Of a stretch of DNA of 64,000 bases, positions 1-64,000 are shown in pieces. This DNA is from Pectobacterium atrosepticum (GTDB taxonomy: Bacteria; Pseudomonadota; Gammaproteobacteria; Enterobacterales; Enterobacteriaceae), in the NCBI GenBank assembly GCA_019056595.1, contig CP036163.1, positions 4,030,001-4,094,000 on the forward strand. Reading direction: 5' to 3'. The position numbers were made by a program, and so were the translations under genes. The notes under the pieces are model-generated. The model saw only the letters and a program-made list of their open reading frames with translations. It searched no databases and was not told the origin of the DNA. Position 1 is the first letter of the stretch; every line of letters begins with the position of its first letter.

Positions 1-157
1 CCGGTAGCGAAGACGGCGATCCCGTAATCAGCGCTTTGAGGGCACTCAGTGCAGGAATGGGGATCGCGGAATAACAGAATAGGCTGAGCCAGAACACGCC
101 CAGCAGCACTGTTATCGGTAATCCCCAACGCCAGAACGGATGGGAATTTTGCCTCAT
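1..157 (-). CDS. fecC: Ferric citrate ABC permease FecC, N-terminal fragment
   Basis: Only the first 52 codons are in the window; the rest lies beyond position 1. The peptide starts MRQNSHPFWRWGLPITVLLG and continues into a hydrophobic stretch (residues about 10-35), as expected for the first membrane helix of a FecCD-type permease subunit. The start codon overlaps the fecB stop by four bases (ATGA at 154-157), the usual translational coupling in an operon. With fecB and fecA upstream, the gene is most simply fecC, one half of the inner-membrane channel for ferric citrate. Identity rests mainly on gene order, because the conserved permease loops are not visible. Confidence 0.85.
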   Translation of the reverse strand, partial: MRQNSHPFWRWGLPITVLLGVFWLSLFCYSAIPIPALSALKALITGSPSSLP

Positions 158-1068
158 TGCTCGCTGCTGATGCTAACGGGCTGATGTTTAAAAATCTTCA
201 CCGTATCGCTGCCGACGCGTTCCGCTGCAAAGATGCCGCGCATCCGCGCCCAGGCGTTACTGTCGACGGCGGCAATCTGCTGTTTTTGCTGTGCTTCCAG
301 CATGTTCCAGAGCGTATCCTGCTGCCAGCGTTTCACAATACTTTCTTCGCGATAGTGCGTCACAATCAGCCACTGTGGATTAATCGCCAGCAGCTGTTCC
401 AAATTGATGGAGGCCATCGGGGCATTATTGATGGGTTTCGGCACGCTCAGACCCAGAGCAGCCAACACGCTGCCGGTGTAGGCCTCGCTGGAATACAGGT
501 TAAACTGCTGTTCGCGCGAGGTGCCGAAAGCGACGCTCGTGCCTTTGGGAAGCTGGTCTGCGTAGGCTTTCATGGTCGCGCGATGCTTAGCAAGACGAGC
601 CTGCATCGCACTGTCTTTCCCTAATACCTTGCCGATGATTTCCGCCGAATGCAGGTTTTCATCATAGGTTTCGTTGCGTGATTTCAGCAGCAGTACCGGA
701 GCGATAGCCTTCAGTGCCGTATAAATACCGCTGTGGCGACTGCTGTCGGCGATAATCAAATCAGGCTTCAGCGCGCTGATGGCTTCGAGGCTCGGCTGCG
801 CACGCGTTCCCACTGAGTGCCACGGTTTTAGGTGTTCACGGACTTCTGCCAGGATCCGGTCTGGATCGTTGTCATCGGCGATGCCGACTGGGCTGACGTC
901 TATCGCGGCCAGTGCATCGGCAAAAGAGAGTTCCAGCACCACAATGCGCTGAGGCGGCGTGTCGAGCGTAAAGGAACCCTGTTCATCCTGCACCGTTACT
1001 GCATTGGCGCGACCCAGTCCGAACAGACAAAGCATTGTAATCAGTGCAACGCGAAGTAGAGCAAACAT
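154..1068 (-). CDS. fecB: Ferric citrate periplasmic binding protein FecB
   Basis: This is the periplasmic receptor that hands ferric citrate from FecA to the inner-membrane transporter. The protein is 304 aa from the ATG at 1068, which follows AGGAG at good spacing; an upstream in-frame start at 1095 lacks such a site. A signal peptide of about 23 residues ends near GRANA. The body contains stretches that I recognise as near-identical to Escherichia coli FecB, such as PQRIVVLELSFADALAA, AFGTSREQQFNL and ARMRGIFAAER. It lies 73 bases after fecA, with a hairpin in the gap, and overlaps fecC by four bases. Confidence 0.95.
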   Translation of the reverse strand: MFALLRVALITMLCLFGLGRANAVTVQDEQGSFTLDTPPQRIVVLELSFADALAAIDVSPVGIADDNDPDRILAEVREHLKPWHSVGTRAQPSLEAISALKPDLIIADSSRHSGIYTALKAIAPVLLLKSRNETYDENLHSAEIIGKVLGKDSAMQARLAKHRATMKAYADQLPKGTSVAFGTSREQQFNLYSSEAYTGSVLAALGLSVPKPINNAPMASINLEQLLAINPQWLIVTHYREESIVKRWQQDTLWNMLEAQQKQQIAAVDSNAWARMRGIFAAERVGSDTVKIFKHQPVSISSEQ

Positions 1069-1106
1069 AGCGTAACTCCTAATAGTCGTGATCATTCAAT
1101 AGTCAG

Positions 1107-1124
1107 GCCGGGCATCTGCCCGGC
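1107..1124 (-). promoter_or_regulatory. Intercistronic hairpin between fecA and fecB
   Basis: A perfect 7-bp GC-rich stem (GCCGGGC / GCCCGGC) with a four-base loop lies in the 73-bp gap between fecA and the fecB start. It has no T-run, so it is not a classical terminator. By analogy with other binding-protein operons it may stabilise the fecA 3' end or reduce read-through, giving more receptor than transporter. That role is inference. Confidence 0.6.
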
Positions 1125-1141
1125 GAGAGATAGCGTGACAG

Positions 1142-3490
1142 TCAGAATTTCAGCGAGCCCTGCATATAGAAGGTGCGGGGTTGGCCAGCATAAATCCCTT
1201 TGTTGTTGTCATCGCTGTTCGAACGCGTGTAGTAATCGTGGTCGAACAGGTTTTTCACACCAAAGGCCAGATTGAGGTCAGAGAACTGCGGGCCGAAGTC
1301 GTAGGCGGCACGAGCGCCCCACAGCATAAAGCCAGGGATACGTCCGGCGCTGCCATCGGCGCTTTCGGCAACGGTGTTGGTATTATTGGCAAACTGGCTG
1401 GACTGGAACTCACTGTTCAGGTTGAACGTCCAGTTGCCCGGTTGGTAATCGACGCCGAATCCACCCCGGTGTTTTGAAGAGAAGGGCACTTGATTGCCGT
1501 AGGTATCGCCTGCTTCGAGAATTTCAGCATTCACATAGGCGTAGCGCGCATAAACTGATACCGCTTCTAAACGGGGTGACAGGTCGGCGAGGTGATAGCG
1601 AGCCTGTGTTTCTAGCCCCGAATGGCGGGTTTTCCCTCGGGTGGTGACGGTATCGTTGGTCTGGTTGGAGTCATACTGGTTATTAAAGTTGACCAGAAAG
1701 ACGCCCATTTCTGCCGTTAGCGCACCATCGTCGTAGCGGGTGCCGGCTTCCCAGGTACGCGCTTTTTCTGGCTCCACTTTGCCGCTTTTAGCAGCCTTGC
1801 CAATTCGGCTGTACTGTACGGTGCCGAATGATCCTTCGGTGTTTGCATAAAGATTCCAACTGTCGTTGACGTGATAGAGGACGTTCAAGGCAGGCAGCGG
1901 TGCGTTGTAGCTGACCGCTTCACCTGTGCTTTTCAGCGTATTGTCCTGATGGGATTTGATGTGCTCGAAGCGCATACCCGGCGTAATTGTCCAGTTGCCA
2001 ATATCAACGCGATCGTCGATGTACCAGGCGTGCGCTTCTGTCCCCGCGCGGGTTTCGCGGTCGATGGGACTATTGGTACTCGGCAGCGTCTTGCTGGCGG
2101 TACTGGTGAAATAACGCACTTCGTGGGTGGATTCGCTGACATAGCGATAACCTACGCCCACTTCATGAGCGGAGGAACCGAGAGTAAAACTCTGGCTGTA
2201 GCGGGGTTCAATGCCGCGCACCCAATATTCGCGTGGAGACAGGGTAAGGATCGCGTTTTGTTCCAGATAGCCGCTGCGCAGCGTGCGCGTGTAGAAGCTC
2301 TGAATGTTGAATTTATGCTGCTGATCTGGCTGGTATTGATAGCCAAAACTGGCAAGCTGACGACGTCCCCAGAAGCGATCGTACGAACGTGTTGACTGCC
2401 AGCGGTCAGCATTATAATCGGCACGCGATAGCCCGCCCGGCATATCGGCGCTGCCATCATAATATTGCAGAAGGCTGTTAAAGGTGTGCACTTCGTTTGG
2501 CGCGTAGCGGCTTTTCAGCATGACGTCGTCAATACGCGTCGCGCTATGTTCGCGCCAGTCGCTGCCGCGCGTGCCGGAGTAAAGCAATGCCGAACCAAAA
2601 CCGTTATCGACCGTGCCGCCAACCAACAGGTTGTGAGTTTCTTTCGGATTGTGCTGTGAAGACGTCGGGCTATGTTGGCCTTCTACGCCAGCGCTAATGC
2701 CAAACGCTTTCGGGATCGCGCGGGTGACAAAGTTTACGACGCCACCGACACTCTGTGGCCCGTAACGTACTGCGCCGCCGCCGCGTACTACGTCAACAGC
2801 ATCCATATTGCCAAGAGAAATGGGGGCGAGGGAAAGCTGCGGCTGACCGTAGGGAGCAAAAGGTACCGGAATGCCGTCCATCAGAACGGTGGAGCGACTG
2901 GCCAGACGCGGACTCAGACCGCGGATACCAAAGTTCATGGCCAGATCGTGGCTACCCGTACCGTTATTTTCCGGCGCATAAACACCCGGTATACGGTTTA
3001 AGACGTCGCGCATGGTGGTGGCACCGGTCTTGGCGAAGTCCTCACGACGGATCACATCACGCGCGCCAGCATGTTCGAAAACGTCATTCTCACGTGCTTC
3101 ACCCAGCCAGTCGCCGACGACTGTCAGCGTCTCTTCGGCTAACACAGGGATCGGTTCCAGCGTCCAGGCGTTATCGCCCAGCGCTTTCACTTGCAAACCG
3201 CTACCCGCAAGCAGGGCTTTCAGGCCACCCTCTACGGTGTAATCACCGTGCAGGCCGCTACTGCGCTTTCCCTGTGTCAGGCTGGCATCCACCGACAGCG
3301 TAATTCCGCTGCGCACAGCATAGTGGTTAAGTGCCTTGTCTAAATCGTCAGCAGCAATATCGTAGCGTGCGGTGGCGGGCGCAGTGGCTGCGTAGGCCAT
3401 CCCTGTCGTGATATCGACTGTCGACAGCAGGCTGAGCTGTATCGCTATAGCTAAAGGTGTTGCTTTACGAATGGCGCGTAAGGGCGTCAT
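1142..3490 (-). CDS. fecA: TonB-dependent ferric citrate receptor FecA
   Basis: This is the outer-membrane receptor that imports ferric citrate and signals its presence to FecR. The 782-aa product has a signal peptide (about 1-34), an STN/secretin-like signalling domain (about 42-115), a TonB-box-like segment ETLTVVG near 120, a plug domain (about 140-260) and a 22-strand barrel ending in the typical aromatic residue (LKF). The N-terminal signalling domain marks it as a transducer and not just a transporter. The gene lies downstream of fecIR. Its leader carries a 127-bp ERIC element between the FecI-type promoter and the start codon. Confidence 0.95.
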
Positions 3491-3520
3491 AACCTCTCCA
3501 TCATCATTTTTTTGTATTCA

Positions 3521-3647
3521 TATCCGTCATACTTCAAGTTGCATGTGCGTTGGCTACGTTCAGTCACCCGAATCACTTACTTGTGTAAGCTCATCGGGAT
3601 TCCTTCTCTTGCCGCCTGCCTGAAACTCGAATTATTTAGGCTATATA
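3521..3647. repeat. ERIC element, canonical 127 bp, in the fecA leader
   Basis: An imperfect palindrome running from TATCCGTCATACTTCAAG to CGAATTATTTAGGCTATA. The central core, ATCACTTACTTGTGTAAGC with flanking CCCGA/TCGGG pairing, matches the enterobacterial repetitive intergenic consensus. The length is exactly the canonical 127 bp. It separates the predicted FecI-dependent promoter (3651-3701) from the fecA start at 3490, so it should be transcribed as part of the fecA leader. Confidence 0.9.
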
Positions 3648-3650
3648 CCT

Positions 3651-3701
3651 AAGTCGAACGAGAGGGAGAAAAAGGACAATCAAGAATGATAATTTTTTTC
3701 G
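3651..3701 (-). promoter_or_regulatory. FecI-dependent fecA promoter
   Basis: On the minus strand this reads CGAAAA (3696-3701), 17 bases, TGTCCT (3673-3678), then CTCGTTCGAC downstream. The E. coli fecA promoter as I remember it has GGAAAT at -35, TGTCCT at -10 and a conserved CTCGTTCGACTC segment downstream. The match in sequence, spacing and position (immediately after fecR) supports transcription by the FecI sigma factor. Confidence 0.8.
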
Positions 3702-3706
3702 TTATC
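3688..3706 (-). promoter_or_regulatory. Fur-box-like site overlapping the fecA promoter
   Basis: The 19-mer GATAATTTTTTTCGTTATC agrees with the GATAATGATAATCATTATC Fur consensus at about 14 of 19 positions. It overlaps the -35 region of the FecI-type promoter and the last codons of fecR, so iron-loaded Fur could also repress fecA directly. The T-rich centre lowers confidence. Confidence 0.55.
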
Positions 3707-4664
3707 GTTTAGTTTGCGGGAGGATATTGACCCAGTAGCGCGTAATATACTGAATTTTAACGGGTAGTGTTTTCTCAATGACCTGTAATACCGTATCGGT
3801 ATTCTTCAGCGGGAAGGTGCCGCTTAAGCGTAGCGTAGCGACCTCTGGGCTACAGCGCAGTACGCCGTGACGGTAACGCGAGAGGGTCGCCATCACGTCT
3901 CCGAGCGGTTTATTACTGAAGCTGAGGATACCCTGCGTCCAGTTGCTGTCTTCTTCCTCTGCGGATTGGGTTTCACCCAGTTCCCGCACGCTGAAGCGCA
4001 GGCTTTCGCCCTGACGCACGATGCGCTCTTGTGTCGGATCGTCTGCCAGTACGACTTTCACCGCGTGCTGTTGCACGCTCAGCAAAGTGCTACCTTCTTC
4101 CTGACGTACCGTAAACTCGGTGCCCAGCGCGGTCAGTTGCCCCTGCCGTGTCTGCACATAGAAAGGGCGGTTGTTGGCATCCTGCCCGGTGGTCATCGCG
4201 ATTTCACCATACCAGAGATGAATGCGCCGCTGCTGTGGATCGAAACGGACATCGACGGCGCTGTTGGTGTTAAGCGAGAGCAATGTCCCGTCTTCCAGAC
4301 GCTGCTGGTGAATCGCGCCTTTAGCCGTGGTGTAGTCTGCTCGCAGGCCCGTTCCGGTATCGGAACGCCAAAGTTGCCAACTGCCGCCCACGCCTAACAG
4401 CAGCAGCATGCCTTTCATCACGCGGCGACGGGTTAGCTGGGTATCCTGAAGCGCGCGGTGTGCGACGTTACCCGGCACGACATTCATCTGACTGCGCAGG
4501 CTTTCTACCTGTAACCAGGCCCATTGGTGGTCCCGATTTTGTTCATACCAGCGCTGCCATTTCTCGGTTTGCTGTGGGCTCACACGTTCGTCGCTGAGCA
4601 CCGCATACCAATGCGAGGCAGAGCGCAGCGCCTGACGTTGAGACTCTGTCAGCGGAAGACTCAC
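3702..4664 (-). CDS. fecR: FecR, transmembrane regulator of the FecI sigma factor
   Basis: FecR passes the FecA signal across the inner membrane and activates FecI. The GTG start at 4664 overlaps the fecI stop (GTGA) and follows GGAG. It gives 320 aa starting [23 protein letters not shown], aligned with the start of E. coli FecR (317 aa); a start at 4694 would add ten residues without support. A cytoplasmic DUF4880-type N-terminus comes first. Next is a twin-arginine motif TRRRVMKG ahead of a single hydrophobic segment (about 80-97), then a periplasmic FecR domain and STN-like C-terminus. The conserved C-terminal stretch ending [10 protein letters not shown] is intact. Confidence 0.93.
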
Positions 4665-5182
4665 AGTCCGTGCTCCAGACGAAATAGCAGGCAATGCTCT
4701 GTGGCTTTGGCAACGTACTTTTTGACTGAACTGATGGAGACATTCAGCCGCGTGGCGATCTCAGCGTAGGCCATGCCGTCAAGCTGAGAAAGCAGAAACG
4801 CCTGTCGCGCTTTGTGGTTCAGACCATCGAGCATGAGATCGACCTGCTGGAGCGTCTCAAGCTGCTGTTGCTGGATCTCTGGGGAGGGCGCAAGCGCTTC
4901 CGGCAACTGCGCCAGCCTATCCAGATAGGCTTTTTCCAGCGCATTGCGGCGAAACAGATCGACCATCACGCGTTTGGCAACGGTACACAGGAAAGATTTG
5001 GGGTCGCGGATTGTGGTTAGCGACTCGCCGTTCATCACACGCAGGAAGGTGTCCTGAGCAATGTCATCGGCATCAAAAGAAGATTGGAGCTTGCCTGTCA
5101 GCCAGTGCTTCAGCCAGCCGTGATGCGAACCATAGAGTGATTCAAACGTCAGTTCGGCAGAAGTGGTAGCGTGGTCAGACAT
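4661..5182 (-). CDS. fecI: ECF sigma factor FecI
   Basis: FecI is an extracytoplasmic-function sigma factor that directs RNA polymerase to the fecA promoter. At 173 aa it has the length of E. coli FecI. Region 2 is seen in [14 protein letters not shown] and [17 protein letters not shown]. Region 4 is seen in [20 protein letters not shown] followed by [11 protein letters not shown]. Two adjacent ATG codons (5185, 5182) can start it and neither has a clear ribosome site; I chose 5182 because it gives the family N-terminus MSDHATT. A Fur box about 60 bases upstream suggests iron repression of fecIR. Confidence 0.93.
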
Positions 5183-5239
5183 CATGGTCAGAAGCAGAAA
5201 AGTGTATCGGCGGTCAATAATAGAGCGCTATGTTAATAT

Positions 5240-5258
5240 GATAATGGTTCTCATTACA
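5240..5258 (-). promoter_or_regulatory. Fur box upstream of fecI
   Basis: GATAATGGTTCTCATTACA agrees with the Fur consensus at about 14 of 19 positions and is centred about 65 bases before fecI. This is the expected site for Fur repression of fecIR. The remaining DNA to 5474 is AT-rich, and I see nothing else in it beyond the unassigned promoter of the next gene. Confidence 0.75.
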
Positions 5259-5474
5259 ATATAATCACGGTAGGATATTGCTCCAAAAAAAGTGATAGAA
5301 AGTAACTGGCTGTTTTTAAAGCAAATAAAGATATTGTCTTCATGTTGTCGAGGCTCGCTGAGCCAGACAGTTATCGAAACGCTAAAATCATAATTATTTA
5401 GTATATCCATAGATTGTCGGGAGAGGTTGTGTGCTATGTTGGCTCTCTCGTGATGATGATACGTCGCCCTTCCT

Positions 5475-7097
5475 ATGAGAAAGAACCTGTTAGCTTATTT
5501 TCAAACGCTCTATTTTAAGAAAGGTTTTTTCTTACTATCCTCCAGCCTATTTTTTATTCTGGCCTCGCTTTTTGCGTTGGCGCTGGTTATTCATTCGATT
5601 TTCACGCTCAAACAGTTTGAAGGGGATGTAGAGACTTTTTCTAATCTCACGCTTGAACATGCTGGCGAAATAATGGGGCAGGCGACCTCCGCGCTGGATA
5701 GATTAGAAGAATATAGCCTGCCTTATTGTGACAATCCGCACCTGAATGTGCTCCGCAGGGTGGCTTACGACAACGATTATATTCAGGACGTGGTCTATAT
5801 CGACGGGAATCGGCCTCGCTGTTCTTCGATGCTGAACGAAATTAATACGATGTTTCTTTCCGAACCCGATTTTGTCTATAAAAACGCCTATGGGGTTTGG
5901 TATAACGTTGAAAGCCCGCTGAATAGTAATAAGAGAATGATTTATGTTGGCGCAACGCGTCATCTTGTTGTGTTAAATCCGCGTTCATTTCTGGATGTTC
6001 CCTCCTATAGCCATAATATCCAGTGTGCATTGCTGGAGAGAAAAAAACAGGATGGGCAGGTTATCTTGTCGGACTCGATCAGTGACGGTGTTTTTCCCCG
6101 CTTGGTAACGGGAGAAAATCGAACCGATAGGTTTTATATTGATAATAAATATTATGTTCTGAAACCGCTATCAAACAGTAATCTTGCTCTGGTGGTGAGT
6201 GCAGATAAACCCGTGAGTACCGCACGCTATCTGACAATTTTTTTCTCTGCTTTGCCTCTTTTCCTTCTCCTTTCCCTGCTGCTTTCCACGCTGATATCCC
6301 GACGAACACTGACTCTCCAGAGCCCGCTTTATGTTCTTAATCAGGCACTGAAGCAAAAAGAGTTTGAATTGCATTATCAGCCGATTATTGAACTGAATAC
6401 CGCTCAGATTGTGGGATGTGAAGCGCTGATTCGTTGGCGTCATTCGGACGGGCGCTTAATTATGCCGGATTCCTTTATTCCCATGATTCGTCAGATTGGG
6501 TTGATGAAAGAATTGACGTTATACGTTATTGATGAGGCACTACAAACGGCCAACGTACTGAAGAAAATTTACCCTGAGATGTTTGTCTCCATCAATCTTG
6601 AGGCGGCGGAATTCGAGGATATTTCCATTTTCAATTATCTCGTGGAGCACATTGCCGCACACGATCTTGAAGGGACGAATATTAGTGTCGAATTAACGGA
6701 ATCATCAATGATCGAACCACAGAAAGCCGGACTTATGGTGGAACTGTATCAACAAAAAGGCATCGACGTTGCCATTGATGATTTTGGTACCGGATATTCT
6801 GGGCTATCATATCTTGAGCGAGTCAAAGCCAATACGCTTAAAATCGATAAGTCTTTTGTCTGGAATATTAATAATCATTCCCCCACCGACATTGTGCTGT
6901 CCCATATTGTCAGCATGGCCCATTGCCTTAACCAACAAATTGTTGCCGAAGGCGTCGAGACCCCCATTCAGGAGGCCTACCTGAAAAGCCTTGGCGTAGC
7001 TTATGCACAAGGCTGGTTGTATTCCAAAGCGCTCACGCAAGAAGCCTTAATTGCGTTTCTGGCAGCAAGACGGGAAACCAGGTCAGGTGGGCAGTAA
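5475..7097 (+). CDS. Membrane c-di-GMP phosphodiesterase, CSS-motif sensor plus EAL domain
   Basis: Predicted to hydrolyse cyclic di-GMP. The 540-aa protein has a membrane helix at about 18-40, a periplasmic CSS-motif domain (conserved Cys in LPYCDN and the PRCSS motif), a second helix at about 252-275 and a cytoplasmic EAL domain (about 290-530). Catalytic features are present: EAL at 316-318 in CEALIRW, NLEAAEFED, ELTESS, DDFGTGYSGLSYL, LKIDKSFV and VAEGVET. It should therefore be active. This PdeB/PdeC-type architecture is known in E. coli to respond to the redox state of the periplasmic cysteines. It stands alone after fecI; which paralogue it is cannot be decided here. Confidence 0.88.
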   Translation: MRKNLLAYFQTLYFKKGFFLLSSSLFFILASLFALALVIHSIFTLKQFEGDVETFSNLTLEHAGEIMGQATSALDRLEEYSLPYCDNPHLNVLRRVAYDNDYIQDVVYIDGNRPRCSSMLNEINTMFLSEPDFVYKNAYGVWYNVESPLNSNKRMIYVGATRHLVVLNPRSFLDVPSYSHNIQCALLERKKQDGQVILSDSISDGVFPRLVTGENRTDRFYIDNKYYVLKPLSNSNLALVVSADKPVSTARYLTIFFSALPLFLLLSLLLSTLISRRTLTLQSPLYVLNQALKQKEFELHYQPIIELNTAQIVGCEALIRWRHSDGRLIMPDSFIPMIRQIGLMKELTLYVIDEALQTANVLKKIYPEMFVSINLEAAEFEDISIFNYLVEHIAAHDLEGTNISVELTESSMIEPQKAGLMVELYQQKGIDVAIDDFGTGYSGLSYLERVKANTLKIDKSFVWNINNHSPTDIVLSHIVSMAHCLNQQIVAEGVETPIQEAYLKSLGVAYAQGWLYSKALTQEALIAFLAARRETRSGGQ

Positions 7098-7217
7098 AGT
7101 CGCGATAAACGCTGCTTCACTATCAAAAATGTGCATAAAAGGGTAAAATATCGAAAATATGGTAGTTACCTAATGATATTTATTGCTTTTTTATTGTGTA
7201 TTTTTCAGGAGTTTATC

Positions 7218-7559
7218 ATGCAACAGTTACCTCATTGTCCAAAATGCAGTTCTGAATACACCTGGCAAGAGGGCGAAATGCTCAACTGCCCTGAATGCGG
7301 AAATGAGTGGTCGGCGGCAGGTGATGCGGCGGCGCAGGATGATGCTTTAGTGGTAAAAGATGCCAACGGCAATCTGCTGGCGGATGGCGATACGGTAACG
7401 GTCATTAAAGACCTGAAAGTCAAAGGCAGCTCGACCCCGCTGAAAATCGGCACCCGCGTGAAAGGGATTCGTCTGGTGGAAGGCGATCACAACATTGATT
7501 GCAAAATCGACGGTTTTGGCCCGATGAAGCTGAAATCCGAGTTTGTGAAGAAAAACTGA
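7218..7559 (+). CDS. yjdM: YjdM/PhnA-family zinc-ribbon protein
   Basis: A 113-aa protein with an N-terminal zinc ribbon (CPKC near residues 7-10, CPEC near 26-29) and a C-terminal SH3-like beta domain ([39 protein letters not shown]). The start at 7218 follows CAGGAG at good spacing and gives [10 protein letters not shown], the family N-terminus; the longer frame from 7131 adds an unsupported hydrophobic leader. The family was once called PhnA from its place near the phn genes, but no phosphonate genes are present here and the cellular role is not established. A strong terminator follows. Confidence 0.9.
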
Positions 7560-7572
7560 TTCGGGTGTGATG

Positions 7573-7614
7573 GTGCGCGCGGGTCTTCCATTTGGTTGGC
7601 GCGCGGCACTTTTT
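7573..7614 (+). terminator. Rho-independent terminator after yjdM
   Basis: A GC-rich stem GTGCGCGC / GCGCGCGGCAC (one bulged C), followed by TTTTT, ends 55 bases after the yjdM stop codon. Confidence 0.8.
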
Positions 7615-7695
7615 CACCTCTGGCTGGTTTTTTCACATCAGACAATCCTTTACCATAGCTGATATTGATTTCTTACCTGGCTATACGGATATCTG

Positions 7696-8766
7696 ATGCG
7701 TCATTTGGTTCGTTTTCTCCCTCTGCTCGTTTTGCTCTCTGCCTGTAGCAGTCAGCCAGCTCCTCCTCCCACAGAAGCGCCTTCGGGGAATCCTTTCAAC
7801 GGTGGTTTCCTGCTTGAACCTGCACACAATGTCCATCCGTTGGGCGGTGATTTTGCGACTAACGCCGCCACTGCGCGATTTGTCGATAAAATGGTGCAGG
7901 AACATGGCTTTAATCGTCAGCAATTGCATGATGTGCTGGTACAGGCGAAAAGTCTGGATTGGGTGATCCGTCTGATGGATAAACAGGCTCCGACATCACG
8001 GCCACCTTCAGGGCCGAACGGTGCCTGGAACCGTTACCGCAATCAGTTTATTACGCCTGACAACGTGCAGAACGGCGTGGCGTTCTGGAATCAATATCAG
8101 GATGCGCTACAGCGTGCCCAGAATATTTACGGCGTTCCTCCTGAGATCATCGTCGGCATTATTGGCGTTGAAACCCGCTGGGGCAGAGTGATGGGGAAAA
8201 CGCGCATCATTGATGCATTGGCAACGCTGGCGTTTGATTACCCACGACGTGCCGATTACTTTGCGGGCGAGCTGGAAACCTTCCTGCTGATGGCACGTAA
8301 AGAAGGCAACGATCCACTCAGCCTGCGTGGTTCTTACGCGGGTGCGATGGGCTACGGGCAGTTTATGCCTTCATCCTTCAAGAATTACGCCGTGGATTTC
8401 GACGGCAACGGACACACCAACCTATGGGATCCGGTGGACGCGATTGGCAGCGTAGCCAATTATTTCAAAGCGCACGGCTGGGTGAAGGGCGCGCCTGTTG
8501 CGGTGCCGGCAAACGGTCAAGCGCCGCTACTTCCGAACGGTTTTAATACCCGTTACTCGCTCACTGAACTTCAGGCCGCAGGGCTAACGCCACAGCATTC
8601 GCTGGCGGGATACAGTGAAGCCAGCCTACTGCGGCTGGATATCGGAACGGGATATCAATACTGGTACGGACTGCCGAACTTCTACACCATCACGCGCTAC
8701 AACCACAGCACGCACTATGCGATGGCCGTATGGCAACTCGGTGAAGCCGTAGGCCGCGCGCGTTAA
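7696..8766 (+). CDS. mltB: Membrane-bound lytic murein transglycosylase B
   Basis: Cleaves peptidoglycan glycan strands to form 1,6-anhydro-muramoyl ends. At 356 aa it is close to the usual family length. It is a lipoprotein: the signal peptide ends LLSACSS, with the lipidated Cys at 17. The next residues (SQ) lack an Asp at +2, so outer-membrane sorting is expected. The catalytic glutamate is Glu159 in GVETRWGRVMG. Further family motifs are RGSYAGAMGYGQFMPSSF and DFDGNGHTNLWDPVDAIGSVANYF. It is transcribed alone. Confidence 0.95.
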   Translation: MRHLVRFLPLLVLLSACSSQPAPPPTEAPSGNPFNGGFLLEPAHNVHPLGGDFATNAATARFVDKMVQEHGFNRQQLHDVLVQAKSLDWVIRLMDKQAPTSRPPSGPNGAWNRYRNQFITPDNVQNGVAFWNQYQDALQRAQNIYGVPPEIIVGIIGVETRWGRVMGKTRIIDALATLAFDYPRRADYFAGELETFLLMARKEGNDPLSLRGSYAGAMGYGQFMPSSFKNYAVDFDGNGHTNLWDPVDAIGSVANYFKAHGWVKGAPVAVPANGQAPLLPNGFNTRYSLTELQAAGLTPQHSLAGYSEASLLRLDIGTGYQYWYGLPNFYTITRYNHSTHYAMAVWQLGEAVGRAR

Positions 8767-8865
8767 GATATTTTGTGGGTGCTGCTTATGCCGTATCCGT
8801 CTTCTCTTTCGCAAGGGAAGATCCTTATACACAATGTAAGGACGCCATCGGGTCTGGCCGTTATC

Positions 8866-9180
8866 CGGCGTAAGAAATTATGCTGAGGAGATAGTAGGCT
8901 TAGGATGAGCCGCATGGACGCGGCGAAAGCTTGCGCCACGTCGGACAAAAATGTCAGAGACGTTTTTGAACAGCACTTGTGCTGGCCCGTAGGGCGAGCC
9001 CCATTTATGGGGCGAGTAAACGTGTCGCAAGCGGTCCGTTAAGCCTGATACCGACGATGGCATCGCGCAGCGACATAATTTAGCCGGAAGCCAGGGTTCG
9101 CAGGGCGGCGGCGACTGAGCGCCCTGCGTCGGGCGCGTGCTACGAGGTAGCATGAAATAACAGCATTATGGCGCACGAAA
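8866..9180. repeat. 315-bp structured intergenic repeat, copy A
   Basis: The segment from CCGGCGTAAGAAATTATGC to GGCGCACGAAA has an inverted partner at 26442-26765. Shared landmarks in order are GAGCCGCATGGACGC, GACAAAAATGTC, GACGTTTTTGAACAGC, ACTTGTGCTGGCCC, CCCCATTTATGGGGCGAG, CATAATTT, AGCCAGGGT, a CAGGGCG/CGCCCTG stem, and GGGCGCGTGCTACGAGGTAG. It contains several short hairpins and no credible coding frame. It fills most of the mltB-permease gap (8767-9353). No transposase gene or obvious long terminal inverted repeat is visible. Confidence 0.85.
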
Positions 9181-9353
9181 CGGTCTCTGAGCCTGCATAA
9201 ATATGTGACTCCAAGACTCTCAATCCTCCCTTTGCCTCCAATTTTCCTTGAATCAGCCTCAATACAATCCGCATAGACACCCGCCGCCACCTTATTGGAA
9301 TATTCGTTCGTGGGGTCTTTTGTAAATCAACCTGTTGCAAACCGAGGCAATCA

Positions 9354-10076
9354 ATGACGATGATGGTGGTGTTCCTGCTGGCTGGCATGGTGAAAGGTGT
9401 GATTGGCCTGGGATTACCGACAATCGCCATGGGGCTGTTAACGCTGGTCATGCCAGCAGCCAGCGCAGCAGGGTTGCTGATTATTCCTTCGCTGGTGACC
9501 AACATCTGGCAGCTCGTCTGCGGCCCGGCCTTTCTTAGCCTGATTAAGCGGTTTTGGACGCTATTTGCCGGAATCATTATTGGGACGTTATGGAATGGGC
9601 TGCCCGCGCTCACCTCATCGTCGTCATGGACGAGCGCAGCGCTCGGCGGCATTTTGGTGGTTTACGGCCTCTGGGGCATCGTGGCGACCACCTTGCCGCA
9701 GCCGGGACGCCATGAAATCTGGCTCTCGCCGCTGGTGGGCTACATCACTGGTGCAATCACAGCGGCAACGGGAGTCTTTGTGATTCCTGCCGTGCCTTAC
9801 CTGCAATGTCTGCGACTCAATAAAAACGATCTGGTACAGGCGTTGGGGTTGGCGTTTACCGTCTCCACGCTGGGGCTGGCGTTACAGCTCATGCGGGGGA
9901 GCGGGCTAGAGGGCATCGATCTCTGGCAGTCGTTGCTGGCACTGATTCCCGCGCTACTCGGCATGATGATAGGGCAACGTTTGCGCCACGCGATTAGTGA
10001 ACTGCTTTTCCGGCGCTGCTTCTTTATCGGACTGATTGCACTGGGTGGATACATGGTGGCACGCGGGCTGCTCTAA
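9354..10076 (+). CDS. TauE/SafE-family membrane permease
   Basis: A 240-aa, very hydrophobic protein with about seven membrane helices and the two-halved TauE/SafE arrangement: an N-terminal MVKGVIGLGLPTIAMGLL motif and a second-half GYITGAITAATGVFVIPAV motif. Members export or import small sulfur or organic anions, but the substrate cannot be predicted here. The start ATG follows GAGG; two more ATG codons occur at codons 3 and 4. Its stop overlaps by four bases the stop of the convergent LysR gene, a likely regulator of this gene, although the two are not divergent. Confidence 0.82.
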   Translation: MTMMVVFLLAGMVKGVIGLGLPTIAMGLLTLVMPAASAAGLLIIPSLVTNIWQLVCGPAFLSLIKRFWTLFAGIIIGTLWNGLPALTSSSSWTSAALGGILVVYGLWGIVATTLPQPGRHEIWLSPLVGYITGAITAATGVFVIPAVPYLQCLRLNKNDLVQALGLAFTVSTLGLALQLMRGSGLEGIDLWQSLLALIPALLGMMIGQRLRHAISELLFRRCFFIGLIALGGYMVARGLL

Positions 10077-10966
10077 TCCGCATACGCTTCGGTAATAAAC
10101 GCCACGAAATCCTGAACGTAGCCGGGCAGAGCGGAGAACTGACGGGCGCAGATAACCAGATTGCGCGTCGCCCAATCGTCTGACAGCGGGATGGTGTGAA
10201 CCTCTAGCCGTTCCATCATCCGCTGTGCCGCATGTCGCGGAAGAATACCAATGCCGATACCGCTGTGAATCACCTGCATGACGGCATCGAAACTGGCTAG
10301 GCGCACGCGATAATTCAGGCGTTTTCCTAGCTTTCTGGCATGTTCATCAATGTGTTCCTGCAACGCAGCACCTTCACTAAGCCCGACAAATTCGGCGTCG
10401 GCGATGGCGGAAAAGGCAAGCGGCGTTGTGCCAGACCAGATGCTGGTACGAGGAACCACAACCACCAGTTCATCCTGACGGAACGGGCGAGTCTCCAGTC
10501 CGTCTAGCGTCACGGAATCGGCCACAATGCCGAGGTCGGCGGTTTGATTGCGGATCGCATCAACGATATCGCGGCTGAGCTTTTCATTCACCGCTACGGA
10601 TATCTGCGGACAAACCACCAAATAGCGGCCAAGTAGGGCGGGTAAATATTCATTCAGCGCTGCCGAGTTACACAACAGGGGAATGTGGCCGCGTAGCCCT
10701 TTGCCGTATTGGTGTAATTCGCTGCGCATATGTTCTACCTGACGCAGGATAATATGGGCATGGTGCGCGAGTGAAAAACCTGCGTCGGTAAGCGAGACGC
10801 CTGCTTTTGATCGCAACAGCAGCGGTACGCCCAGTTCCTCTTCCATTCCCCGTATTCGTTCGCTGGCGGCCTGCACGGTCAGGCTGGATGCCGCTGCACC
10901 ACCGGTAATGCTGCCTGCTTTCTGAATATTGAGAAACAGCCGAAGATCGGTTAAATCGAATCGCAT
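10073..10966 (-). CDS. LysR-family transcriptional regulator
   Basis: A 297-aa regulator starting MRFDLTDLRLFLNIQKAGS. Its N-terminal winged helix (SITGGAAASSLTVQAASERIR and the following recognition helix) is typical of LysR proteins. It is followed by a two-lobed effector-binding domain (about 90-290). A GTG at 10999 could add 11 residues, but the family normally begins a few residues before the DLRLF motif, so 10966 is preferred. The target genes are unknown. It is convergent with the TauE-type permease and sits just after the siaD-like gene; the 3' overlap with the permease suggests a compact, old arrangement. Confidence 0.85.
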   Translation of the reverse strand: MRFDLTDLRLFLNIQKAGSITGGAAASSLTVQAASERIRGMEEELGVPLLLRSKAGVSLTDAGFSLAHHAHIILRQVEHMRSELHQYGKGLRGHIPLLCNSAALNEYLPALLGRYLVVCPQISVAVNEKLSRDIVDAIRNQTADLGIVADSVTLDGLETRPFRQDELVVVVPRTSIWSGTTPLAFSAIADAEFVGLSEGAALQEHIDEHARKLGKRLNYRVRLASFDAVMQVIHSGIGIGILPRHAAQRMMERLEVHTIPLSDDWATRNLVICARQFSALPGYVQDFVAFITEAYAD

Positions 10967-11045
10967 AGGGGAATCTGTCTCGGGTGAGCCGATACCCACT
11001 ATTATGGTCGCGAGTCAGGGCGACGGCAATCGCCCAGCCTGTGAC

Positions 11046-11753
11046 TTATTGAAACTCCACCCTATTTCTTCCTTTCTCTTTGGCTTTATAGAGCGCCACG
11101 TCTGCTGCACCGTATAGCGCATCAAAACTGGTCTTCTGCGGTGCCCAACTGACGCCGAAGCTGGCAGTAACGCGCTGCTGTGGCAGCACGCTGAGTGGCA
11201 TCCTGTTGAGATCCTGATGGAGTTGGCTGGCGAGGGCGACGGCCTGCATGAGCGTATGTCCTTCCAGCAGGATCGTGAACTCTTCACCGCCGACGCGACC
11301 AATGCTGCTCGTGGTATTCAGGACGTGCTGTACACGTGATACCAGATCGCAGATCACGGCGTCGCCGGTAGGGTGACCATAGGTGTCATTCACCTGTTTG
11401 AAGTGATCGATATCCAACACGATGAGCGCTGCCTGATTGCGTTCCAGCGCGTGGTTTATGCGTTCAATAATCGCGCCACGGTTATACACGCTGGTCAACG
11501 GATCGTGGCTGGCTTTGTACTCTAACTCGACCGCCAACTGATTGAGCTGCGCATTCAGACGATTGAGCTCTTTCTCTGCCCGATCGCTGCGTGAAATCAG
11601 GCGATGCGACTCTCGTACCAATCGCTGGTAGTGATCGGTTAATGCCATTAGCGTATCGCGATAGACTTCTGCTGGCCTTTCCTGCTGGTTAGCAATGTTG
11701 CGCGCGGCGAGCAGAATGTCATATTCCGGTGTAAACAATTCAATTGTGCTCAT
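11046..11753 (-). CDS. siaD: SiaD-like diguanylate cyclase (GGDEF)
   Basis: Predicted to make cyclic di-GMP. The 235-aa protein has an N-terminal helical, probably coiled-coil region (about 1-80, ending LNRLNAQLNQLAVELEYKA) and a GGDEF domain (about 85-235). The domain has DPLTSVYNRG, LDIDHFKQVNDTYGH and the catalytic GGEEF signature in GRVGGEEFTILLEG. The RxxD product-inhibition site normally found five residues before GGEEF is replaced by NTTS. The last gene of the operon, it overlaps the siaC-like gene by 14 bases. ATG 11753 is preferred; a GTG at 11762 is possible. In Pseudomonas aeruginosa SiaD is switched on by unphosphorylated SiaC. Confidence 0.85.
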   Translation of the reverse strand: MSTIELFTPEYDILLAARNIANQQERPAEVYRDTLMALTDHYQRLVRESHRLISRSDRAEKELNRLNAQLNQLAVELEYKASHDPLTSVYNRGAIIERINHALERNQAALIVLDIDHFKQVNDTYGHPTGDAVICDLVSRVQHVLNTTSSIGRVGGEEFTILLEGHTLMQAVALASQLHQDLNRMPLSVLPQQRVTASFGVSWAPQKTSFDALYGAADVALYKAKEKGRNRVEFQ

Positions 11754-12192
11754 GGTTATCACTCAAAATCGTGCTGTGAAAGGTCAGGGCAGGGAAATCG
11801 ATGTGGAGTTCTTCACCAAATTCTTCTGCAATGTCGTCGTCTTTGTCGTAATACCAATACAGCGCAATAGAGAGCGCCTGTTCAGCCGCTTGGTTAAGCA
11901 GGTTGAATAAACTGAACAGCATCTTGGTGCTGGAGCTGTTGAAGTAAATCAGGGAGACGTGTATTTCGATGCTCGGGAGTGCCTCATCCGGTGGCATCGT
12001 TTCTGCGCAGGTCGTCAATGCATGCAGATATGCCTGAATCTCGGTGAGCAGCGGGCGATAAAACGCCGCCGCATTCTCAGGATAAGATTCGCCGGAAAGA
12101 TAAAGACGGTGTGTGTCAAAGTGGAAATCAACTGCCGGGGTACAGGATGTCCCCGAAATATGGAGGTTGCTTATGGTCGTTATATTTTTCAT
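11740..12192 (-). CDS. siaC: SiaC-like phospho-switch protein (DUF1987)
   Basis: A 150-aa protein of the DUF1987/SiaC family. The signature LYLSGESYPENAAAFYRPL (about 30-48) and the STAS-like segment IHVSLIYFNSSSTKMLFSLF (77-96) are clear. The SSST run at 86-89 is the likely phosphorylation site by analogy with the SiaC threonine of P. aeruginosa. There the SiaB kinase and SiaA phosphatase set its state, and the unphosphorylated form activates SiaD. The gene begins one base after the siaB-like stop and overlaps the siaD-like gene. The acidic C-terminal extension (YYDKDDDIAEEFGEEL) makes it a little longer than I recall for the Pseudomonas protein. Confidence 0.85.
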   Translation of the reverse strand: MKNITTISNLHISGTSCTPAVDFHFDTHRLYLSGESYPENAAAFYRPLLTEIQAYLHALTTCAETMPPDEALPSIEIHVSLIYFNSSSTKMLFSLFNLLNQAAEQALSIALYWYYDKDDDIAEEFGEELHIDFPALTFHSTILSDNHEHN

Positions 12193-12193
12193 G

Positions 12194-12748
12194 TCAAATG
12201 ATTGCCTTCAGATAAAACGTAGATAGCCCCGTTGATGCGTCGGCCCGAAACGTAAACTGGAGTGGCTCACTGGCATCACGCGCTACGGTTAACAGCCCCA
12301 TATCCGCGCCTTTACTTGATGACGGGGTTTCATCACGCAGAGAGACTTTGTAGGCGAGTCGGATTTCATCAAGCGTCATACCGCGCAGCGGTTCAAGACG
12401 TCCCCGCAGCTTCTCGACATCGTCAGGGCGTACCGGATTAGCGCACAACAGGAAGTATTTCCCATTTTCGTAACCCAGACACACGGAGCCATGACGAACC
12501 TCGATGGGGCTCTCAAGAGCGGTTAACTGTGTGGCGGAATAGCGGGTGATGTTCTGTACCATTTCCACGAATGTGGAGAACAGCCGGCGACGGATACCAG
12601 CGGGAAGCTGCTTTTTCTCCAGCTGTAGCCGCATGGTTTCAGCCAGTGAACTGATGATGTTTTGTGAAAAATAGCCCACGTAATACAGCGTGATGTCATG
12701 CTGATGAGAGGGCGAAAAGAACTCGGTGTATTTGATGTTTGGCATCAT
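12194..12748 (-). CDS. siaB: SiaB-like protein kinase (DUF6272)
   Basis: A 184-aa protein of the SiaB family, distantly related to HATPase-type anti-sigma kinases. An N-box-like helix is seen in FSTFVEMVQNITRYS (about 55-70). A glycine-containing segment SSSKGADMGLLTVARDASEPL near the C-terminus resembles the nucleotide lid. The predicted role is phosphorylation of the SiaC-like protein encoded next. Two adjacent ATG codons (12748, 12745) follow AGGTAGG; a TTG at 12769 would overlap the upstream gene but is less likely. Thirteen bases separate it from the phosphatase gene. Confidence 0.8.
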   Translation of the reverse strand: MMPNIKYTEFFSPSHQHDITLYYVGYFSQNIISSLAETMRLQLEKKQLPAGIRRRLFSTFVEMVQNITRYSATQLTALESPIEVRHGSVCLGYENGKYFLLCANPVRPDDVEKLRGRLEPLRGMTLDEIRLAYKVSLRDETPSSSKGADMGLLTVARDASEPLQFTFRADASTGLSTFYLKAII

Positions 12749-12761
12749 TCTGCCTACCTGA

Positions 12762-14006
12762 TTAAACAAAAGTCGAACAATGTCGGAAGCCCCAAAATGT
12801 TAAATCGTCTCGTCGGGTCTGATCGCCCTGGTAGATCTTGTGTGCTGACAGGAGTTGGTTAGCCAGCTCACGCATAGGTTGGTTTTTATAGTGCTGTAGG
12901 TGCTCCTGTAGTCGACGTTTACCAAACATAATCCTGCGTTCTCCGCCAATTTGATCCGTCAATCCATCCGTGGTGATGAAAAACATATCGTTGTCATGAA
13001 GCGGCAATTCGTAGCTCGACCACTGGTAGTCATAAGGCGTTTCGGTATAGCCGATACCCATACGATCGCACTGGAGTGGTGTCATCTGTCCGGTGTGGCG
13101 TTGCAGCATGAAGGCTGGCATCCGTGCACCGGAAAACGTCAGCGTGTTTCGCGTCATATCGCAGAACACCAGCATCGCATCGCAGCCGTCATTAGAGGTA
13201 GAAAGCTGCCGTGATTCGCCGCGTTGCCCCAGCGTATCTTTGATGTGGCGGTTGATCGCTTGCAATAACTGCGCTGGCAACATTGGGCCGTGCTGTGTGA
13301 GTGCCTGTTCCAGTGCGGAAGAAAAAATCAGCGTCATGAATGCGCCGGGTACGCCGTGCCCGGTACAGTCCGCGACGGCGGCCAGCCAGCCGTTTTGATA
13401 GGTTTTAAAGGCATAACAATCGCCGCCGACGCAGTCCCGTGGCTCCCAGGCTAAGCACCAGTCAGCGAGCGAGCGGGACATCGCCTGCGTCGATGTCGTC
13501 AGCATCGCGGCCTGAATCACGCTGGCATATTCGATGCTTTGCATAATCTGTTGATGTTGACGCAGGTGCATATCCGATACGGCCTTGATCAGATCGATAC
13601 CGAGTCCGATACCGATATAGCGTCCGTTCTCGGTGATCATAAAGCCGTCCGTCAGCGATTTATCACCGGTAATGACCGTTTGATCGGCGACGTCGTTCAA
13701 TGAGGCCAGCGCATCAACGATCAGCGGGTTTTTATCCATAAACGCGATGCAGCTCTTTTTGTCATACAGTTCGCGATAAAAAGGCCGGGACATCTGCGAG
13801 AGGAAAATATGGCGGTTGATTAAGCCGAAAGGGCGTCCATCCTCAACGACAGGCAGGCTGACCCATTCTTTATTTTTACTAAACAACTGCAATACGGTGG
13901 CATTGTCGGTGTTGGGAGAAACATCCGGCAAAGGAATACAAAGATCTCGCGCCACCGGAGTACCCCGGAGGAGTGGTCGGGCGCGAGGAACGGACATGGA
14001 GATCAT
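12762..14006 (-). CDS. siaA: SiaA-like PP2C/SpoIIE phosphatase with CBS domains
   Basis: Predicted to dephosphorylate the SiaC-like protein. From ATG 14006 it is 414 aa: a CBS-pair-like N-terminus (about 15-150; PLPDVSPNTDNATVLQLF, SLPVVEDGRPFGLINR, DGFMITENGRYIGIGLGIDL), a linker, then a SpoIIE-type phosphatase (about 165-410). Metal-binding motifs are present: GGDCYAF, ADCTGHGVPGAFMT, DGCDAMLVF and FFITTDGLTDQIGG. No membrane helix is seen, whereas Pseudomonas SiaA is, to my knowledge, a membrane sensor. The input here is therefore probably a cytoplasmic ligand. The frame is open to TTG 14072, right against an ERIC element, and no start has a convincing ribosome site. First gene of the operon. 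Confidence 0.8.
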   Translation of the reverse strand: MISMSVPRARPLLRGTPVARDLCIPLPDVSPNTDNATVLQLFSKNKEWVSLPVVEDGRPFGLINRHIFLSQMSRPFYRELYDKKSCIAFMDKNPLIVDALASLNDVADQTVITGDKSLTDGFMITENGRYIGIGLGIDLIKAVSDMHLRQHQQIMQSIEYASVIQAAMLTTSTQAMSRSLADWCLAWEPRDCVGGDCYAFKTYQNGWLAAVADCTGHGVPGAFMTLIFSSALEQALTQHGPMLPAQLLQAINRHIKDTLGQRGESRQLSTSNDGCDAMLVFCDMTRNTLTFSGARMPAFMLQRHTGQMTPLQCDRMGIGYTETPYDYQWSSYELPLHDNDMFFITTDGLTDQIGGERRIMFGKRRLQEHLQHYKNQPMRELANQLLSAHKIYQGDQTRRDDLTFWGFRHCSTFV

Positions 14007-14072
14007 GGTTAATCTTTGGGCGGATTTATCTTTAAGTAAAAATACCTGCCCTTGATGACCAAATGATGACAA

Positions 14073-14340
14073 TTCCCGTCATACTTCAAGCCGTAGGTGC
14101 GTTGGCAATACTCGGCTCATCTCTGAGCCTCGCCCTGAAGGGCCGCTGCAAGCGGCGTTCAAATCGACCAAGCCGATTTGTCCTTACTCACCCCAGTCAC
14201 TTACTTGTGTAAGCTCCTGGGGATTAATGAACCTCATATATGAGGTTCCCCCTTCGGACTACGCTAGCGCTGTTCAAATCGGTTTAAAACCGATTTGTCG
14301 TGCGATTGCCGCCTGCCTACAACTCGAATTATCTAGGGAA
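14073..14340. repeat. Long ERIC element with hairpin modules in both arms
   Basis: ERIC termini (CCCGTCATACTTCAAG and CAACTCGAATTATCTAGGG) and the core CAGTCACTTACTTGTGTAAG are intact. The element is about 268 bp, not 127, because each arm carries a multi-hairpin insert (14110-14182 and 14229-14299). It lies between the siaA-like gene and the lipoprotein hydrolase, probably within the leader or promoter of the former. Confidence 0.88.
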
Positions 14341-14360
14341 GGCACCCGTTTTTGGTAAGG

Positions 14361-15554
14361 TTATTGTGCGTCTAGTACGTTGGCCATGATCTGATTTTGC
14401 CAGTCGAAATAGGGGTTAAAGGTCAGGCGCACATGGGTTTTACCGTTTTCTCTATACCCCCAATCGGAATACCACAGCGCGCTGCGATCCGCGCAGGCCG
14501 TCAGGTCGTTATTGGTTTGTCCGTTGGCGCAAATAATGATGGAGCCTGCTTTGCCGTATTCCTTGTTTTCTGGTGAAAACAAGAGCGACATATGCGATAG
14601 CTGGCTGATACGCCATTCAGGTAGCGAGCCGGTACGTACCAAAACGCGCGAGGAATGCACACCAGCAGGGCGGTCGCCATACCAGATCAGGCGGCTGCGC
14701 GGGTTGGTAAACTGCGTATCGAACGCGTTGACAATATAGGTCGTATCGACGACCGAATCATGCTCGGCCAGTACGATTAACACCGGTTTGTCATAAGGCT
14801 TTTTGGCCAACAGTGAACGAACACCGCTGCTGGAATAATAATATTGGGCGAAACCATTGGTAGGCACTCGCATATAGCGGGTCGCTAACTGCTCAGGATA
14901 ACCGGGGCGCGGTGACATTAGCCAATCGGTAAACACGGACAGCAGTGGCGTCATGAAATCGTATTTTTCGTTGGATTTAATGGCGGGTGAAAATAGCACC
15001 AATCCTTTGATTTCAGGATGTTGTGAGGCGTACTCCAGAACCAGATTGCCGCCGGTCGAAAAGCCGCCCAAATAGACCTCATCGACCTCTTTACTGAGGA
15101 TGGCAGCCTGCTCGGCGACCACTTTGCGCCAGTCATCAACGGTGACGTGCAACAGATCGGAGGGCCGAGTGCCGTGACCCGGCAGTAAAACGGTTCTGAC
15201 CAGAAAGCCTTGTTTGACCAATTCCGGTGTGACGTCAATGAACGAACCGGGTGAGTCTCCCAGCCCGTGCACCAGCAAAATCGCTTTATGCGGTTGACCC
15301 GCGGGGCGTGTTTCACTCGGCGTGTTCCAACGTAATTCCAGCTGTTTATCCGTGGTTTGGAAGGTACGATGCTGTGCTACCCAGCGTGTGGTGTCTTGCT
15401 GGTAACGCTCGAATGATGTTTGCCCTAATGGCGTGATGTCGCGCGGATTGCTATTGCATCCGACGATGAAAAGCATGCCGATGATAGCGAACAAACCTGT
15501 CGTCACTCGTTTCCAGACTGTCCACGAAACGAACCGGGATACGTCTATTGTCAT
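14361..15554 (-). CDS. Lipoprotein alpha/beta hydrolase
   Basis: A 397-aa predicted outer- or inner-membrane lipoprotein: the signal peptide ends MLFIVGC, with Cys33 lipidated. The alpha/beta-hydrolase fold is shown by AILLVHGLGDSPGSF (oxyanion region), the nucleophile elbow GGFSTGGNLVLEY, an acid in VLAEHDSVVD and a late His in ISQLSHMSLLF. The substrate is unknown. Proteins of this type are usually annotated as carboxylesterase or lysophospholipase. It is a single-gene unit, divergent from uxuR (211-bp gap, in which I recognise no operator). Confidence 0.85.
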   Translation of the reverse strand: MTIDVSRFVSWTVWKRVTTGLFAIIGMLFIVGCNSNPRDITPLGQTSFERYQQDTTRWVAQHRTFQTTDKQLELRWNTPSETRPAGQPHKAILLVHGLGDSPGSFIDVTPELVKQGFLVRTVLLPGHGTRPSDLLHVTVDDWRKVVAEQAAILSKEVDEVYLGGFSTGGNLVLEYASQHPEIKGLVLFSPAIKSNEKYDFMTPLLSVFTDWLMSPRPGYPEQLATRYMRVPTNGFAQYYYSSSGVRSLLAKKPYDKPVLIVLAEHDSVVDTTYIVNAFDTQFTNPRSRLIWYGDRPAGVHSSRVLVRTGSLPEWRISQLSHMSLLFSPENKEYGKAGSIIICANGQTNNDLTACADRSALWYSDWGYRENGKTHVRLTFNPYFDWQNQIMANVLDAQ

Positions 15555-15765
15555 TTATGCTCCTTGCCTGCTGGCAACATCAACCTGCTCGCTAACGGGA
15601 TATGGCGTTTCGACAACACTATATCTGAAATTATTTGGCAAGCATGGCGCTCAACGTGCTAGCGCGGTGGGGCTTCATGTTATACTTCAGACAAATTGGG
15701 CGTTTTTTCTGTCTTTTGGTCAGGCCAATATTACGATGGCCGATGTTGAATAAAGGGATGGCGGT

Positions 15766-16500
15766 ATGCGTTTATATCAGCAGATTGGTGACAATCTTCG
15801 CGTGGAAATTCTGAAGGGAAACTATCAGATTGGTGACCGCTTGCCTCCCGAACGTGATATTGCTGAAACCTACAACGTCAGCCGCAGCGTGGTGCGTGAA
15901 GCCTTAATCATGCTGGAGTTGGAAAAGCTGATTGAGGTGCGCAAAGGTTCCGGTGTCTATGTCATGCAACTCCCGACCGCACAGGGAAAAGATAGCGTGG
16001 TGGATAGCGATTATGGCCCTTTCGAGCTGATGCAGGCGCGTCAGCTGCTGGAAGGTGAAGTCGCAGCGTTTGCCGCAATGCAGGCGACCAAGAGTGACAT
16101 TGTGAAGATGCGACAAGCCATTGAACAAGAAAGGGCGTCGCTTGAGAACGGCAGCGTGGATGAAAGTGCCGATGAACAATTCCATTGCCTGCTGGCGCAG
16201 TCTACCCAAAACAGCGTCTTAGCCAATATGGTGTATGAGGTTTGGCAGGCGCGTAAGCGCAGTCCAATGTGGCAGGGGATTCACTCCCATACCAATGATT
16301 TCAGCTATCAGCGCCAGTGGCTGGACGATCATGAACAGATCCTGCGTGCCGTATCTCGTCGTGATGTGAACATGGCGCGTCAGGCGATGTGGCAGCATTT
16401 GGAGAATGTAAAAATTAAACTGTTGGAAATCTCGAACGTAGACGACCCAGCGTTCGATGGTTACCTGTTCGAGTCTGTTCCCTCACGTCTGGAATCCTGA
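15766..16500 (+). CDS. uxuR: GntR-family hexuronate regulator (UxuR/ExuR type)
   Basis: A 244-aa repressor of the FadR/FCD subfamily. The N-terminal winged helix (about 1-70; YQQIGDNLRVEILKGNYQIG, RLPPERDIAETYNVSRSVVR, EALIMLELEKLIEVRKGSGV) closely resembles both UxuR and ExuR of E. coli. The FCD ligand domain (about 85-220) has the acidic/His metal-type positions (DEQFHCLLAQ, HEQILRAV). The gene lies directly upstream of uxuA, which favours UxuR over ExuR. Its likely inducers are hexuronate intermediates from pectin breakdown. SD-like AGGGATGGCGGT precedes the start. Confidence 0.78.
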   Translation: MRLYQQIGDNLRVEILKGNYQIGDRLPPERDIAETYNVSRSVVREALIMLELEKLIEVRKGSGVYVMQLPTAQGKDSVVDSDYGPFELMQARQLLEGEVAAFAAMQATKSDIVKMRQAIEQERASLENGSVDESADEQFHCLLAQSTQNSVLANMVYEVWQARKRSPMWQGIHSHTNDFSYQRQWLDDHEQILRAVSRRDVNMARQAMWQHLENVKIKLLEISNVDDPAFDGYLFESVPSRLES

Positions 16501-16658
16501 TTCCCCCTGTATATCCCTTCCCGTGTGAATTTTCTCTCCGGCATCGAATCGGTGTACGGAGGGGGAAGATATCAGACCAAATATTCACTTCATGACTCTT
16601 TTTCCATTTCTATAGTCTTTTTATGCATGCTGTTAGTCCAAATAACAGATTTTTTGTG

Positions 16659-16676
16659 TAATTGGTCAATCAATTT
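16659..16676 (+). promoter_or_regulatory. UxuR/ExuR operator upstream of uxuA
   Basis: TAATTGGTCAATCAATTT is a near-palindrome that fits the AATTGGTNNACCAATT pattern recalled for UxuR/ExuR sites. It lies 92 bases before the uxuA start, a sensible place for repression by the neighbouring regulator. Confidence 0.65.
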
Positions 16677-16767
16677 GTGAGTTTCGTTTGACAGCCGATT
16701 TCGGTGAGGTAGGCTTTTGCTATCTGGACGAAAACCACTATTTTTGGCAAAAAAAGGGTAACTCGGT

Positions 16768-17964
16768 ATGGAACAAACTTGGCGTTGGTACGGCCCGAAC
16801 GATCCTGTCTCACTGGATGATGTGCGGCAAGCCGGAGCGACCGGCGTGGTGACGGCGTTACACCACATTCCCAATGGTGAAATTTGGTCGGTTGAGGAGA
16901 TTGAAAAGCGCAAAGCTGAATTGAAGGCGAAAGGGCTGGTATGGTCGGTAGTAGAAAGCGTACCGGTTCATGAAGAGATCAAAACTCAGACGGGGAATTA
17001 TCAGCAGCATATTGCCAACTATCAGCAATCGCTGCGTAATTTGGCGCAGTGCGGCATTGATACGGTGTGCTATAACTTCATGCCCGTGCTGGACTGGACG
17101 CGAACCGATCTGGAATATGCGCTGCCGGATGGCTCAAAAGCACTGCGTTTCGATCATATTGCCTTTGCGGCTTTTGAACTGCATATCCTGCAACGCAACG
17201 GTGCCGAAAAAGATTACACGGCGGATGAGCAGGCACAGGCTGCCGACTACTACCGTATGATGAGCGAAGATGATATTGCGCGTCTGACGGGCAATATTAT
17301 CGCGGGTTTGCCGGGGTCCGAAGAGGGCTATACGCTGGAGCAATTCCGTGGCCGTCTCGCGGAGTATGATGGCATCGATCATGCCAAACTGCGTGAGCAT
17401 CTTGCGCATTTCCTCCGCGAAATTGTGCCAGTGGCTGAAGCTGCGGGTCTCCGACTGGCTATTCACCCCGATGATCCACCGCGTTCGATTCTTGGGCTAC
17501 CGCGCGTGATGTCAACGATTGACGACATGCGCTGGTTAAAGCAGACGGTCGATAGCCTTCATAACGGCTTTACCTTCTGTACGGGCTCTTACGGTGTGCG
17601 GGTAGATAACGATCTGGTTAACATGCTGGAAACGTTTGCCGATCGCGTGCATTTCACCCATCTGCGTGCCACCTGTCGTGAAGAGAATCCTAACTCGTTC
17701 CACGAAGGGGCGCATTTGCAGGGGGATGTGGACATGGTGGCGATCATCAATGCCATTCTGGCGGAAGAGCTGCGTCGTCAAAAGGCGGGTGATCGTCGTC
17801 CGATCCCTATGCGTCCAGATCATGGGCATCAGATGCTGGACGATCTGAAAAAGAAAACCAATCCCGGCTACTCGGCAATTGGGCGGTTGAAAGGGCTGGC
17901 GGAACTGCGTGGTGTTGAGCTGGCGCTGAAGTGCACGCGGTTTACTGAATTGCAGCAAGGATAA
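16768..17964 (+). CDS. uxuA: D-mannonate dehydratase
   Basis: Converts D-mannonate to 2-keto-3-deoxygluconate in glucuronate catabolism, feeding the same intermediate as pectin degradation. The 398-aa protein has the family length and motifs: [72 protein letters not shown] and [14 protein letters not shown]. The His, Cys and Asp ligands of the TIM-barrel metal site lie in these motifs. It follows uxuR by 267 bases, with its own promoter and an apparent UxuR operator. A uxuB partner is not adjacent. Confidence 0.95.
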
Positions 17965-17972
17965 TGAAATGA

Positions 17973-18002
17973 AACAGACCGTGCTTTGTAGCACGGTCTG
18001 TT
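17973..18002 (+). terminator. Hairpin after uxuA
   Basis: A perfect 12-bp stem (AACAGACCGTGC / GCACGGTCTGTT) with a six-base loop starts 9 bases after the uxuA stop. The stem is strong but the following T-run is short, so termination may be partial. Confidence 0.65.
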
Positions 18003-18036
18003 GAAGTGTGATGCGTCACAGGACCCCAGAGGGGTT

Positions 18037-18163
18037 TATACCCGTCATACTTCAAGCTGCTTGTGCGTTGGCTTCCCTTGCTCACCCCAGTCACTTACCT
18101 GAGTAAGCTCCTGGGGATTCACGCGATTGCCGCCTTCACGCAACTCGAATTATTTAGGGTATA
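18037..18163. repeat. ERIC element, canonical 127 bp, between uxuA and pel3
   Basis: Runs from TATACCCGTCATACTTCAAG to AATTATTTAGGGTATA, with the classical core CCCCAGTCACTTAC / GTAAGCTCCTGGGG. It is exactly 127 bp with no insert. It lies between the convergent 3' ends of uxuA and pel3. Confidence 0.93.
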
Positions 18164-18185
18164 GATATGAATTTTAATAGCTGAA

Positions 18186-19229
18186 TTACAGGGCTTTCAC
18201 GTTTGAACGGCTGACTTTGCAGTTCTTGGTATCCCACTGCTCGTCATGTTTTGTTGGTGTGCCTTTGCCTTTTTCTACACCAGTAAACTCTTCACAGATT
18301 TTAGGTTTACCTGCTTTGTAGTTTTTAATACGCAAATCACGGATTTCAGCGACATCACCAAAGTTACGGTTTACGCCAGCGATGCTGTCGATGGTGCCGT
18401 TAACGGTTGCGCTGATGATGGTGAGGTTACGTGGGCCACCGTTGTTGGTGCAGTCACCACAAGAGCGCCACAGTTTGCCGTGTTGACCCGTCAGGGTGAA
18501 GTTGCCCTGTACGATAGTGTGACTGTTCTTGGAGTTCTGTTGCAGCACTTTGTCCGGCTTGCCGCCAGGGCCATTGGTGGTGTTATGTGCGACACCGCCG
18601 ACGATGGTCATGGTTTTACCCAGGTTGGTTGCTGCATCTTCACAAACGTCTTCCCAGATCACGTTTTCAATACGGCAGTTGCCTGATTTACAGTGGATAC
18701 CGTCAGAACCGCCTTTTTCAGAGATACGCAGGTTCTTGATGGTGGCATTTTCCAGCGTGATAACAGGAGGCTGATCGTCACCGTCGCCTTTACAACTCAG
18801 ACCCAGAGTAATACCGCCGCAGTCGACGGTTTTATCTTTGATAACCGCCCCAGCTTTACATTCTGGACTAGCTGCTTTCAGCGGCGCTGCACGTAATGGC
18901 GCTGGCGCTGTTGATGCTGCATTAGATTTCAGGACGCTATTATTGCCGCTAACCGTATCCACCCAATACCAATATTCCGATTTCGGATTAGCGGTTAAAT
19001 CCGCAAAGGTTCTGTCGGTGGAATTGAGTTCTGCGATTTTTTCGCTGCCAGATTGATTATTACTAGTGCTGCGATACACATCCTGGCGAACTACATTGCC
19101 TGCATCGGTAGACCAGCTTAAATAGGTAGCATTATCTTTTTTCAGCAGCATCAACATAGTGTCATCAGCTTGAGCCTGAAAAGAAAAAGCAGCAGTACAT
19201 AAAAATATCGGTGTTAAATACTTAAACAT
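18186..19229 (-). CDS. pel3: PL3-family pectate lyase (Pel3/PelI type), secreted
   Basis: A plant cell-wall enzyme that cleaves polygalacturonate by beta-elimination. The 347-aa protein has a signal peptide (MFKYLTPIFLCTAAFSFQAQA), an N-terminal fibronectin-III-like domain (about 22-105) and an Ala/Pro linker. A Cys-rich PL3 beta-helix catalytic domain follows (about 120-347; VIKDKTVDCGGITLGLSC, GGSDGIHCKSGNCRIENV, WEDVCEDAATN). Secretion to the outside is expected through the type II system, as for related enzymes. It is divergent from pehA; the shared 849-bp intergenic region holds a long ERIC element. Confidence 0.93.
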   Translation of the reverse strand: MFKYLTPIFLCTAAFSFQAQADDTMLMLLKKDNATYLSWSTDAGNVVRQDVYRSTSNNQSGSEKIAELNSTDRTFADLTANPKSEYWYWVDTVSGNNSVLKSNAASTAPAPLRAAPLKAASPECKAGAVIKDKTVDCGGITLGLSCKGDGDDQPPVITLENATIKNLRISEKGGSDGIHCKSGNCRIENVIWEDVCEDAATNLGKTMTIVGGVAHNTTNGPGGKPDKVLQQNSKNSHTIVQGNFTLTGQHGKLWRSCGDCTNNGGPRNLTIISATVNGTIDSIAGVNRNFGDVAEIRDLRIKNYKAGKPKICEEFTGVEKGKGTPTKHDEQWDTKNCKVSRSNVKAL

Positions 19230-20078
<849 letters not shown>

Positions 20079-21287
20079 ATGGAATATCAATCAGGCAAGC
20101 GCGTTTTATCATTATCATTGGGCCTTATCGGCCTGTTTAGCGCATCGGCATGGGCCTCTGATTCACGAACAGTGAGCGAACCGAAAGTACCGTCTTCTTG
20201 TACGGTGCTTAAAGCAGACAGCAGCACGGCCACCAGTGCCATTCAAAAAGCACTGAATAATTGCGGGCAGGGAAAAGCGGTAAGATTGAGCGCAGGAAGC
20301 TCTTCCGTCTTTCTCAGCGGTCCGCTCTCCCTACCTTCAGGCGCCAGCTTATTAATTGACAAAGGGGTGACTCTGCGGGCTATAAATAACGCCAAGTCTT
20401 TTGAGAACTCGCCTTCATCCTGTGGTGTGGTTGATAAAAACGGTAAGGGTTGTGATGCTTTTATTACCGCAGTGAGTACAACGAATAGCGGAATCTATGG
20501 GCCGGGCACGATTGATGGGCAAGGGGGCGTGAAGCTTCAGGATAAAAAGGTGAGCTGGTGGGAACTGGCCGCTGATGCCAAAGTGAAAAAGCTAAAACAG
20601 AATACCCCTCGGCTGATTCAGATTAATAAGAGCAAGAATTTTACGCTGTATAACGTCTCTCTCATTAATTCCCCGAACTTCCACGTCGTATTCAGCGATG
20701 GCGATGGCTTCACTGCATGGAAAACCACGATTAAAACGCCGTCCACCGCCAGAAATACCGACGGTATCGATCCGATGTCGTCAAAAAATATCACTATTGC
20801 CTATAGTAATATTTCAACGGGTGACGATAACGTCGCGATCAAAGCGTACAAAGGCCGGGCAGAAACGCGCAATATCTCCATTCTTCATAATGACTTTGGT
20901 ACCGGACATGGCATGTCGATCGGTAGTGAAACCATGGGCGTTTATAACGTCACGGTCGATGATTTGAAGATGAACGGTACGACCAACGGTTTACGCATTA
21001 AAAGCGACAAATCGGCTGCCGGGGTGGTCAATGGTGTTCGGTATAGCAATGTCGTCATGAAGAATGTGGCGAAACCGATCGTGATTGATACGGTATATGA
21101 GAAAAAAGAAGGGAGTAATGTCCCGGACTGGAGTGATATCACGTTTAAGGATGTGACGTCGGAAACCAAGGGCGTCGTGGTGCTGAACGGTGAGAATGCG
21201 AAAAAGCCGATAGAAGTGACGATGAAAAATGTCAAATTGACCAGCGACAGCACATGGCAGATCAAGAACGTCAACGTTAAGAAGTAG
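20079..21287 (+). CDS. pehA: Endo-polygalacturonase PehA, secreted
   Basis: Hydrolyses alpha-1,4 bonds in polygalacturonate; a main maceration enzyme of soft-rot bacteria. The ATG at 20079 follows GGTGAGG and gives 402 aa. A start at 20067 adds four residues without support. The signal peptide ends at Ala26 (ASAWA). The GH28 beta-helix carries all catalytic motifs: NTDGID with Asp228 (mature Asp202), GDDN (mature Asp223/Asp224), GTGHGMSIGS and RIKSD. The sequence is that of the well-studied E. carotovora enzyme as I remember it. Divergent from pel3. Confidence 0.96.
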   Translation: MEYQSGKRVLSLSLGLIGLFSASAWASDSRTVSEPKVPSSCTVLKADSSTATSAIQKALNNCGQGKAVRLSAGSSSVFLSGPLSLPSGASLLIDKGVTLRAINNAKSFENSPSSCGVVDKNGKGCDAFITAVSTTNSGIYGPGTIDGQGGVKLQDKKVSWWELAADAKVKKLKQNTPRLIQINKSKNFTLYNVSLINSPNFHVVFSDGDGFTAWKTTIKTPSTARNTDGIDPMSSKNITIAYSNISTGDDNVAIKAYKGRAETRNISILHNDFGTGHGMSIGSETMGVYNVTVDDLKMNGTTNGLRIKSDKSAAGVVNGVRYSNVVMKNVAKPIVIDTVYEKKEGSNVPDWSDITFKDVTSETKGVVVLNGENAKKPIEVTMKNVKLTSDSTWQIKNVNVKK

Positions 21288-21384
21288 TTCCATTACTCGT
21301 TGTTTTGTCATGACAACGTCTAGACTGTTGACAAATATTCTTGCAGAACTAGAACGGTGGTAATGGGATAGAAGAGTAAAGCGT

Positions 21385-21404
21385 CCGCGCCAGGGATGGC
21401 GCGG
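21385..21404 (+). terminator. GC-rich hairpin downstream of pehA
   Basis: A perfect CCGCGCC / GGCGCGG stem with a six-base loop starts 98 bases after pehA. There is no T-run, so it is only a candidate terminator or 3'-end stabiliser. The rest of the gap to 21529 shows nothing else. Confidence 0.45.
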
Positions 21405-21529
21405 CTCGAGCTTACAGGGAGGTACTTGCAGCGTCTTTACGATCTACCCATTATCACCGCTCGACTCACTTTGTCAGCAATCGCAGCACCGTTATTTATA
21501 AAATGACAGCGTGCATTGAGTGTGCTGAC

Positions 21530-22699
21530 TTAACGCTCACGCAGCGCTTCATTAACCTTATTCAGCGGCTTAATCAGATAATCCAGCACGCTTTTCTGGC
21601 CCGTTCTTATCTCTACGCTGGCCACCATGCCGGGCACGATAGGGAATTTTTCCCCGGCTTTGTTGGTTAGTTCTGCCAGCGTGGTACGCACATAGACCCG
21701 ATAATAAAACTGATCGCGCCTGACTTCGTCCTGAAGGGTATCAGGCGACACGCTTTCGACTTCGCCCGTTAAATTACCGTAGATGGAGGAATCATAGGCG
21801 GTGATTTTTACCGTGGCGGGCAAACCCGGTCGGATATAAGCAATATCGCGCGGGTTGATGCGTGTTTCGATCAGCAACTGATCTTCCAGCGGTACGATCT
21901 CCATCAATTTACCGCCCGGTTGCAGCACCCCGCCAACGGTCGTTACCTGAATGTCTTTCACAATCCCGCGCACTGGTGATGTGATGGTGGCGCGCTTGAG
22001 CTGGTCTGCTTTCCCGCTGACGACTTCCCTTTGTGCTTCCAGATCGGCGTTGTTTTTGACCTGCTCTTCACGCGCTCGCACGGCGTATTGATTGCGAGCT
22101 TCATCTATTTTTCCTCGTATTTCAGTAATCTGGCGGCGTAATCGAATCACCTCGACGGCGCTGGCGGCACCGCGCTGCACCAGCGGCTCCGTCATGCGCA
22201 GTTCCTGCTCGACCAGCCGCATCGACTGTTGCAGGTTGGCGACCGTTTCGTCGCGATTACGCAAGCGTGATTCATAAAGCTGACGTTCACGCGTGGCCAA
22301 TGCAGGCTCCTTCATGGTTTCCGCGCTGAATTTCAGCGGTTCGCCGCTGAGCTCGGCGTGCAGGCGTTCGGCGGATGCCCGCAGCGTCTGCACGCGAGAG
22401 AAAGCTTCGCCGTAGACGGACTGGAAGCGGTTGATGTCCAGTTGCGCCAGTACCTGCCCTTTCTCAACGACATTGCCCTGTTGTACGTACAACTGGCCGA
22501 TGATTCCGCCATCCAGGCTTTCAATCACCTGTGCGCGGGTCGAGGGCGTCACCTTGCCAGTTCCGACCGACACCTCATCCAGCACGGCAAATTTGGCCCA
22601 GATAAAAAAGACGATCAGCCCCAACAGGCTGAGCCAGATAATGACGGAGACGTGTCGACCTTGGCGTTTCAGGTCATCATGGATCGTGATGCTACTCAT
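21530..22699 (-). CDS. HlyD-family membrane fusion protein of a type I secretion system
   Basis: The periplasmic adaptor linking the ABC exporter to the TolC-like outer-membrane channel. The 389-aa protein has a short cytoplasmic N-terminus and one membrane helix (about 18-38, VSVIIWLSLLGLIVFFIWAK). It continues with a lipoyl-like half, a long coiled-coil hairpin (about 85-225) and a beta-barrel (ATITSPVRGIVKDIQVTTVG). The C-terminal PGMVASVEIRTGQKSVLDYL motif is the HlyD signature. It starts 11 bases after the ABC exporter gene and is the last gene of the adhesin export operon. In Pseudomonas this would be the LapC position. Confidence 0.92.
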   Translation of the reverse strand: MSSITIHDDLKRQGRHVSVIIWLSLLGLIVFFIWAKFAVLDEVSVGTGKVTPSTRAQVIESLDGGIIGQLYVQQGNVVEKGQVLAQLDINRFQSVYGEAFSRVQTLRASAERLHAELSGEPLKFSAETMKEPALATRERQLYESRLRNRDETVANLQQSMRLVEQELRMTEPLVQRGAASAVEVIRLRRQITEIRGKIDEARNQYAVRAREEQVKNNADLEAQREVVSGKADQLKRATITSPVRGIVKDIQVTTVGGVLQPGGKLMEIVPLEDQLLIETRINPRDIAYIRPGLPATVKITAYDSSIYGNLTGEVESVSPDTLQDEVRRDQFYYRVYVRTTLAELTNKAGEKFPIVPGMVASVEIRTGQKSVLDYLIKPLNKVNEALRER

Positions 22700-22710
22700 T
22701 GTGTTTCCCC

Positions 22711-24849
22711 TTACGCCACGCTCTGTGCGCTATCTGCCGGTTTACTGACGGCCTTCAAAATCTGGTCACGCGGGCCATCTGCCACGATGCGTCCACCGTC
22801 CATGACGATCACGCGGTCAACCAGCTTGAGCAGCGCTGGGCGGTGCGTCACCAGAACCAGCGTACGGCCCGAGAGCCAACTGCTTAATTGATGAATAACG
22901 TGGCCTTCCAACTGCTCGTCCATCGAGGCGGTAGGCTCATCGAGCAGCACAATCTGAGGATTACGTAACAGCATCCGGCTAAGCAGGATCATCTGCCGCT
23001 GCCCGCCGGATAAACCACGCCCGCCTTCATGAATGATGCGATCCAGACTGGCGGCATCCTGTTGAATCAGGCTGAGTGCGCCGCTAATGCGCAGTGCCTG
23101 TAGCAATTCCTGTTCGGTGGCATGCGGATTGCCGAGCATCAGGTTTTGCCGCAGGCTGCCGAAGAACAACCGTGATTCCTGTGATAGAAAACCCAACTGG
23201 CGGCGGACATCTGCCGGGTCGATCTGGTTGATGTCGACACCATCAATGATGACCTTGCCGCGCGTCGCGGTCGCCTGATTGGCGAGCAGCTTGAGCAGGG
23301 TGGATTTACCCGCGCCGACCTTACCTAGCAGCGCCACTTTTTCCCCCGGTTTAATGTCCAGCTTCACGATCTGTAAAGCCGTATCGCCCTGCTCGGGATC
23401 GTAGCTGTATTGGACGTTGTGGAGCTGGAAGTGACCCTGAAGGATCGGGCAGTGCGCTATTTTTCCCTCTTCCGGCCGATCCAGCGGCTTTTGCAGCAGA
23501 TCGTCCAGCCCGGTCATGGCGGTTTTGGCATGCTGCCAGCGGGAAAAGACCATTGTGAGCTGCATGAGCGGGGCGATAGTGCGAGAAGAAAGCAGGCTAC
23601 AGGCTACGAGTGTACCGGTGGTGATATCGCCTGCTAGCACCAGATAACTACCGAACACCAGCATACCAGCATAAGTTAACTGCTGGACAGTCGACGCCCA
23701 GCCGCTGAGCCGAGCACCCCAGACGCGCTGCTTCATCCCGATAGAGGCACTGACTTCGTGTGTCTGCTCCCACTGGCGTTGGAAGTAGGGTTCAGCCTGC
23801 AAGGCTTTGATATCTTCGATTCCTTCAATGGACTCGACCAGCACCGCATTACGCAACGCACTTTCGCGCATCCCTTCTTTGGCGAGCTTCGCCATCGGCC
23901 ATTGCAGCATCAGACCGGGGATTACAATCAGCGGAATCGCCAGCATGGGAATAAATACCAGCGGCCCGCCGATCATCGCCATGATGCCGAGAAACAGAAA
24001 GACAAACGGCATGTCGGCTGCCGCACCGACGGTCGTTGAGGTCAGCAGTTCGCGAACCTGATCGATTTCCCGCAGTTGTGAAATAAATGATCCGGTGGAC
24101 TTGGGACGAGCTTCATTTTTTATCGCCAGCGCCCGGGCGAATAGCATCCCTGACACGTTCAGATCGATGCTCTTGCCCATCAAGTCGGAGACGACGGTAC
24201 GCGACAAACGGATAGCGTATTCCAGTGCGGCGGCCAGCAGCACGCCGAAAAATAGCACCCACAGCGTCGGGATCGACTGCGCCGGGATCACACGGTCATA
24301 TACCTGCATGGAGAACAGGATCCCCGCCAGCGCGAGAACGTTACCCACGATAGACGCCAGCGATATTTCTCCGATCTGTCGTTTTGCGCCGCGAAAATGT
24401 TGCCAGAACCAGTGCTTGCGGTACGGTTTGACGAAATCATCGATGCGGGTATCGCGGCCACGCTCGGCGATGCCGACCAGCACGATAATACCCTGACTGT
24501 GTTTGATGAGTTCTGTCAGTTCCGCTTCACGCTGAAGATCGCCGCCGTCATCCAGCCAGTAGGTTGCGATCCCCTCATCATTCACTGATTCGATGACGAT
24601 GACGCCGCCGTCGTCTGTTTCTGCCAGCACGGGGAGAATTTTGTTACGCCAGCGGATCTTCTCCGTGTGCCGCAGGCTGATGGTCAGCCCCATCAGGTGG
24701 CTGATCTGTTCTAACTGGCGGGCGATGGGGAGCTGTTCATACCAGCTCATCTGCTGGCGTACCGACTGGGCATCGACCACTTGACCGTAGTGGGCGGCAG
24801 CACGCGCCATCGCGGCAATCCAGATCTCAGTTTTGGTGACTTGTGTCAT
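22711..24849 (-). CDS. Type I secretion ABC exporter with C39-like N-terminal domain
   Basis: Energises secretion of the large adhesin. The 712-aa protein has an N-terminal C39-peptidase-like domain (about 1-125) without any cysteine, hence proteolytically dead and probably a substrate-docking domain. A six-helix membrane domain follows (about 155-440), then an ATPase: Walker A GKVGAGKST, signature GRGLSGGQRQ, Walker B IVLLDEPTASMD, and the H-loop in LVTHRPALL. ATG 24849 is preferred because GCAGGA lies six bases before it; the ATG at 24855 touches that site. It belongs to the LapB-type exporters of biofilm adhesins. Confidence 0.92.
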   Translation of the reverse strand: MTQVTKTEIWIAAMARAAAHYGQVVDAQSVRQQMSWYEQLPIARQLEQISHLMGLTISLRHTEKIRWRNKILPVLAETDDGGVIVIESVNDEGIATYWLDDGGDLQREAELTELIKHSQGIIVLVGIAERGRDTRIDDFVKPYRKHWFWQHFRGAKRQIGEISLASIVGNVLALAGILFSMQVYDRVIPAQSIPTLWVLFFGVLLAAALEYAIRLSRTVVSDLMGKSIDLNVSGMLFARALAIKNEARPKSTGSFISQLREIDQVRELLTSTTVGAAADMPFVFLFLGIMAMIGGPLVFIPMLAIPLIVIPGLMLQWPMAKLAKEGMRESALRNAVLVESIEGIEDIKALQAEPYFQRQWEQTHEVSASIGMKQRVWGARLSGWASTVQQLTYAGMLVFGSYLVLAGDITTGTLVACSLLSSRTIAPLMQLTMVFSRWQHAKTAMTGLDDLLQKPLDRPEEGKIAHCPILQGHFQLHNVQYSYDPEQGDTALQIVKLDIKPGEKVALLGKVGAGKSTLLKLLANQATATRGKVIIDGVDINQIDPADVRRQLGFLSQESRLFFGSLRQNLMLGNPHATEQELLQALRISGALSLIQQDAASLDRIIHEGGRGLSGGQRQMILLSRMLLRNPQIVLLDEPTASMDEQLEGHVIHQLSSWLSGRTLVLVTHRPALLKLVDRVIVMDGGRIVADGPRDQILKAVSKPADSAQSVA

Positions 24850-24888
24850 GTACATTCCTGCATGTTCTTATCCGGCAGGCAAGCCGGC

Positions 24889-26328
24889 TTACAGCGACGG
24901 GAGCGTCTCGCCACTGGCTTGATAACGTTCAATACCCAGCATATCCAGCAGATTATCGACGGCCGCGGCATAGTTCACTGCCGCCTCCCAGCCGTCGTAT
25001 AACGCACCGATGCGTGAGGTTTCGGCCTGCAACACGTCTTGTTCGACGCTGAGCAGGTCGTTCAGGCTGCGTTTGCTGAGCTTGTATTCATCCTGATAAA
25101 CGTTGCGCGTATAGGTCGCGCTGGTGATTTGCTGCTGGCTGGCTTTTTCACGCTGCTGCGCACCGATGAGGTCGGCATAGGCCGTTGCCGCTTTCTGGTT
25201 CATATCCAGCTTCGCTGCTTCGACCTCAGCCTGTGCGGCTTCACGCGTGCCTGATGCAGCATCAACGCGTGCGCTGACGGCTCCACCCTGATAAAGCGGG
25301 GCTTCTACGACCAGTTGTAGCTGGTCATCCCAATAATTACGCCTGTCGGTTTCATAGCGGGTACGCCCCGCCTGTACGGCAACGGTAGGCCAGTGTTGGG
25401 CTTCCGCCTGACGAATACGGTGGCGCGAGGCTTCCTGCTTGGACTGCGCGCTCAACACCGAATTACTCTGTTGGTAAGGGAGCGCCTTGAGCGTAATTTT
25501 TTGTTGCAGCAGCACCCGTGGCAGGTCGGGTAGGGCGGTGGGGAGGACGCCAGTCAGCACGCTGAGCTGTGCCAGCGAGGAACGTTCCAGCGCTCGATAT
25601 TGTTCCAGTGTCGCCTTCATGCCTGCGATGCGGGTTTCCGCTTGCAGGATGTCAGATTGCGTGCTGAGACCCGCCTCGGAACGGAGTGTTGCGATGTCTT
25701 TTACCTGACTGAGTGACGTGATGTTGCGTTCAGCTACCTGACTCAGTTCCTGGTAGCGTTTGACTTTCAGGTAAGTGAGCAAGGTTTGCTGGCCGACGGT
25801 GGTCATGATGCCATAGAGCTGATAGCGGTAGGCATCCGACAGGCTGTGCTGCTCATCAATGCTGCCGCCCGTCTTACCGAAATCGTACAGGAGCTGTTTC
25901 AGCGTGATGCCTGCGGTGGAGTTGTTGCTCATCGTGCCGCCACTATCACTTTGATCTGACCGGCCGACGTTACCGCTCAGGCCGATTTGCGGAAACCAGG
26001 CACTTTGCGCCACGCGGAGATCGGCGTCGCCGACGCGAATTTGTGCTGAAGCCTGCGCAATTTGCGGGTTACGTGCGAACGCGCGGAGAATCGCCTGTTT
26101 GAGGTCCAGACTATCGACCTGTTGTTCTGTTGGCGCGGTAGACCAGTCAAACGCCACGGCCTGTGCGAACGACTGTGGGCTATAGAAGAAGGGAAGGCTG
26201 GTGCAGGCCAGCCCAAGCGCCAGCGCATAACGTGGCGTGTGATGGCGTAATGTGCGGGTCAAAAAAGCGTGATTACGCGGAAAAAACATGTCCCTGATAA
26301 AAAATCTGAGAAAAAATGGTTTGTGCAT
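24889..26328 (-). CDS. TolC-family outer-membrane channel of the adhesin exporter
   Basis: Forms the outer-membrane and periplasmic tunnel of the type I system. The 479-aa protein has a long N-terminal leader with signal sequence (hydrophobic segment ending SFAQA at about 56). Two TolC repeats of paired helical and strand segments follow (LDLKQAILRAFARNPQIAQA; YKLSKRSLNDLLSVEQDVLQ). The ATG at 26328, after AGGGG, is preferred to the TTG at 26331. It sits between the adhesin and ABC exporter genes, separated from the adhesin by 507 bp holding repeat copy B. Confidence 0.9.
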   Translation of the reverse strand: MHKPFFLRFFIRDMFFPRNHAFLTRTLRHHTPRYALALGLACTSLPFFYSPQSFAQAVAFDWSTAPTEQQVDSLDLKQAILRAFARNPQIAQASAQIRVGDADLRVAQSAWFPQIGLSGNVGRSDQSDSGGTMSNNSTAGITLKQLLYDFGKTGGSIDEQHSLSDAYRYQLYGIMTTVGQQTLLTYLKVKRYQELSQVAERNITSLSQVKDIATLRSEAGLSTQSDILQAETRIAGMKATLEQYRALERSSLAQLSVLTGVLPTALPDLPRVLLQQKITLKALPYQQSNSVLSAQSKQEASRHRIRQAEAQHWPTVAVQAGRTRYETDRRNYWDDQLQLVVEAPLYQGGAVSARVDAASGTREAAQAEVEAAKLDMNQKAATAYADLIGAQQREKASQQQITSATYTRNVYQDEYKLSKRSLNDLLSVEQDVLQAETSRIGALYDGWEAAVNYAAAVDNLLDMLGIERYQASGETLPSL

Positions 26329-26378
26329 CAATTGCCCCTGTTTTCATCACTCTTTGTTTTAGTTCCTTTACACATATT

Positions 26379-26445
26379 TATGCCGCTACTTAGGCAGTTT
26401 CTACTGTCTCTTGGGCATATCTCTATGCCGCTACTGAGGCAATTT
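26379..26445. repeat. Two direct 22-bp repeats before repeat copy B
   Basis: TATGCCGCTACTTAGGCAGT (26379) and TATGCCGCTACTGAGGCAAT (26424) recur at a 45-bp interval, each followed by TT. The second copy runs into the edge of the 315-bp repeat. The same TATGCCGCTAC word occurs again inside copy B at about 26550. Confidence 0.7.
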
Positions 26446-26765
26446 CGTGCGCGATAATGGCGTTATTTTCATGCTATCTCGTAGCACGCGCCCGACTCGG
26501 GACGGCTCAAACGCCGCTCGCCCCGAGACCCCTGGCTTTTGGCGGAAATTATGCCGCTACGCGGTGCCATCGGTGTTCATGAGTACGTTTCGAGCCGCCA
26601 GTGACGCGATTACTCGCCCCATTAATGGGACTCGCCCTTCGGGTCAGCACAAGTGCTGTTCAAAAACGTCGTGACGTTTTTGTCTGACGCGGCACTGACT
26701 TTCACGGCATCCATGCCGCTCACTCGGTACTCATGCCCACCGATGCATAATTTTTACGCCGAATA
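26442..26765. repeat. 315-bp structured intergenic repeat, copy B (inverted)
   Basis: The reverse-complement partner of 8866-9180, alignable from end to end by eye with substitutions and small gaps. It carries the multi-hairpin stretch ACTCGCCCCATTAATGGGAC, CTCGCCCTTCGGGTC, AGCACAAGTGCT, then GTTCAAAAACGTC paired with GACGTTTTTGTC. It lies between the adhesin gene and the TolC-like gene of the same operon, so it would be transcribed, possibly limiting read-through into the exporter genes. Confidence 0.85.
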
Positions 26766-26835
26766 GCAGTAAAACCTCACCATAAACTTATAAGAGACAG
26801 TCTCCTCGTCAGAGGCTGTGGGGTTAAACCCACGG

Positions 26836-29800
26836 TTACACCATATTGACGAGCAGCCCTTGCTGCACCAGTACATCTCCCAGGCTGTTGGCGCTATCCA
26901 GCGATGAATGGTGGTAGACATCAAAGTGTTGGCCATCAACATCGCGCTGTCCTACCGTGCTCCAGGCTCCTTCGCCTGGAATCAGGTTCACCTTGCTACC
27001 TTCGCCCCCGACGATCAGCAGGTCATCTTCTGGTCGGTCGGTGACATTCAGGGCGCGATCGAGATCCAGCGTGATGCTGTTGGTGCCGTTTTGGCCTAAA
27101 TCGAAGATCTCCACGTTGTCGATTTTCAGCCCCAAGACGGTGAGATCCAGATTGAGCTCGGTGCCATCCAGAACCAGCGTATCAATGCCGTCGCCCCCAT
27201 CGATCTGGGTAAAGTCGAAGGTTGAGAGCGTAATGAGGTCATCACCTTCGCTGCCTTCGATATCGGTACCCGTTTGCACGCTGCCGTCGGCCAGACTGAT
27301 GACGACACCGCCGATGGCATACACGCTGTCATCCACTTCGGTGCTAGCGCTATTGTCGATGGTCGTTGTCTCACTGAGCGCGGCGGCTGCCATTTTCGAG
27401 CTGACATGAAGGGTTTGCACATCGGTGCTTTCCCCGCTATCGGTCTGTTCACTGGACAGCGAGGCCACCTGAGCAAGGCTGTGATCGTCGACATCCAGCG
27501 CCATCATGCTCATCAGCGGTAATCCGAGCACGATGCCTGATGTCAATCCGGCGGAAACCCCAGTGAAATTACCCGCTTGATCGGTGACGGACGCTTCAAC
27601 CGCCGTACCCAGCAGCGCTGTCAAAATTGCACCCACATTGAAGATGCTGATGCCTAGCAGGGAACTGGTGAAATGCGCGCTCCACTTGCCATCGGCACCG
27701 ACGGTGCCCTGTAGCGTTTGGCCGAGCAGGGTGACATTGACCTTGGCACCTTGCTGCACATAGCGTGATACCCCACTGACTGTGACACCGTTTGCCAATA
27801 GGCCAACCGTGTTACCAATCAGCGACCCAACCGCATCAATACCCAACTGCGGCAATTGGTGCGTTTTCACGATGACATTGCTGCTGGTATTGTTGATGTT
27901 GCCGTAGCGGTCGGTAACGCTGACACCCACGGATAAGTTGCCATCGGTGATATTCAACAGGTTGGCGCTCGGTACGCTGATACTCCAGGTGCCGTTGCTG
28001 GCGACGGCGGCGCTGAGCGTGAGCCCGCCGACTGTCAGTGTGACGCTACCGCCTGCCGCATTGGTCGTGGTTCCGCTGATGATCTGGTTCACGCCAGCTT
28101 CGGCCAGATTCAGGTAACCGTCTCCGCCAAACAGGGAACCAAGGTTGACCGTTGGCAGCGCGTGAACACCTACGCCGATCGACGCGCCTACGCTGGTCGT
28201 TTTCCCTGCCGCGTTGGTCAACGAGGCGTTGAGAGACAGTGTACCGTCCGTCAGACTATTGAGATCGAGCGAAGGTAGGCTGACGGACCAGGTGCCGTTG
28301 TTTTGCACCACAGCAGAATACGTCTTGATACCTAGTGAGATCTGGATAGTGGAACCTATCGCATTGGTGCTGGTGCCGCTGATAATCTGACCCGCAGCCG
28401 CTTCGACCGCATTCAGCAAACCATCACCGCCAAAGAGTGGGTTGATGGTCAGCGTAGGCTGGCCGTTAATCGCCACGCTAAGCGCGCTGGTTCTTTCGCC
28501 CACGTTACCCGCTGCATCCACCAGACGGACGCCGACGTTAGTGGCACCATCGGTGAGGGCTTTTAGGTCGAGGTTAGGAACCGGCAGGCTCCAACTGCCG
28601 TTTGCGCCAACTGTCGTGGTGTAGGTTTTGCTTCCCAATGTGACGTTGAGGGCGGTACCGGCAGCCACATTGGTCGTCGTCCCGCTGATAGTTTGTGCGC
28701 TCAGTAGGCTGGTGAGATCCAGTACGCCGCTGTTGAACAACGAGTTAAGGGTGATGGTTGGCGGTAATATGGCGATGTTAAGGCCAGTGCTGATGCCATT
28801 GCTGTTGCCTGCCGGATCGGTCACCGTCGCACTGACGGTGAGGTTGCCGTTGGCCAGACCGGACAATTGTAGCGGCGTTACGCTAGTGCTCCAGGTGCCG
28901 TCATTACCCACGGTAGCGTTTAACGTCAGGGTGCCGATGCGTATCACCACCGACGATCCTGCTATCGCGTTGGTGGTGGTGCCACCGATCGTCTGTGTCA
29001 GCGCCGCCTCTGCGGCGTTAAGGAAGCCATCGCCGCCAAACAGCGAGCCAAGACTAATCGTCGGCAAGTTTTTGGCAATGATGTTGATGGTGTTATTGAC
29101 CGTACCAGTGTTGCCGGAGGTATTGGTGACGGATACGCCAAGCGTCGCGCTGCCATCAGCCAGTGCGCTAAGATCCGACGGTTGCAGTGTCAGGCTGAAC
29201 ACGCCACCCGCCCCGACGGTAGATAAGAACGTTTTGCTGCCAAGGGTAACGGTAACCTGCGATCCCACGCTTGCATTGGTTACCACGCCACCGATAGTTT
29301 GTGCTACCACGGCTTCTGCTGCATTGAGGAAGCCATCGCCGCCAAACACAGGGTTCAACGTAATCACCGGCTGTGTGAAATCGAACTTGATACCCGCGCC
29401 ACCGTTGGCACTATTGCCTACGGTATCTGTTGCGGTTGCAGTCACGGTGAAATCACCATTGCCTAACCCTTGCAGGATACCCAATACGCTAGGGGTGACT
29501 GCTACACTCCATTTGCCATCTGCACCGACGACGGCTGTCGCTATTTGTGAACCTGAGATGTTGAGCGTAATGGTTCTGCCAATCAGACCCGTGGCGGTGC
29601 CGCTGAGGGATTGGTTGACCAGCAGATCGGCCAGATTGAGCACGCTATCACCAAAGACCGGGTTGAGCGTAATGCTCGGCAGGTTCCTGATGACCGTTGG
29701 AACGTTGACGATCTGGCTGGTGGTGTTACCCGCATGGTCGGTGACCGCAACGCCCAGTGCTAAGGTACCATCCTGCAAGGCTTGCAAAGCAAGGGCAGGA

Positions 29801-32800
29801 ACGGACAGGCTCCAGGCACCGCCAGCGCCGACGGCAATACCGGCATAAATAGTGTTACCCAGCGTCACCGTGACACTCGCGCCCGCAGCGATATTCACAT
29901 TGCTGACCACGCCGCTGATAATCTGGCTGGTGGTGACATCAGCCGCATTCAGTGCGCCATCGGTGAAGGCAACGATGGAGTTAATCACGGGTAGTGATTT
30001 CAGCACGTCAATGTCGATCAACTGATTTTTCACGTTACCGTGGGAATCAACAATATCCACGTTAACCTGCAACAGCCCGTTATTTAACCCATTGAATAAT
30101 GTCGAAGGAAGCGAAACGCTCCAGGCACCGTTGGCGCCCACTGTGGCCTCCACCGTCGTACCCAGCACGGTGACCTGTACTTTCGCACCCAGCGTGTCCC
30201 CCGTTGCGTTACCACTGATGACCTGCGTCACCAGCGATTCGGCCAGATTGAGGATGCCATCATTACCGAAGATATCGTTAATACCGGCGCCAAGCGTTTG
30301 GTTCAGCGCGACGTCCAGCGTAGCATCAACGTGTGTCGTGTTGCCGGATGTATCGGTCAGCGTTACACCGATGACCTGCGCGCCGTCGATCAGACTTTGC
30401 AAATCGACAGACAACACGGGGATCGTCCAGGTTCCATTTGGGCCAACGGTGGTTGTGCCGGTTAACGGCCCCGCGGTGAGCGTCACGGTGGCACCTATTT
30501 CGCCCGTCCCAGTAATGGTTCCGCCTGCCAGCGCCTCTGCCAGCGTCAGGATATTGTCATCGAACAGCGCGACGCTGAGTAGCGGGATGGCGGTATCGAC
30601 GGTAACAGCCTGCGTATCAGTGGTGGTATTTCCTGCTTTATCGGTGAGTGTCGCGGTGATGGTGTGGCCACCGTCGGCCAACTGCGCCAGATCGGAGGCG
30701 GGGACATTCACGCTCCAGGTTCCTGTTACGGAAACCTGTGCGCTGTAGGTTTTCCCATTCAGACTAATCGAGACGATTTGCCCTACTTCTGTGACCGAGG
30801 CCGTACCCGTAATCGCCTGCTCTGTCGTCATTTCCGAGGCGTTGAGCACGTTATCTGAAGCAAAAGAGACGATATCCAATGTAGGAGCAATGGTGTCCAC
30901 GGTGACGATCGTGGTTGTGGTCGCGTCCAGCGATGTGGCTGTTACGTTAATAGGCCCCTGACCGGCAAAGGTCGGCAGCGCTGAGATGGTGATGCTCCAG
31001 TTGCCATTCACATCGGTAATGGGCACAAACATTGCCGATCCGACCTGGAGACTCACGGGGCTCATGGATGACGTAGGACCGACTGAACGCCCGGAAATGG
31101 TGATGTTGCCGTTGATCTCGACGGCGTTGATGATGTTGTCGATCGAAATCGGGTCAATGGTCATCACCGTCTGCGGTGGCGTCAGGTTGACGTTAAAGTT
31201 AACGCTGGTCGGTGTTGTTGGGTTTCCGGCCCGGTCTTCCGCGCTGACGGAAAGGGCGTGCTGTGTATTGGACAGCGCGATGAGCGCCGAAGACGGGATG
31301 TTAACGCTCCAGATACCGCCGGTGAGCACTTTCGTCGTGTAGTCATTGCCATTCAGCCTGACGGTGACATTTTGCCCGACCTCCAAACCAGTTGATGTCC
31401 CGCTGACAGCCTGCGTGGCGTGGCTTTCGACATAGTTAAGGCCGTCCAGACCGGCGAAGGCGGTAATCGCGACGGTTGGCGCGGCTTGTACGGCCAGGAT
31501 TGCCTGAGAATGTAACGTGCCGCTGTTACCTACGCTGTCTGTCGCCGTAATGCTGATGTTTTGGGTTCCGTCAGCAAGCAGGGCAAGTTGAACTGGCGTC
31601 AAGGTTGCCGTCCAGATTCCTCCACTAATTTGCGTGGCGAGCGTCTGGTTGCCCAGCATGACGGTCATACTCACGGCGTCACCCGCGTTACCGCTTAATG
31701 TCCTGCCCGCTAACGTTGCGGCTTCGACAATATTCAGATAACCATCGTCAAACGGTGTATTGAGCGTGATCGCTGGTGGAGTGAAGTCACTGACAAACGA
31801 TATTGGCGTCGAACCGACGTTGCCAGCGGCATCAACAGCCGTCACTGTGATGGTATGCGGGCCGTCAACCAGTGAGTTCAAGGCATTAGCAGGCAGCGTG
31901 ACAGACCAGTTGCCCGCACTATCTACTGTCGCGGTGTAGCGAATACCGTTGAGGTCAATCTCCAGTTTTACACCTTGCCCGCTACCGCTAATCTGCGTAC
32001 GGCCAGAGAAGGTGAGTGCTGACGCGGCTTCAGCGCTACTCAGGATGTTATCTATGCCAAACGGCTGCACGTCGACCATCGGGGCGGGCAGCGTCAACGC
32101 TGCGCTGATATCGCGCGGGACGCTGGAATTGGTATTGCCTACCCGATCGGTGACCGTGACAGCAATGCTGTAATTACCTTCGGTGAAGATGGCTAAATCA
32201 GCAGGGGACAGGTTTCTGGACCAACTGCCGAGTCCGTCAGCGGTGGCGGTAAAAGTGGTTTCTGCCAGCGTGATTTTATTGATCACGGTAACGGTTACAT
32301 TCTGACCCACGCCAGTAATGCCGGTTTTACCCGTTAAACTCTGGATAGCCAGAATTTCGGTGGTGTTAAGAATACCGTCGCCAAAAGGCAGATCCAGCGT
32401 TGCCGCAGGCAGCGTCGTCGTCAGAATATCCGCCGTGCCTGATGCGGAGCTGGTATTGCCTACGGCATCGGTGACGGTGACCGTGAAGGTTGCTGTGCCA
32501 TCCGGCATGTTGATCAACGTGGTACTGTTTACCGACAGCGTCCAACTGCCATCGGCATTCACTGTAGCCGGGAAGTTGGTGCCGTTAATACTGACCAACA
32601 CGGTTTGTCCCACGTTGCTGGATAATCCCGTTTGCCCGGATAGTGTGCCGCCCGGTAGTGCATCAGCCAGGCTCAGTTTGCCATCGCCGAAAGGTGTGTC
32701 CAGCGTCGCGACAGGCACGCCTACAATCACGCTGGTGAACGTTCCGCTTCCTGTTCCCGTATTGCCTGCGTGATCAGTCACGGTCACGTTGATGGTGTGT

Positions 32801-35800
32801 GTGCCATCGCCGAGGGCAGACAAATCGGCCGCTGGCAGCGTCACACTCCACTGACCATTTGCTGCCACAGTAGCGTTGTAGGTGGTGGTTATCGTGCCGT
32901 TGGTGATTGATACTGAAACGCTTTGGCCTGGATCGAGCAGCCCTGTCGTGCCTGTCAGCAGTTGATCGACTGTGCTTTCCGCTTGATTTAACGCACCGTC
33001 GATAAACGGTGTGGCGATACTGATGGTGAAATTGGTATTAATGACGATATCCAACGCGCCGCTTGCGCTACCCGTATTGCCTGCGCTGTCGGTGACCGTC
33101 GCGCTGACCTGCACGTTGCCATCTGCCAGTATGCTAAGCGCATTGGCGGGGATGGTGGCACTCCATAATCCTCCCGCCAGCGTCAGGCCCGTCACGGTGT
33201 AAGTCCCTATCGTGACCTGAATCACTGCTCCGACGGGCAGGTTGGTGTAACTACCGCCGATGGTTGTTGCCGTCGCCAGTTCCGAGGTAGTGAGGACATT
33301 GTTGTCATAGAGTGCATTCAGCGTCAGCGTCGGCAGCGACTGCGTTTTCAACGTGATATCAATGCTGGTTGCACTGGCATTGCCAGCGCCATCGGTCACG
33401 CTGGCCGCCAGTGTTTTCACTCCATCACCCAACGCCAACAGGTCGGTCGCTGCAATGGCGATTTGCCAGATACCGTTGCTGTCGGCAACGGCGCTGTAGA
33501 CGGCCACACCCACTTTGATGGTGACCTGAAGACCCGCTTCGGCCCTGCCGCTCAGCGGTAATCCTGCCAGCGCGTCCGCCAGACCGATATCGCTGGTATC
33601 GACCAGCATGTCGATGGACAGCAGCGGTGGAACGGTATCGACCGTAAAAGGATGGGTTGTTGTGGTTGGGTTCTGTGCGATGTCACTTACCGTCGCGGAC
33701 ACATTCTGGCTGCCCTGCTGCAGGTTTTGAACATCGCTGGCGGGAACGGTGGTGCTCCAACTGCCATCCGCGCCAACGGTAGCCAGATACGTTTTGCTAT
33801 TTAACGTCACCGTGACGCGTTGTCCGGTCTGAACATTCGTCGTTGAGCCAGAGATGAGCAGGTCGGATTGGCTATTCTGCGCGCTGATAATGTCGTTGCC
33901 TGACAGTGTCGCAATGGTGATGCCCGGCAGGTTGGCGGCATCGGTGATGACGGTAATTGCGTGCGTAGTTGATCCGGGGTTACCGCTCACGTCGGTCACG
34001 CTGGCACTCACGATTTCTCTGCCGTCAGGCACGTTGCCAACATCTGTTGCTGGAACCTGAACGCTCCAACTGCCATCTGCACCGACTGTGGCAAAGTAGG
34101 TCTGATTATTGAGGACAATGGTGACCTGCTGGCCCTGTTCCACATTCTGGCTACTGCCGTTGATTGTCAATGGCAGGCCCGATTCGGCCAGATTGAGATA
34201 ATCATCGTTAGACAGTGTGGCTATCGTCAGGGTCGGTGCTCTAGCAGGATCGGTATCCAGCGTAATCGAATGGCTGACGGTGCCGGTATTGCCTGCGGCA
34301 TCCGTCAGTGTAACGGTCAGATTCTGATTACCGTCAGCGATAGCCACCAAATCGGCCGTTGGCAGAGTGACGCTCCAGTTTCCGTCGCTGCCGACGGTGG
34401 CGGTGTAGGGTTTGGCATTCAGCGTAACGGTGACTGTGCGACCCGCTTCGCTGAGCGATGCGGTTCCGCTGACGATCTGATCGACTGCCAATTCCATGCC
34501 GTTGAGGATGTTGTCCTGAGCGATGGCGGAGACGGTGAGCGTAGGCGGTGTCGTATCCACGCTGATATTCTGCGTCACAATGGTTTCGTTGCCTGCGATA
34601 TCTCGGACAACAATCTCCAGTACGCTAATGTTGTCCGATGGCAGGTTTTGCAGCACATCTTTAGGGATCGTGACCGTCCAGTGCCCGTTGGCATCCACCG
34701 TCCCAGCAACGTAATACCCACCGATCGTCAGGCTGACGGTTTGGCCTCTACCGCTAATCCCGGTTTCCCCACTGATAACCTGATCTTGTGCCGCTTCTGC
34801 TCCGTTTAATACGCCGTCGGTGAAAGGCGGCGTCAGCGTGATGGAAGGAAGGGTATTGATGTGTACATCCAGTGTGTGGTCGACAGTGACGGTTTCTCCG
34901 CTGATCCCTTGTACGCTGGCAGTAATGGTGTTGCTGCCATCGGTCAGAGCAAGCAGGTCGGCGCTAGGGATGTCAACAGACCATGTGCCGTCTGCTCCCG
35001 TTGTTGCCGTATAGGTTTTTACTACCCCTGCGACGGTGAGGCTGACGGTAACCGTTTGGCCTGCGGCAACGTTGGCCGTAGTGCCATCAATCGTTAGCGG
35101 CTGTCCTGCTTCCACGGCATTCAGGCGATTATCAAATGAGATGATACTGATGTTGACCGCTTCGGCGTTGGTATCCACCGTGATGGTTTGTGGCGGCAGC
35201 GTGGTGGTGTTGCCTGCTTTATCCGTCAGTGACGCCACCAGACTGTAGGAGCCGTTAGTCAGCGCCTGGATATCGCCGGAGGGAATGAAAACACTCCATG
35301 CGCCGTCGCTCTCTACGGTGGTGGTGTAGGTAATGCCATTGAACGTCACTGTCACGGTCTGGCCGACATCCGATAGTGAAGCCGTACCGGAAATAAACTG
35401 TGAGGATTGCAGCTCGTCTGCGGTGATCAGATTATTTCCGGTAAACGGTGACAGTGACAGCTCGGGTGGCGTGGTATCGACAATGATGGTGCGGTTGACC
35501 ACGGTGATATTGCCAGCACTATCGCTAACCGTGAACGACAACGCATGCTCGCCTTCGCTCAGCACGCGGAGGTCTGCGGCAGGAACGGTTAATGTCCAGT
35601 TACCCGCAGCATTAATCGTCGTGGTGTACGTTTTTCCATTGAATGTAATCGTGACATTCTGGCCCACTTCACCCGTTCCGTTGAGAACCTGACCGTTTGC
35701 CAGTTCTCCCACGGTGAGGTAGTTATCTCCCGTAAATTTATCGACGGTTAAATGCGGAGGCAGGGTATCAATGGTGAGGTCGAGGGTTTTCTCGTGGATG

Positions 35801-36615
35801 ATGCCGTTCGCGCCCGGCACGCTGACTTTTAATGAATAAATGCCGTCTTCCAGTCCGGTAAACGCATCTGCTGGCAGCGAAAATTGCCAACTGCCGTCGG
35901 CGGCAGTAGTGGTGGTGTAAACCACGCCGTTCAACGTGATGGTGACGGTTTGCCCCGCGCTGACGCCGGTGGTTTTCCCGCTGAGGATATGAGGTTGGCC
36001 GATTTCCGTACGGTTCAGCCCATTATTTCCAGCGAAGGCATCAATGGTTAAGGGTTCAGGCTGTGGTGGTTGTGGTGGTTGTGGTGGTGGCGTGGTTGTG
36101 GTGTCATTGCTCGATGATGCCACGGCGACGGCAACCCCAGCGACAGCGGCTCCGCCGAGCGCGACAGCACCTAGAATGCTGCCCAACGTGGCGGTTGTTA
36201 ACGTGCTGGTGGTACTGCCAATCAGTAATGACGTCAAGTCACCCAGCGTGGCGTATTCTGGCGTAATGGCAACGGCTTCTGCCGTGAGCGCCGCTCCTTC
36301 TCCGGCAGCCGCGCCGGAGAACTGTGCATGGATAAGCCGGGTGCCATCATCAAAAACCAACTCGCTGTGATAGCCTGCTGAGTCTAGGGTGAAGAAGCTT
36401 TCATAGCGGATGGTTGTGCCGTCGTTCATGTGCAAGATAAGATCGTTGCCGACGCGCTCATAGCGAGACACGATATCTGGTGTGCCATTGATTCGAACGG
36501 TGCTGCTTTCCAGTAGTTCTACGTTCCTCGTACCCTGTGGAACATTTTCTATGAACTGGCCATTATGGCGCGACAGGATATTCACATTTCCCGCAATAAT
36601 ATTCATATCTGACAT
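26836..36615 (-). CDS. Giant secreted adhesin with about 28 Ig-like repeats (BapA-like)
   Basis: A 3259-aa surface or secreted adhesin, the predicted substrate of the adjacent type I exporter. In order: a BapA-prefix-like N-domain (about 1-95; RYERVGNDLILHMNDGT, IRYESFF); AAAG at 102-105; a hydrophobic Gly/Ala segment (about 143-167); and a Pro-rich linker (177-188). Then come about 28 bacterial Ig-like repeats of about 100 residues, with recurring LPxITLxxxFGDxxLNxxEA, GQxVTVTLNGKTY, GSWSVxxPxxDL and VTDxAGN motifs; the last is degenerate. The C-terminus has acidic RTX-like turns (GSEGDDLITL, GGDGIDTLVLDG) and a final secretion signal. No N-terminal signal peptide. ATG 36615 follows AGAGG. 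Role in attachment is inferred. Confidence 0.93.
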   Translation of the reverse strand: MSDMNIIAGNVNILSRHNGQFIENVPQGTRNVELLESSTVRINGTPDIVSRYERVGNDLILHMNDGTTIRYESFFTLDSAGYHSELVFDDGTRLIHAQFSGAAAGEGAALTAEAVAITPEYATLGDLTSLLIGSTTSTLTTATLGSILGAVALGGAAVAGVAVAVASSSNDTTTTPPPQPPQPPQPEPLTIDAFAGNNGLNRTEIGQPHILSGKTTGVSAGQTVTITLNGVVYTTTTAADGSWQFSLPADAFTGLEDGIYSLKVSVPGANGIIHEKTLDLTIDTLPPHLTVDKFTGDNYLTVGELANGQVLNGTGEVGQNVTITFNGKTYTTTINAAGNWTLTVPAADLRVLSEGEHALSFTVSDSAGNITVVNRTIIVDTTPPELSLSPFTGNNLITADELQSSQFISGTASLSDVGQTVTVTFNGITYTTTVESDGAWSVFIPSGDIQALTNGSYSLVASLTDKAGNTTTLPPQTITVDTNAEAVNISIISFDNRLNAVEAGQPLTIDGTTANVAAGQTVTVSLTVAGVVKTYTATTGADGTWSVDIPSADLLALTDGSNTITASVQGISGETVTVDHTLDVHINTLPSITLTPPFTDGVLNGAEAAQDQVISGETGISGRGQTVSLTIGGYYVAGTVDANGHWTVTIPKDVLQNLPSDNISVLEIVVRDIAGNETIVTQNISVDTTPPTLTVSAIAQDNILNGMELAVDQIVSGTASLSEAGRTVTVTLNAKPYTATVGSDGNWSVTLPTADLVAIADGNQNLTVTLTDAAGNTGTVSHSITLDTDPARAPTLTIATLSNDDYLNLAESGLPLTINGSSQNVEQGQQVTIVLNNQTYFATVGADGSWSVQVPATDVGNVPDGREIVSASVTDVSGNPGSTTHAITVITDAANLPGITIATLSGNDIISAQNSQSDLLISGSTTNVQTGQRVTVTLNSKTYLATVGADGSWSTTVPASDVQNLQQGSQNVSATVSDIAQNPTTTTHPFTVDTVPPLLSIDMLVDTSDIGLADALAGLPLSGRAEAGLQVTIKVGVAVYSAVADSNGIWQIAIAATDLLALGDGVKTLAASVTDGAGNASATSIDITLKTQSLPTLTLNALYDNNVLTTSELATATTIGGSYTNLPVGAVIQVTIGTYTVTGLTLAGGLWSATIPANALSILADGNVQVSATVTDSAGNTGSASGALDIVINTNFTISIATPFIDGALNQAESTVDQLLTGTTGLLDPGQSVSVSITNGTITTTYNATVAANGQWSVTLPAADLSALGDGTHTINVTVTDHAGNTGTGSGTFTSVIVGVPVATLDTPFGDGKLSLADALPGGTLSGQTGLSSNVGQTVLVSINGTNFPATVNADGSWTLSVNSTTLINMPDGTATFTVTVTDAVGNTSSASGTADILTTTLPAATLDLPFGDGILNTTEILAIQSLTGKTGITGVGQNVTVTVINKITLAETTFTATADGLGSWSRNLSPADLAIFTEGNYSIAVTVTDRVGNTNSSVPRDISAALTLPAPMVDVQPFGIDNILSSAEAASALTFSGRTQISGSGQGVKLEIDLNGIRYTATVDSAGNWSVTLPANALNSLVDGPHTITVTAVDAAGNVGSTPISFVSDFTPPAITLNTPFDDGYLNIVEAATLAGRTLSGNAGDAVSMTVMLGNQTLATQISGGIWTATLTPVQLALLADGTQNISITATDSVGNSGTLHSQAILAVQAAPTVAITAFAGLDGLNYVESHATQAVSGTSTGLEVGQNVTVRLNGNDYTTKVLTGGIWSVNIPSSALIALSNTQHALSVSAEDRAGNPTTPTSVNFNVNLTPPQTVMTIDPISIDNIINAVEINGNITISGRSVGPTSSMSPVSLQVGSAMFVPITDVNGNWSITISALPTFAGQGPINVTATSLDATTTTIVTVDTIAPTLDIVSFASDNVLNASEMTTEQAITGTASVTEVGQIVSISLNGKTYSAQVSVTGTWSVNVPASDLAQLADGGHTITATLTDKAGNTTTDTQAVTVDTAIPLLSVALFDDNILTLAEALAGGTITGTGEIGATVTLTAGPLTGTTTVGPNGTWTIPVLSVDLQSLIDGAQVIGVTLTDTSGNTTHVDATLDVALNQTLGAGINDIFGNDGILNLAESLVTQVISGNATGDTLGAKVQVTVLGTTVEATVGANGAWSVSLPSTLFNGLNNGLLQVNVDIVDSHGNVKNQLIDIDVLKSLPVINSIVAFTDGALNAADVTTSQIISGVVSNVNIAAGASVTVTLGNTIYAGIAVGAGGAWSLSVPALALQALQDGTLALGVAVTDHAGNTTSQIVNVPTVIRNLPSITLNPVFGDSVLNLADLLVNQSLSGTATGLIGRTITLNISGSQIATAVVGADGKWSVAVTPSVLGILQGLGNGDFTVTATATDTVGNSANGGAGIKFDFTQPVITLNPVFGGDGFLNAAEAVVAQTIGGVVTNASVGSQVTVTLGSKTFLSTVGAGGVFSLTLQPSDLSALADGSATLGVSVTNTSGNTGTVNNTINIIAKNLPTISLGSLFGGDGFLNAAEAALTQTIGGTTTNAIAGSSVVIRIGTLTLNATVGNDGTWSTSVTPLQLSGLANGNLTVSATVTDPAGNSNGISTGLNIAILPPTITLNSLFNSGVLDLTSLLSAQTISGTTTNVAAGTALNVTLGSKTYTTTVGANGSWSLPVPNLDLKALTDGATNVGVRLVDAAGNVGERTSALSVAINGQPTLTINPLFGGDGLLNAVEAAAGQIISGTSTNAIGSTIQISLGIKTYSAVVQNNGTWSVSLPSLDLNSLTDGTLSLNASLTNAAGKTTSVGASIGVGVHALPTVNLGSLFGGDGYLNLAEAGVNQIISGTTTNAAGGSVTLTVGGLTLSAAVASNGTWSISVPSANLLNITDGNLSVGVSVTDRYGNINNTSSNVIVKTHQLPQLGIDAVGSLIGNTVGLLANGVTVSGVSRYVQQGAKVNVTLLGQTLQGTVGADGKWSAHFTSSLLGISIFNVGAILTALLGTAVEASVTDQAGNFTGVSAGLTSGIVLGLPLMSMMALDVDDHSLAQVASLSSEQTDSGESTDVQTLHVSSKMAAAALSETTTIDNSASTEVDDSVYAIGGVVISLADGSVQTGTDIEGSEGDDLITLSTFDFTQIDGGDGIDTLVLDGTELNLDLTVLGLKIDNVEIFDLGQNGTNSITLDLDRALNVTDRPEDDLLIVGGEGSKVNLIPGEGAWSTVGQRDVDGQHFDVYHHSSLDSANSLGDVLVQQGLLVNMV

Positions 36616-37324
36616 GAAATAGCCTCTTACTTATCTGCAACCATTGTCTGGATACATCCCCCGACAGAACGATGCGGCAACGGGAGTGTATAGGTATATG
36701 CGCAACCAAAAATGGAGCACAAAAACAGGCCTGGTTTAGATAACAGTAAAGTATGGCTAAATTGAATGCTGTGTAGACCCCTTTCCATGGGGAATATCGG
36801 CGGCATGAGATTTGTCCGATTCTTGATATTTATAGGTGTGGCTTAACTAAAAATCCAACTTTTTTGAAATGTTTTGAAAATAAAAAAATATGACAATATT
36901 CCTACATATTAAATGGCTTCGCGGCGCGATTCTTTTTTAAGACTATTAACACGCTAATTATAATGTTTAATTACCATCACTTAGCGTTTTCGATAGCATG
37001 TCGATATGTTTTTTTGCACACATTGAAGCGACGAAGGAGAGATTGGCTTGCCGTAAATAGAGGTCTTTATTTGCCTTGATTGTATCAATTTGTGTTTATT
37101 TTATTTGGCGTGGGTGTGAAGTGCTAGAGGATCATGTTGCCAGAAAAATAATAACAGCTTGTGATAATTCATTCTTTTTTCTAATGGGTTGCGTTGACGG
37201 CGCAGAGCGTGTTTTACGGGAATAGTGAGTGTGGTACAAAACTGGATATGAGAATTATTCTTGATATCACCGTCATCGCCATTACACTGCGGGCGATTGT
37301 TTTCATCATAGAGACCAGGTTGTT
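36616..37324. promoter_or_regulatory. Long AT-rich divergent region between the adhesin gene and yojI
   Basis: A gene-free region of about 700 bp, very AT-rich between 36830 and 37180. It must hold the adhesin operon promoter (leftward) and the yojI promoter (rightward). The AT content suggests silencing by H-NS-type proteins. I cannot place specific operators; short open frames here have no coding character. Confidence 0.45.
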
Positions 37325-38971
37325 ATGGAGTTGCTCCGCATTGTTTACCAACAATACCGTTGGCCGTTTCTCGCTGTTATTATTTTAAGTTTACTCAGTG
37401 CTGCGTTGGGCATTGGGCTGATTGCCTTTATCAACCTGCAATTGATTGAAACGGTCAATCAGTCGTTGAGCGTCTTGCCGCAGTTTCTGGGCTTACTGCT
37501 GCTTCTGATGGGGGTGACACTGGTATCTCAACTGGCGTTGACCACGCTCGGGCACCATTTCGTTTATCGCCTGCGCGGGCAATTTATCAAGCGAATTCTG
37601 GATACAAACATTGCCCGTATTGAGCAGATTGGGAGTGCGCAACTGCTCGCCAGCCTGTCCAGCGATATCCGCAACATCACCATCGCGTTTGTGCGTCTAC
37701 CTGAGCTGATTCAGGGCATCGTGCTTACCCTCGGTTCGGCGGCTTATCTGGCGTGGCTCTCTCCCAAAATGCTAGTCGTAACGTCCATCTGGATTGTGGT
37801 GACTCTCTGGGTCGGGTTTATGCTGGTTTCCCGTGTGTATCGCCATCTTACCCAGGTTCGGGAAGCGGAAGATCGCCTCCAGAAAGATTACGAAACCGTG
37901 ATTAACGGGCGTAAGGAGCTGGCGCTCAATCGGGAACGCGCGCAGAAACTGTATGAAGAGGTTTATCAGGCCAATGCGCGGGATTACCGACAGAATGTGA
38001 TTCGTGCCGACACCTTCCATCTCAGTGCGGTGAACTGGTCGAACATTATGATGCTGGGCGCGATTGGCGCGGTTTTTTTCATGGCAAACAATCTCGGCTG
38101 GGCGGATACCAATGTCGCGGCGACGTACTCACTTACGCTGCTTTTTTTACGGACGCCGATGCTTCAGGCCGTTGGTGCGCTACCAACACTGCTGAGCGCA
38201 CAAGTCGCATTTAATAAGTTGAAACGTTTCGATTTGGTGGATTATCAGGAACCTTTCTCCTCTGTAATCGCCCCTGTCGACTGGCACACGCTGGAACTGC
38301 GTGATGTGGTGTTTCGCTATGACGATTCCAGATTTGAAATTGGGCCAATCAATCTGGTGATAAAGCGTGGCGAGCTGGTGTTTCTCATTGGCGGGAACGG
38401 GAGCGGAAAATCGACGTTAGCGATGCTGCTGACAGGGCTTTATACCCCGGTGTCGGGCACGTTGCTGCTGGATAACCACCCGATTACGTCGGAAACGCGA
38501 GGGGATTACCAAAAGCTATTTTCTGCCATTTTTACCGACTTCCACCTGTTCGGACAGATGATGGGGCCGCAGGGAGCGGATCCCGATACGGCGTTGGTTG
38601 ATGGGTGGCTGGATCGCTTGAATATGCGACATAAGTTGACGCTGGAAAATCATAGGGTGATGAATTTACAGCTCTCACAGGGGCAGCGTAAGCGTGTGGC
38701 GCTACTATTAGCCGTCGCCGAACAGCGCGATATCCTGCTGTTAGATGAATGGGCAGCCGATCAGGATCCGCAATTCCGCCGCGTGTTCTATCTTGAGTTG
38801 TTACCGCAGTTGCGTGCATTAGGGAAAACGATTGTGGCGATCAGCCATGACGATCACTACTTTGAACATGCCGATCGCCTACTTGAAATGCATCAGGGTA
38901 CGCTGTCAGAACTGACGGGCGCAGCGCGTGAACAGGCTTCTCAGGACGCTGTGGCGCAGATTAGTCGTTAG
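37325..38971 (+). CDS. yojI: ABC transporter YojI (peptide export)
   Basis: A 548-aa fused membrane-plus-ATPase transporter. Long stretches match E. coli YojI as I remember it, for example [34 protein letters not shown] and [15 protein letters not shown]. It has six membrane helices (about 1-300), Walker [10 protein letters not shown], signature LSQGQRKR, Walker [13 protein letters not shown] and the H-loop SHDDHYF. In E. coli it exports microcin J25 together with TolC; its normal substrate is not known. It is related to cyclic-peptide and siderophore exporters (SyrD/PvdE type). A single-gene unit. Confidence 0.93.
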
Positions 38972-39080
38972 CGCAAACCAGAGCGGCTGAATGTTGCGTT
39001 GTGAGTCACGACACACCGTTAACGTGAAGTCTTACAGGCATATATTAATTCGTTGAATTCTGGGGCATTATAAGCGCCAA

Positions 39081-39099
39081 TGTTGGCAGGCTGCCAACA
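39081..39099. promoter_or_regulatory. Palindrome upstream of ansB
   Basis: TGTTGGCAGGCTGCCAACA is an almost perfect inverted repeat lying 79 bases before the ansB start. It could be an operator for ansB or the terminator stem of yojI. No T-run follows directly, so the former is somewhat more likely; no known regulator is recognised. Confidence 0.4.
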
Positions 39100-39177
39100 G
39101 AGTTGAGGTTTTTGACTTACAGATCAGGCACCTGACGTATCTGGTCTGCCACTTAACTCAATAAGTTGGTATATGTT

Positions 39178-40227
39178 ATGAAAAGGATGTTTAACGCATT
39201 ATTCGTTGTTGTTTTTGTTTGTTTTTCGTCTCTGGCAAATGCGGCAGAAAATCTACCTAACATTGTCATTCTGGCAACAGGCGGTACGATTGCCGGTTCG
39301 GCAGCAGCCAATACGCAAACCACTGGGTATAAAGCGGGTGCGCTGGGCGTAGAGACGCTGATTCAAGCGGTGCCTGAGCTGAAAACGCTTGCCAATATCA
39401 AAGGTGAGCAGGTTGCCAGCATCGGCAGTGAAAATATGACCAGCGATGTGTTGTTAACGCTGAGCAAGCGCGTGAACGAGCTGCTGGCACGCAGCGATGT
39501 TGATGGCGTGGTCATTACGCACGGTACGGATACGCTCGACGAATCTCCTTATTTTCTGAACCTGACGGTGAAAAGCGACAAGCCAGTAGTCTTTGTTGCT
39601 GCGATGCGTCCGGCAACGGCAATCAGTGCCGACGGCCCGATGAACCTGTACGGTGCAGTAAAAGTGGCAGCGGATAAAAACTCCCGCGGTCGCGGTGTAC
39701 TGGTCGTGCTGAACGACCGCATTGGTTCTGCCCGTTTCATCAGCAAAACCAACGCCTCTACGTTGGATACCTTTAAAGCGCCAGAAGAAGGTTATCTGGG
39801 CGTGATTATCGGTGACAAAATATACTACCAGACCCGTCTGGATAAAGTTCACACCACGCGTTCCGTGTTTGATGTGACCAACGTTGATAAGCTGCCAGCC
39901 GTCGACATTATTTATGGTTATCAGGACGATCCAGAATATATGTATGACGCCTCTATCAAACACGGCGTAAAAGGCATCGTGTATGCGGGCATGGGTGCAG
40001 GCAGCGTATCCAAGCGCGGCGACGCTGGCATCCGTAAAGCGGAAAGCAAAGGCATTGTTGTCGTACGTTCCAGCCGTACCGGCAGCGGTATCGTCCCACC
40101 GGATGCAGGCCAACCCGGTCTGGTTGCCGATTCTCTGAGTCCAGCAAAATCACGTATTTTACTGATGCTGGCGCTGACGAAAACGACGAACCCAGCTGTG
40201 ATTCAGGATTACTTCCACGCTTATTAA
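39178..40227 (+). CDS. ansB: Periplasmic L-asparaginase II
   Basis: Hydrolyses L-asparagine, and some L-glutamine, to the acid plus ammonia in the periplasm. The 349-aa precursor starts [20 protein letters not shown] and is cleaved near NA|AENLPN. An upstream start at 39166 adds four unlikely residues. Catalytic motifs are [12 protein letters not shown] (nucleophilic Thr), [23 protein letters not shown] (second Thr with Asp) and [18 protein letters not shown]. The sequence is that of the Erwinia-type class II enzymes. It ends at a strong terminator whose T-run merges with an ERIC element. Confidence 0.96.
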
Positions 40228-40252
40228 TCGCTTGTGCGGTTTTTAGTGTGCT

Positions 40253-40554
<302 letters not shown>

Positions 40555-40780
40555 TTCCTGTCATCCCATTTTTACTTTTAGTTATTCAACTTTTCATTCC
40601 CACTGAGAAGTCACTTCCCTCTCTGTCGATTTTATCGGTATGATTCAGCCCACGACAAAGCAGGTAATCACCCCTATTTATCTTTGATATCCGAAATAGT
40701 TCGAGTTGCGGTACCGCCAACGCGTGTGCAGATTGAACTATGGCGGAACGGGTGAGTAAAAAATAAGGATTCGTCATTAC

Positions 40781-41302
40781 ATGACACACCCCATTTTTAT
40801 GGTTGGTGCCAGAGGCTGTGGGAAGACCACCGTTGGGCATCAGCTGGCGCAGGCGTTGGGATATGACTTTGTCGATACCGACCTTTTTATGCAGCAGACG
40901 ACCAATATGACGGTCGCTGATGTGGTCGCGCAGGAAGGATGGCATGGTTTTCGCCAGCGTGAAAGTCTGGCGCTTCAGCAGGTGGCGTCTAACCGCTGCA
41001 TCGTCGCGACAGGCGGCGGAATGGTGCTAGCGGAAGCCAATCGACGTTTTATGCATGATAAAGGCATCGTTATTTATCTCCACGCGGATGCAGAGCTGCT
41101 GGCTCAGCGGCTGGAAGAAAATCCGCAGGATAACCAGCGGCCTACACTGACCGGACGCCCCATCGCAGAGGAAATGGCTGACGTACTGGCCGCGCGTGAA
41201 GCGCTTTATCGCGGTGCTGCACATCACGTTATTGATGCGTCGCAGACACCGGACGCCATTGTGGTAAGTGTGTTAAAGGCGCTGCGTTTGTCGGCAGCGT
41301 AG
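40781..41302 (+). CDS. aroL: Shikimate kinase II
   Basis: Phosphorylates shikimate with ATP in aromatic amino acid synthesis. The 173-aa protein has Walker [12 protein letters not shown] (residues 9-19), the shikimate-binding DTDLFMQ and GWHGFRQRE segments, [16 protein letters not shown], and the lid region [15 protein letters not shown]. The [10 protein letters not shown]-terminus and length fit AroL better than AroK. It is followed 138 bp later by ppnP; in E. coli aroL and yaiE also lie close together. Confidence 0.94.
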
Positions 41303-41440
41303 GGTGGTAAACGGGACACTGGCAAAATAATCATCAGTCAGTGCTACTGAGCACTAACTTTCAATGAATAGATCGTGACAGTGGCTCAACTCTCCTTTTA
41401 AGATGAATTTCCTGAATTTTTCGACAATAGGTGCCGCGCT

Positions 41441-41725
41441 ATGCTGAATGTGAACGAGTATTTTGCAGGGAAGGTCAAATCAATCGGTTTTGAAGGCGAC
41501 AGCATTGGTCGCGCCAGTGTCGGTGTTATGGATGCAGGTGAATACACGTTTGGAACCGGACAGCCGGAAGAAATGACCGTGATCACCGGGGCATTGAAAG
41601 TACTGTTGCCCGGCGCACCGGATTGGCAGGTTTTCACACCGGGAGAAACGTTTTTTGTTCCGGGAAAAAGCGAGTTCAATTTACAGGTAGTCGAGCCGAC
41701 CTCTTATTTGTGTAAATACCTGTAA
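41441..41725 (+). CDS. ppnP: Pyrimidine/purine nucleoside phosphorylase PpnP
   Basis: A 94-aa cupin-fold protein of the YaiE/DUF1255 family. Recognisable segments are [30 protein letters not shown] and [17 protein letters not shown], ending SYLCKYL. The family phosphorolyses various nucleosides to base plus ribose-1-phosphate. The length matches the E. coli protein. A strong terminator follows. Confidence 0.93.
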
Positions 41726-41751
41726 TCTTTCCTATCCTTATCAATAAAATG

Positions 41752-41788
41752 AAAGTGGCTTTCCGTTATGAATGGAAAGCCACTTTTT
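41752..41788 (+). terminator. Rho-independent terminator after ppnP
   Basis: A perfect 13-bp stem AAAGTGGCTTTCC / GGAAAGCCACTTT with a nine-base loop, followed by Ts. The DNA from here to 42217 is very AT-rich and carries no gene that I can support; it must contain the promoter of the chemoreceptor gene. Confidence 0.9.
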
Positions 41789-42217
41789 GTTGCCTCGCTA
41801 TTTTTTAGATTCGACATACGCTTTTCGTTTTCTTCTCGTAACTCTAATCATTAATTCCATATATGAATTTTTTTGTTTAATTGAGTTTATTAATTAATAA
41901 TACGAAAGAATAGTGGGTTTATTAAGAATTATCCCTAAGTTGTTAAAATTTAATAAATAATAAACCTCATCAATAATTTTTTATTATGGGAGATAATAAG
42001 TGATTTATTCTTTCCTGTGGCTTTGTCGTGGTTTTTTACTTCAGTTTTGTAGCGGATTGTTCATTACCCCCCTTTTTTTATGTAATAGCTTGGTTGAACG
42101 TATTAATTTTCAAAGCAACTTTTAAGATAAATGGCAGCGGTGAAATGTGATCGCACTCAAGTTTTATTTTACTGTGCCGTTATGGATAGTATAACTATTC
42201 TATGCAAAGAGTATTTT

Positions 42218-44008
42218 ATGCTGAAAACGACCCGTTCCCGCATTCTTGCGGCCTGTTCGACCATTGTTGTACTTTCGCTTGTTATTAATACCTTTCTTAA
42301 TTACACCATAGCCAATAACGCAAATAAGGACTCGATCCAGAATACGCTAGATGCGGTAGCGACTAGCCATAGCATAGCGGTTAGCGACTGGGTTGCCTCT
42401 AAAACGCTGATGATCTCTGCACTGCATGACCGCGCCATACAGGATGAAGATCCTATTCCGCTGTTCAAACAGATTGTGGCATCTGGTGGGTTCCTGAACG
42501 TATACATGGGCTACGCCAATGGCACTGCCAAGTTTGCCGATCCAGGCGGTATTCCTGCCGATTACAACCCTACCATCAGGCCTTGGTATCAGCAGGCAGT
42601 GAAAGAAGGTAAGCCGCTAGCCACTGCGCCGTACGTTGATATGGTAACGAATACGCTGGTCGTTTCTTTTGTCGCCCCCGTGCTGGAAGGAAGTACGGTT
42701 AAAGGTGTAGTCGGCAGCGACGTGACGATGAAAAGCGTGATCGAAAACGTCAAGGCTATCAATCCTAGCCCGGGGAGTTTCGGTGTGTTGATTGACCGTA
42801 ACGGTACGATCATTGCGCACCCGGATGAAAAACTGACGCTGAAAAATATCACCGATATCGCCCCCGCGATTAATCTGAACGAGATTCTTTCAGCAGATAA
42901 CGCCCACGATGTGGATTTTTCCGGATCGACAAAGCTGGTATTAGCAAAGCCGATTGCTGGCACGAGCTGGTATATGCTGGTGGCGTTGGATAAAGCCGAA
43001 GCCACCGCTGGCATGCGTTCTCTGCTCTCCACATCGGTCATCACACTGGTCATTATCGCGCTGTTGGGAACGCTGGTTATCGGCTTCATCATCACGTCAA
43101 CGCTCAAGCGCCTGCTGCAAATCCGCGACGCAATGGATGATATCAGCAACGGCAACAACGATCTGACGCAGCGCCTGCCGGATGAAGGGCATGATGAAGT
43201 GGCGCAAATTGCCCGCTCGTTTAATATTTTTATCGATAAGATTAGTCAGGTAATGATGCAGATTCGAGATATCAGTGCGTCGCTTCAGGTTGCGGCGGAT
43301 GAAATCTCGGCGGGGAACAATGATCTTTCTGCACGTACTGAATCTGCGGCGTCGAGCATTCAGCAAACAGCGGCTTCGCTGGAAGAAATCTCTGCGGCGG
43401 TGACGCAGTCGGCAGGATCTGCGCAACAGGTTAACGCTAAAGCGCTGCTGCTGTCGAAAGATGCGGGTACAGGTGGAAAAGTGGTGTCTGATGTGATTGT
43501 CACGATGGAAGAGATAGTGGTCGCGTCTGGCAAAATCGGCGACATTATCGGTGTGATCGATGGCATTGCGTTCCAGACTAACATTCTGGCGCTTAACGCC
43601 GCCGTAGAGGCCGCGCGAGCGGGTGAACAGGGGCGTGGTTTCGCCGTTGTCGCCGGTGAAGTTCGCAGCCTGGCACAGCGCAGCGCGCAGGCCGCAAAAG
43701 AAATTAAAGAGCTGATTGAAGCGACGGTCTCCAGCGTAACGTCTGGCTCAGTTCAGGTTCGTCAGGCCAGCGACACGATGAATGAAATTGTCAGCGGCGT
43801 ATCTACGGTGAGCTCGGTGATGTCTGAAATTACGCATGCAGCGGATGAGCAAATGCGTGGCATTAACGAGATCAACAAAGCCGTCGCGCAGTTGGATTCG
43901 ATGGTGCAACAAAACGCCGCGCTGGTGCAGGAATCTGCCGCCGCCTCGGGTGCGTTGCAATCACAGGCTGAAGAACTGAATTCCGTTGTCGGGGCATTCC
44001 GTGTCTAA
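42218..44008 (+). CDS. Methyl-accepting chemotaxis protein with dCache sensor
   Basis: A transmembrane chemoreceptor of 596 aa. The ATG at 42218 gives [18 protein letters not shown], a normal receptor N-terminus; earlier starts in the open frame add an unlikely leader. TM1 is at about 10-32. The periplasmic dCache-type domain (about 35-275) has the ligand-pocket motif [13 protein letters not shown] and [15 protein letters not shown]2 is at about 277-300, followed by HAMP and the signalling hairpin with the conserved tip [40 protein letters not shown] and RSLAQRS. The dCache motif resembles receptors for amino acids or organic acids, but the ligand is unknown. There is no C-terminal NWETF-like CheR/CheB tether. 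Confidence 0.92.
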
Positions 44009-44069
44009 CGGATTCAGTCGCTGAAGATGTATTGCCCGCCAGAACGATGGCGGGCAATAATCAAGAGAA

Positions 44070-44999
44070 TTAACGTTGGGCTTCGCCGCCCAACGCTTCA
44101 ATCAGATTCGCAATCAATGCAGCCAGCTCGCTGGTCATCAAAATGAAATCGGCATCAAACCGCTGAGCAAAATCTTCCCGATCGATATCGTCATTCTGTT
44201 CCCGCAGCGTATCTGAGAACTTCAATCGTTTTACCGAGCCGTCATCAGACAAGATCAGTTGAATGCGTTCCTGCCAGTCCAGCGCCAGCTTGGTGACCAG
44301 CTTGCCCGCTTCAATATGCACGGCAATTTCATCGCAGACCAAATCCTGTTTTTTACAGCGGATAACGCCACCGTCTTCCAGAATAGCTTTCAGCTCTGCT
44401 TCATCTTGTAGCGCGAAACCAGCCGCTGGCTCACCGGAACGCACCCACTCGGTCAGCGTCAGCTCGATGGGGTTTTCCATTGTCAGCGGTACAACAGGCA
44501 GAGAGCCCAGCGTTTTTCGCAGTAGCGCCAGCGTATCTTCCGCTTTTTTGGCACTGGCGGCATCGACCATAATCAGGCCGTTAACCGTATCGATCCACAG
44601 CCAGACTTGACTTAAACGGCTGAATGCTCGAGGCAACAGGCTGTGCAGCACTTCGTCTTTCAGCGAATCTTTTTCGGTTTTTTTCAGCTTACGGTGCTGT
44701 TCTGCTTCCAGACGTTCAATTTTGGCCTGAAGGGTTTGTTTGATGACTGGAGACGGCAGAATTTTTTCTTCTTTGCGAACGCAGATAACGATTTGCCCAT
44801 TAACGACGTGCGTTAATGCATCGCTGTGCGATCCCATCGGCGATACCCAACCCGTTTTCATCATATCCTGACTGCCGCACGGGGTGAATGCGAAGGCGCT
44901 GAGCCGTTTTTCCATTTCATCCGTAGACAAAACGTTATCTTTGGACAGCACGCTATCCTGGCTTAGGCGGTAAATCATTAAGTTTTTAAACCACAACAT
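44070..44999 (-). CDS. rdgC: Nucleoid-associated recombination regulator RdgC
   Basis: A ring-forming DNA-binding protein that limits RecA activity. ATG 44999 after AGGGA gives 309 aa starting [13 protein letters not shown], the RdgC N-terminus; the frame is open 70 codons further upstream without support. Typical motifs are [45 protein letters not shown] and [16 protein letters not shown]. Divergent from mak, with a 127-bp ERIC between the two genes. Confidence 0.95.
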
Positions 45000-45151
45000 G
45001 GTGTTATCCCTGACTGGGCGCGCAGGTTTGCACGCGGGTTTGTAATGTTGCGCGCATGATAACGAATTCGAGACCGCAATGTGGAATAAAATACTGTGAT
45101 TCAGAGGAATACCTATCACGCTTTGGAGTGCAGAAGATTGGTTTCTCTGGT

Positions 45152-45278
<127 letters not shown>

Positions 45279-45350
45279 TATCTATATAAGAAAGTTTTCA
45301 GGTCGGTGGCAAACTTACGCGGGCCTATTTACCACACGTGGGGAGACATC

Positions 45351-46262
45351 ATGAGAATCGGTATCGATCTGGGCGGGACGAAAACAGAAGTTATTGCGCT
45401 GGATGACGAGGGACAGGCACGTTTTCGGCAACGTATGCCGACGCCAAGAAATGACTATCCGGAAACCCTGCGGACTATTGCCACACTGGTGGGAATGGCT
45501 GAAAAAGCGATCGGCTGTCATGGTAGCGTCGGCGTGGGCATTCCGGGTACGTTGTCGCCATTTACCGGCAAAGTAAAAAACGCCAACTCCACCTGGCTCA
45601 ACGGTCAGGCGCTGGATCGCGATCTTGCCACGCTGCTAAATCGACCCGTGCGGGTCGCCAATGACGCGAACTGTTTCGCGGTTTCAGAGGCGGTAGACGG
45701 TGCGGGAGCTGGGAAGCAGACGGTTTTTGCGGTGATCATCGGCACTGGCTGCGGATCGGGGATTGCGCTGAACGGGCAGGCTCATGTCGGTGGCAACGGT
45801 ATTGCTGGTGAATGGGGGCATAACCCGCTGCCCTGGATGGATGAAGATGAGCTGCGCTATCGGCAGACGGTTCCCTGCTACTGTGGCAAGTCCGGCTGCA
45901 TTGAATCCTTTATTTCCGGTACGGGATTTGCGCTGGATTACGAGCGCCTGAGCGGCCAGCCGCACAAGGGCGAGGCAATCATCGCCTTAGCTGAGCAGGG
46001 TGATGCCATCGCAGAGCTGGCATTGCAGCGCTATGAACATCGTTTGGCAAAATCGCTGGCGCATGTGATTAACCTGCTCGATCCTGACGTGGTAGTTCTG
46101 GGAGGTGGAATGAGCAATGTTTCTCGCCTTTATCAGACCGTGCCGGAAAAGATTAAACAGTGGATTTTCGGTGGCGAGTGCGAAACGCCCGTGCGTCAGG
46201 CCATACATGGCGACTCCAGCGGGGTACGCGGAGCCGCCTGGCTATGGCCAAAGACGGAGTAA
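45351..46262 (+). CDS. mak: ROK-family fructokinase Mak
   Basis: Phosphorylates fructose (and mannose more weakly) with ATP. The 303-aa protein starts at ATG 45351 after GGGGAGAC. The phosphate-1 loop is [12 protein letters not shown] and the ROK catalytic region is [10 protein letters not shown] / [11 protein letters not shown]. The ROK zinc site lies in [14 protein letters not shown] followed by [12 protein letters not shown]. The length equals E. coli Mak (YajF). Convergent with sbcC, leaving only three bases between the stops. In E. coli mak also neighbours the sbc and pho genes. Confidence 0.94.
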
Positions 46263-46265
46263 TGG

Positions 46266-49200
46266 CTAAACGGCGTACTGCGGTGCCAGTCTGCTGACGC
46301 CTAGTCCGTTAACTTTCTGCACTTTGATCTGTACGGGAATACGCTCCTTCATGGCTTCGACATGGCTGATGACGCCGATGGTTTTGCCCGAAGCGTTCAG
46401 GTTATCGAGTGCATCCAGTGCGATATCCAGTGTTTCGGCATCCAGCGTACCGAAGCCTTCATCCAGAAACAGAGAGTCGATGCTGGCTTTATGGCTGACT
46501 AGATCGGATAGCGCCAGCGCCAGCGCCAGACTCACCAAAAAGCTCTCGCCGCCGGATAGCGTTTTTGTATCGCGCTCGGCATCTGCCTGCCAGGTATCCA
46601 TCACGAGAAGTTCCAGCTCGCCACCGGGTTTACGTTTTAGCTGGTAACGATCGTGCAGGCGTGAAAGCTGGAGATTGGCGAGGTAGATCAGATGATCCAA
46701 CGTTAGCCCCTGAGCAAACTTGCGGAATTTATCCCCTTTACTTGAACCGATCAGGGAGTTTAACGTCTCCCAGTCATCATACATTTGCTGGCTTTGGGCG
46801 ATCTCGTTAAGCAAGACCTGTTGATTCTGGCGCTGTTGCCGATCGTCAGATAACTGACGTTGGAATTCACCCTGTTGCCGCAGGTTGGTTTTCAGCACCT
46901 CATTCAGTTCTGATTGCTGCTGTTGTATTGCTTCCTGCGTTGCTTCTTCTTGTAGGGATGCAGGCCGTTTTTGTTGCTGTTCAAGTAATGCCTGTTCAGC
47001 CTGCTGGTGAAACGCTGCTGCCTGCTGCAAGCTCTGATACAGTTTCTCCTTCAATGCCTGCAAGGTCTGTCGTTCCTGTTCATCAAGCAGCGCATTCAGG
47101 AAGGTGGTTTCATCAGTAAAAGCACTTTGCCGTAAAGCCTGAGTGAATCGTTCAGTCGCACTATCGCGTTGATGCGTACTTTGTTCATATTGCTGCTGCG
47201 TGCGGGTCAGCTCTCCGGTCAGGCGGCTCAACGTTGTTTCAGCGTGCTGACGTGCTGACAGAGCTAACCGGAGCGCATCGTCATACTGCTGGCTGCTCCG
47301 TTGCAGGTGTTCACGAACGTCCGCTGTTTTCCTGTCGCCGAAAAGCTCAAGCCGCGCTTGCTGGTTCGTTTTGAGTGCGCCGTTGTGCTGTTCTAACTGC
47401 TGTTGCTGTACCTGTAGTAGCTGCTTTGCCTCGGTCACACTGTGATTCAGATGCTGGAGATCGCTTTCCAGCGTGGCTAATCGAGGCGTTAAGCGAGACA
47501 GCTCTTGCTCTTTGGTTTTCCAGTCTTGCCATTCGCTCTCGCGCTGAACCAACCAACCATCCTGTGCGTGATCTTCCGGTAGAAGAAGGCCCGCATTTGC
47601 CAGCGTCTGCGTGATTTCCTCAGTGTACTGCTCTAGCTGCCGCTGCACGTTTTGTAATGACTGGACGATTTCTTCCTGCGTGACGCGTAGCGAGGTCTGT
47701 TGCTGGGCATTCAGCGCGATTTTCTGGTCGAGTTCCCGGAGCAATGTCTCATTAGCTGTCAGTGAATCCTTACTTTCCTGCCACCGCTTTTGCTGCTGTT
47801 CGCGTGTGCCAATCTGCTGGCGAATATCCTGTTCTTCGGTCTCGCGCTGTGCAACCCAAGCGGCAACCGCGTCCTGCTGTTCCAATGTATAGTTAACTTG
47901 TAAGCGCTCACTGACATCTTGCCACTGTTGCAACAGCGTTTGATGTTCGCCATCGTTCTGAGCGATGTCCTGTTGCAGTGTTTCCCGCTGCTGCTCTAGC
48001 GAGGCCAGCCGTGCCGTCGTATTCGCCAGTGCCGTTGCTAATTGGCTTACTTCCTGTTGTAGCGCCGTCAGGCGACGTTGAGTTTCGGATGGTTGCAGCG
48101 CCTGATAGCGTTCAATCGCCGGATGCTCGGTCGAACCGCACAACGGGCAAGGATCGCCAGCCTGTAGCCGTTGCCGTTCAGCTTCCAGCTTAACGATCCG
48201 TTCTTCCTGCCGATACACCGTTTCCAGATCGGTCAGATGCTGGCTGCGTTGCTCATGCTCAGACTGTTGTTGTTTCTTTAAGGCTTCAGACAGGCTGATA
48301 TGCCCTTGTATCTCATCTTGTCTGATGAGGTACTGCTGTTTACGGGCGTAAAGACGCTGGAACTGGTCGCTGATTGTCGCGAGCTGTTGGCGTGCGGTTC
48401 GCTGATCGATGAGTTGATTAAACCGCTGGTGCAAGGCGGAAAGTGGCTGCTGTGCTTCTTGATTTTTCAGTGCTTCATCGTGATGAGTGAACAACTCGCG
48501 TGCTGCATCAACGACCGTTTGCTGTTCACGCTGCTGTGCCGTCAGCGTCTCGGCCTCTTGCTGTAGCGTCGCCGACTGTTCGGTGTGCTGTGCCTGTTTT
48601 GGGCTTAGCTTTTGTTGCTCGTCATGAAACTGGCGCAATTGCCGAAACTGTGTGCGCCACAGAGGAAGCTGTTCTCCCCATTGTTGATGATGCGCGTGTT
48701 GCTGGCGATAAGATTGAATCTGTTCAAGCTGTTGTTTGGCTTGCTGTTGTTCTGCCGCTATCTGCGTTTGTTTACTTTCGTCAGCGTGTAGGCGACGCTG
48801 CGTTTTTTCCAGCTCGTCCTGCTGCTGGTTTTTTTGCTGCTCCAACGTGGCAATACGATGGTCAAGCGGCACAACCTGTTCATTGATCAACAGCTCTTGT
48901 TTCTGACGTTCCAGTTTATGCTTAGTAACGTCCTGTTCTGCCTTTTCTTCCTGCTGGCGTAACGTTGTCAAAGACAACTGTTCTGCGCTTTGTTTCTCAG
49001 TCAGTTGTTCAATCTGCTGGGCGAGCGTAAGAGACTCCTGCCGATAGCGCTCTCGTTCCTGATGTAGCGGTCTCAGTTTTTCTGCCGGTTCGCTGTTGGC
49101 TAACTTGTCGAGCTGCGGCTTGGCCTGCTGAATGGCTGATTCGGCGCTCGCGTGTTGTGCCTGCGTGTTGGTGAGCTGCGTTTGCCGCTGCGTCAATTGC

Positions 49201-49949
49201 TCAAACCAGCGTAGCGTAGTCAGTGCTTGCTCACGCTCGGCGTTGCCCTGTTGCTCTTGCTGGAGCAGCTCGGCAAGCTGTGTTTCTACCTGCTGACGCT
49301 GCTCATCGGTCAACAGCTGAATACCCGATGCGCGCGCCTGTAGCGTGTTCAATGCTACGTTTGCCTGTTTGTGTTTTTCATAGACGCGTTCGGAAATCAG
49401 TCCGTAAATATCCGTACCAGTCAGCTCTTCCAGCAGTTCCGCTCTGTCGTCGGCTTTCGCGTTGAGAAACGCAGCAAACTGCCCCTGCGACAGCATCATG
49501 GATCGCGTGAAGCGGCCGAAATCCAGCCCAGTGAGCTGCGTGGTCATCTCTTTCTTGTCATTGAGCTTTTCGCTCAGGATTTTGCCGCCTTCAATGAGCG
49601 CAAGTTCGGCCTTAGGTGCCTGTAAGTTACCGTCTGGGGCGTTTCTAGCCCGACGCTGGCTCCAGAAAGCGCGATATCCGACGCCTTTAACTTCAAACTC
49701 GACCTCGGCGAGGCACTCTGCGGTGTTACGGGTCATCAGGTCATTATTACCAGCAGAAAGCTGACCCAACCGTGGTGTCTCGTGATAAAGCGCCAGACAG
49801 ATGGCATCCAGCAGCGTAGTTTTTCCCGCGCCTGTTGGGCCGGTAATCGCAAACAAGCCGTTGCTGGAAAATGGCTCCTGCGTGAAGTCGATCTTCCATT
49901 CGCCTTTCAGCGCGTTGAGATTCTTTAAGCGCAGACTGAGGATTTTCAT
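46266..49949 (-). CDS. sbcC: SbcC, ATPase subunit of the SbcCD nuclease
   Basis: An SMC/Rad50-type protein working with SbcD to cut hairpins and protein-blocked DNA ends. 1227 aa: N-terminal ATPase half with Walker [21 protein letters not shown], then two long Gln-rich coiled-coil arms (about 180-1040). They are joined by a zinc hook, [13 protein letters not shown] (about 610). The C-terminal half has signature [20 protein letters not shown] and Walker [13 protein letters not shown]. It is longer than E. coli SbcC (about 1048 aa) owing to extended coiled coil. Start overlaps the sbcD stop (ATGA). Confidence 0.95.
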
Positions 49950-51172
49950 TTGGCAGACTCGCTATTTTCTAATTCATCAATAACCTGATTAAACAGCGTG
50001 CGCACTCGCTGTTGGCGACCGTCTTCCATTTCTGTCTCCGTTGCCAGACGACGTTCAAAAACATCATGCACGCTCAATTCGTTTAGCGTTTCTTTGTCCT
50101 GTCGGGTCATCGCCTGCAAACGCTGTTCGCGCGTGCGGCGCAGCAGAAGTACCTCAACGGGCAGGTTCTCGGTCATCGCCTGAACGCGCTTTTGCATGTC
50201 GCTCAGATAATCCTGCGTGCTGAGTTCAATATCCAGCCACACGGGTTTATCGCCCTGATAGTTCTGGAAGGTGGACAGCTGTTGTTCAATATCACTCAGA
50301 CAGCCTTTAATCAGCTGCATCGGCTGGGTCATGGGAATGGGCAGTAGGTCTATTTTCGGTGGCGCATCGGGTATAAAGCTGACCAGACAAACGGATTTCT
50401 CGCTGCCGAGTTCATCAAAACTCAGCGGAATGGGGGAGCCGCTGTAGCGAATGTGTTCACTTTGGGTCACGCGCTGTGCGCGGTGAATATGCCCGAGGGC
50501 GATATAATCCGCAGGGGGAAAAGCCTGAGCAGGGAAAGCGTCGAGCGTACCAATATAGATATCGCGCACGGATTCCGAGGCGGTTGCACCAATCGTCGTC
50601 AGATGACCGGTTGCAATAATCGGTAGCGGTAGGCCAAGCTCATCGCGCTTTTGGCAAGCCAACTGGTAACACTGCTGGTAGTGCACGGTAATGGCTTCCT
50701 GTAGCGCGTGCTGTTTTTCATCACCGGATTGTCCGGCTTTGCTGGTTAGCACATCACGCGGACGTAAAAAAGGAATCGCGCAGAGCAGGGCACCGGGCTG
50801 CTGCTGACGGTTTTCCAGCAGGAGCACCTGTTGTGCCGGATCGTCGCTGGCGCAGGCAATCACGCGTGTGTTCAGGCAGGCCAGCAAGCCACGGGACTCA
50901 TTCAACATCGCGACAGAATCGTGGTTGCCGCCGAGAATGACGAGCTGACAGCCCGTGCGTTGTAGTTCTACCACGAAGCTATAATACATTTCTCGCGCAT
51001 AGCTGGGAGGTGAACCGTTATCAAAAATATCGCCTGCGACTATAATGGCATCGACGTGGTGGTGTTCTACCTGAGCGATAAGCCAGTGCAGAAAAGCCTG
51101 ATGTTCAGCAGCGCGACTTTTGGTATAAAAATATTGCCCTAAATGCCAATCGGCGGTGTGGATAATGCGCAT
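49946..51172 (-). CDS. sbcD: SbcD, nuclease subunit of SbcCD
   Basis: A Mre11-type metallophosphoesterase, 408 aa from ATG 51172 ([15 protein letters not shown]). An in-frame start 16 codons upstream lacks conservation. Metal-binding motifs in order are [40 protein letters not shown] and ALGHIHRAQ. The C-terminal part is the capping and DNA-binding domain. It is translationally coupled to sbcC and divergent from phoB. Confidence 0.95.
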
Positions 51173-51398
51173 CGTGTTCTCTCGGTATTCATGCCGCGTG
51201 GCGTTGGATGATGTTGTCATTATTCATTATGTGAAATGGTGTGTCGTCGCCATGGTGTTCTGTCATCGTAATGCCATGATTATATATAGCAGGGATGACG
51301 GCTGTCGCGGTGGAATCAAGAGTTTGGAAAGCGGCTCGAAAAATCAGATGTACGCGCTGTAACATCATGCGACGGCGGGCAGTGTGTTTTTCATAAAT

Positions 51399-51416
51399 CT
51401 GTCATAAAACTGACGC
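51399..51416 (+). promoter_or_regulatory. Pho box upstream of phoB
   Basis: CTGTCATAAAACTGACGC matches the 18-bp PhoB consensus CTGTCATAWAWCTGTCAY closely. It lies 52 bases before the phoB start, as expected for autoregulation of phoBR under phosphate starvation. Confidence 0.85.
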
Positions 51417-51467
51417 ATAATGCCTTTCGCCTGCTAACAGCGACGATGATTAACGACAGGATTAACA

Positions 51468-52157
51468 ATGGCAAAACGCATATTAGTCGTGGAAGATGAA
51501 GCACCAATTCGTGAAATGGTCTGCTTTGTACTGGAACAAAATGGTTATCAACCCGTTGAAGCCGAAGATTATGACAGTGCGGTAACGCAACTGTCGGAGC
51601 CGTTCCCAGAACTGGTGTTATTGGACTGGATGCTGCCAGGAGGTTCGGGCCTGCAATTCATCAAGCATATGAAGCGCGAAGCACTTACGCGTGATATTCC
51701 GGTGATGATGCTGACAGCGCGTGGCGAAGAAGAAGACCGCGTACGCGGGCTTGAAGTGGGGGCGGATGATTACATTACCAAACCGTTTTCACCCAAAGAG
51801 CTGGTGGCGCGTATCAAAGCCGTTATGCGCCGTATTTCACCGATGGCGGTGGAAGAAGTGATTGAAATGCGCGGCCTAAGCCTTGACCCTTCCTCTCATC
51901 GCGTGACGACCGAAGAGCACGCGTTGGATATGGGGCCGACGGAATTTAAACTGCTGCATTTCTTTATGACGCATCCTGAACGTGTTTATAGCCGGGAACA
52001 GTTGCTGAATCACGTGTGGGGCACTAACGTTTATGTTGAAGATCGTACTGTCGACGTCCATATTCGTCGCCTGCGTAAAGCGCTGGAAACCAGCGGACAT
52101 GACAAAATGGTGCAAACCGTTCGGGGAACGGGCTACCGTTTTTCAACGCGTTACTGA
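51468..52157 (+). CDS. phoB: Phosphate response regulator PhoB
   Basis: The DNA-binding response regulator of phosphate starvation. 229 aa: receiver domain (about 1-120) with acidic pocket Glu9/Asp10/Glu11, phospho-acceptor Asp53 in LLDWMLPG and Lys105 in [10 protein letters not shown]. An OmpR-type winged-helix domain follows (about 128-229; [37 protein letters not shown]). Length equals E. coli PhoB. A Pho box precedes it, and phoR follows after 27 bases. Confidence 0.97.
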
Positions 52158-52184
52158 GGTGGTCGTAACCGGAGAAACACTAAC

Positions 52185-53507
52185 GTGCTAGAACGTTTAT
52201 CCTGGAAAAGGCTGGCATTGGAGCTAGCTTTTTTTTGTTTGCCCGCTTTACTGCTGGGGCTGATTTTTGGCTATCTGCCCTGGTTTCTGCTGGTCGCCGT
52301 TCTAGGCCTGCTCTGCTGGAATTTTTATAACCAGCTCAAACTCTCTTATTGGCTGTGGGTTGACCGCAGTATGACGCCGCCGCCCGGCCGCTGGAGCTGG
52401 GAGCCTCTGTTCTACGGGCTCTATCAGATGCAGTTGCGTAACCGACGCCGACGCCGGGAACTGGCGCTCCTGATCAAACGGTTTCGCAGCGGTGCCGAAT
52501 CCTTGCCGGATGCCGTGGTGATCACCACCGAAGAAGGAACGATCTTCTGGTGTAATCATCTGGCGCAACACCTGCTCAATTTCCGCTGGCCGGAGGATAA
52601 CGGTCAGAATATCCTCAATTTATTGCGCTATCCTGAATTCACTAATTATATGAAAGGACAGGATTTCAGCCGTCCTCTCACGCTGCAATTGAATAATTCC
52701 CACCATGTTGAATTCCGTGTGATGCCCTATTCCGAAGGGCAGCTACTGATGGTGGTGCGTGATATTACGCAAATGCACCAGCTTGAAGGTGCCAGACGTA
52801 ACTTTTTTGCCAATGTAAGCCATGAGCTGAGAACCCCGCTGACGGTGTTGCAGGGCTATCTGGAAATGATGCAGGAAGACACGCTGGATGCGGCGTTACG
52901 CGGAAAAGCGTTGAGTACTATGCAGGAACAGACCCGACGCATGGACGGGCTGGTCAAACAGCTGCTGACCTTGTCCCGCATTGAGGCCGCGACAGCGATC
53001 GATCTGAATGAAAAAGTCGATATTCCACTGATGCTGCGCGTATTGCAGCGTGAAGCGCAGACCCTGAGCCAGGGGCGTCATGAGATCGTCTTTCGTGTGA
53101 ATGAAAACCTCCGCGTGTTTGGTAATGAAGAACAGTTGCGCAGTGCGGTATCCAATCTGGTGTATAACGCGGTCAACCATACGCCAGAGGGAACGCGTAT
53201 CGAAGTCTGTTGGCAGAAGATCCCTCAGGGGGCGCAATTTCAGGTCAGCGATAACGGGCCGGGTATTGCAGCCGAGCATTTGCCGCGTCTGACTGAACGT
53301 TTTTATCGGGTGGATAAAGCGCGTTCGCGACAGACGGGCGGCAGTGGGCTGGGGCTGGCGATTGTTAAGCATGCGCTCAGCCATCATGATTCCCGTCTGG
53401 AGATCATGAGTGAGGATGGTCTGGGATCACGTTTTGTCTTTACGTTGCCGAATCGGTTGATTGTCCCTGCCTCTCTGGCTGAAAATACGGCTAAACCTTC
53501 AGCCTGA
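52185..53507 (+). CDS. phoR: Phosphate sensor histidine kinase PhoR
   Basis: A membrane histidine kinase that phosphorylates PhoB when phosphate is low. The 440-aa protein has two N-terminal membrane helices (about 10-55) with almost no periplasmic loop, a cytoplasmic charged region and a PAS domain (about 95-195). The phospho-acceptor His is in [20 protein letters not shown], followed by N ([10 protein letters not shown]), G1 (DNGPGI) and G2 ([10 protein letters not shown]) boxes. Operon with phoB and the following PstS-like gene (15-bp gap). Confidence 0.96.
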
Positions 53508-53522
53508 CGGAAAACGCTATCC

Positions 53523-54461
53523 ATGAAATCCGCCACACGTATCGCAGTCGCTTTTTTACTGCTGCTCAGTACGCTTTGCTCCGCGCAGCCTCGTCAGATG
53601 TTGGCGGGTAACCTCTCAAGCGCGGGGTCGGATACGCTGGCTAACCTGATGGCTTTTTGGGCGGCGGATTTCAGCCAGCATTACCCTAATGTAAATTTAC
53701 AGATTCAGGCCGCCGGGTCGTCCTCCGCGCCAACGTCTCTGGCATCAGGGGCCGCGCAGCTTGGGCCGATGAGTAGGGCGATGAAGGCCAGTGAAATTGA
53801 GGCGTTCGTCCAGCACTACGGTTATCCGCCGCTGGCGGTGCCGGTGGCAATGGATGCGCTGGTTGTGTTGGTTAATCAGGATAACCCCCTGTCGGGGCTG
53901 AATTTGTCACAGCTGGACGCTATCTTTTCGATTACGCAGCGCTGCGGTAACCACCAGCCGATAAAACAGTGGGGCGACCTTGGGCTGCGTGGCAGTTGGG
54001 AAAAACGCTCGCTACTGCGCTATGGGCGAAATTCTGCGTCGGGAACCTATGGGTTCTTTAAGCAAAAAGCGCTATGCCGCGGCGATTTTCTTCCTCAAGT
54101 CAATGAGCTGCCTGGTTCGGCGTCCGTTGTGCAGGCGGTTGCTGCGTCAAGCGATGCGATCGGTTATGCCAGCGTGGGCTTTCGTTCCAGCGGTGTAAAA
54201 ATGCTGCCATTAGCCGCACAAGGCACCGACTACATTTATCCCTCGACTGAAAATATTCGCAGTGGCTTGTATCCCTATACCCGCTATCTCTACATCTATG
54301 TAAACAAAGCACCCGGACAACCGTTGGAAGCACTGACGGCGGCATTTTTGGCGCGCGTGCTGTCCGAAACGGGACAATCGCTGGTGAATCAGGATGGCTA
54401 TTTGCCGCTACCGGAAGAAATACGTCGTCAGGCGCGCCAACAGATTGGCCTGTCGGAATAA
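53523..54461 (+). CDS. PstS-like phosphate-binding protein in the phoBR operon
   Basis: A 312-aa periplasmic protein: signal peptide about 1-21 (MKSATRIAVAFLLLLSTLCS), then a PstS-type fold. Phosphate-loop motifs are AGSDTLANLM (compare AGSTT of PstS), AGSSSAPTSLASGAAQLGPM and RNSASGTYGFFKQKAL. It starts 15 bases after phoR, so it should be induced with phoBR. It may help scavenge phosphate or tune PhoR signalling. E. coli has no gene at this place, and it is not the pst operon pstS because no pstCAB follows. Function inferred only from the family. Confidence 0.85.
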   Translation: MKSATRIAVAFLLLLSTLCSAQPRQMLAGNLSSAGSDTLANLMAFWAADFSQHYPNVNLQIQAAGSSSAPTSLASGAAQLGPMSRAMKASEIEAFVQHYGYPPLAVPVAMDALVVLVNQDNPLSGLNLSQLDAIFSITQRCGNHQPIKQWGDLGLRGSWEKRSLLRYGRNSASGTYGFFKQKALCRGDFLPQVNELPGSASVVQAVAASSDAIGYASVGFRSSGVKMLPLAAQGTDYIYPSTENIRSGLYPYTRYLYIYVNKAPGQPLEALTAAFLARVLSETGQSLVNQDGYLPLPEEIRRQARQQIGLSE

Positions 54462-54577
54462 CACCCCTTCCCATTATGAATTTACGATGTTTTCACGCTA
54501 CATGAATTTTATTCACGTGATGTGAAAATTCTTCCATTGCTCTGAGATTCTCCACGTGACACGATAGTTTTAAATTT

Positions 54578-54593
54578 AGACGTCCAGATGGCT
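54578..54593 (+). promoter_or_regulatory. Tandem MetJ boxes upstream of the MetE-like gene
   Basis: AGACGTCCAGATGGCT consists of two adjacent 8-mers resembling the MetJ consensus AGACGTCT (7 of 8 and 5 of 8). It lies 111 bases before the MetE-like start codon, implying repression by MetJ with S-adenosylmethionine and tying the gene to methionine metabolism. Confidence 0.7.
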
Positions 54594-54703
54594 AAATAAG
54601 ATTAAATGTAACTATCCCTCTGGGCAAATATTTCATATTGAAACTATCTGCCAGTACGCTTCTTTCCTGAAGGTGAGTGCTGGCAACATGTCAGGAGCGA
54701 CAG

Positions 54704-55810
54704 ATGGCGAACACCTTATCCCCTTTCCGTGCCGATATCGTCGGCAGTTTCTTGCGTCCGGCTGCAATTAAGCAGGCACGTCTTCAGCACCAAGCGGGCG
54801 AGATTGATGATGTCGCGCTGCGGAATATTGAAGATCGTGAGATTCTGCGGGTGGTAGAAAAGCAGCGTGAAGCTGGCTTGCAGGTTGTGACGGACGGTGA
54901 GTTGCGCCGTTCTTGGTGGCACTTCGACTTCTTTGCCGATTTGCACGGCGTAGAGCGCTATGAAGCCGATCACGGTATTCAATTCAACGGTATTCAGACC
55001 AAATCCCATGCGATTCGTGTCGTGGATAAAGTGAGTTTTAACCCTCAACATCCGATGCTCGATCATTTCCGCTACCTGAACAGCATTTCTGGCGATGCAG
55101 TCGCTAAAATGACGATTCCTAGTCCCAGCGTGATGCATTTCCGCGGCGGCCGAAAAGCGATTGATGCGACGGTTTATCCCGATTTGGCTGATTACTTCGA
55201 CGATCTGGCGCAAACCTGGCGTGATGCGATTCACGCATTTTATGATGCTGGCTGCCGCTTCCTACAACTGGATGACACCGTATGGGCCTACCTGTGCTCT
55301 GACGATCAAAAACGCCAGATCCGTGAACGGGGTGAAGATCCGGAACAGTTGGCACGTACCTATGCCGATGTCCTGAATAAAGCACTGGCTGATAAACCTG
55401 CCGATCTGGTTATCGGTTTACACGTTTGTCGTGGTAATTTCCGTTCGACCTGGATTTCTGAAGGCGGGTATGAGCCTGTTGCAGAAATTCTATTTGGTGA
55501 ATTGAATGTCGATGCATTCTTCCTGGAATACGATACTGAGCGAGCGGGCGGATTTGAGCCACTGCGTTTTGTGAAGCCGGGTCACCAGCAGGTTGTGTTG
55601 GGGCTGATCACTACGAAGAACGGCGAGCTGGAAGAGGCTGAGGTCGTGCAAGCGCGTATCGCGGAAGCGGCAAAGTATGTCGATATCAGCCAGATTTGCC
55701 TGAGTCCGCAGTGTGGCTTTGCTTCAACGGAAGAGGGCAACAGCCTGACGGAAGATCAGCAGTGGAATAAGCTGAAGCTTGTTGTGGATATCGCCAATCG
55801 CGTGTGGTGA
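54704..55810 (+). CDS. MetE C-terminal-domain homologue (YxjG type methyltransferase)
   Basis: A 368-aa protein corresponding to only the catalytic C-terminal half of cobalamin-independent methionine synthase. The start at 54704 follows CAGGAG. Zinc ligands are visible: His and Cys in GLHVCRGN, Glu in FFLEYDTERAG, Cys in CLSPQCGFAS. The barrel start FRADIVGSFLRP and DGELRRSWWHFDF are typical of YxjG/YxjH proteins of Bacillus, which act in methionine formation without the folate-binding N-domain. The methyl donor is unknown. MetJ boxes upstream and a terminator downstream make it an independent unit placed between phoBR and brnQ. Confidence 0.85.
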   Translation: MANTLSPFRADIVGSFLRPAAIKQARLQHQAGEIDDVALRNIEDREILRVVEKQREAGLQVVTDGELRRSWWHFDFFADLHGVERYEADHGIQFNGIQTKSHAIRVVDKVSFNPQHPMLDHFRYLNSISGDAVAKMTIPSPSVMHFRGGRKAIDATVYPDLADYFDDLAQTWRDAIHAFYDAGCRFLQLDDTVWAYLCSDDQKRQIRERGEDPEQLARTYADVLNKALADKPADLVIGLHVCRGNFRSTWISEGGYEPVAEILFGELNVDAFFLEYDTERAGGFEPLRFVKPGHQQVVLGLITTKNGELEEAEVVQARIAEAAKYVDISQICLSPQCGFASTEEGNSLTEDQQWNKLKLVVDIANRVW

Positions 55811-55848
55811 TACCGATGAGGTAACCTTATCCCATAATGGATACACAG

Positions 55849-55877
55849 AGGCTGGATCATACGATCCGGCCTTTTTT
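55849..55877 (+). terminator. Rho-independent terminator after the MetE-like gene
   Basis: The stem AGGCTGGATC / GATCCGGCCT (one G-T pair) with a four-base loop and TTTTTT lies about 40 bases after the stop codon. The next 410 bp to brnQ are AT-rich and hold the brnQ promoter; nothing else is recognised there. Confidence 0.88.
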
Positions 55878-56287
55878 GTGGCCGTTATCCTGCTTTCCAT
55901 CGGCGATGTTTTTGTGAAATATGTTTTTTTTATGATCGGACGACGCATTTTATGCCGTTTTTTGTCAGTTTTATTGCAATGGAATATCGATAAATGCGCA
56001 AATCATGTGTTATGCAATTCAGTATAAACCAATTTATATTCTTATTTTTTAGTATAAATAGGCTAGATACTCTGGTTTTTTGATCTCCACTTGTCTTTTT
56101 ACGCTACAAACGGTTTACTTAGCACCCAATATGGCTGTGCAAAAAATAACTCCTCTATGCTCACCATCTTTCGCGTCGTCAGAGTGTTATCTCCATGCTT
56201 CGGGTATCTGCTTGTGCATGGCTTCTGGCGGTGATAAACGACACGATTTTCTTTTTATCGATTTGATACAGGCAACACGACATCACT

Positions 56288-57607
56288 ATGAGCCATCGTT
56301 TAACTTCCAGAGATATTGTGGCATTAGGTTTTATGACCTTTGCTTTATTCGTGGGGGCAGGAAATATTATTTTCCCGCCTATGGTGGGATTGCAGGCAGG
56401 AGAGCACGTTTGGACTGCGGCAATCGGCTTCCTGTTGACAGCGGTTGGCCTACCTGTGCTGACCGTCATCGCCCTCGCTCGGGTTGGCGGTGGTGTCGAT
56501 GCGCTAAGCTCACCGATTGGTAAAAAGGCCGGAGTAGTGTTGGCGACCGTGTGCTATCTGGCTGTTGGACCGCTGTTCGCGACGCCGCGCACGGCAACCG
56601 TCTCGTTTGAAGTCGGTCTGGCTCCTTTGGTCGGCAACGGGGCGGCTCCACTTCTGATTTACAGCCTGATCTATTTTGCTATCGTCATCGGGATTTCTCT
56701 ATATCCGGGAAAACTGCTGGATACGGTTGGTCATGTGCTGGCGCCGTTGAAGATCATCGCTTTGGCGGTATTGGGTATTGCCGCAGTGCTGTGGCCTGCG
56801 GGCACGCCGATTCCTGCAACAGAAGCGTATGAGCATCTGCCGTTCTCCAATGGCTTCGTTAACGGCTATCTGACGATGGATACGCTGGGCGCGATGGTCT
56901 TTGGTATCGTGATCGTTAATGCTGCACGTTCACGTGGGGTGACAAGTTCAGTGCTGCTGACGCGTTACACCGTATGGGCTGGGTTAATTGCAGGCATCGG
57001 CCTGACGCTGGTCTATTTGAGCTTGTTCCAGCTTGGTTCTGTCAGTGGAGAACTGGCGCCGCAGGCACTGAACGGGGCAGAGATTCTCCATGCTTATGTG
57101 CAACACTCGTTCGGTAACATGGGAAGCAGCTTCCTGGCGTTGTTAATTTTTATCGCGTGTCTGGTGACGGCGGTGGGGTTAACCTGTGCGTGTGCTGAAT
57201 TCTTTGCACAATATCTGCCGCTGTCCTATCGCACGCTGGTATTTGTACTGGGAATGTTCTCAATGGTGGTGTCCAACCTTGGCTTGAGCCACCTGATTCA
57301 ACTTTCTATTCCGGTACTGACGGCGATTTATCCACCGTGTATCATTCTGGTTTTACTCAGTTTTACGCTACGTTGGTGGAATAGCGCTTCACGTATTGTG
57401 GCCCCCGTCATGCTAGTCAGTCTGTTATTTGGCATGATTGATGGTATAAAATCGTCGGCTTTCAAATCGCTGTTACCAGAGTGGAGCCTCAATCTGCCGC
57501 TGAGTGAGCAAGGGTTGGCTTGGCTGCCACCGTCACTGCTGATTTTACTGGTAGCAGTGATTTATGACAGACTGTGTGGTCGTCAGGAAGTTACGGTACA
57601 TCAATAA
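56288..57607 (+). CDS. brnQ: Branched-chain amino acid carrier BrnQ
   Basis: A cation-coupled importer of leucine, isoleucine and valine with about 12 membrane helices in 439 aa. Family motifs are [20 protein letters not shown] near the N-terminus, [19 protein letters not shown] and [20 protein letters not shown]. The length equals E. coli BrnQ. In E. coli brnQ directly follows phoR; here two genes are inserted in between. A terminator separates it from proY. Confidence 0.96.
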
Positions 57608-57678
57608 TATCGTTCACACCTGATAGCGCTGGGATGGTAGGGATATCCTACTGTTCCAGCACAGCGTTGGGTTTCTGC

Positions 57679-57706
57679 ACCACAGGTATTTGCCTGTGGT
57701 TTTTCT
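57679..57706 (+). terminator. Rho-independent terminator between brnQ and proY
   Basis: A perfect 8-bp stem ACCACAGG / CCTGTGGT with a six-base loop followed by TTTTCTTTTT. It separates the brnQ and proY transcripts at least partly; any independent proY promoter must overlap this region. Confidence 0.85.
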
Positions 57707-57746
57707 TTTTGTAATGTTTTTCTTTATAAGACAGGGTTGCTTATCA

Positions 57747-59123
57747 ATGGAACAACCATCCTCCAAGCTCAAGCGTGGGTTAAGCACGCGGCACATCCGC
57801 TTTATCGCCCTTGGTTCAGCGATCGGAACGGGTCTGTTTTATGGTTCCGCTAGCGCGATCCAAATGGCTGGCCCCAGTGTGTTACTGGCTTATCTGATCG
57901 GTGGGATTGTTGCGTATATCATCATGCGCGCACTGGGCGAAATGTCGGTGCATAACCCGCAATCCAGCTCGTTTTCCCGCTATGCTCAGGATTATCTCGG
58001 GCCGTTGGCGGGGTATGTCACTGGCTGGACCTACTGCTTTGAAATGCTGATTGTCGCCATTGCCGATGTGACCGCGTTTGGCATCTACATGGGTGTCTGG
58101 TTCCCTGCTGTGCCGCACTGGGTGTGGGTCTTGAGCGTGGTGCTCATCATTGGTGCCATCAACCTGATGAATGTGAAAGCTTTTGGTGAACTGGAGTTTT
58201 GGCTCTCTTTCTTCAAAGTGGCCACCATTATCATCATGATCGCTGCCGGGATCGGCATCATTGTCTGGGGAATTGGTAACGGTGGCGAACCCACTGGCAT
58301 CCATAATCTATGGAGCAATGGTGGGTTCTTCAGTAACGGTGTGATGGGAACGATTCTATCGCTGCAACTGGTGATGTTTGCGTATGGCGGCGTGGAGATC
58401 ATCGGGATCACCGCCGGTGAAGCCAAAGACCCGCATAAATCCATTCCTCGTGCGATTAACTCCGTACCGTGGCGTATTCTGGTGTTCTATGTCGGTACGC
58501 TATTCGTCATTATGTCGATTTATCCGTGGAATCAGGTAGGCACCAACGGGAGCCCGTTCGTACTGACGTTCCAGCATATGGGTATTACAGCGGCGGCAGG
58601 CATTCTGAACTTTGTTGTGATTACCGCTTCGCTGTCGGCAATTAACAGTGATGTCTTCGGCGTCGGCCGTATGCTGCACGGGATGGCGGAACAAGGGCAT
58701 GCACCGAAGGTGTTTAGCCGTGTTTCCAAACGTGGTATCCCGTGGGTAACGGTGGTCGTGATGATGATGGCGCTGCTGGTGGCGGTGTACCTGAACTATA
58801 TTATGCCCGGTAAAGTTTTTCTGGTTATTGCCTCACTGGCCACCTTTGCAACGGTGTGGGTGTGGATCATGATTCTGTTTTCCCAGATTGCCTTCCGCCG
58901 CCGTCTGAGTGCTGATGAAGTGAAGGCGTTGGCGTTCCCGCTACGTGGTGGTATCGCGACCTCGGTGTTCGGTATCGTCTTCCTGTTCTTCATCATCGGT
59001 TTGATTGGCTACTTCCCGGATACCCGCATATCACTGTATGTCGGCATCATCTGGATACTGGTGCTTTTAGTGGGCTATGTCTGGAAGAAGAAGCATCAGA
59101 ACGCGGTGGCTGCACAGAATTAA
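57747..59123 (+). CDS. proY: Amino acid permease ProY
   Basis: An APC-superfamily transporter with about 12 helices and 458 aa from ATG 57747 ([20 protein letters not shown]); a longer frame from 57690 is unsupported. Typical segments are [40 protein letters not shown] and [20 protein letters not shown]. It was named as a cryptic proline carrier, but related proteins carry histidine, so the substrate is open. The phoBR-brnQ-proY order resembles E. coli. Confidence 0.93.
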
Positions 59124-59145
59124 GCTAGCTGTTTGCTATTAGACG

Positions 59146-59174
59146 AAGCGCTCAGAACAGAGCGCTTTTTTTTT
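59146..59174 (+). terminator. Rho-independent terminator of proY
   Basis: The stem AAGCGCT / AGCGCTT with a short loop and a run of nine Ts lies 22 bases after proY, in the gap before the convergent ybdG gene. Confidence 0.88.
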
Positions 59175-59203
59175 AGCCGATTCTAGGCTTTCGGAGCCGT
59201 CAT

Positions 59204-60457
59204 TTACTGCGCCATTATCCGCATATCGTGGCCGGTCGGAGCTTGGTGAATGCGGAGATCGAACTCCGGTAAGATCGCAAAGATATGGTCGAAAATGTCA
59301 GATTGTATGCTTTCGTAATCAACCCAGGCGGTGGTGTTGGTAAACGCGTAAATTTCCAGTGGGACCCCTTCTGACGTCGGTTCAAGTTGTCGCACCATCA
59401 GCGTCATCCCTTTATGAATCCCTGGATGGGTGCGCAGGTAAACCTGAAGGTAGGCGCGGAACGTACCCAAATTCGTCAGACGACGGCCGTTCAGCGGTGA
59501 TGTCAGGTCAGAATCGGATTGCGAATTGTGCTGCTCTAACTCGCTCTTCTTGTTCTGAATATAAGCTGACAGTAGCTTGCTGCGCAGCAATCGCGACTGT
59601 TCGTCTTCCGTCATGAAATGCACACTGGTGGTGTCGATATTGATGCTGCGCTTGATGCGCCGTCCTCCTGATTCCGACATCGAACGCCAGTTCTTGAAAG
59701 AGTCGGACACCAGCGAGTAGGTCGGAATGGTGGTGACAGTATTGTCCCAGTTTTTCACTTTTACCGTCGTCAGCCCGATGTCGATGACGGCACCGTCAGC
59801 GCCGTATTTCGGCATTTCGAGCCAGTCTCCCAGCGTCAGCATATCGTTGGCGGAAAGCTGGATCCCAGCGACTAGCCCCATGATCGGATCTTTGAACACC
59901 AACATCAGCACAGCGGCCATTGCACCTAAACCACTAATCAGAATCAGCGGTGATTTCCCGATGAGCAATGACACCACCATGATGCTAATGACGATAGTGG
60001 CGATCAGTTTCAGGCTCTGGAAGATACCGCGCAGCGGCAACTGTGCCGCGACTTTGGTCCGGGCGGAGACATTGAGCAGCACATCGAGTAGCGAGAAGAG
60101 AGACAGCAGCGCAAAAATCATAATCCACACTTGGGAGCAGATGATGAGCGCTTCACGGGTTTCACTTTGCGCGGGAAGCCACACAAAGACTTGAATATTG
60201 AGGATCACCCCTTGTAGCAAGAAGGCCAGCCGATTAAACAAGTTGTGTTGCGTCAGAGCCTGCTTCCACCCGTGGCCTTCTGTCTTTCCTGGTTTATTGA
60301 GTGAGCGCAGAACCATTCTTTTCAGCACAACCTGATGCAGAATCAGGTGAATGACGGCAGAAATGAGCAATATCAGTCCAAGAACAATCAGTAATGCAAT
60401 GATGCCAGCGTGTTGTATATCTGCTTCTCTCAACCACAGCTCGAGGTTTTGTTGCAT
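59204..60457 (-). CDS. ybdG: MscS-family mechanosensitive channel YbdG
   Basis: An inner-membrane channel of small conductance involved in osmotic adaptation. ATG 60457 after AAGGAG gives 417 aa ([18 protein letters not shown]), close to E. coli YbdG; the frame is open 59 codons further but without support. It has five predicted membrane helices (about 20-210). Then comes the pore/MscS beta domain with [40 protein letters not shown] and [19 protein letters not shown]. The internal charged insert near residue 310 ([16 protein letters not shown]) is typical of this subfamily. Confidence 0.92.
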
Positions 60458-60610
60458 GCGTTCTCCTTTTATTCTATCAATCTGTCGTGCATTAACACGA
60501 TGTGATGTTAAGGCTAAGGATTTAGCGCCCCTAGTCAACCTTTTGTATTCTCTGGGATCGCGTAGGGAAGGTGAGTCGTGAGGAAAATGATTAGGGGAAA
60601 ATCGCGGGCA

Positions 60611-60641
60611 AAGAAAAAGCCAGTCGCATAGCAACTGGCTT
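60611..60641 (-). terminator. Rho-independent terminator of the peroxiredoxin gene
   Basis: On the minus strand an 8-bp stem AAGCCAGT / ACTGGCTT is followed by TTTTC. It starts 36 bases after the peroxiredoxin stop codon. Confidence 0.85.
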
Positions 60642-60676
60642 GATTATCACATTACCCCTGTGGGCAAGGATGGGGA

Positions 60677-61279
60677 TTACAGCTTGTCTGCGTTTTCAGA
60701 CAGGTATTTCGCTACACCATCTGGTGACGCGCCCATACCGGATTTCCCTTTTTCCCACTGTGCCGGACACACTTCGCCGTGCTCTTCGTGGAATTGCAGT
60801 GCGTCAACGGTACGCAGCATTTCATCGATGTTACGACCCAGCGGCAGATCGTTCACTACCTGGTGGCGAACTACGCCGTTTTTGTCGATCAGGAAAGAAC
60901 CACGCAGTGCAACACCCGCTTCTGGATGCTCAATGCCGTAGGCCTTCTGAATTTCACGCTTAATGTCAGCAACCATCGCGTACTGCACTTCGCCGATGCC
61001 GCCTTTGTCCACAGGGGTTTTACGCCATGCGTTGTGAACAAACTCGGAGTCGAAGGAAACACCAACCACTTCTACACCGCGCTTTTTGAACTCGGCATAG
61101 CGGTGGTCGAAAGCAATCAGTTCTGATGGACAAACGAAGGTGAAGTCCATCGGCCAGAAGAAGATCACGGCAGCTTTACCGTTGATGTGCTTCTTCAGGT
61201 TGAAGTTTTCGACGATTTCGCCACTGCCTAAAACGGCAGCTGCGGTGAAGTCTGGGGCTTGACGAGTTACCAGGACCAT
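60677..61279 (-). CDS. Typical 2-Cys peroxiredoxin (Prx1/AhpC type)
   Basis: Reduces hydrogen peroxide and organic peroxides. The 200-aa protein has the peroxidatic Cys in PMDFTFVCPSE (about residue 50) and the resolving Cys in HGEVCPAQWEKGK (about 170). The GVSFDSEFVHNAW and GVALRGSFLIDKNGVVRHQV segments are also typical. It is of the eukaryote-like Prx1 (TsaA) branch; it is not the AhpC that pairs with AhpF, and no ahpF follows. The electron donor is therefore probably thioredoxin. A single gene with its own terminator. Confidence 0.93.
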   Translation of the reverse strand: MVLVTRQAPDFTAAAVLGSGEIVENFNLKKHINGKAAVIFFWPMDFTFVCPSELIAFDHRYAEFKKRGVEVVGVSFDSEFVHNAWRKTPVDKGGIGEVQYAMVADIKREIQKAYGIEHPEAGVALRGSFLIDKNGVVRHQVVNDLPLGRNIDEMLRTVDALQFHEEHGEVCPAQWEKGKSGMGASPDGVAKYLSENADKL

Positions 61280-61457
61280 AATTACTCCTGTAGATAGCGG
61301 TTAATGATCGGAGAATGTAAAAAACAGCGATCAGTATAGGGATTCTGCCTGAGTGAATACAGGCAAAGAGACCAATCAATGAGATAGCTTTTGTCTATTG
61401 AACTCATCGCTATTTCCTTTCAAGAAATCATATTAACCTTTTTAATCGAAAGGACAA

Positions 61458-61535
61458 TATCCCTGTCATACTTCAAGCTGCTTGTGCGTTGGCAATACTC
61501 GGCTCATCTCTGAGCCTCGCCCTGAAGGGCCGCCG
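61458..61535. repeat. Truncated ERIC element at the acpH 3' end
   Basis: Only one ERIC arm is present: TATCCCTGTCATACTTCAAG through a partial hairpin module (ACTCGGCTCATCTCTGAGCC, GCCCTGAAGGGC). It then breaks off at GCCGCCGCAAC directly before the acpH stop codon at 61540. The core and second arm are missing. Confidence 0.85.
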
Positions 61536-61539
61536 CAAC

Positions 61540-62121
61540 TCACAGCTGTTGCGTTTTGGCTAACTGCATCATGCGTGGATAAAATTGCCAGAAGAGTATT
61601 TCAAATTGGTGATAGTGCTGCTCAATATCCTGAAAAGAGCCGGACAGTGCGGCTAGTTTAGGACGGCGCACCGACATTCTGTGCAGCACATCGGCGATAA
61701 ACGGCAGTTCCGCATAACGTGTCATCCAACGTTCCGGCCACAAATAGAGATTCAGGTTCTGAAAGCGTTCAGGGGTTTGCGCCAGATTGGGCTCGATTTG
61801 TGATTGCGCACCATCGATAAAGGTCTGCAAAGGCGTGTCCGGCACCAACTGTAACCAGTGACGTGCAAGATAGTGATCCCATAGAACATCTAATGTAATG
61901 GGGGAGACGCGGCGGAACTCATCACTGAAATACTGACGCGCCTGTTTGACTTCCGGCAGGCTGTCGGTCAGCGAGTCAACGCGGCGATGCAGGCGGATAC
62001 CCGCGACGATCTCGTCAGCGTAGCTGCCTTGTGGGTTGCCGCGAACAAAGTCCGCCATCAGGTTACCTAACAGGGAGCTGTCGGCCAGCGTGGCCAGATG
62101 GAGGTGGGCAAGAAAATTCAT
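61540..62121 (-). CDS. acpH: Acyl carrier protein phosphodiesterase AcpH
   Basis: Removes the phosphopantetheine group from acyl carrier protein. The 193-aa protein has the length and motifs of E. coli Acp[57 protein letters not shown] and FWQFYPRMM. The conserved His/Asp residues of this HD-like fold are present. No good ribosome site is seen before the ATG, and an ERIC element begins 10 bases upstream. A truncated ERIC lies just after the stop, so the gene is bracketed by repeats. Divergent from queA. Confidence 0.93.
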
Positions 62122-62130
62122 GGCAACAGT

Positions 62131-62331
62131 ATATACCCTTCATCTTTCGAGTTACAGGCTCGTTGGCTGCCATTAAATACTCGGCCCGTCGTGGGCCTCG
62201 CCCTGAAGGGCCGCTGCAAGCAGCGTTCAAATCTGCTCCCGACAGATTTGTCACCTCAGTCACTTACTGATGTAAGCTCCTAGGGACTCCCTCAGTTGCC
62301 GCCTTCCTGTATCTCGAAATCTATTGGGTAT
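62131..62331. repeat. ERIC element with one hairpin module, between acpH and queA
   Basis: Diverged ERIC: termini ATACCCTTCATCTTTCGAG and CTCGAAATCTATTGGGTAT, core CAGTCACTTACTGATGTAAG followed by CTCCTAGGGA. Only the acpH-proximal arm carries a four-hairpin insert (62179-62252), giving about 200 bp. It fills the acpH side of the divergent acpH-queA region; the queA promoter must lie in 62332-62432. Confidence 0.85.
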
Positions 62332-62432
62332 CATGCATTCCACGACTCAGGTGCTTATTCCTTGCAGCCATGCGCTTGCGGCTCTAGACTAGGCCGCCCA
62401 TTTTTAATGTACTAACAGCTAAGTGGAATGCT

Positions 62433-63500
62433 ATGCGTGTTGCCGATTTTTCGTTTGAACTTCCTGAATCATTGATTGCCCATTATCCACAGGCGGAACG
62501 CAGTGGTTGCCGCCTGTTGTCGCTGGATGGGCCGACGGGGGATCTGACGCACGGCGTGTTTACTGATTTGCTGGAGAAGCTGAATCCGGGCGATTTGCTG
62601 GTATTCAACAATACACGCGTGATTCCGGCACGTCTGTTTGGTCGCAAAGTCAGTGGCGGCAAGCTGGAAGTGCTGGTGGAACGTGTGCTGGATGATCATC
62701 GGATTCTCGCCCACGTTCGGGCGTCAAAAGCGCCAAAACCGGGCACAGAACTGCTGCTGGGCGATGATGAAAGTGTCAAAGCCACGATGGTGGCGCGCCA
62801 TGACGCGCTATTTGAGCTGCATTTCGATGACTCCCGTGATGTTCTGTCGATTCTGAATGACATCGGCCATATGCCGCTGCCGCCTTATATCGACAGGCCT
62901 GACGAAGACGCGGATCGTGAGCTTTATCAGACGGTATATAGCCAACGTCCGGGTGCCGTAGCCGCACCGACGGCGGGCTTACATTTTGATGAGCCAATGT
63001 TAGCGGCATTGCGCGCAAAAGGCATCGAAATGGCGTTCGTTACGCTGCACGTGGGTGCAGGTACTTTCCAGCCTGTACGCGTCGATACGATTGAAGATCA
63101 CATCATGCACGCCGAATATGCCGAAGTGCCGCAGGACGTCGTCGATGCCGTACTGGCGTGCAAGGCGCGGGGCAATCGTGTGATCGCGGTTGGCACCACG
63201 TCTGTACGTTCACTGGAAAGTGCTGCGCAGGCCAGTCAGGATGCGCCGATCGCCCCGTTCTTCGGCGATACCAAAATTTTTATCTATCCGGGCTATCACT
63301 ACCGCATTATTGATGCGCTGGTGACCAATTTCCATTTGCCCGAATCGACGTTAATTATGCTGGTGTCGGCCTTTGCCGGTTACCAGAACACGATGTCTGC
63401 CTACCGTGAAGCGGTGGCAGAGCAGTATCGTTTTTTCAGCTACGGTGATGCGATGTTTATTACGCATAGCCCGATGGCCGAACAAGAGAAAGTGGGATAA
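62433..63500 (+). CDS. queA: S-adenosylmethionine:tRNA ribosyltransferase-isomerase QueA
   Basis: Adds the cyclopentenediol moiety to preQ1 in tRNA during queuosine synthesis, using S-adenosylmethionine. The 355-aa protein starts [20 protein letters not shown] and has [48 protein letters not shown] and [20 protein letters not shown]. Family length. It precedes tgt by 97 bp, the conserved queA-tgt order of enterobacteria. Confidence 0.97.
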
Positions 63501-63597
63501 ATCCTGCTTTCTACATAATAGTGATGCCACAGATCACGTTCTGTCAGGCATTAATACATCATTACCATCAGACTGTTTTTCTGATGCTGGAGGCTAA

Positions 63598-64000
<403 letters not shown>

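Follow-up and report, generated by a model that had tools for sequence, protein, structure and literature searches.

A four-hairpin module of long ERIC elements in Pectobacterium that also lodges in other hairpins, a possible mobile DNA element

Long ERIC elements raise the question of what the additional DNA in their arms is. In the stretch of Pectobacterium atrosepticum DNA analyzed here (64,000 nucleotides, hereafter the window), an initial annotation ascribed the excess length of some ERICs to a module of about 70 bp, in which four hairpins follow one another and the stems differ between copies yet still pair. Such a module could be a part of ERIC, an RNA kept for its fold, a passenger of its host repeat, or a mobile element of its own.

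Four-hairpin modules in the window

Blastn with a plain ERIC probe returned pieces near 3520, 14072, 18037, 19643, 40280, 45152, 61458 and 62134 of the window, which is consistent with eight ERICs, of which four exceed 127 bp. All modules annotated at first, seven complete or nearly so and one truncated, were found within a few bases of their given positions, both in the sequence and by model matches, and the order of the four stems was as described. The modules at 19797-19878 and 19685-19758 read on the minus strand, and the other listed ERIC modules on the plus strand.

The long ERIC at 14072-14338 (plus strand; blastn pieces 14072-14113, 14183-14225 and 14298-14338) carries a type C module at the left site (14106-14182, plus; 85.3 bits, E 1.3e-21; DNA fold z −3.84) and a type D module at the first site of the right arm, right-1 (14223-14299, plus; 63.9 bits; z −6.46). 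The one at 19643-19916 (minus; pieces 19916-19880, 19796-19757 and 19679-19643) has a type B left-site module (19797-19878, minus; 80.6 bits; z −5.87) and a divergent type H module at right-1 (19685-19758, minus; 36.3 bits, E 1.2e-07; z −8.15). At 40280-40553 (plus; pieces 40280-40315, 40402-40456 and 40530-40553), a type B left-site module in which the outer pairs of stem 4 are broken (40318-40399, plus; 59.4 bits; z −1.96) is joined by a type E module at right-2 (40453-40527, plus; 72.7 bits; z −6.45). The fourth, at 62134-62331 (plus; left end set by eye from the sequence, blastn piece 62251-62331), holds a type A left-site module (62175-62252, plus; 86 bits; z −3.83). The module types, assigned by eye, are each tied to one ERIC site. 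In addition, a truncated ERIC left end at 61458-61541 (plus) with a truncated module at 61493-61541 was recognized by sequence, model match and blastn. It adjoins an acpH-like gene, and by its position it is probably the same ERIC as that of an orthologous locus between a tsaA-like gene and acpH, gene names that we take from the protein sequences.

Beyond the annotated modules, the window holds two complete modules outside ERIC and one empty host hairpin. Both modules are of type K, one on the minus strand within another long repeat (8944-9021; 84 bits; z −4.33) and one on the plus strand between the inverted arms CCAGTGACGC and TGACGCGGCACTG (26608-26684; 79.5 bits; z −3.75). The K repeat is dispersed: its copies in the window (8820-9180, minus; 26450-26790, plus) align over 281 bp and are 80% identical there, a further copy lies at L033:16150-16470, and the K-type module sits in the middle of the repeat. 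The empty hairpin is the 3' hairpin of a Ysr224-like sRNA at 21378-21484 on the minus strand (Rfam RF02770, 85.4 bits).

When folded as single-stranded DNA, the nine modules, seven in ERICs and two outside, gave z values from −1.96 to −8.15. Eight of the nine were equalled by at most one of 200 shuffles, and the weak copy at 40318-40399, with its broken stem 4, by eight of 200. The minimum-energy fold did not contain all four stems in every case; stems 2 and 3 were absent in 14223-14299.

Hosts other than ERIC

A covariance model, R1, was trained on 30 modules (25 from ERICs, three from the K repeat and two from Ysr224 hairpins; no copies from tRNA operons or terminators), and its E-values are rough, as the calibration was short. 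R1 matched 114 sites in this Pectobacterium genome (G000), including terminator and tRNA classes, and between 35 and 147 sites in each of all 25 Pectobacterium genomes searched, which represent 25 species. Among the flanks listed, ERIC was represented by its left arm and by two sites of its right arm, and the remaining hosts were the Ysr224-like hairpin, the K repeat, tRNA operons and intrinsic terminators. Scripted sorting placed 74 of the 114 copies (28 ERIC right-2 or fused, 21 terminator, 13 right-1, five K, four Ysr224 and three tRNA), and most of the 40 unsorted copies were ERIC left arms by eye; Ysr224 hosts numbered six by eye compared with the four by script. The initial view of the module as an architecture of long ERICs was therefore too narrow, since there are at least four other settings in this genome, and other bacterial families carry it as well. 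We rejected the module as a part of ERIC because copies exist without ERIC; relative to the ERIC body, a 127-bp palindrome, the module is an addition, and the plain body occurs without it at an orthologous locus.

Stricter filters applied to searches across more than 40 genomes. At E ≤1e-5 and with the own genome included, R1 matched 65 of 197 genomes (25 of 79 genera) at the order level, 49 of 143 genomes, one per genus, at the class level, and 40 of 200 genomes (24 of 110 genera) at the phylum level. Class-level copies retained GCCC..GGGCC and GTTCAAA..TTTG, and sequence was conserved besides structure, for example in CGCCCTTCGGGCCAGC and GTTCAAAATCGCTCCCGGCGATTTTG. Among 20 class-level stretches fetched, 12 contained GTTCAAA..TTTG and 10 a tRNA or tmRNA; a tRNA or tmRNA was also present in seven of 20 order-level stretches. 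In one other family, JUMPstart RNA elements closely precede modules (L349:668-705, minus; L351:252-289, plus). Within G000, short ERICs lacking a core resemble fusions of left and right modules (C2:4891161, 3004317, 2847287 and 156851), an appearance that points to recombination between two modules of one ERIC.

A relative of 74 bp occupies the DNA behind terminators. Seeds taken from terminator-linked copies gathered 162 distinct matches, of which 121 are full units and the 41 partial ones are excluded from the counts. A T-rich tract precedes all 121 full units, with TTTTT directly before 114. The number of units changes in tandem: one orthologous terminator has zero, one, two or three copies according to species, whole or partial, and an array of ten copies runs at 74-bp steps at G017:C4:82505-83272. 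At a second terminator (T2), loss together with contraction of an old pair fits the pattern as well as gain does. Stems co-change between terminator orthologues, as in GACGGAC/GTCCGTC versus GGCGGAC/GTCCGCC. Inserts of ~650-800 bp were also observed directly behind the same terminator T-run in several species (L222, L223, L224, L226, L228 and L231); these presumably encode a BrnT-like toxin-antitoxin pair, and a nearby insert in L230 is one that we take to be IS200-like.

Copies linked to tRNAs led to a known RNA family. The Rfam RtT model (RF00391) matched such copies at 96.6, 68.4 and 60.0 bits, each above its gathering threshold of 45; further scores of 38.2, 31.9 and 29.4 bits fell below the threshold. 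These matches lie antisense to the module. Conversely, R1, whose training set held no tRNA-linked copy, matched the opposite strand in all 12 fetched RtT loci, at the RtT copy itself in 11 and at a neighbouring copy in one (L342). RtT and the ERIC module thus share a four-stem core with shared sequence under one model, which supports the superfamily we propose for them. In the loci read by eye, the module occupies the T-loop of a copied 3' end of a tRNA or tmRNA. Of 259 distinct modules, 34 have TC|GAA at their 3' side, and among these 34 the end TTTGTC occurs in 18. Most modules in the tRNA-linked stretches lie downstream and on the opposite strand; L352 and some of L371, L372 and L383 depart from this pattern.

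The kinship has its bounds. At the RtT gathering threshold of 45, the whole window gave no RtT match, its ERIC modules included. At E 0.1, no RtT match was found in L101, L116 (K type) or L127 (ERIC right-2), and among 20 stretches scanned, matches came only from L144, L151, L172 and L173, all with tRNAs. Copies in ERICs, K repeats, Ysr224 hairpins and terminators have flanks other than tRNA operons. For the copies of one group (group 5), a prophage origin was considered and rejected, because Rfam and ARAGORN placed tRNA operons in five stretches out of eight (L144, L151, L159, L172 and L173); the 1.3-1.4 kb of L153, L156 and L157 contain no tRNA. A second Rfam family, AaHKsRNA22 (RF02902), overlaps modules in antisense orientation in L105, L125, L346, L360, L362 and L376 at 30-39 bits, every score being under its gathering threshold of 39.8, and through this overlap AaHKsRNA22 may belong to the same superfamily as RtT.

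Pairing in the stems, as DNA or as RNA

The compensating stem changes described at the outset exceed both shuffled and slid controls. In a MAFFT alignment of 30 modules (A1), 97.2% of 597 stem cells were paired, compared with 80.1% after shuffling (none of 500 shuffles as high) and 30-47% with partners slid, and the covariation score was 0.470 versus 0.159. Both sides changed in 13 of 20 pairs, by helix 4/4, 1/3, 5/6 and 3/7, so that paired change affects all four stems, measured against shuffles that ignore relatedness. On this measure, the outcome that the initial annotation had named as refuting its claim did not appear. A larger alignment of 125 distinct rows gave 96.6% paired and a covariation score of 0.515 versus 0.143; it is one of those fitted to the model (A2-A5), which lean towards the model structure, and A1 and the per-subtype alignments were made with MAFFT. 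Pairing is thus maintained. The swapping of whole stems between copies held in part: the paired change is real, and some of the swapping arises from comparing a few subtypes tied to ERIC sites. Much of the covariation signal stems from differences between subtypes, and near neighbours within subtypes differ mostly by one-sided stem changes.

The initial annotation had also allowed for a copying process that rewrites stems. Template switching during replication, a mechanism described in passages of PMC8794818, would rewrite stems and keep their complementarity without selection. Terminator units were compared as 31 pairs of nearest neighbours with two or fewer substitutions (18 with exactly two): three two-sided Watson-Crick changes were found among them, as template switching would produce, but 17 stem changes were one-sided, and these numbers are tiny. 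The ERIC-B, C and E subtypes had no two-sided change, again in disfavor of template switching, and the lack of a consistent wobble bias (see below) is in its favor. Altogether, a rewriting process is possible on this thin evidence, and we judge template switching as the source of the paired stems to be very unlikely.

If the RNA fold of one strand were selected, G.U pairs should exceed A.C pairs on that strand. On the module strand, 126 distinct ERIC, K and G modules had 34 G.T and 40 A.C cells. The RtT set, assigned by locus and including some loci whose stretch holds no tRNA (41 distinct, 701 cells), had 4 and 5; dispersed copies from another family (21 distinct) had 2 and 3; and a class-level set (31 distinct) had 7 and 7. 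The terminator subset of the own genome (23 distinct) showed a surplus of G.T, 24 to 11, which is likely due to a G.T-rich outer pair of stem 4. As a control, 23 distinct tRNAs gave 10 to 0, which differs from the ERIC/K/G counts by Fisher's test (p = 0.0012, on cells that are not independent). Counts within subtypes, made on MAFFT alignments with subtypes A, D, G, H and K left out and the ERIC-F pattern giving 0, showed A.C above G.T in all four subtypes (12:4, 12:8, 6:2 and 74:45). This lead of A.C on the module strand would amount to some wobble tolerance, as G.U, on the opposite, RtT strand. A clear RNA-strand signature was rejected, as the wobble counts are mixed. Selection on the RNA fold of the strand first annotated is therefore not supported, since G.U is not in excess over A.C there; the mixed counts make module-strand RNA selection unlikely and leave both opposite-strand RNA and DNA.

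The module may thus be kept as a structured RNA, a processed or RNA-shielding transcript whose pairing is selected at the RNA level, of the sort proposed for RtT and for ERICs carried in mRNAs; we consider this explanation unlikely. In its favor are the RtT-type copies, which lie mostly downstream of tRNA or tmRNA genes and on one strand, and the A.C lead within subtypes, which equals G.U on the RtT strand. Passages of PMC2229807 further describe ERIC RNAs of Yersinia that affect mRNA stability depending on orientation. However, the RtT set itself had nearly equal counts over its 701 cells, and the pooled counts were about even, unlike those of tRNAs. Moreover, the terminator copies stand behind their terminators in the other orientation in all of the full units.

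Filled and empty sites, and relation to known repeats

Presence and absence of the module were compared at the orthologous ERIC between the tsaA-like gene and acpH, where 10 of 25 loci gave a pattern match. The ERIC has no module in G020, G013 and G010; one module in G005 (type D) and in G018, G011 and G002 (type E); two modules in G004 (D and E) and G021 (A and E); and a decayed D module in G022. The 150-nt flanks of nine of the 10 other loci were 85-98% identical to those of L063 on both sides, including L061 (G001), whose partial ERIC copy lies outside the search pattern; L065 (G002) agreed on the 5' side only.

The junctions are exact. In ERIC, the empty sequences GGGGAT^TCGTGCG, GCCGCCT^TCACGC and TTAC^TCACCCC become host-[module..TTTG]-TC-host. 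The Ysr224 junction, GCGCCA^TCCCTGG, is empty in the window and in L032, and is filled at the orthologous P. carotovorum locus (L037). The TC at the 3' junction is common to five host contexts and is also present in the empty host, and it could be either target or module part; for the T-loop context, the empty form is the tRNA itself rather than an allele. Among 62 ERIC cores scored as empty at right-1, TC stood at the junction place in 46 and was missing in 16. In folds of the empty hosts, the right-1 and right-2 insertion points fell inside unpaired loops, and those of the left site and of Ysr224 at a stem-loop boundary. The Ysr224 family itself resembles a dispersed repeat here, its hairpin occurring with or without a module (window 21378-21484; G000 C2:2794476, 2831115, 864144, 3142414, 3780042 and 2747232).

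We propose, giving it about an even chance, that we are dealing with a mobile, non-autonomous DNA element which nests in hairpins and which recombination between its host repeats spreads further. The module consists of ~70-80 bp in four consecutive hairpins, with a TTTGTC end in most copies (175 of 259 distinct modules), and is lodged within the loops or at the base of other hairpins, namely those of ERIC and Ysr224, the T-arm of copied tRNA or tmRNA 3' ends, and terminators. It would enter in folded form, as DNA, immediately ahead of a host TC or, in the terminator branch, behind the T-run, and entry in this form would oblige the hairpins to keep their ability to pair as DNA. DNA folding would then be the selected property, the entry step would be transposase-like, and the direction of change would be gain rather than loss. 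Secondary spread would follow as the module multiplies along with its hosts and passes from one host repeat to another by recombination or conversion. Within tRNA operons, transcription yields the opposite strand, which is known as RtT RNA, and RtT RNAs would be the tRNA-lodged copies.

How much of the spread is due to the host repeats can be argued. The module could be a passenger only, derived from a few ancient insertions per host repeat, multiplied by host amplification and recombination or conversion, and immobile now. The site-specific ERIC module types, as assigned by eye, agree with a passenger, since they fit ERIC conversion or whole-ERIC amplification as well as separate insertions; so do the fused left-right modules that have lost the ERIC core (e.g., C2:4891161 and C2:156851) and the tandem arrays and contractions. 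Nevertheless, terminator units lie behind many different terminators which, by eye, share no host repeat beyond the T-run, and we regard passenger status alone as quite unlikely. As for a mover, Y1/RAYT transposase (PF01797), the sole enzyme family searched, had no match in G000, compared with matches in five of 14 control genomes. RAYT-driven movement in G000 at present was rejected on this basis, and the mover of the proposed element may be gone. Nor did a partner element turn up of the kind that non-autonomous IS200/IS605-type elements have, whose ends a Y1 transposase recognizes.

A wider reading, which we hold tentatively and at slightly less than even confidence, is that one folded-DNA mobile module pervades the Gammaproteobacteria, nesting in hairpins before TC and served by a single-strand mover. 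With the same reserve, rtT RNAs, long-ERIC inserts, filled Ysr224 hairpins and the tandem repeats behind terminators may be one element. The module appears to be a part common to several bacterial repeats that have been described one by one; it would unite them and give a common source to the rtT repeats and to the 70-bp inserts of ERICs. Since empty and filled alleles occur naturally at one locus, both the entry of a module and what it does to hairpins and terminators can be tested directly. Our results also carry a warning that covariation in such repeats need not imply RNA function. In the literature searched, we found no link between rtT/RtT and ERIC inserts, Ysr224 or terminators, and six module strings searched in full paper text returned no papers.

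Among known systems, ERIC (IRU, RU-1) is the host of most copies here. Insertions of ~70 bp in it were reportedly known to Wilson and Sharp in 2006, and this size agrees with ours. The insert itself has a sequence other than that of ERIC and also occurs where ERIC is missing.

The small palindromic repeats of the REP/BIME and RAYT system, hypothesized in passages of PMC3733652 to be miniature transposons, are described there as palindromes of 20-40 bp with GTAG or CGTC tags, in contrast to the module, whose genome G000 yielded no Y1 match. YPAL/RU-2 is similar in its entry at or beside dyad symmetry, as reported in part of PMC2229807, but it is 168 bp long and is likened here by description only.

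An earlier hint in print that rtT resembles dispersed repeats is found in passages of PMC2965389, which assign dispersed rtT-like elements of E. coli to BIMEs upstream of gatY, rbfA and cvpA; those passages do not name ERIC, Ysr224 or terminator repeats. The RtT RNA itself, known from rtT of the E. coli tyrT operon, has the same four-hairpin core in the same order, on the opposite strand and in a copied tRNA T-arm, and it differs from the ERIC, K, Ysr224 and terminator copies in that the latter lie outside tRNA operons.
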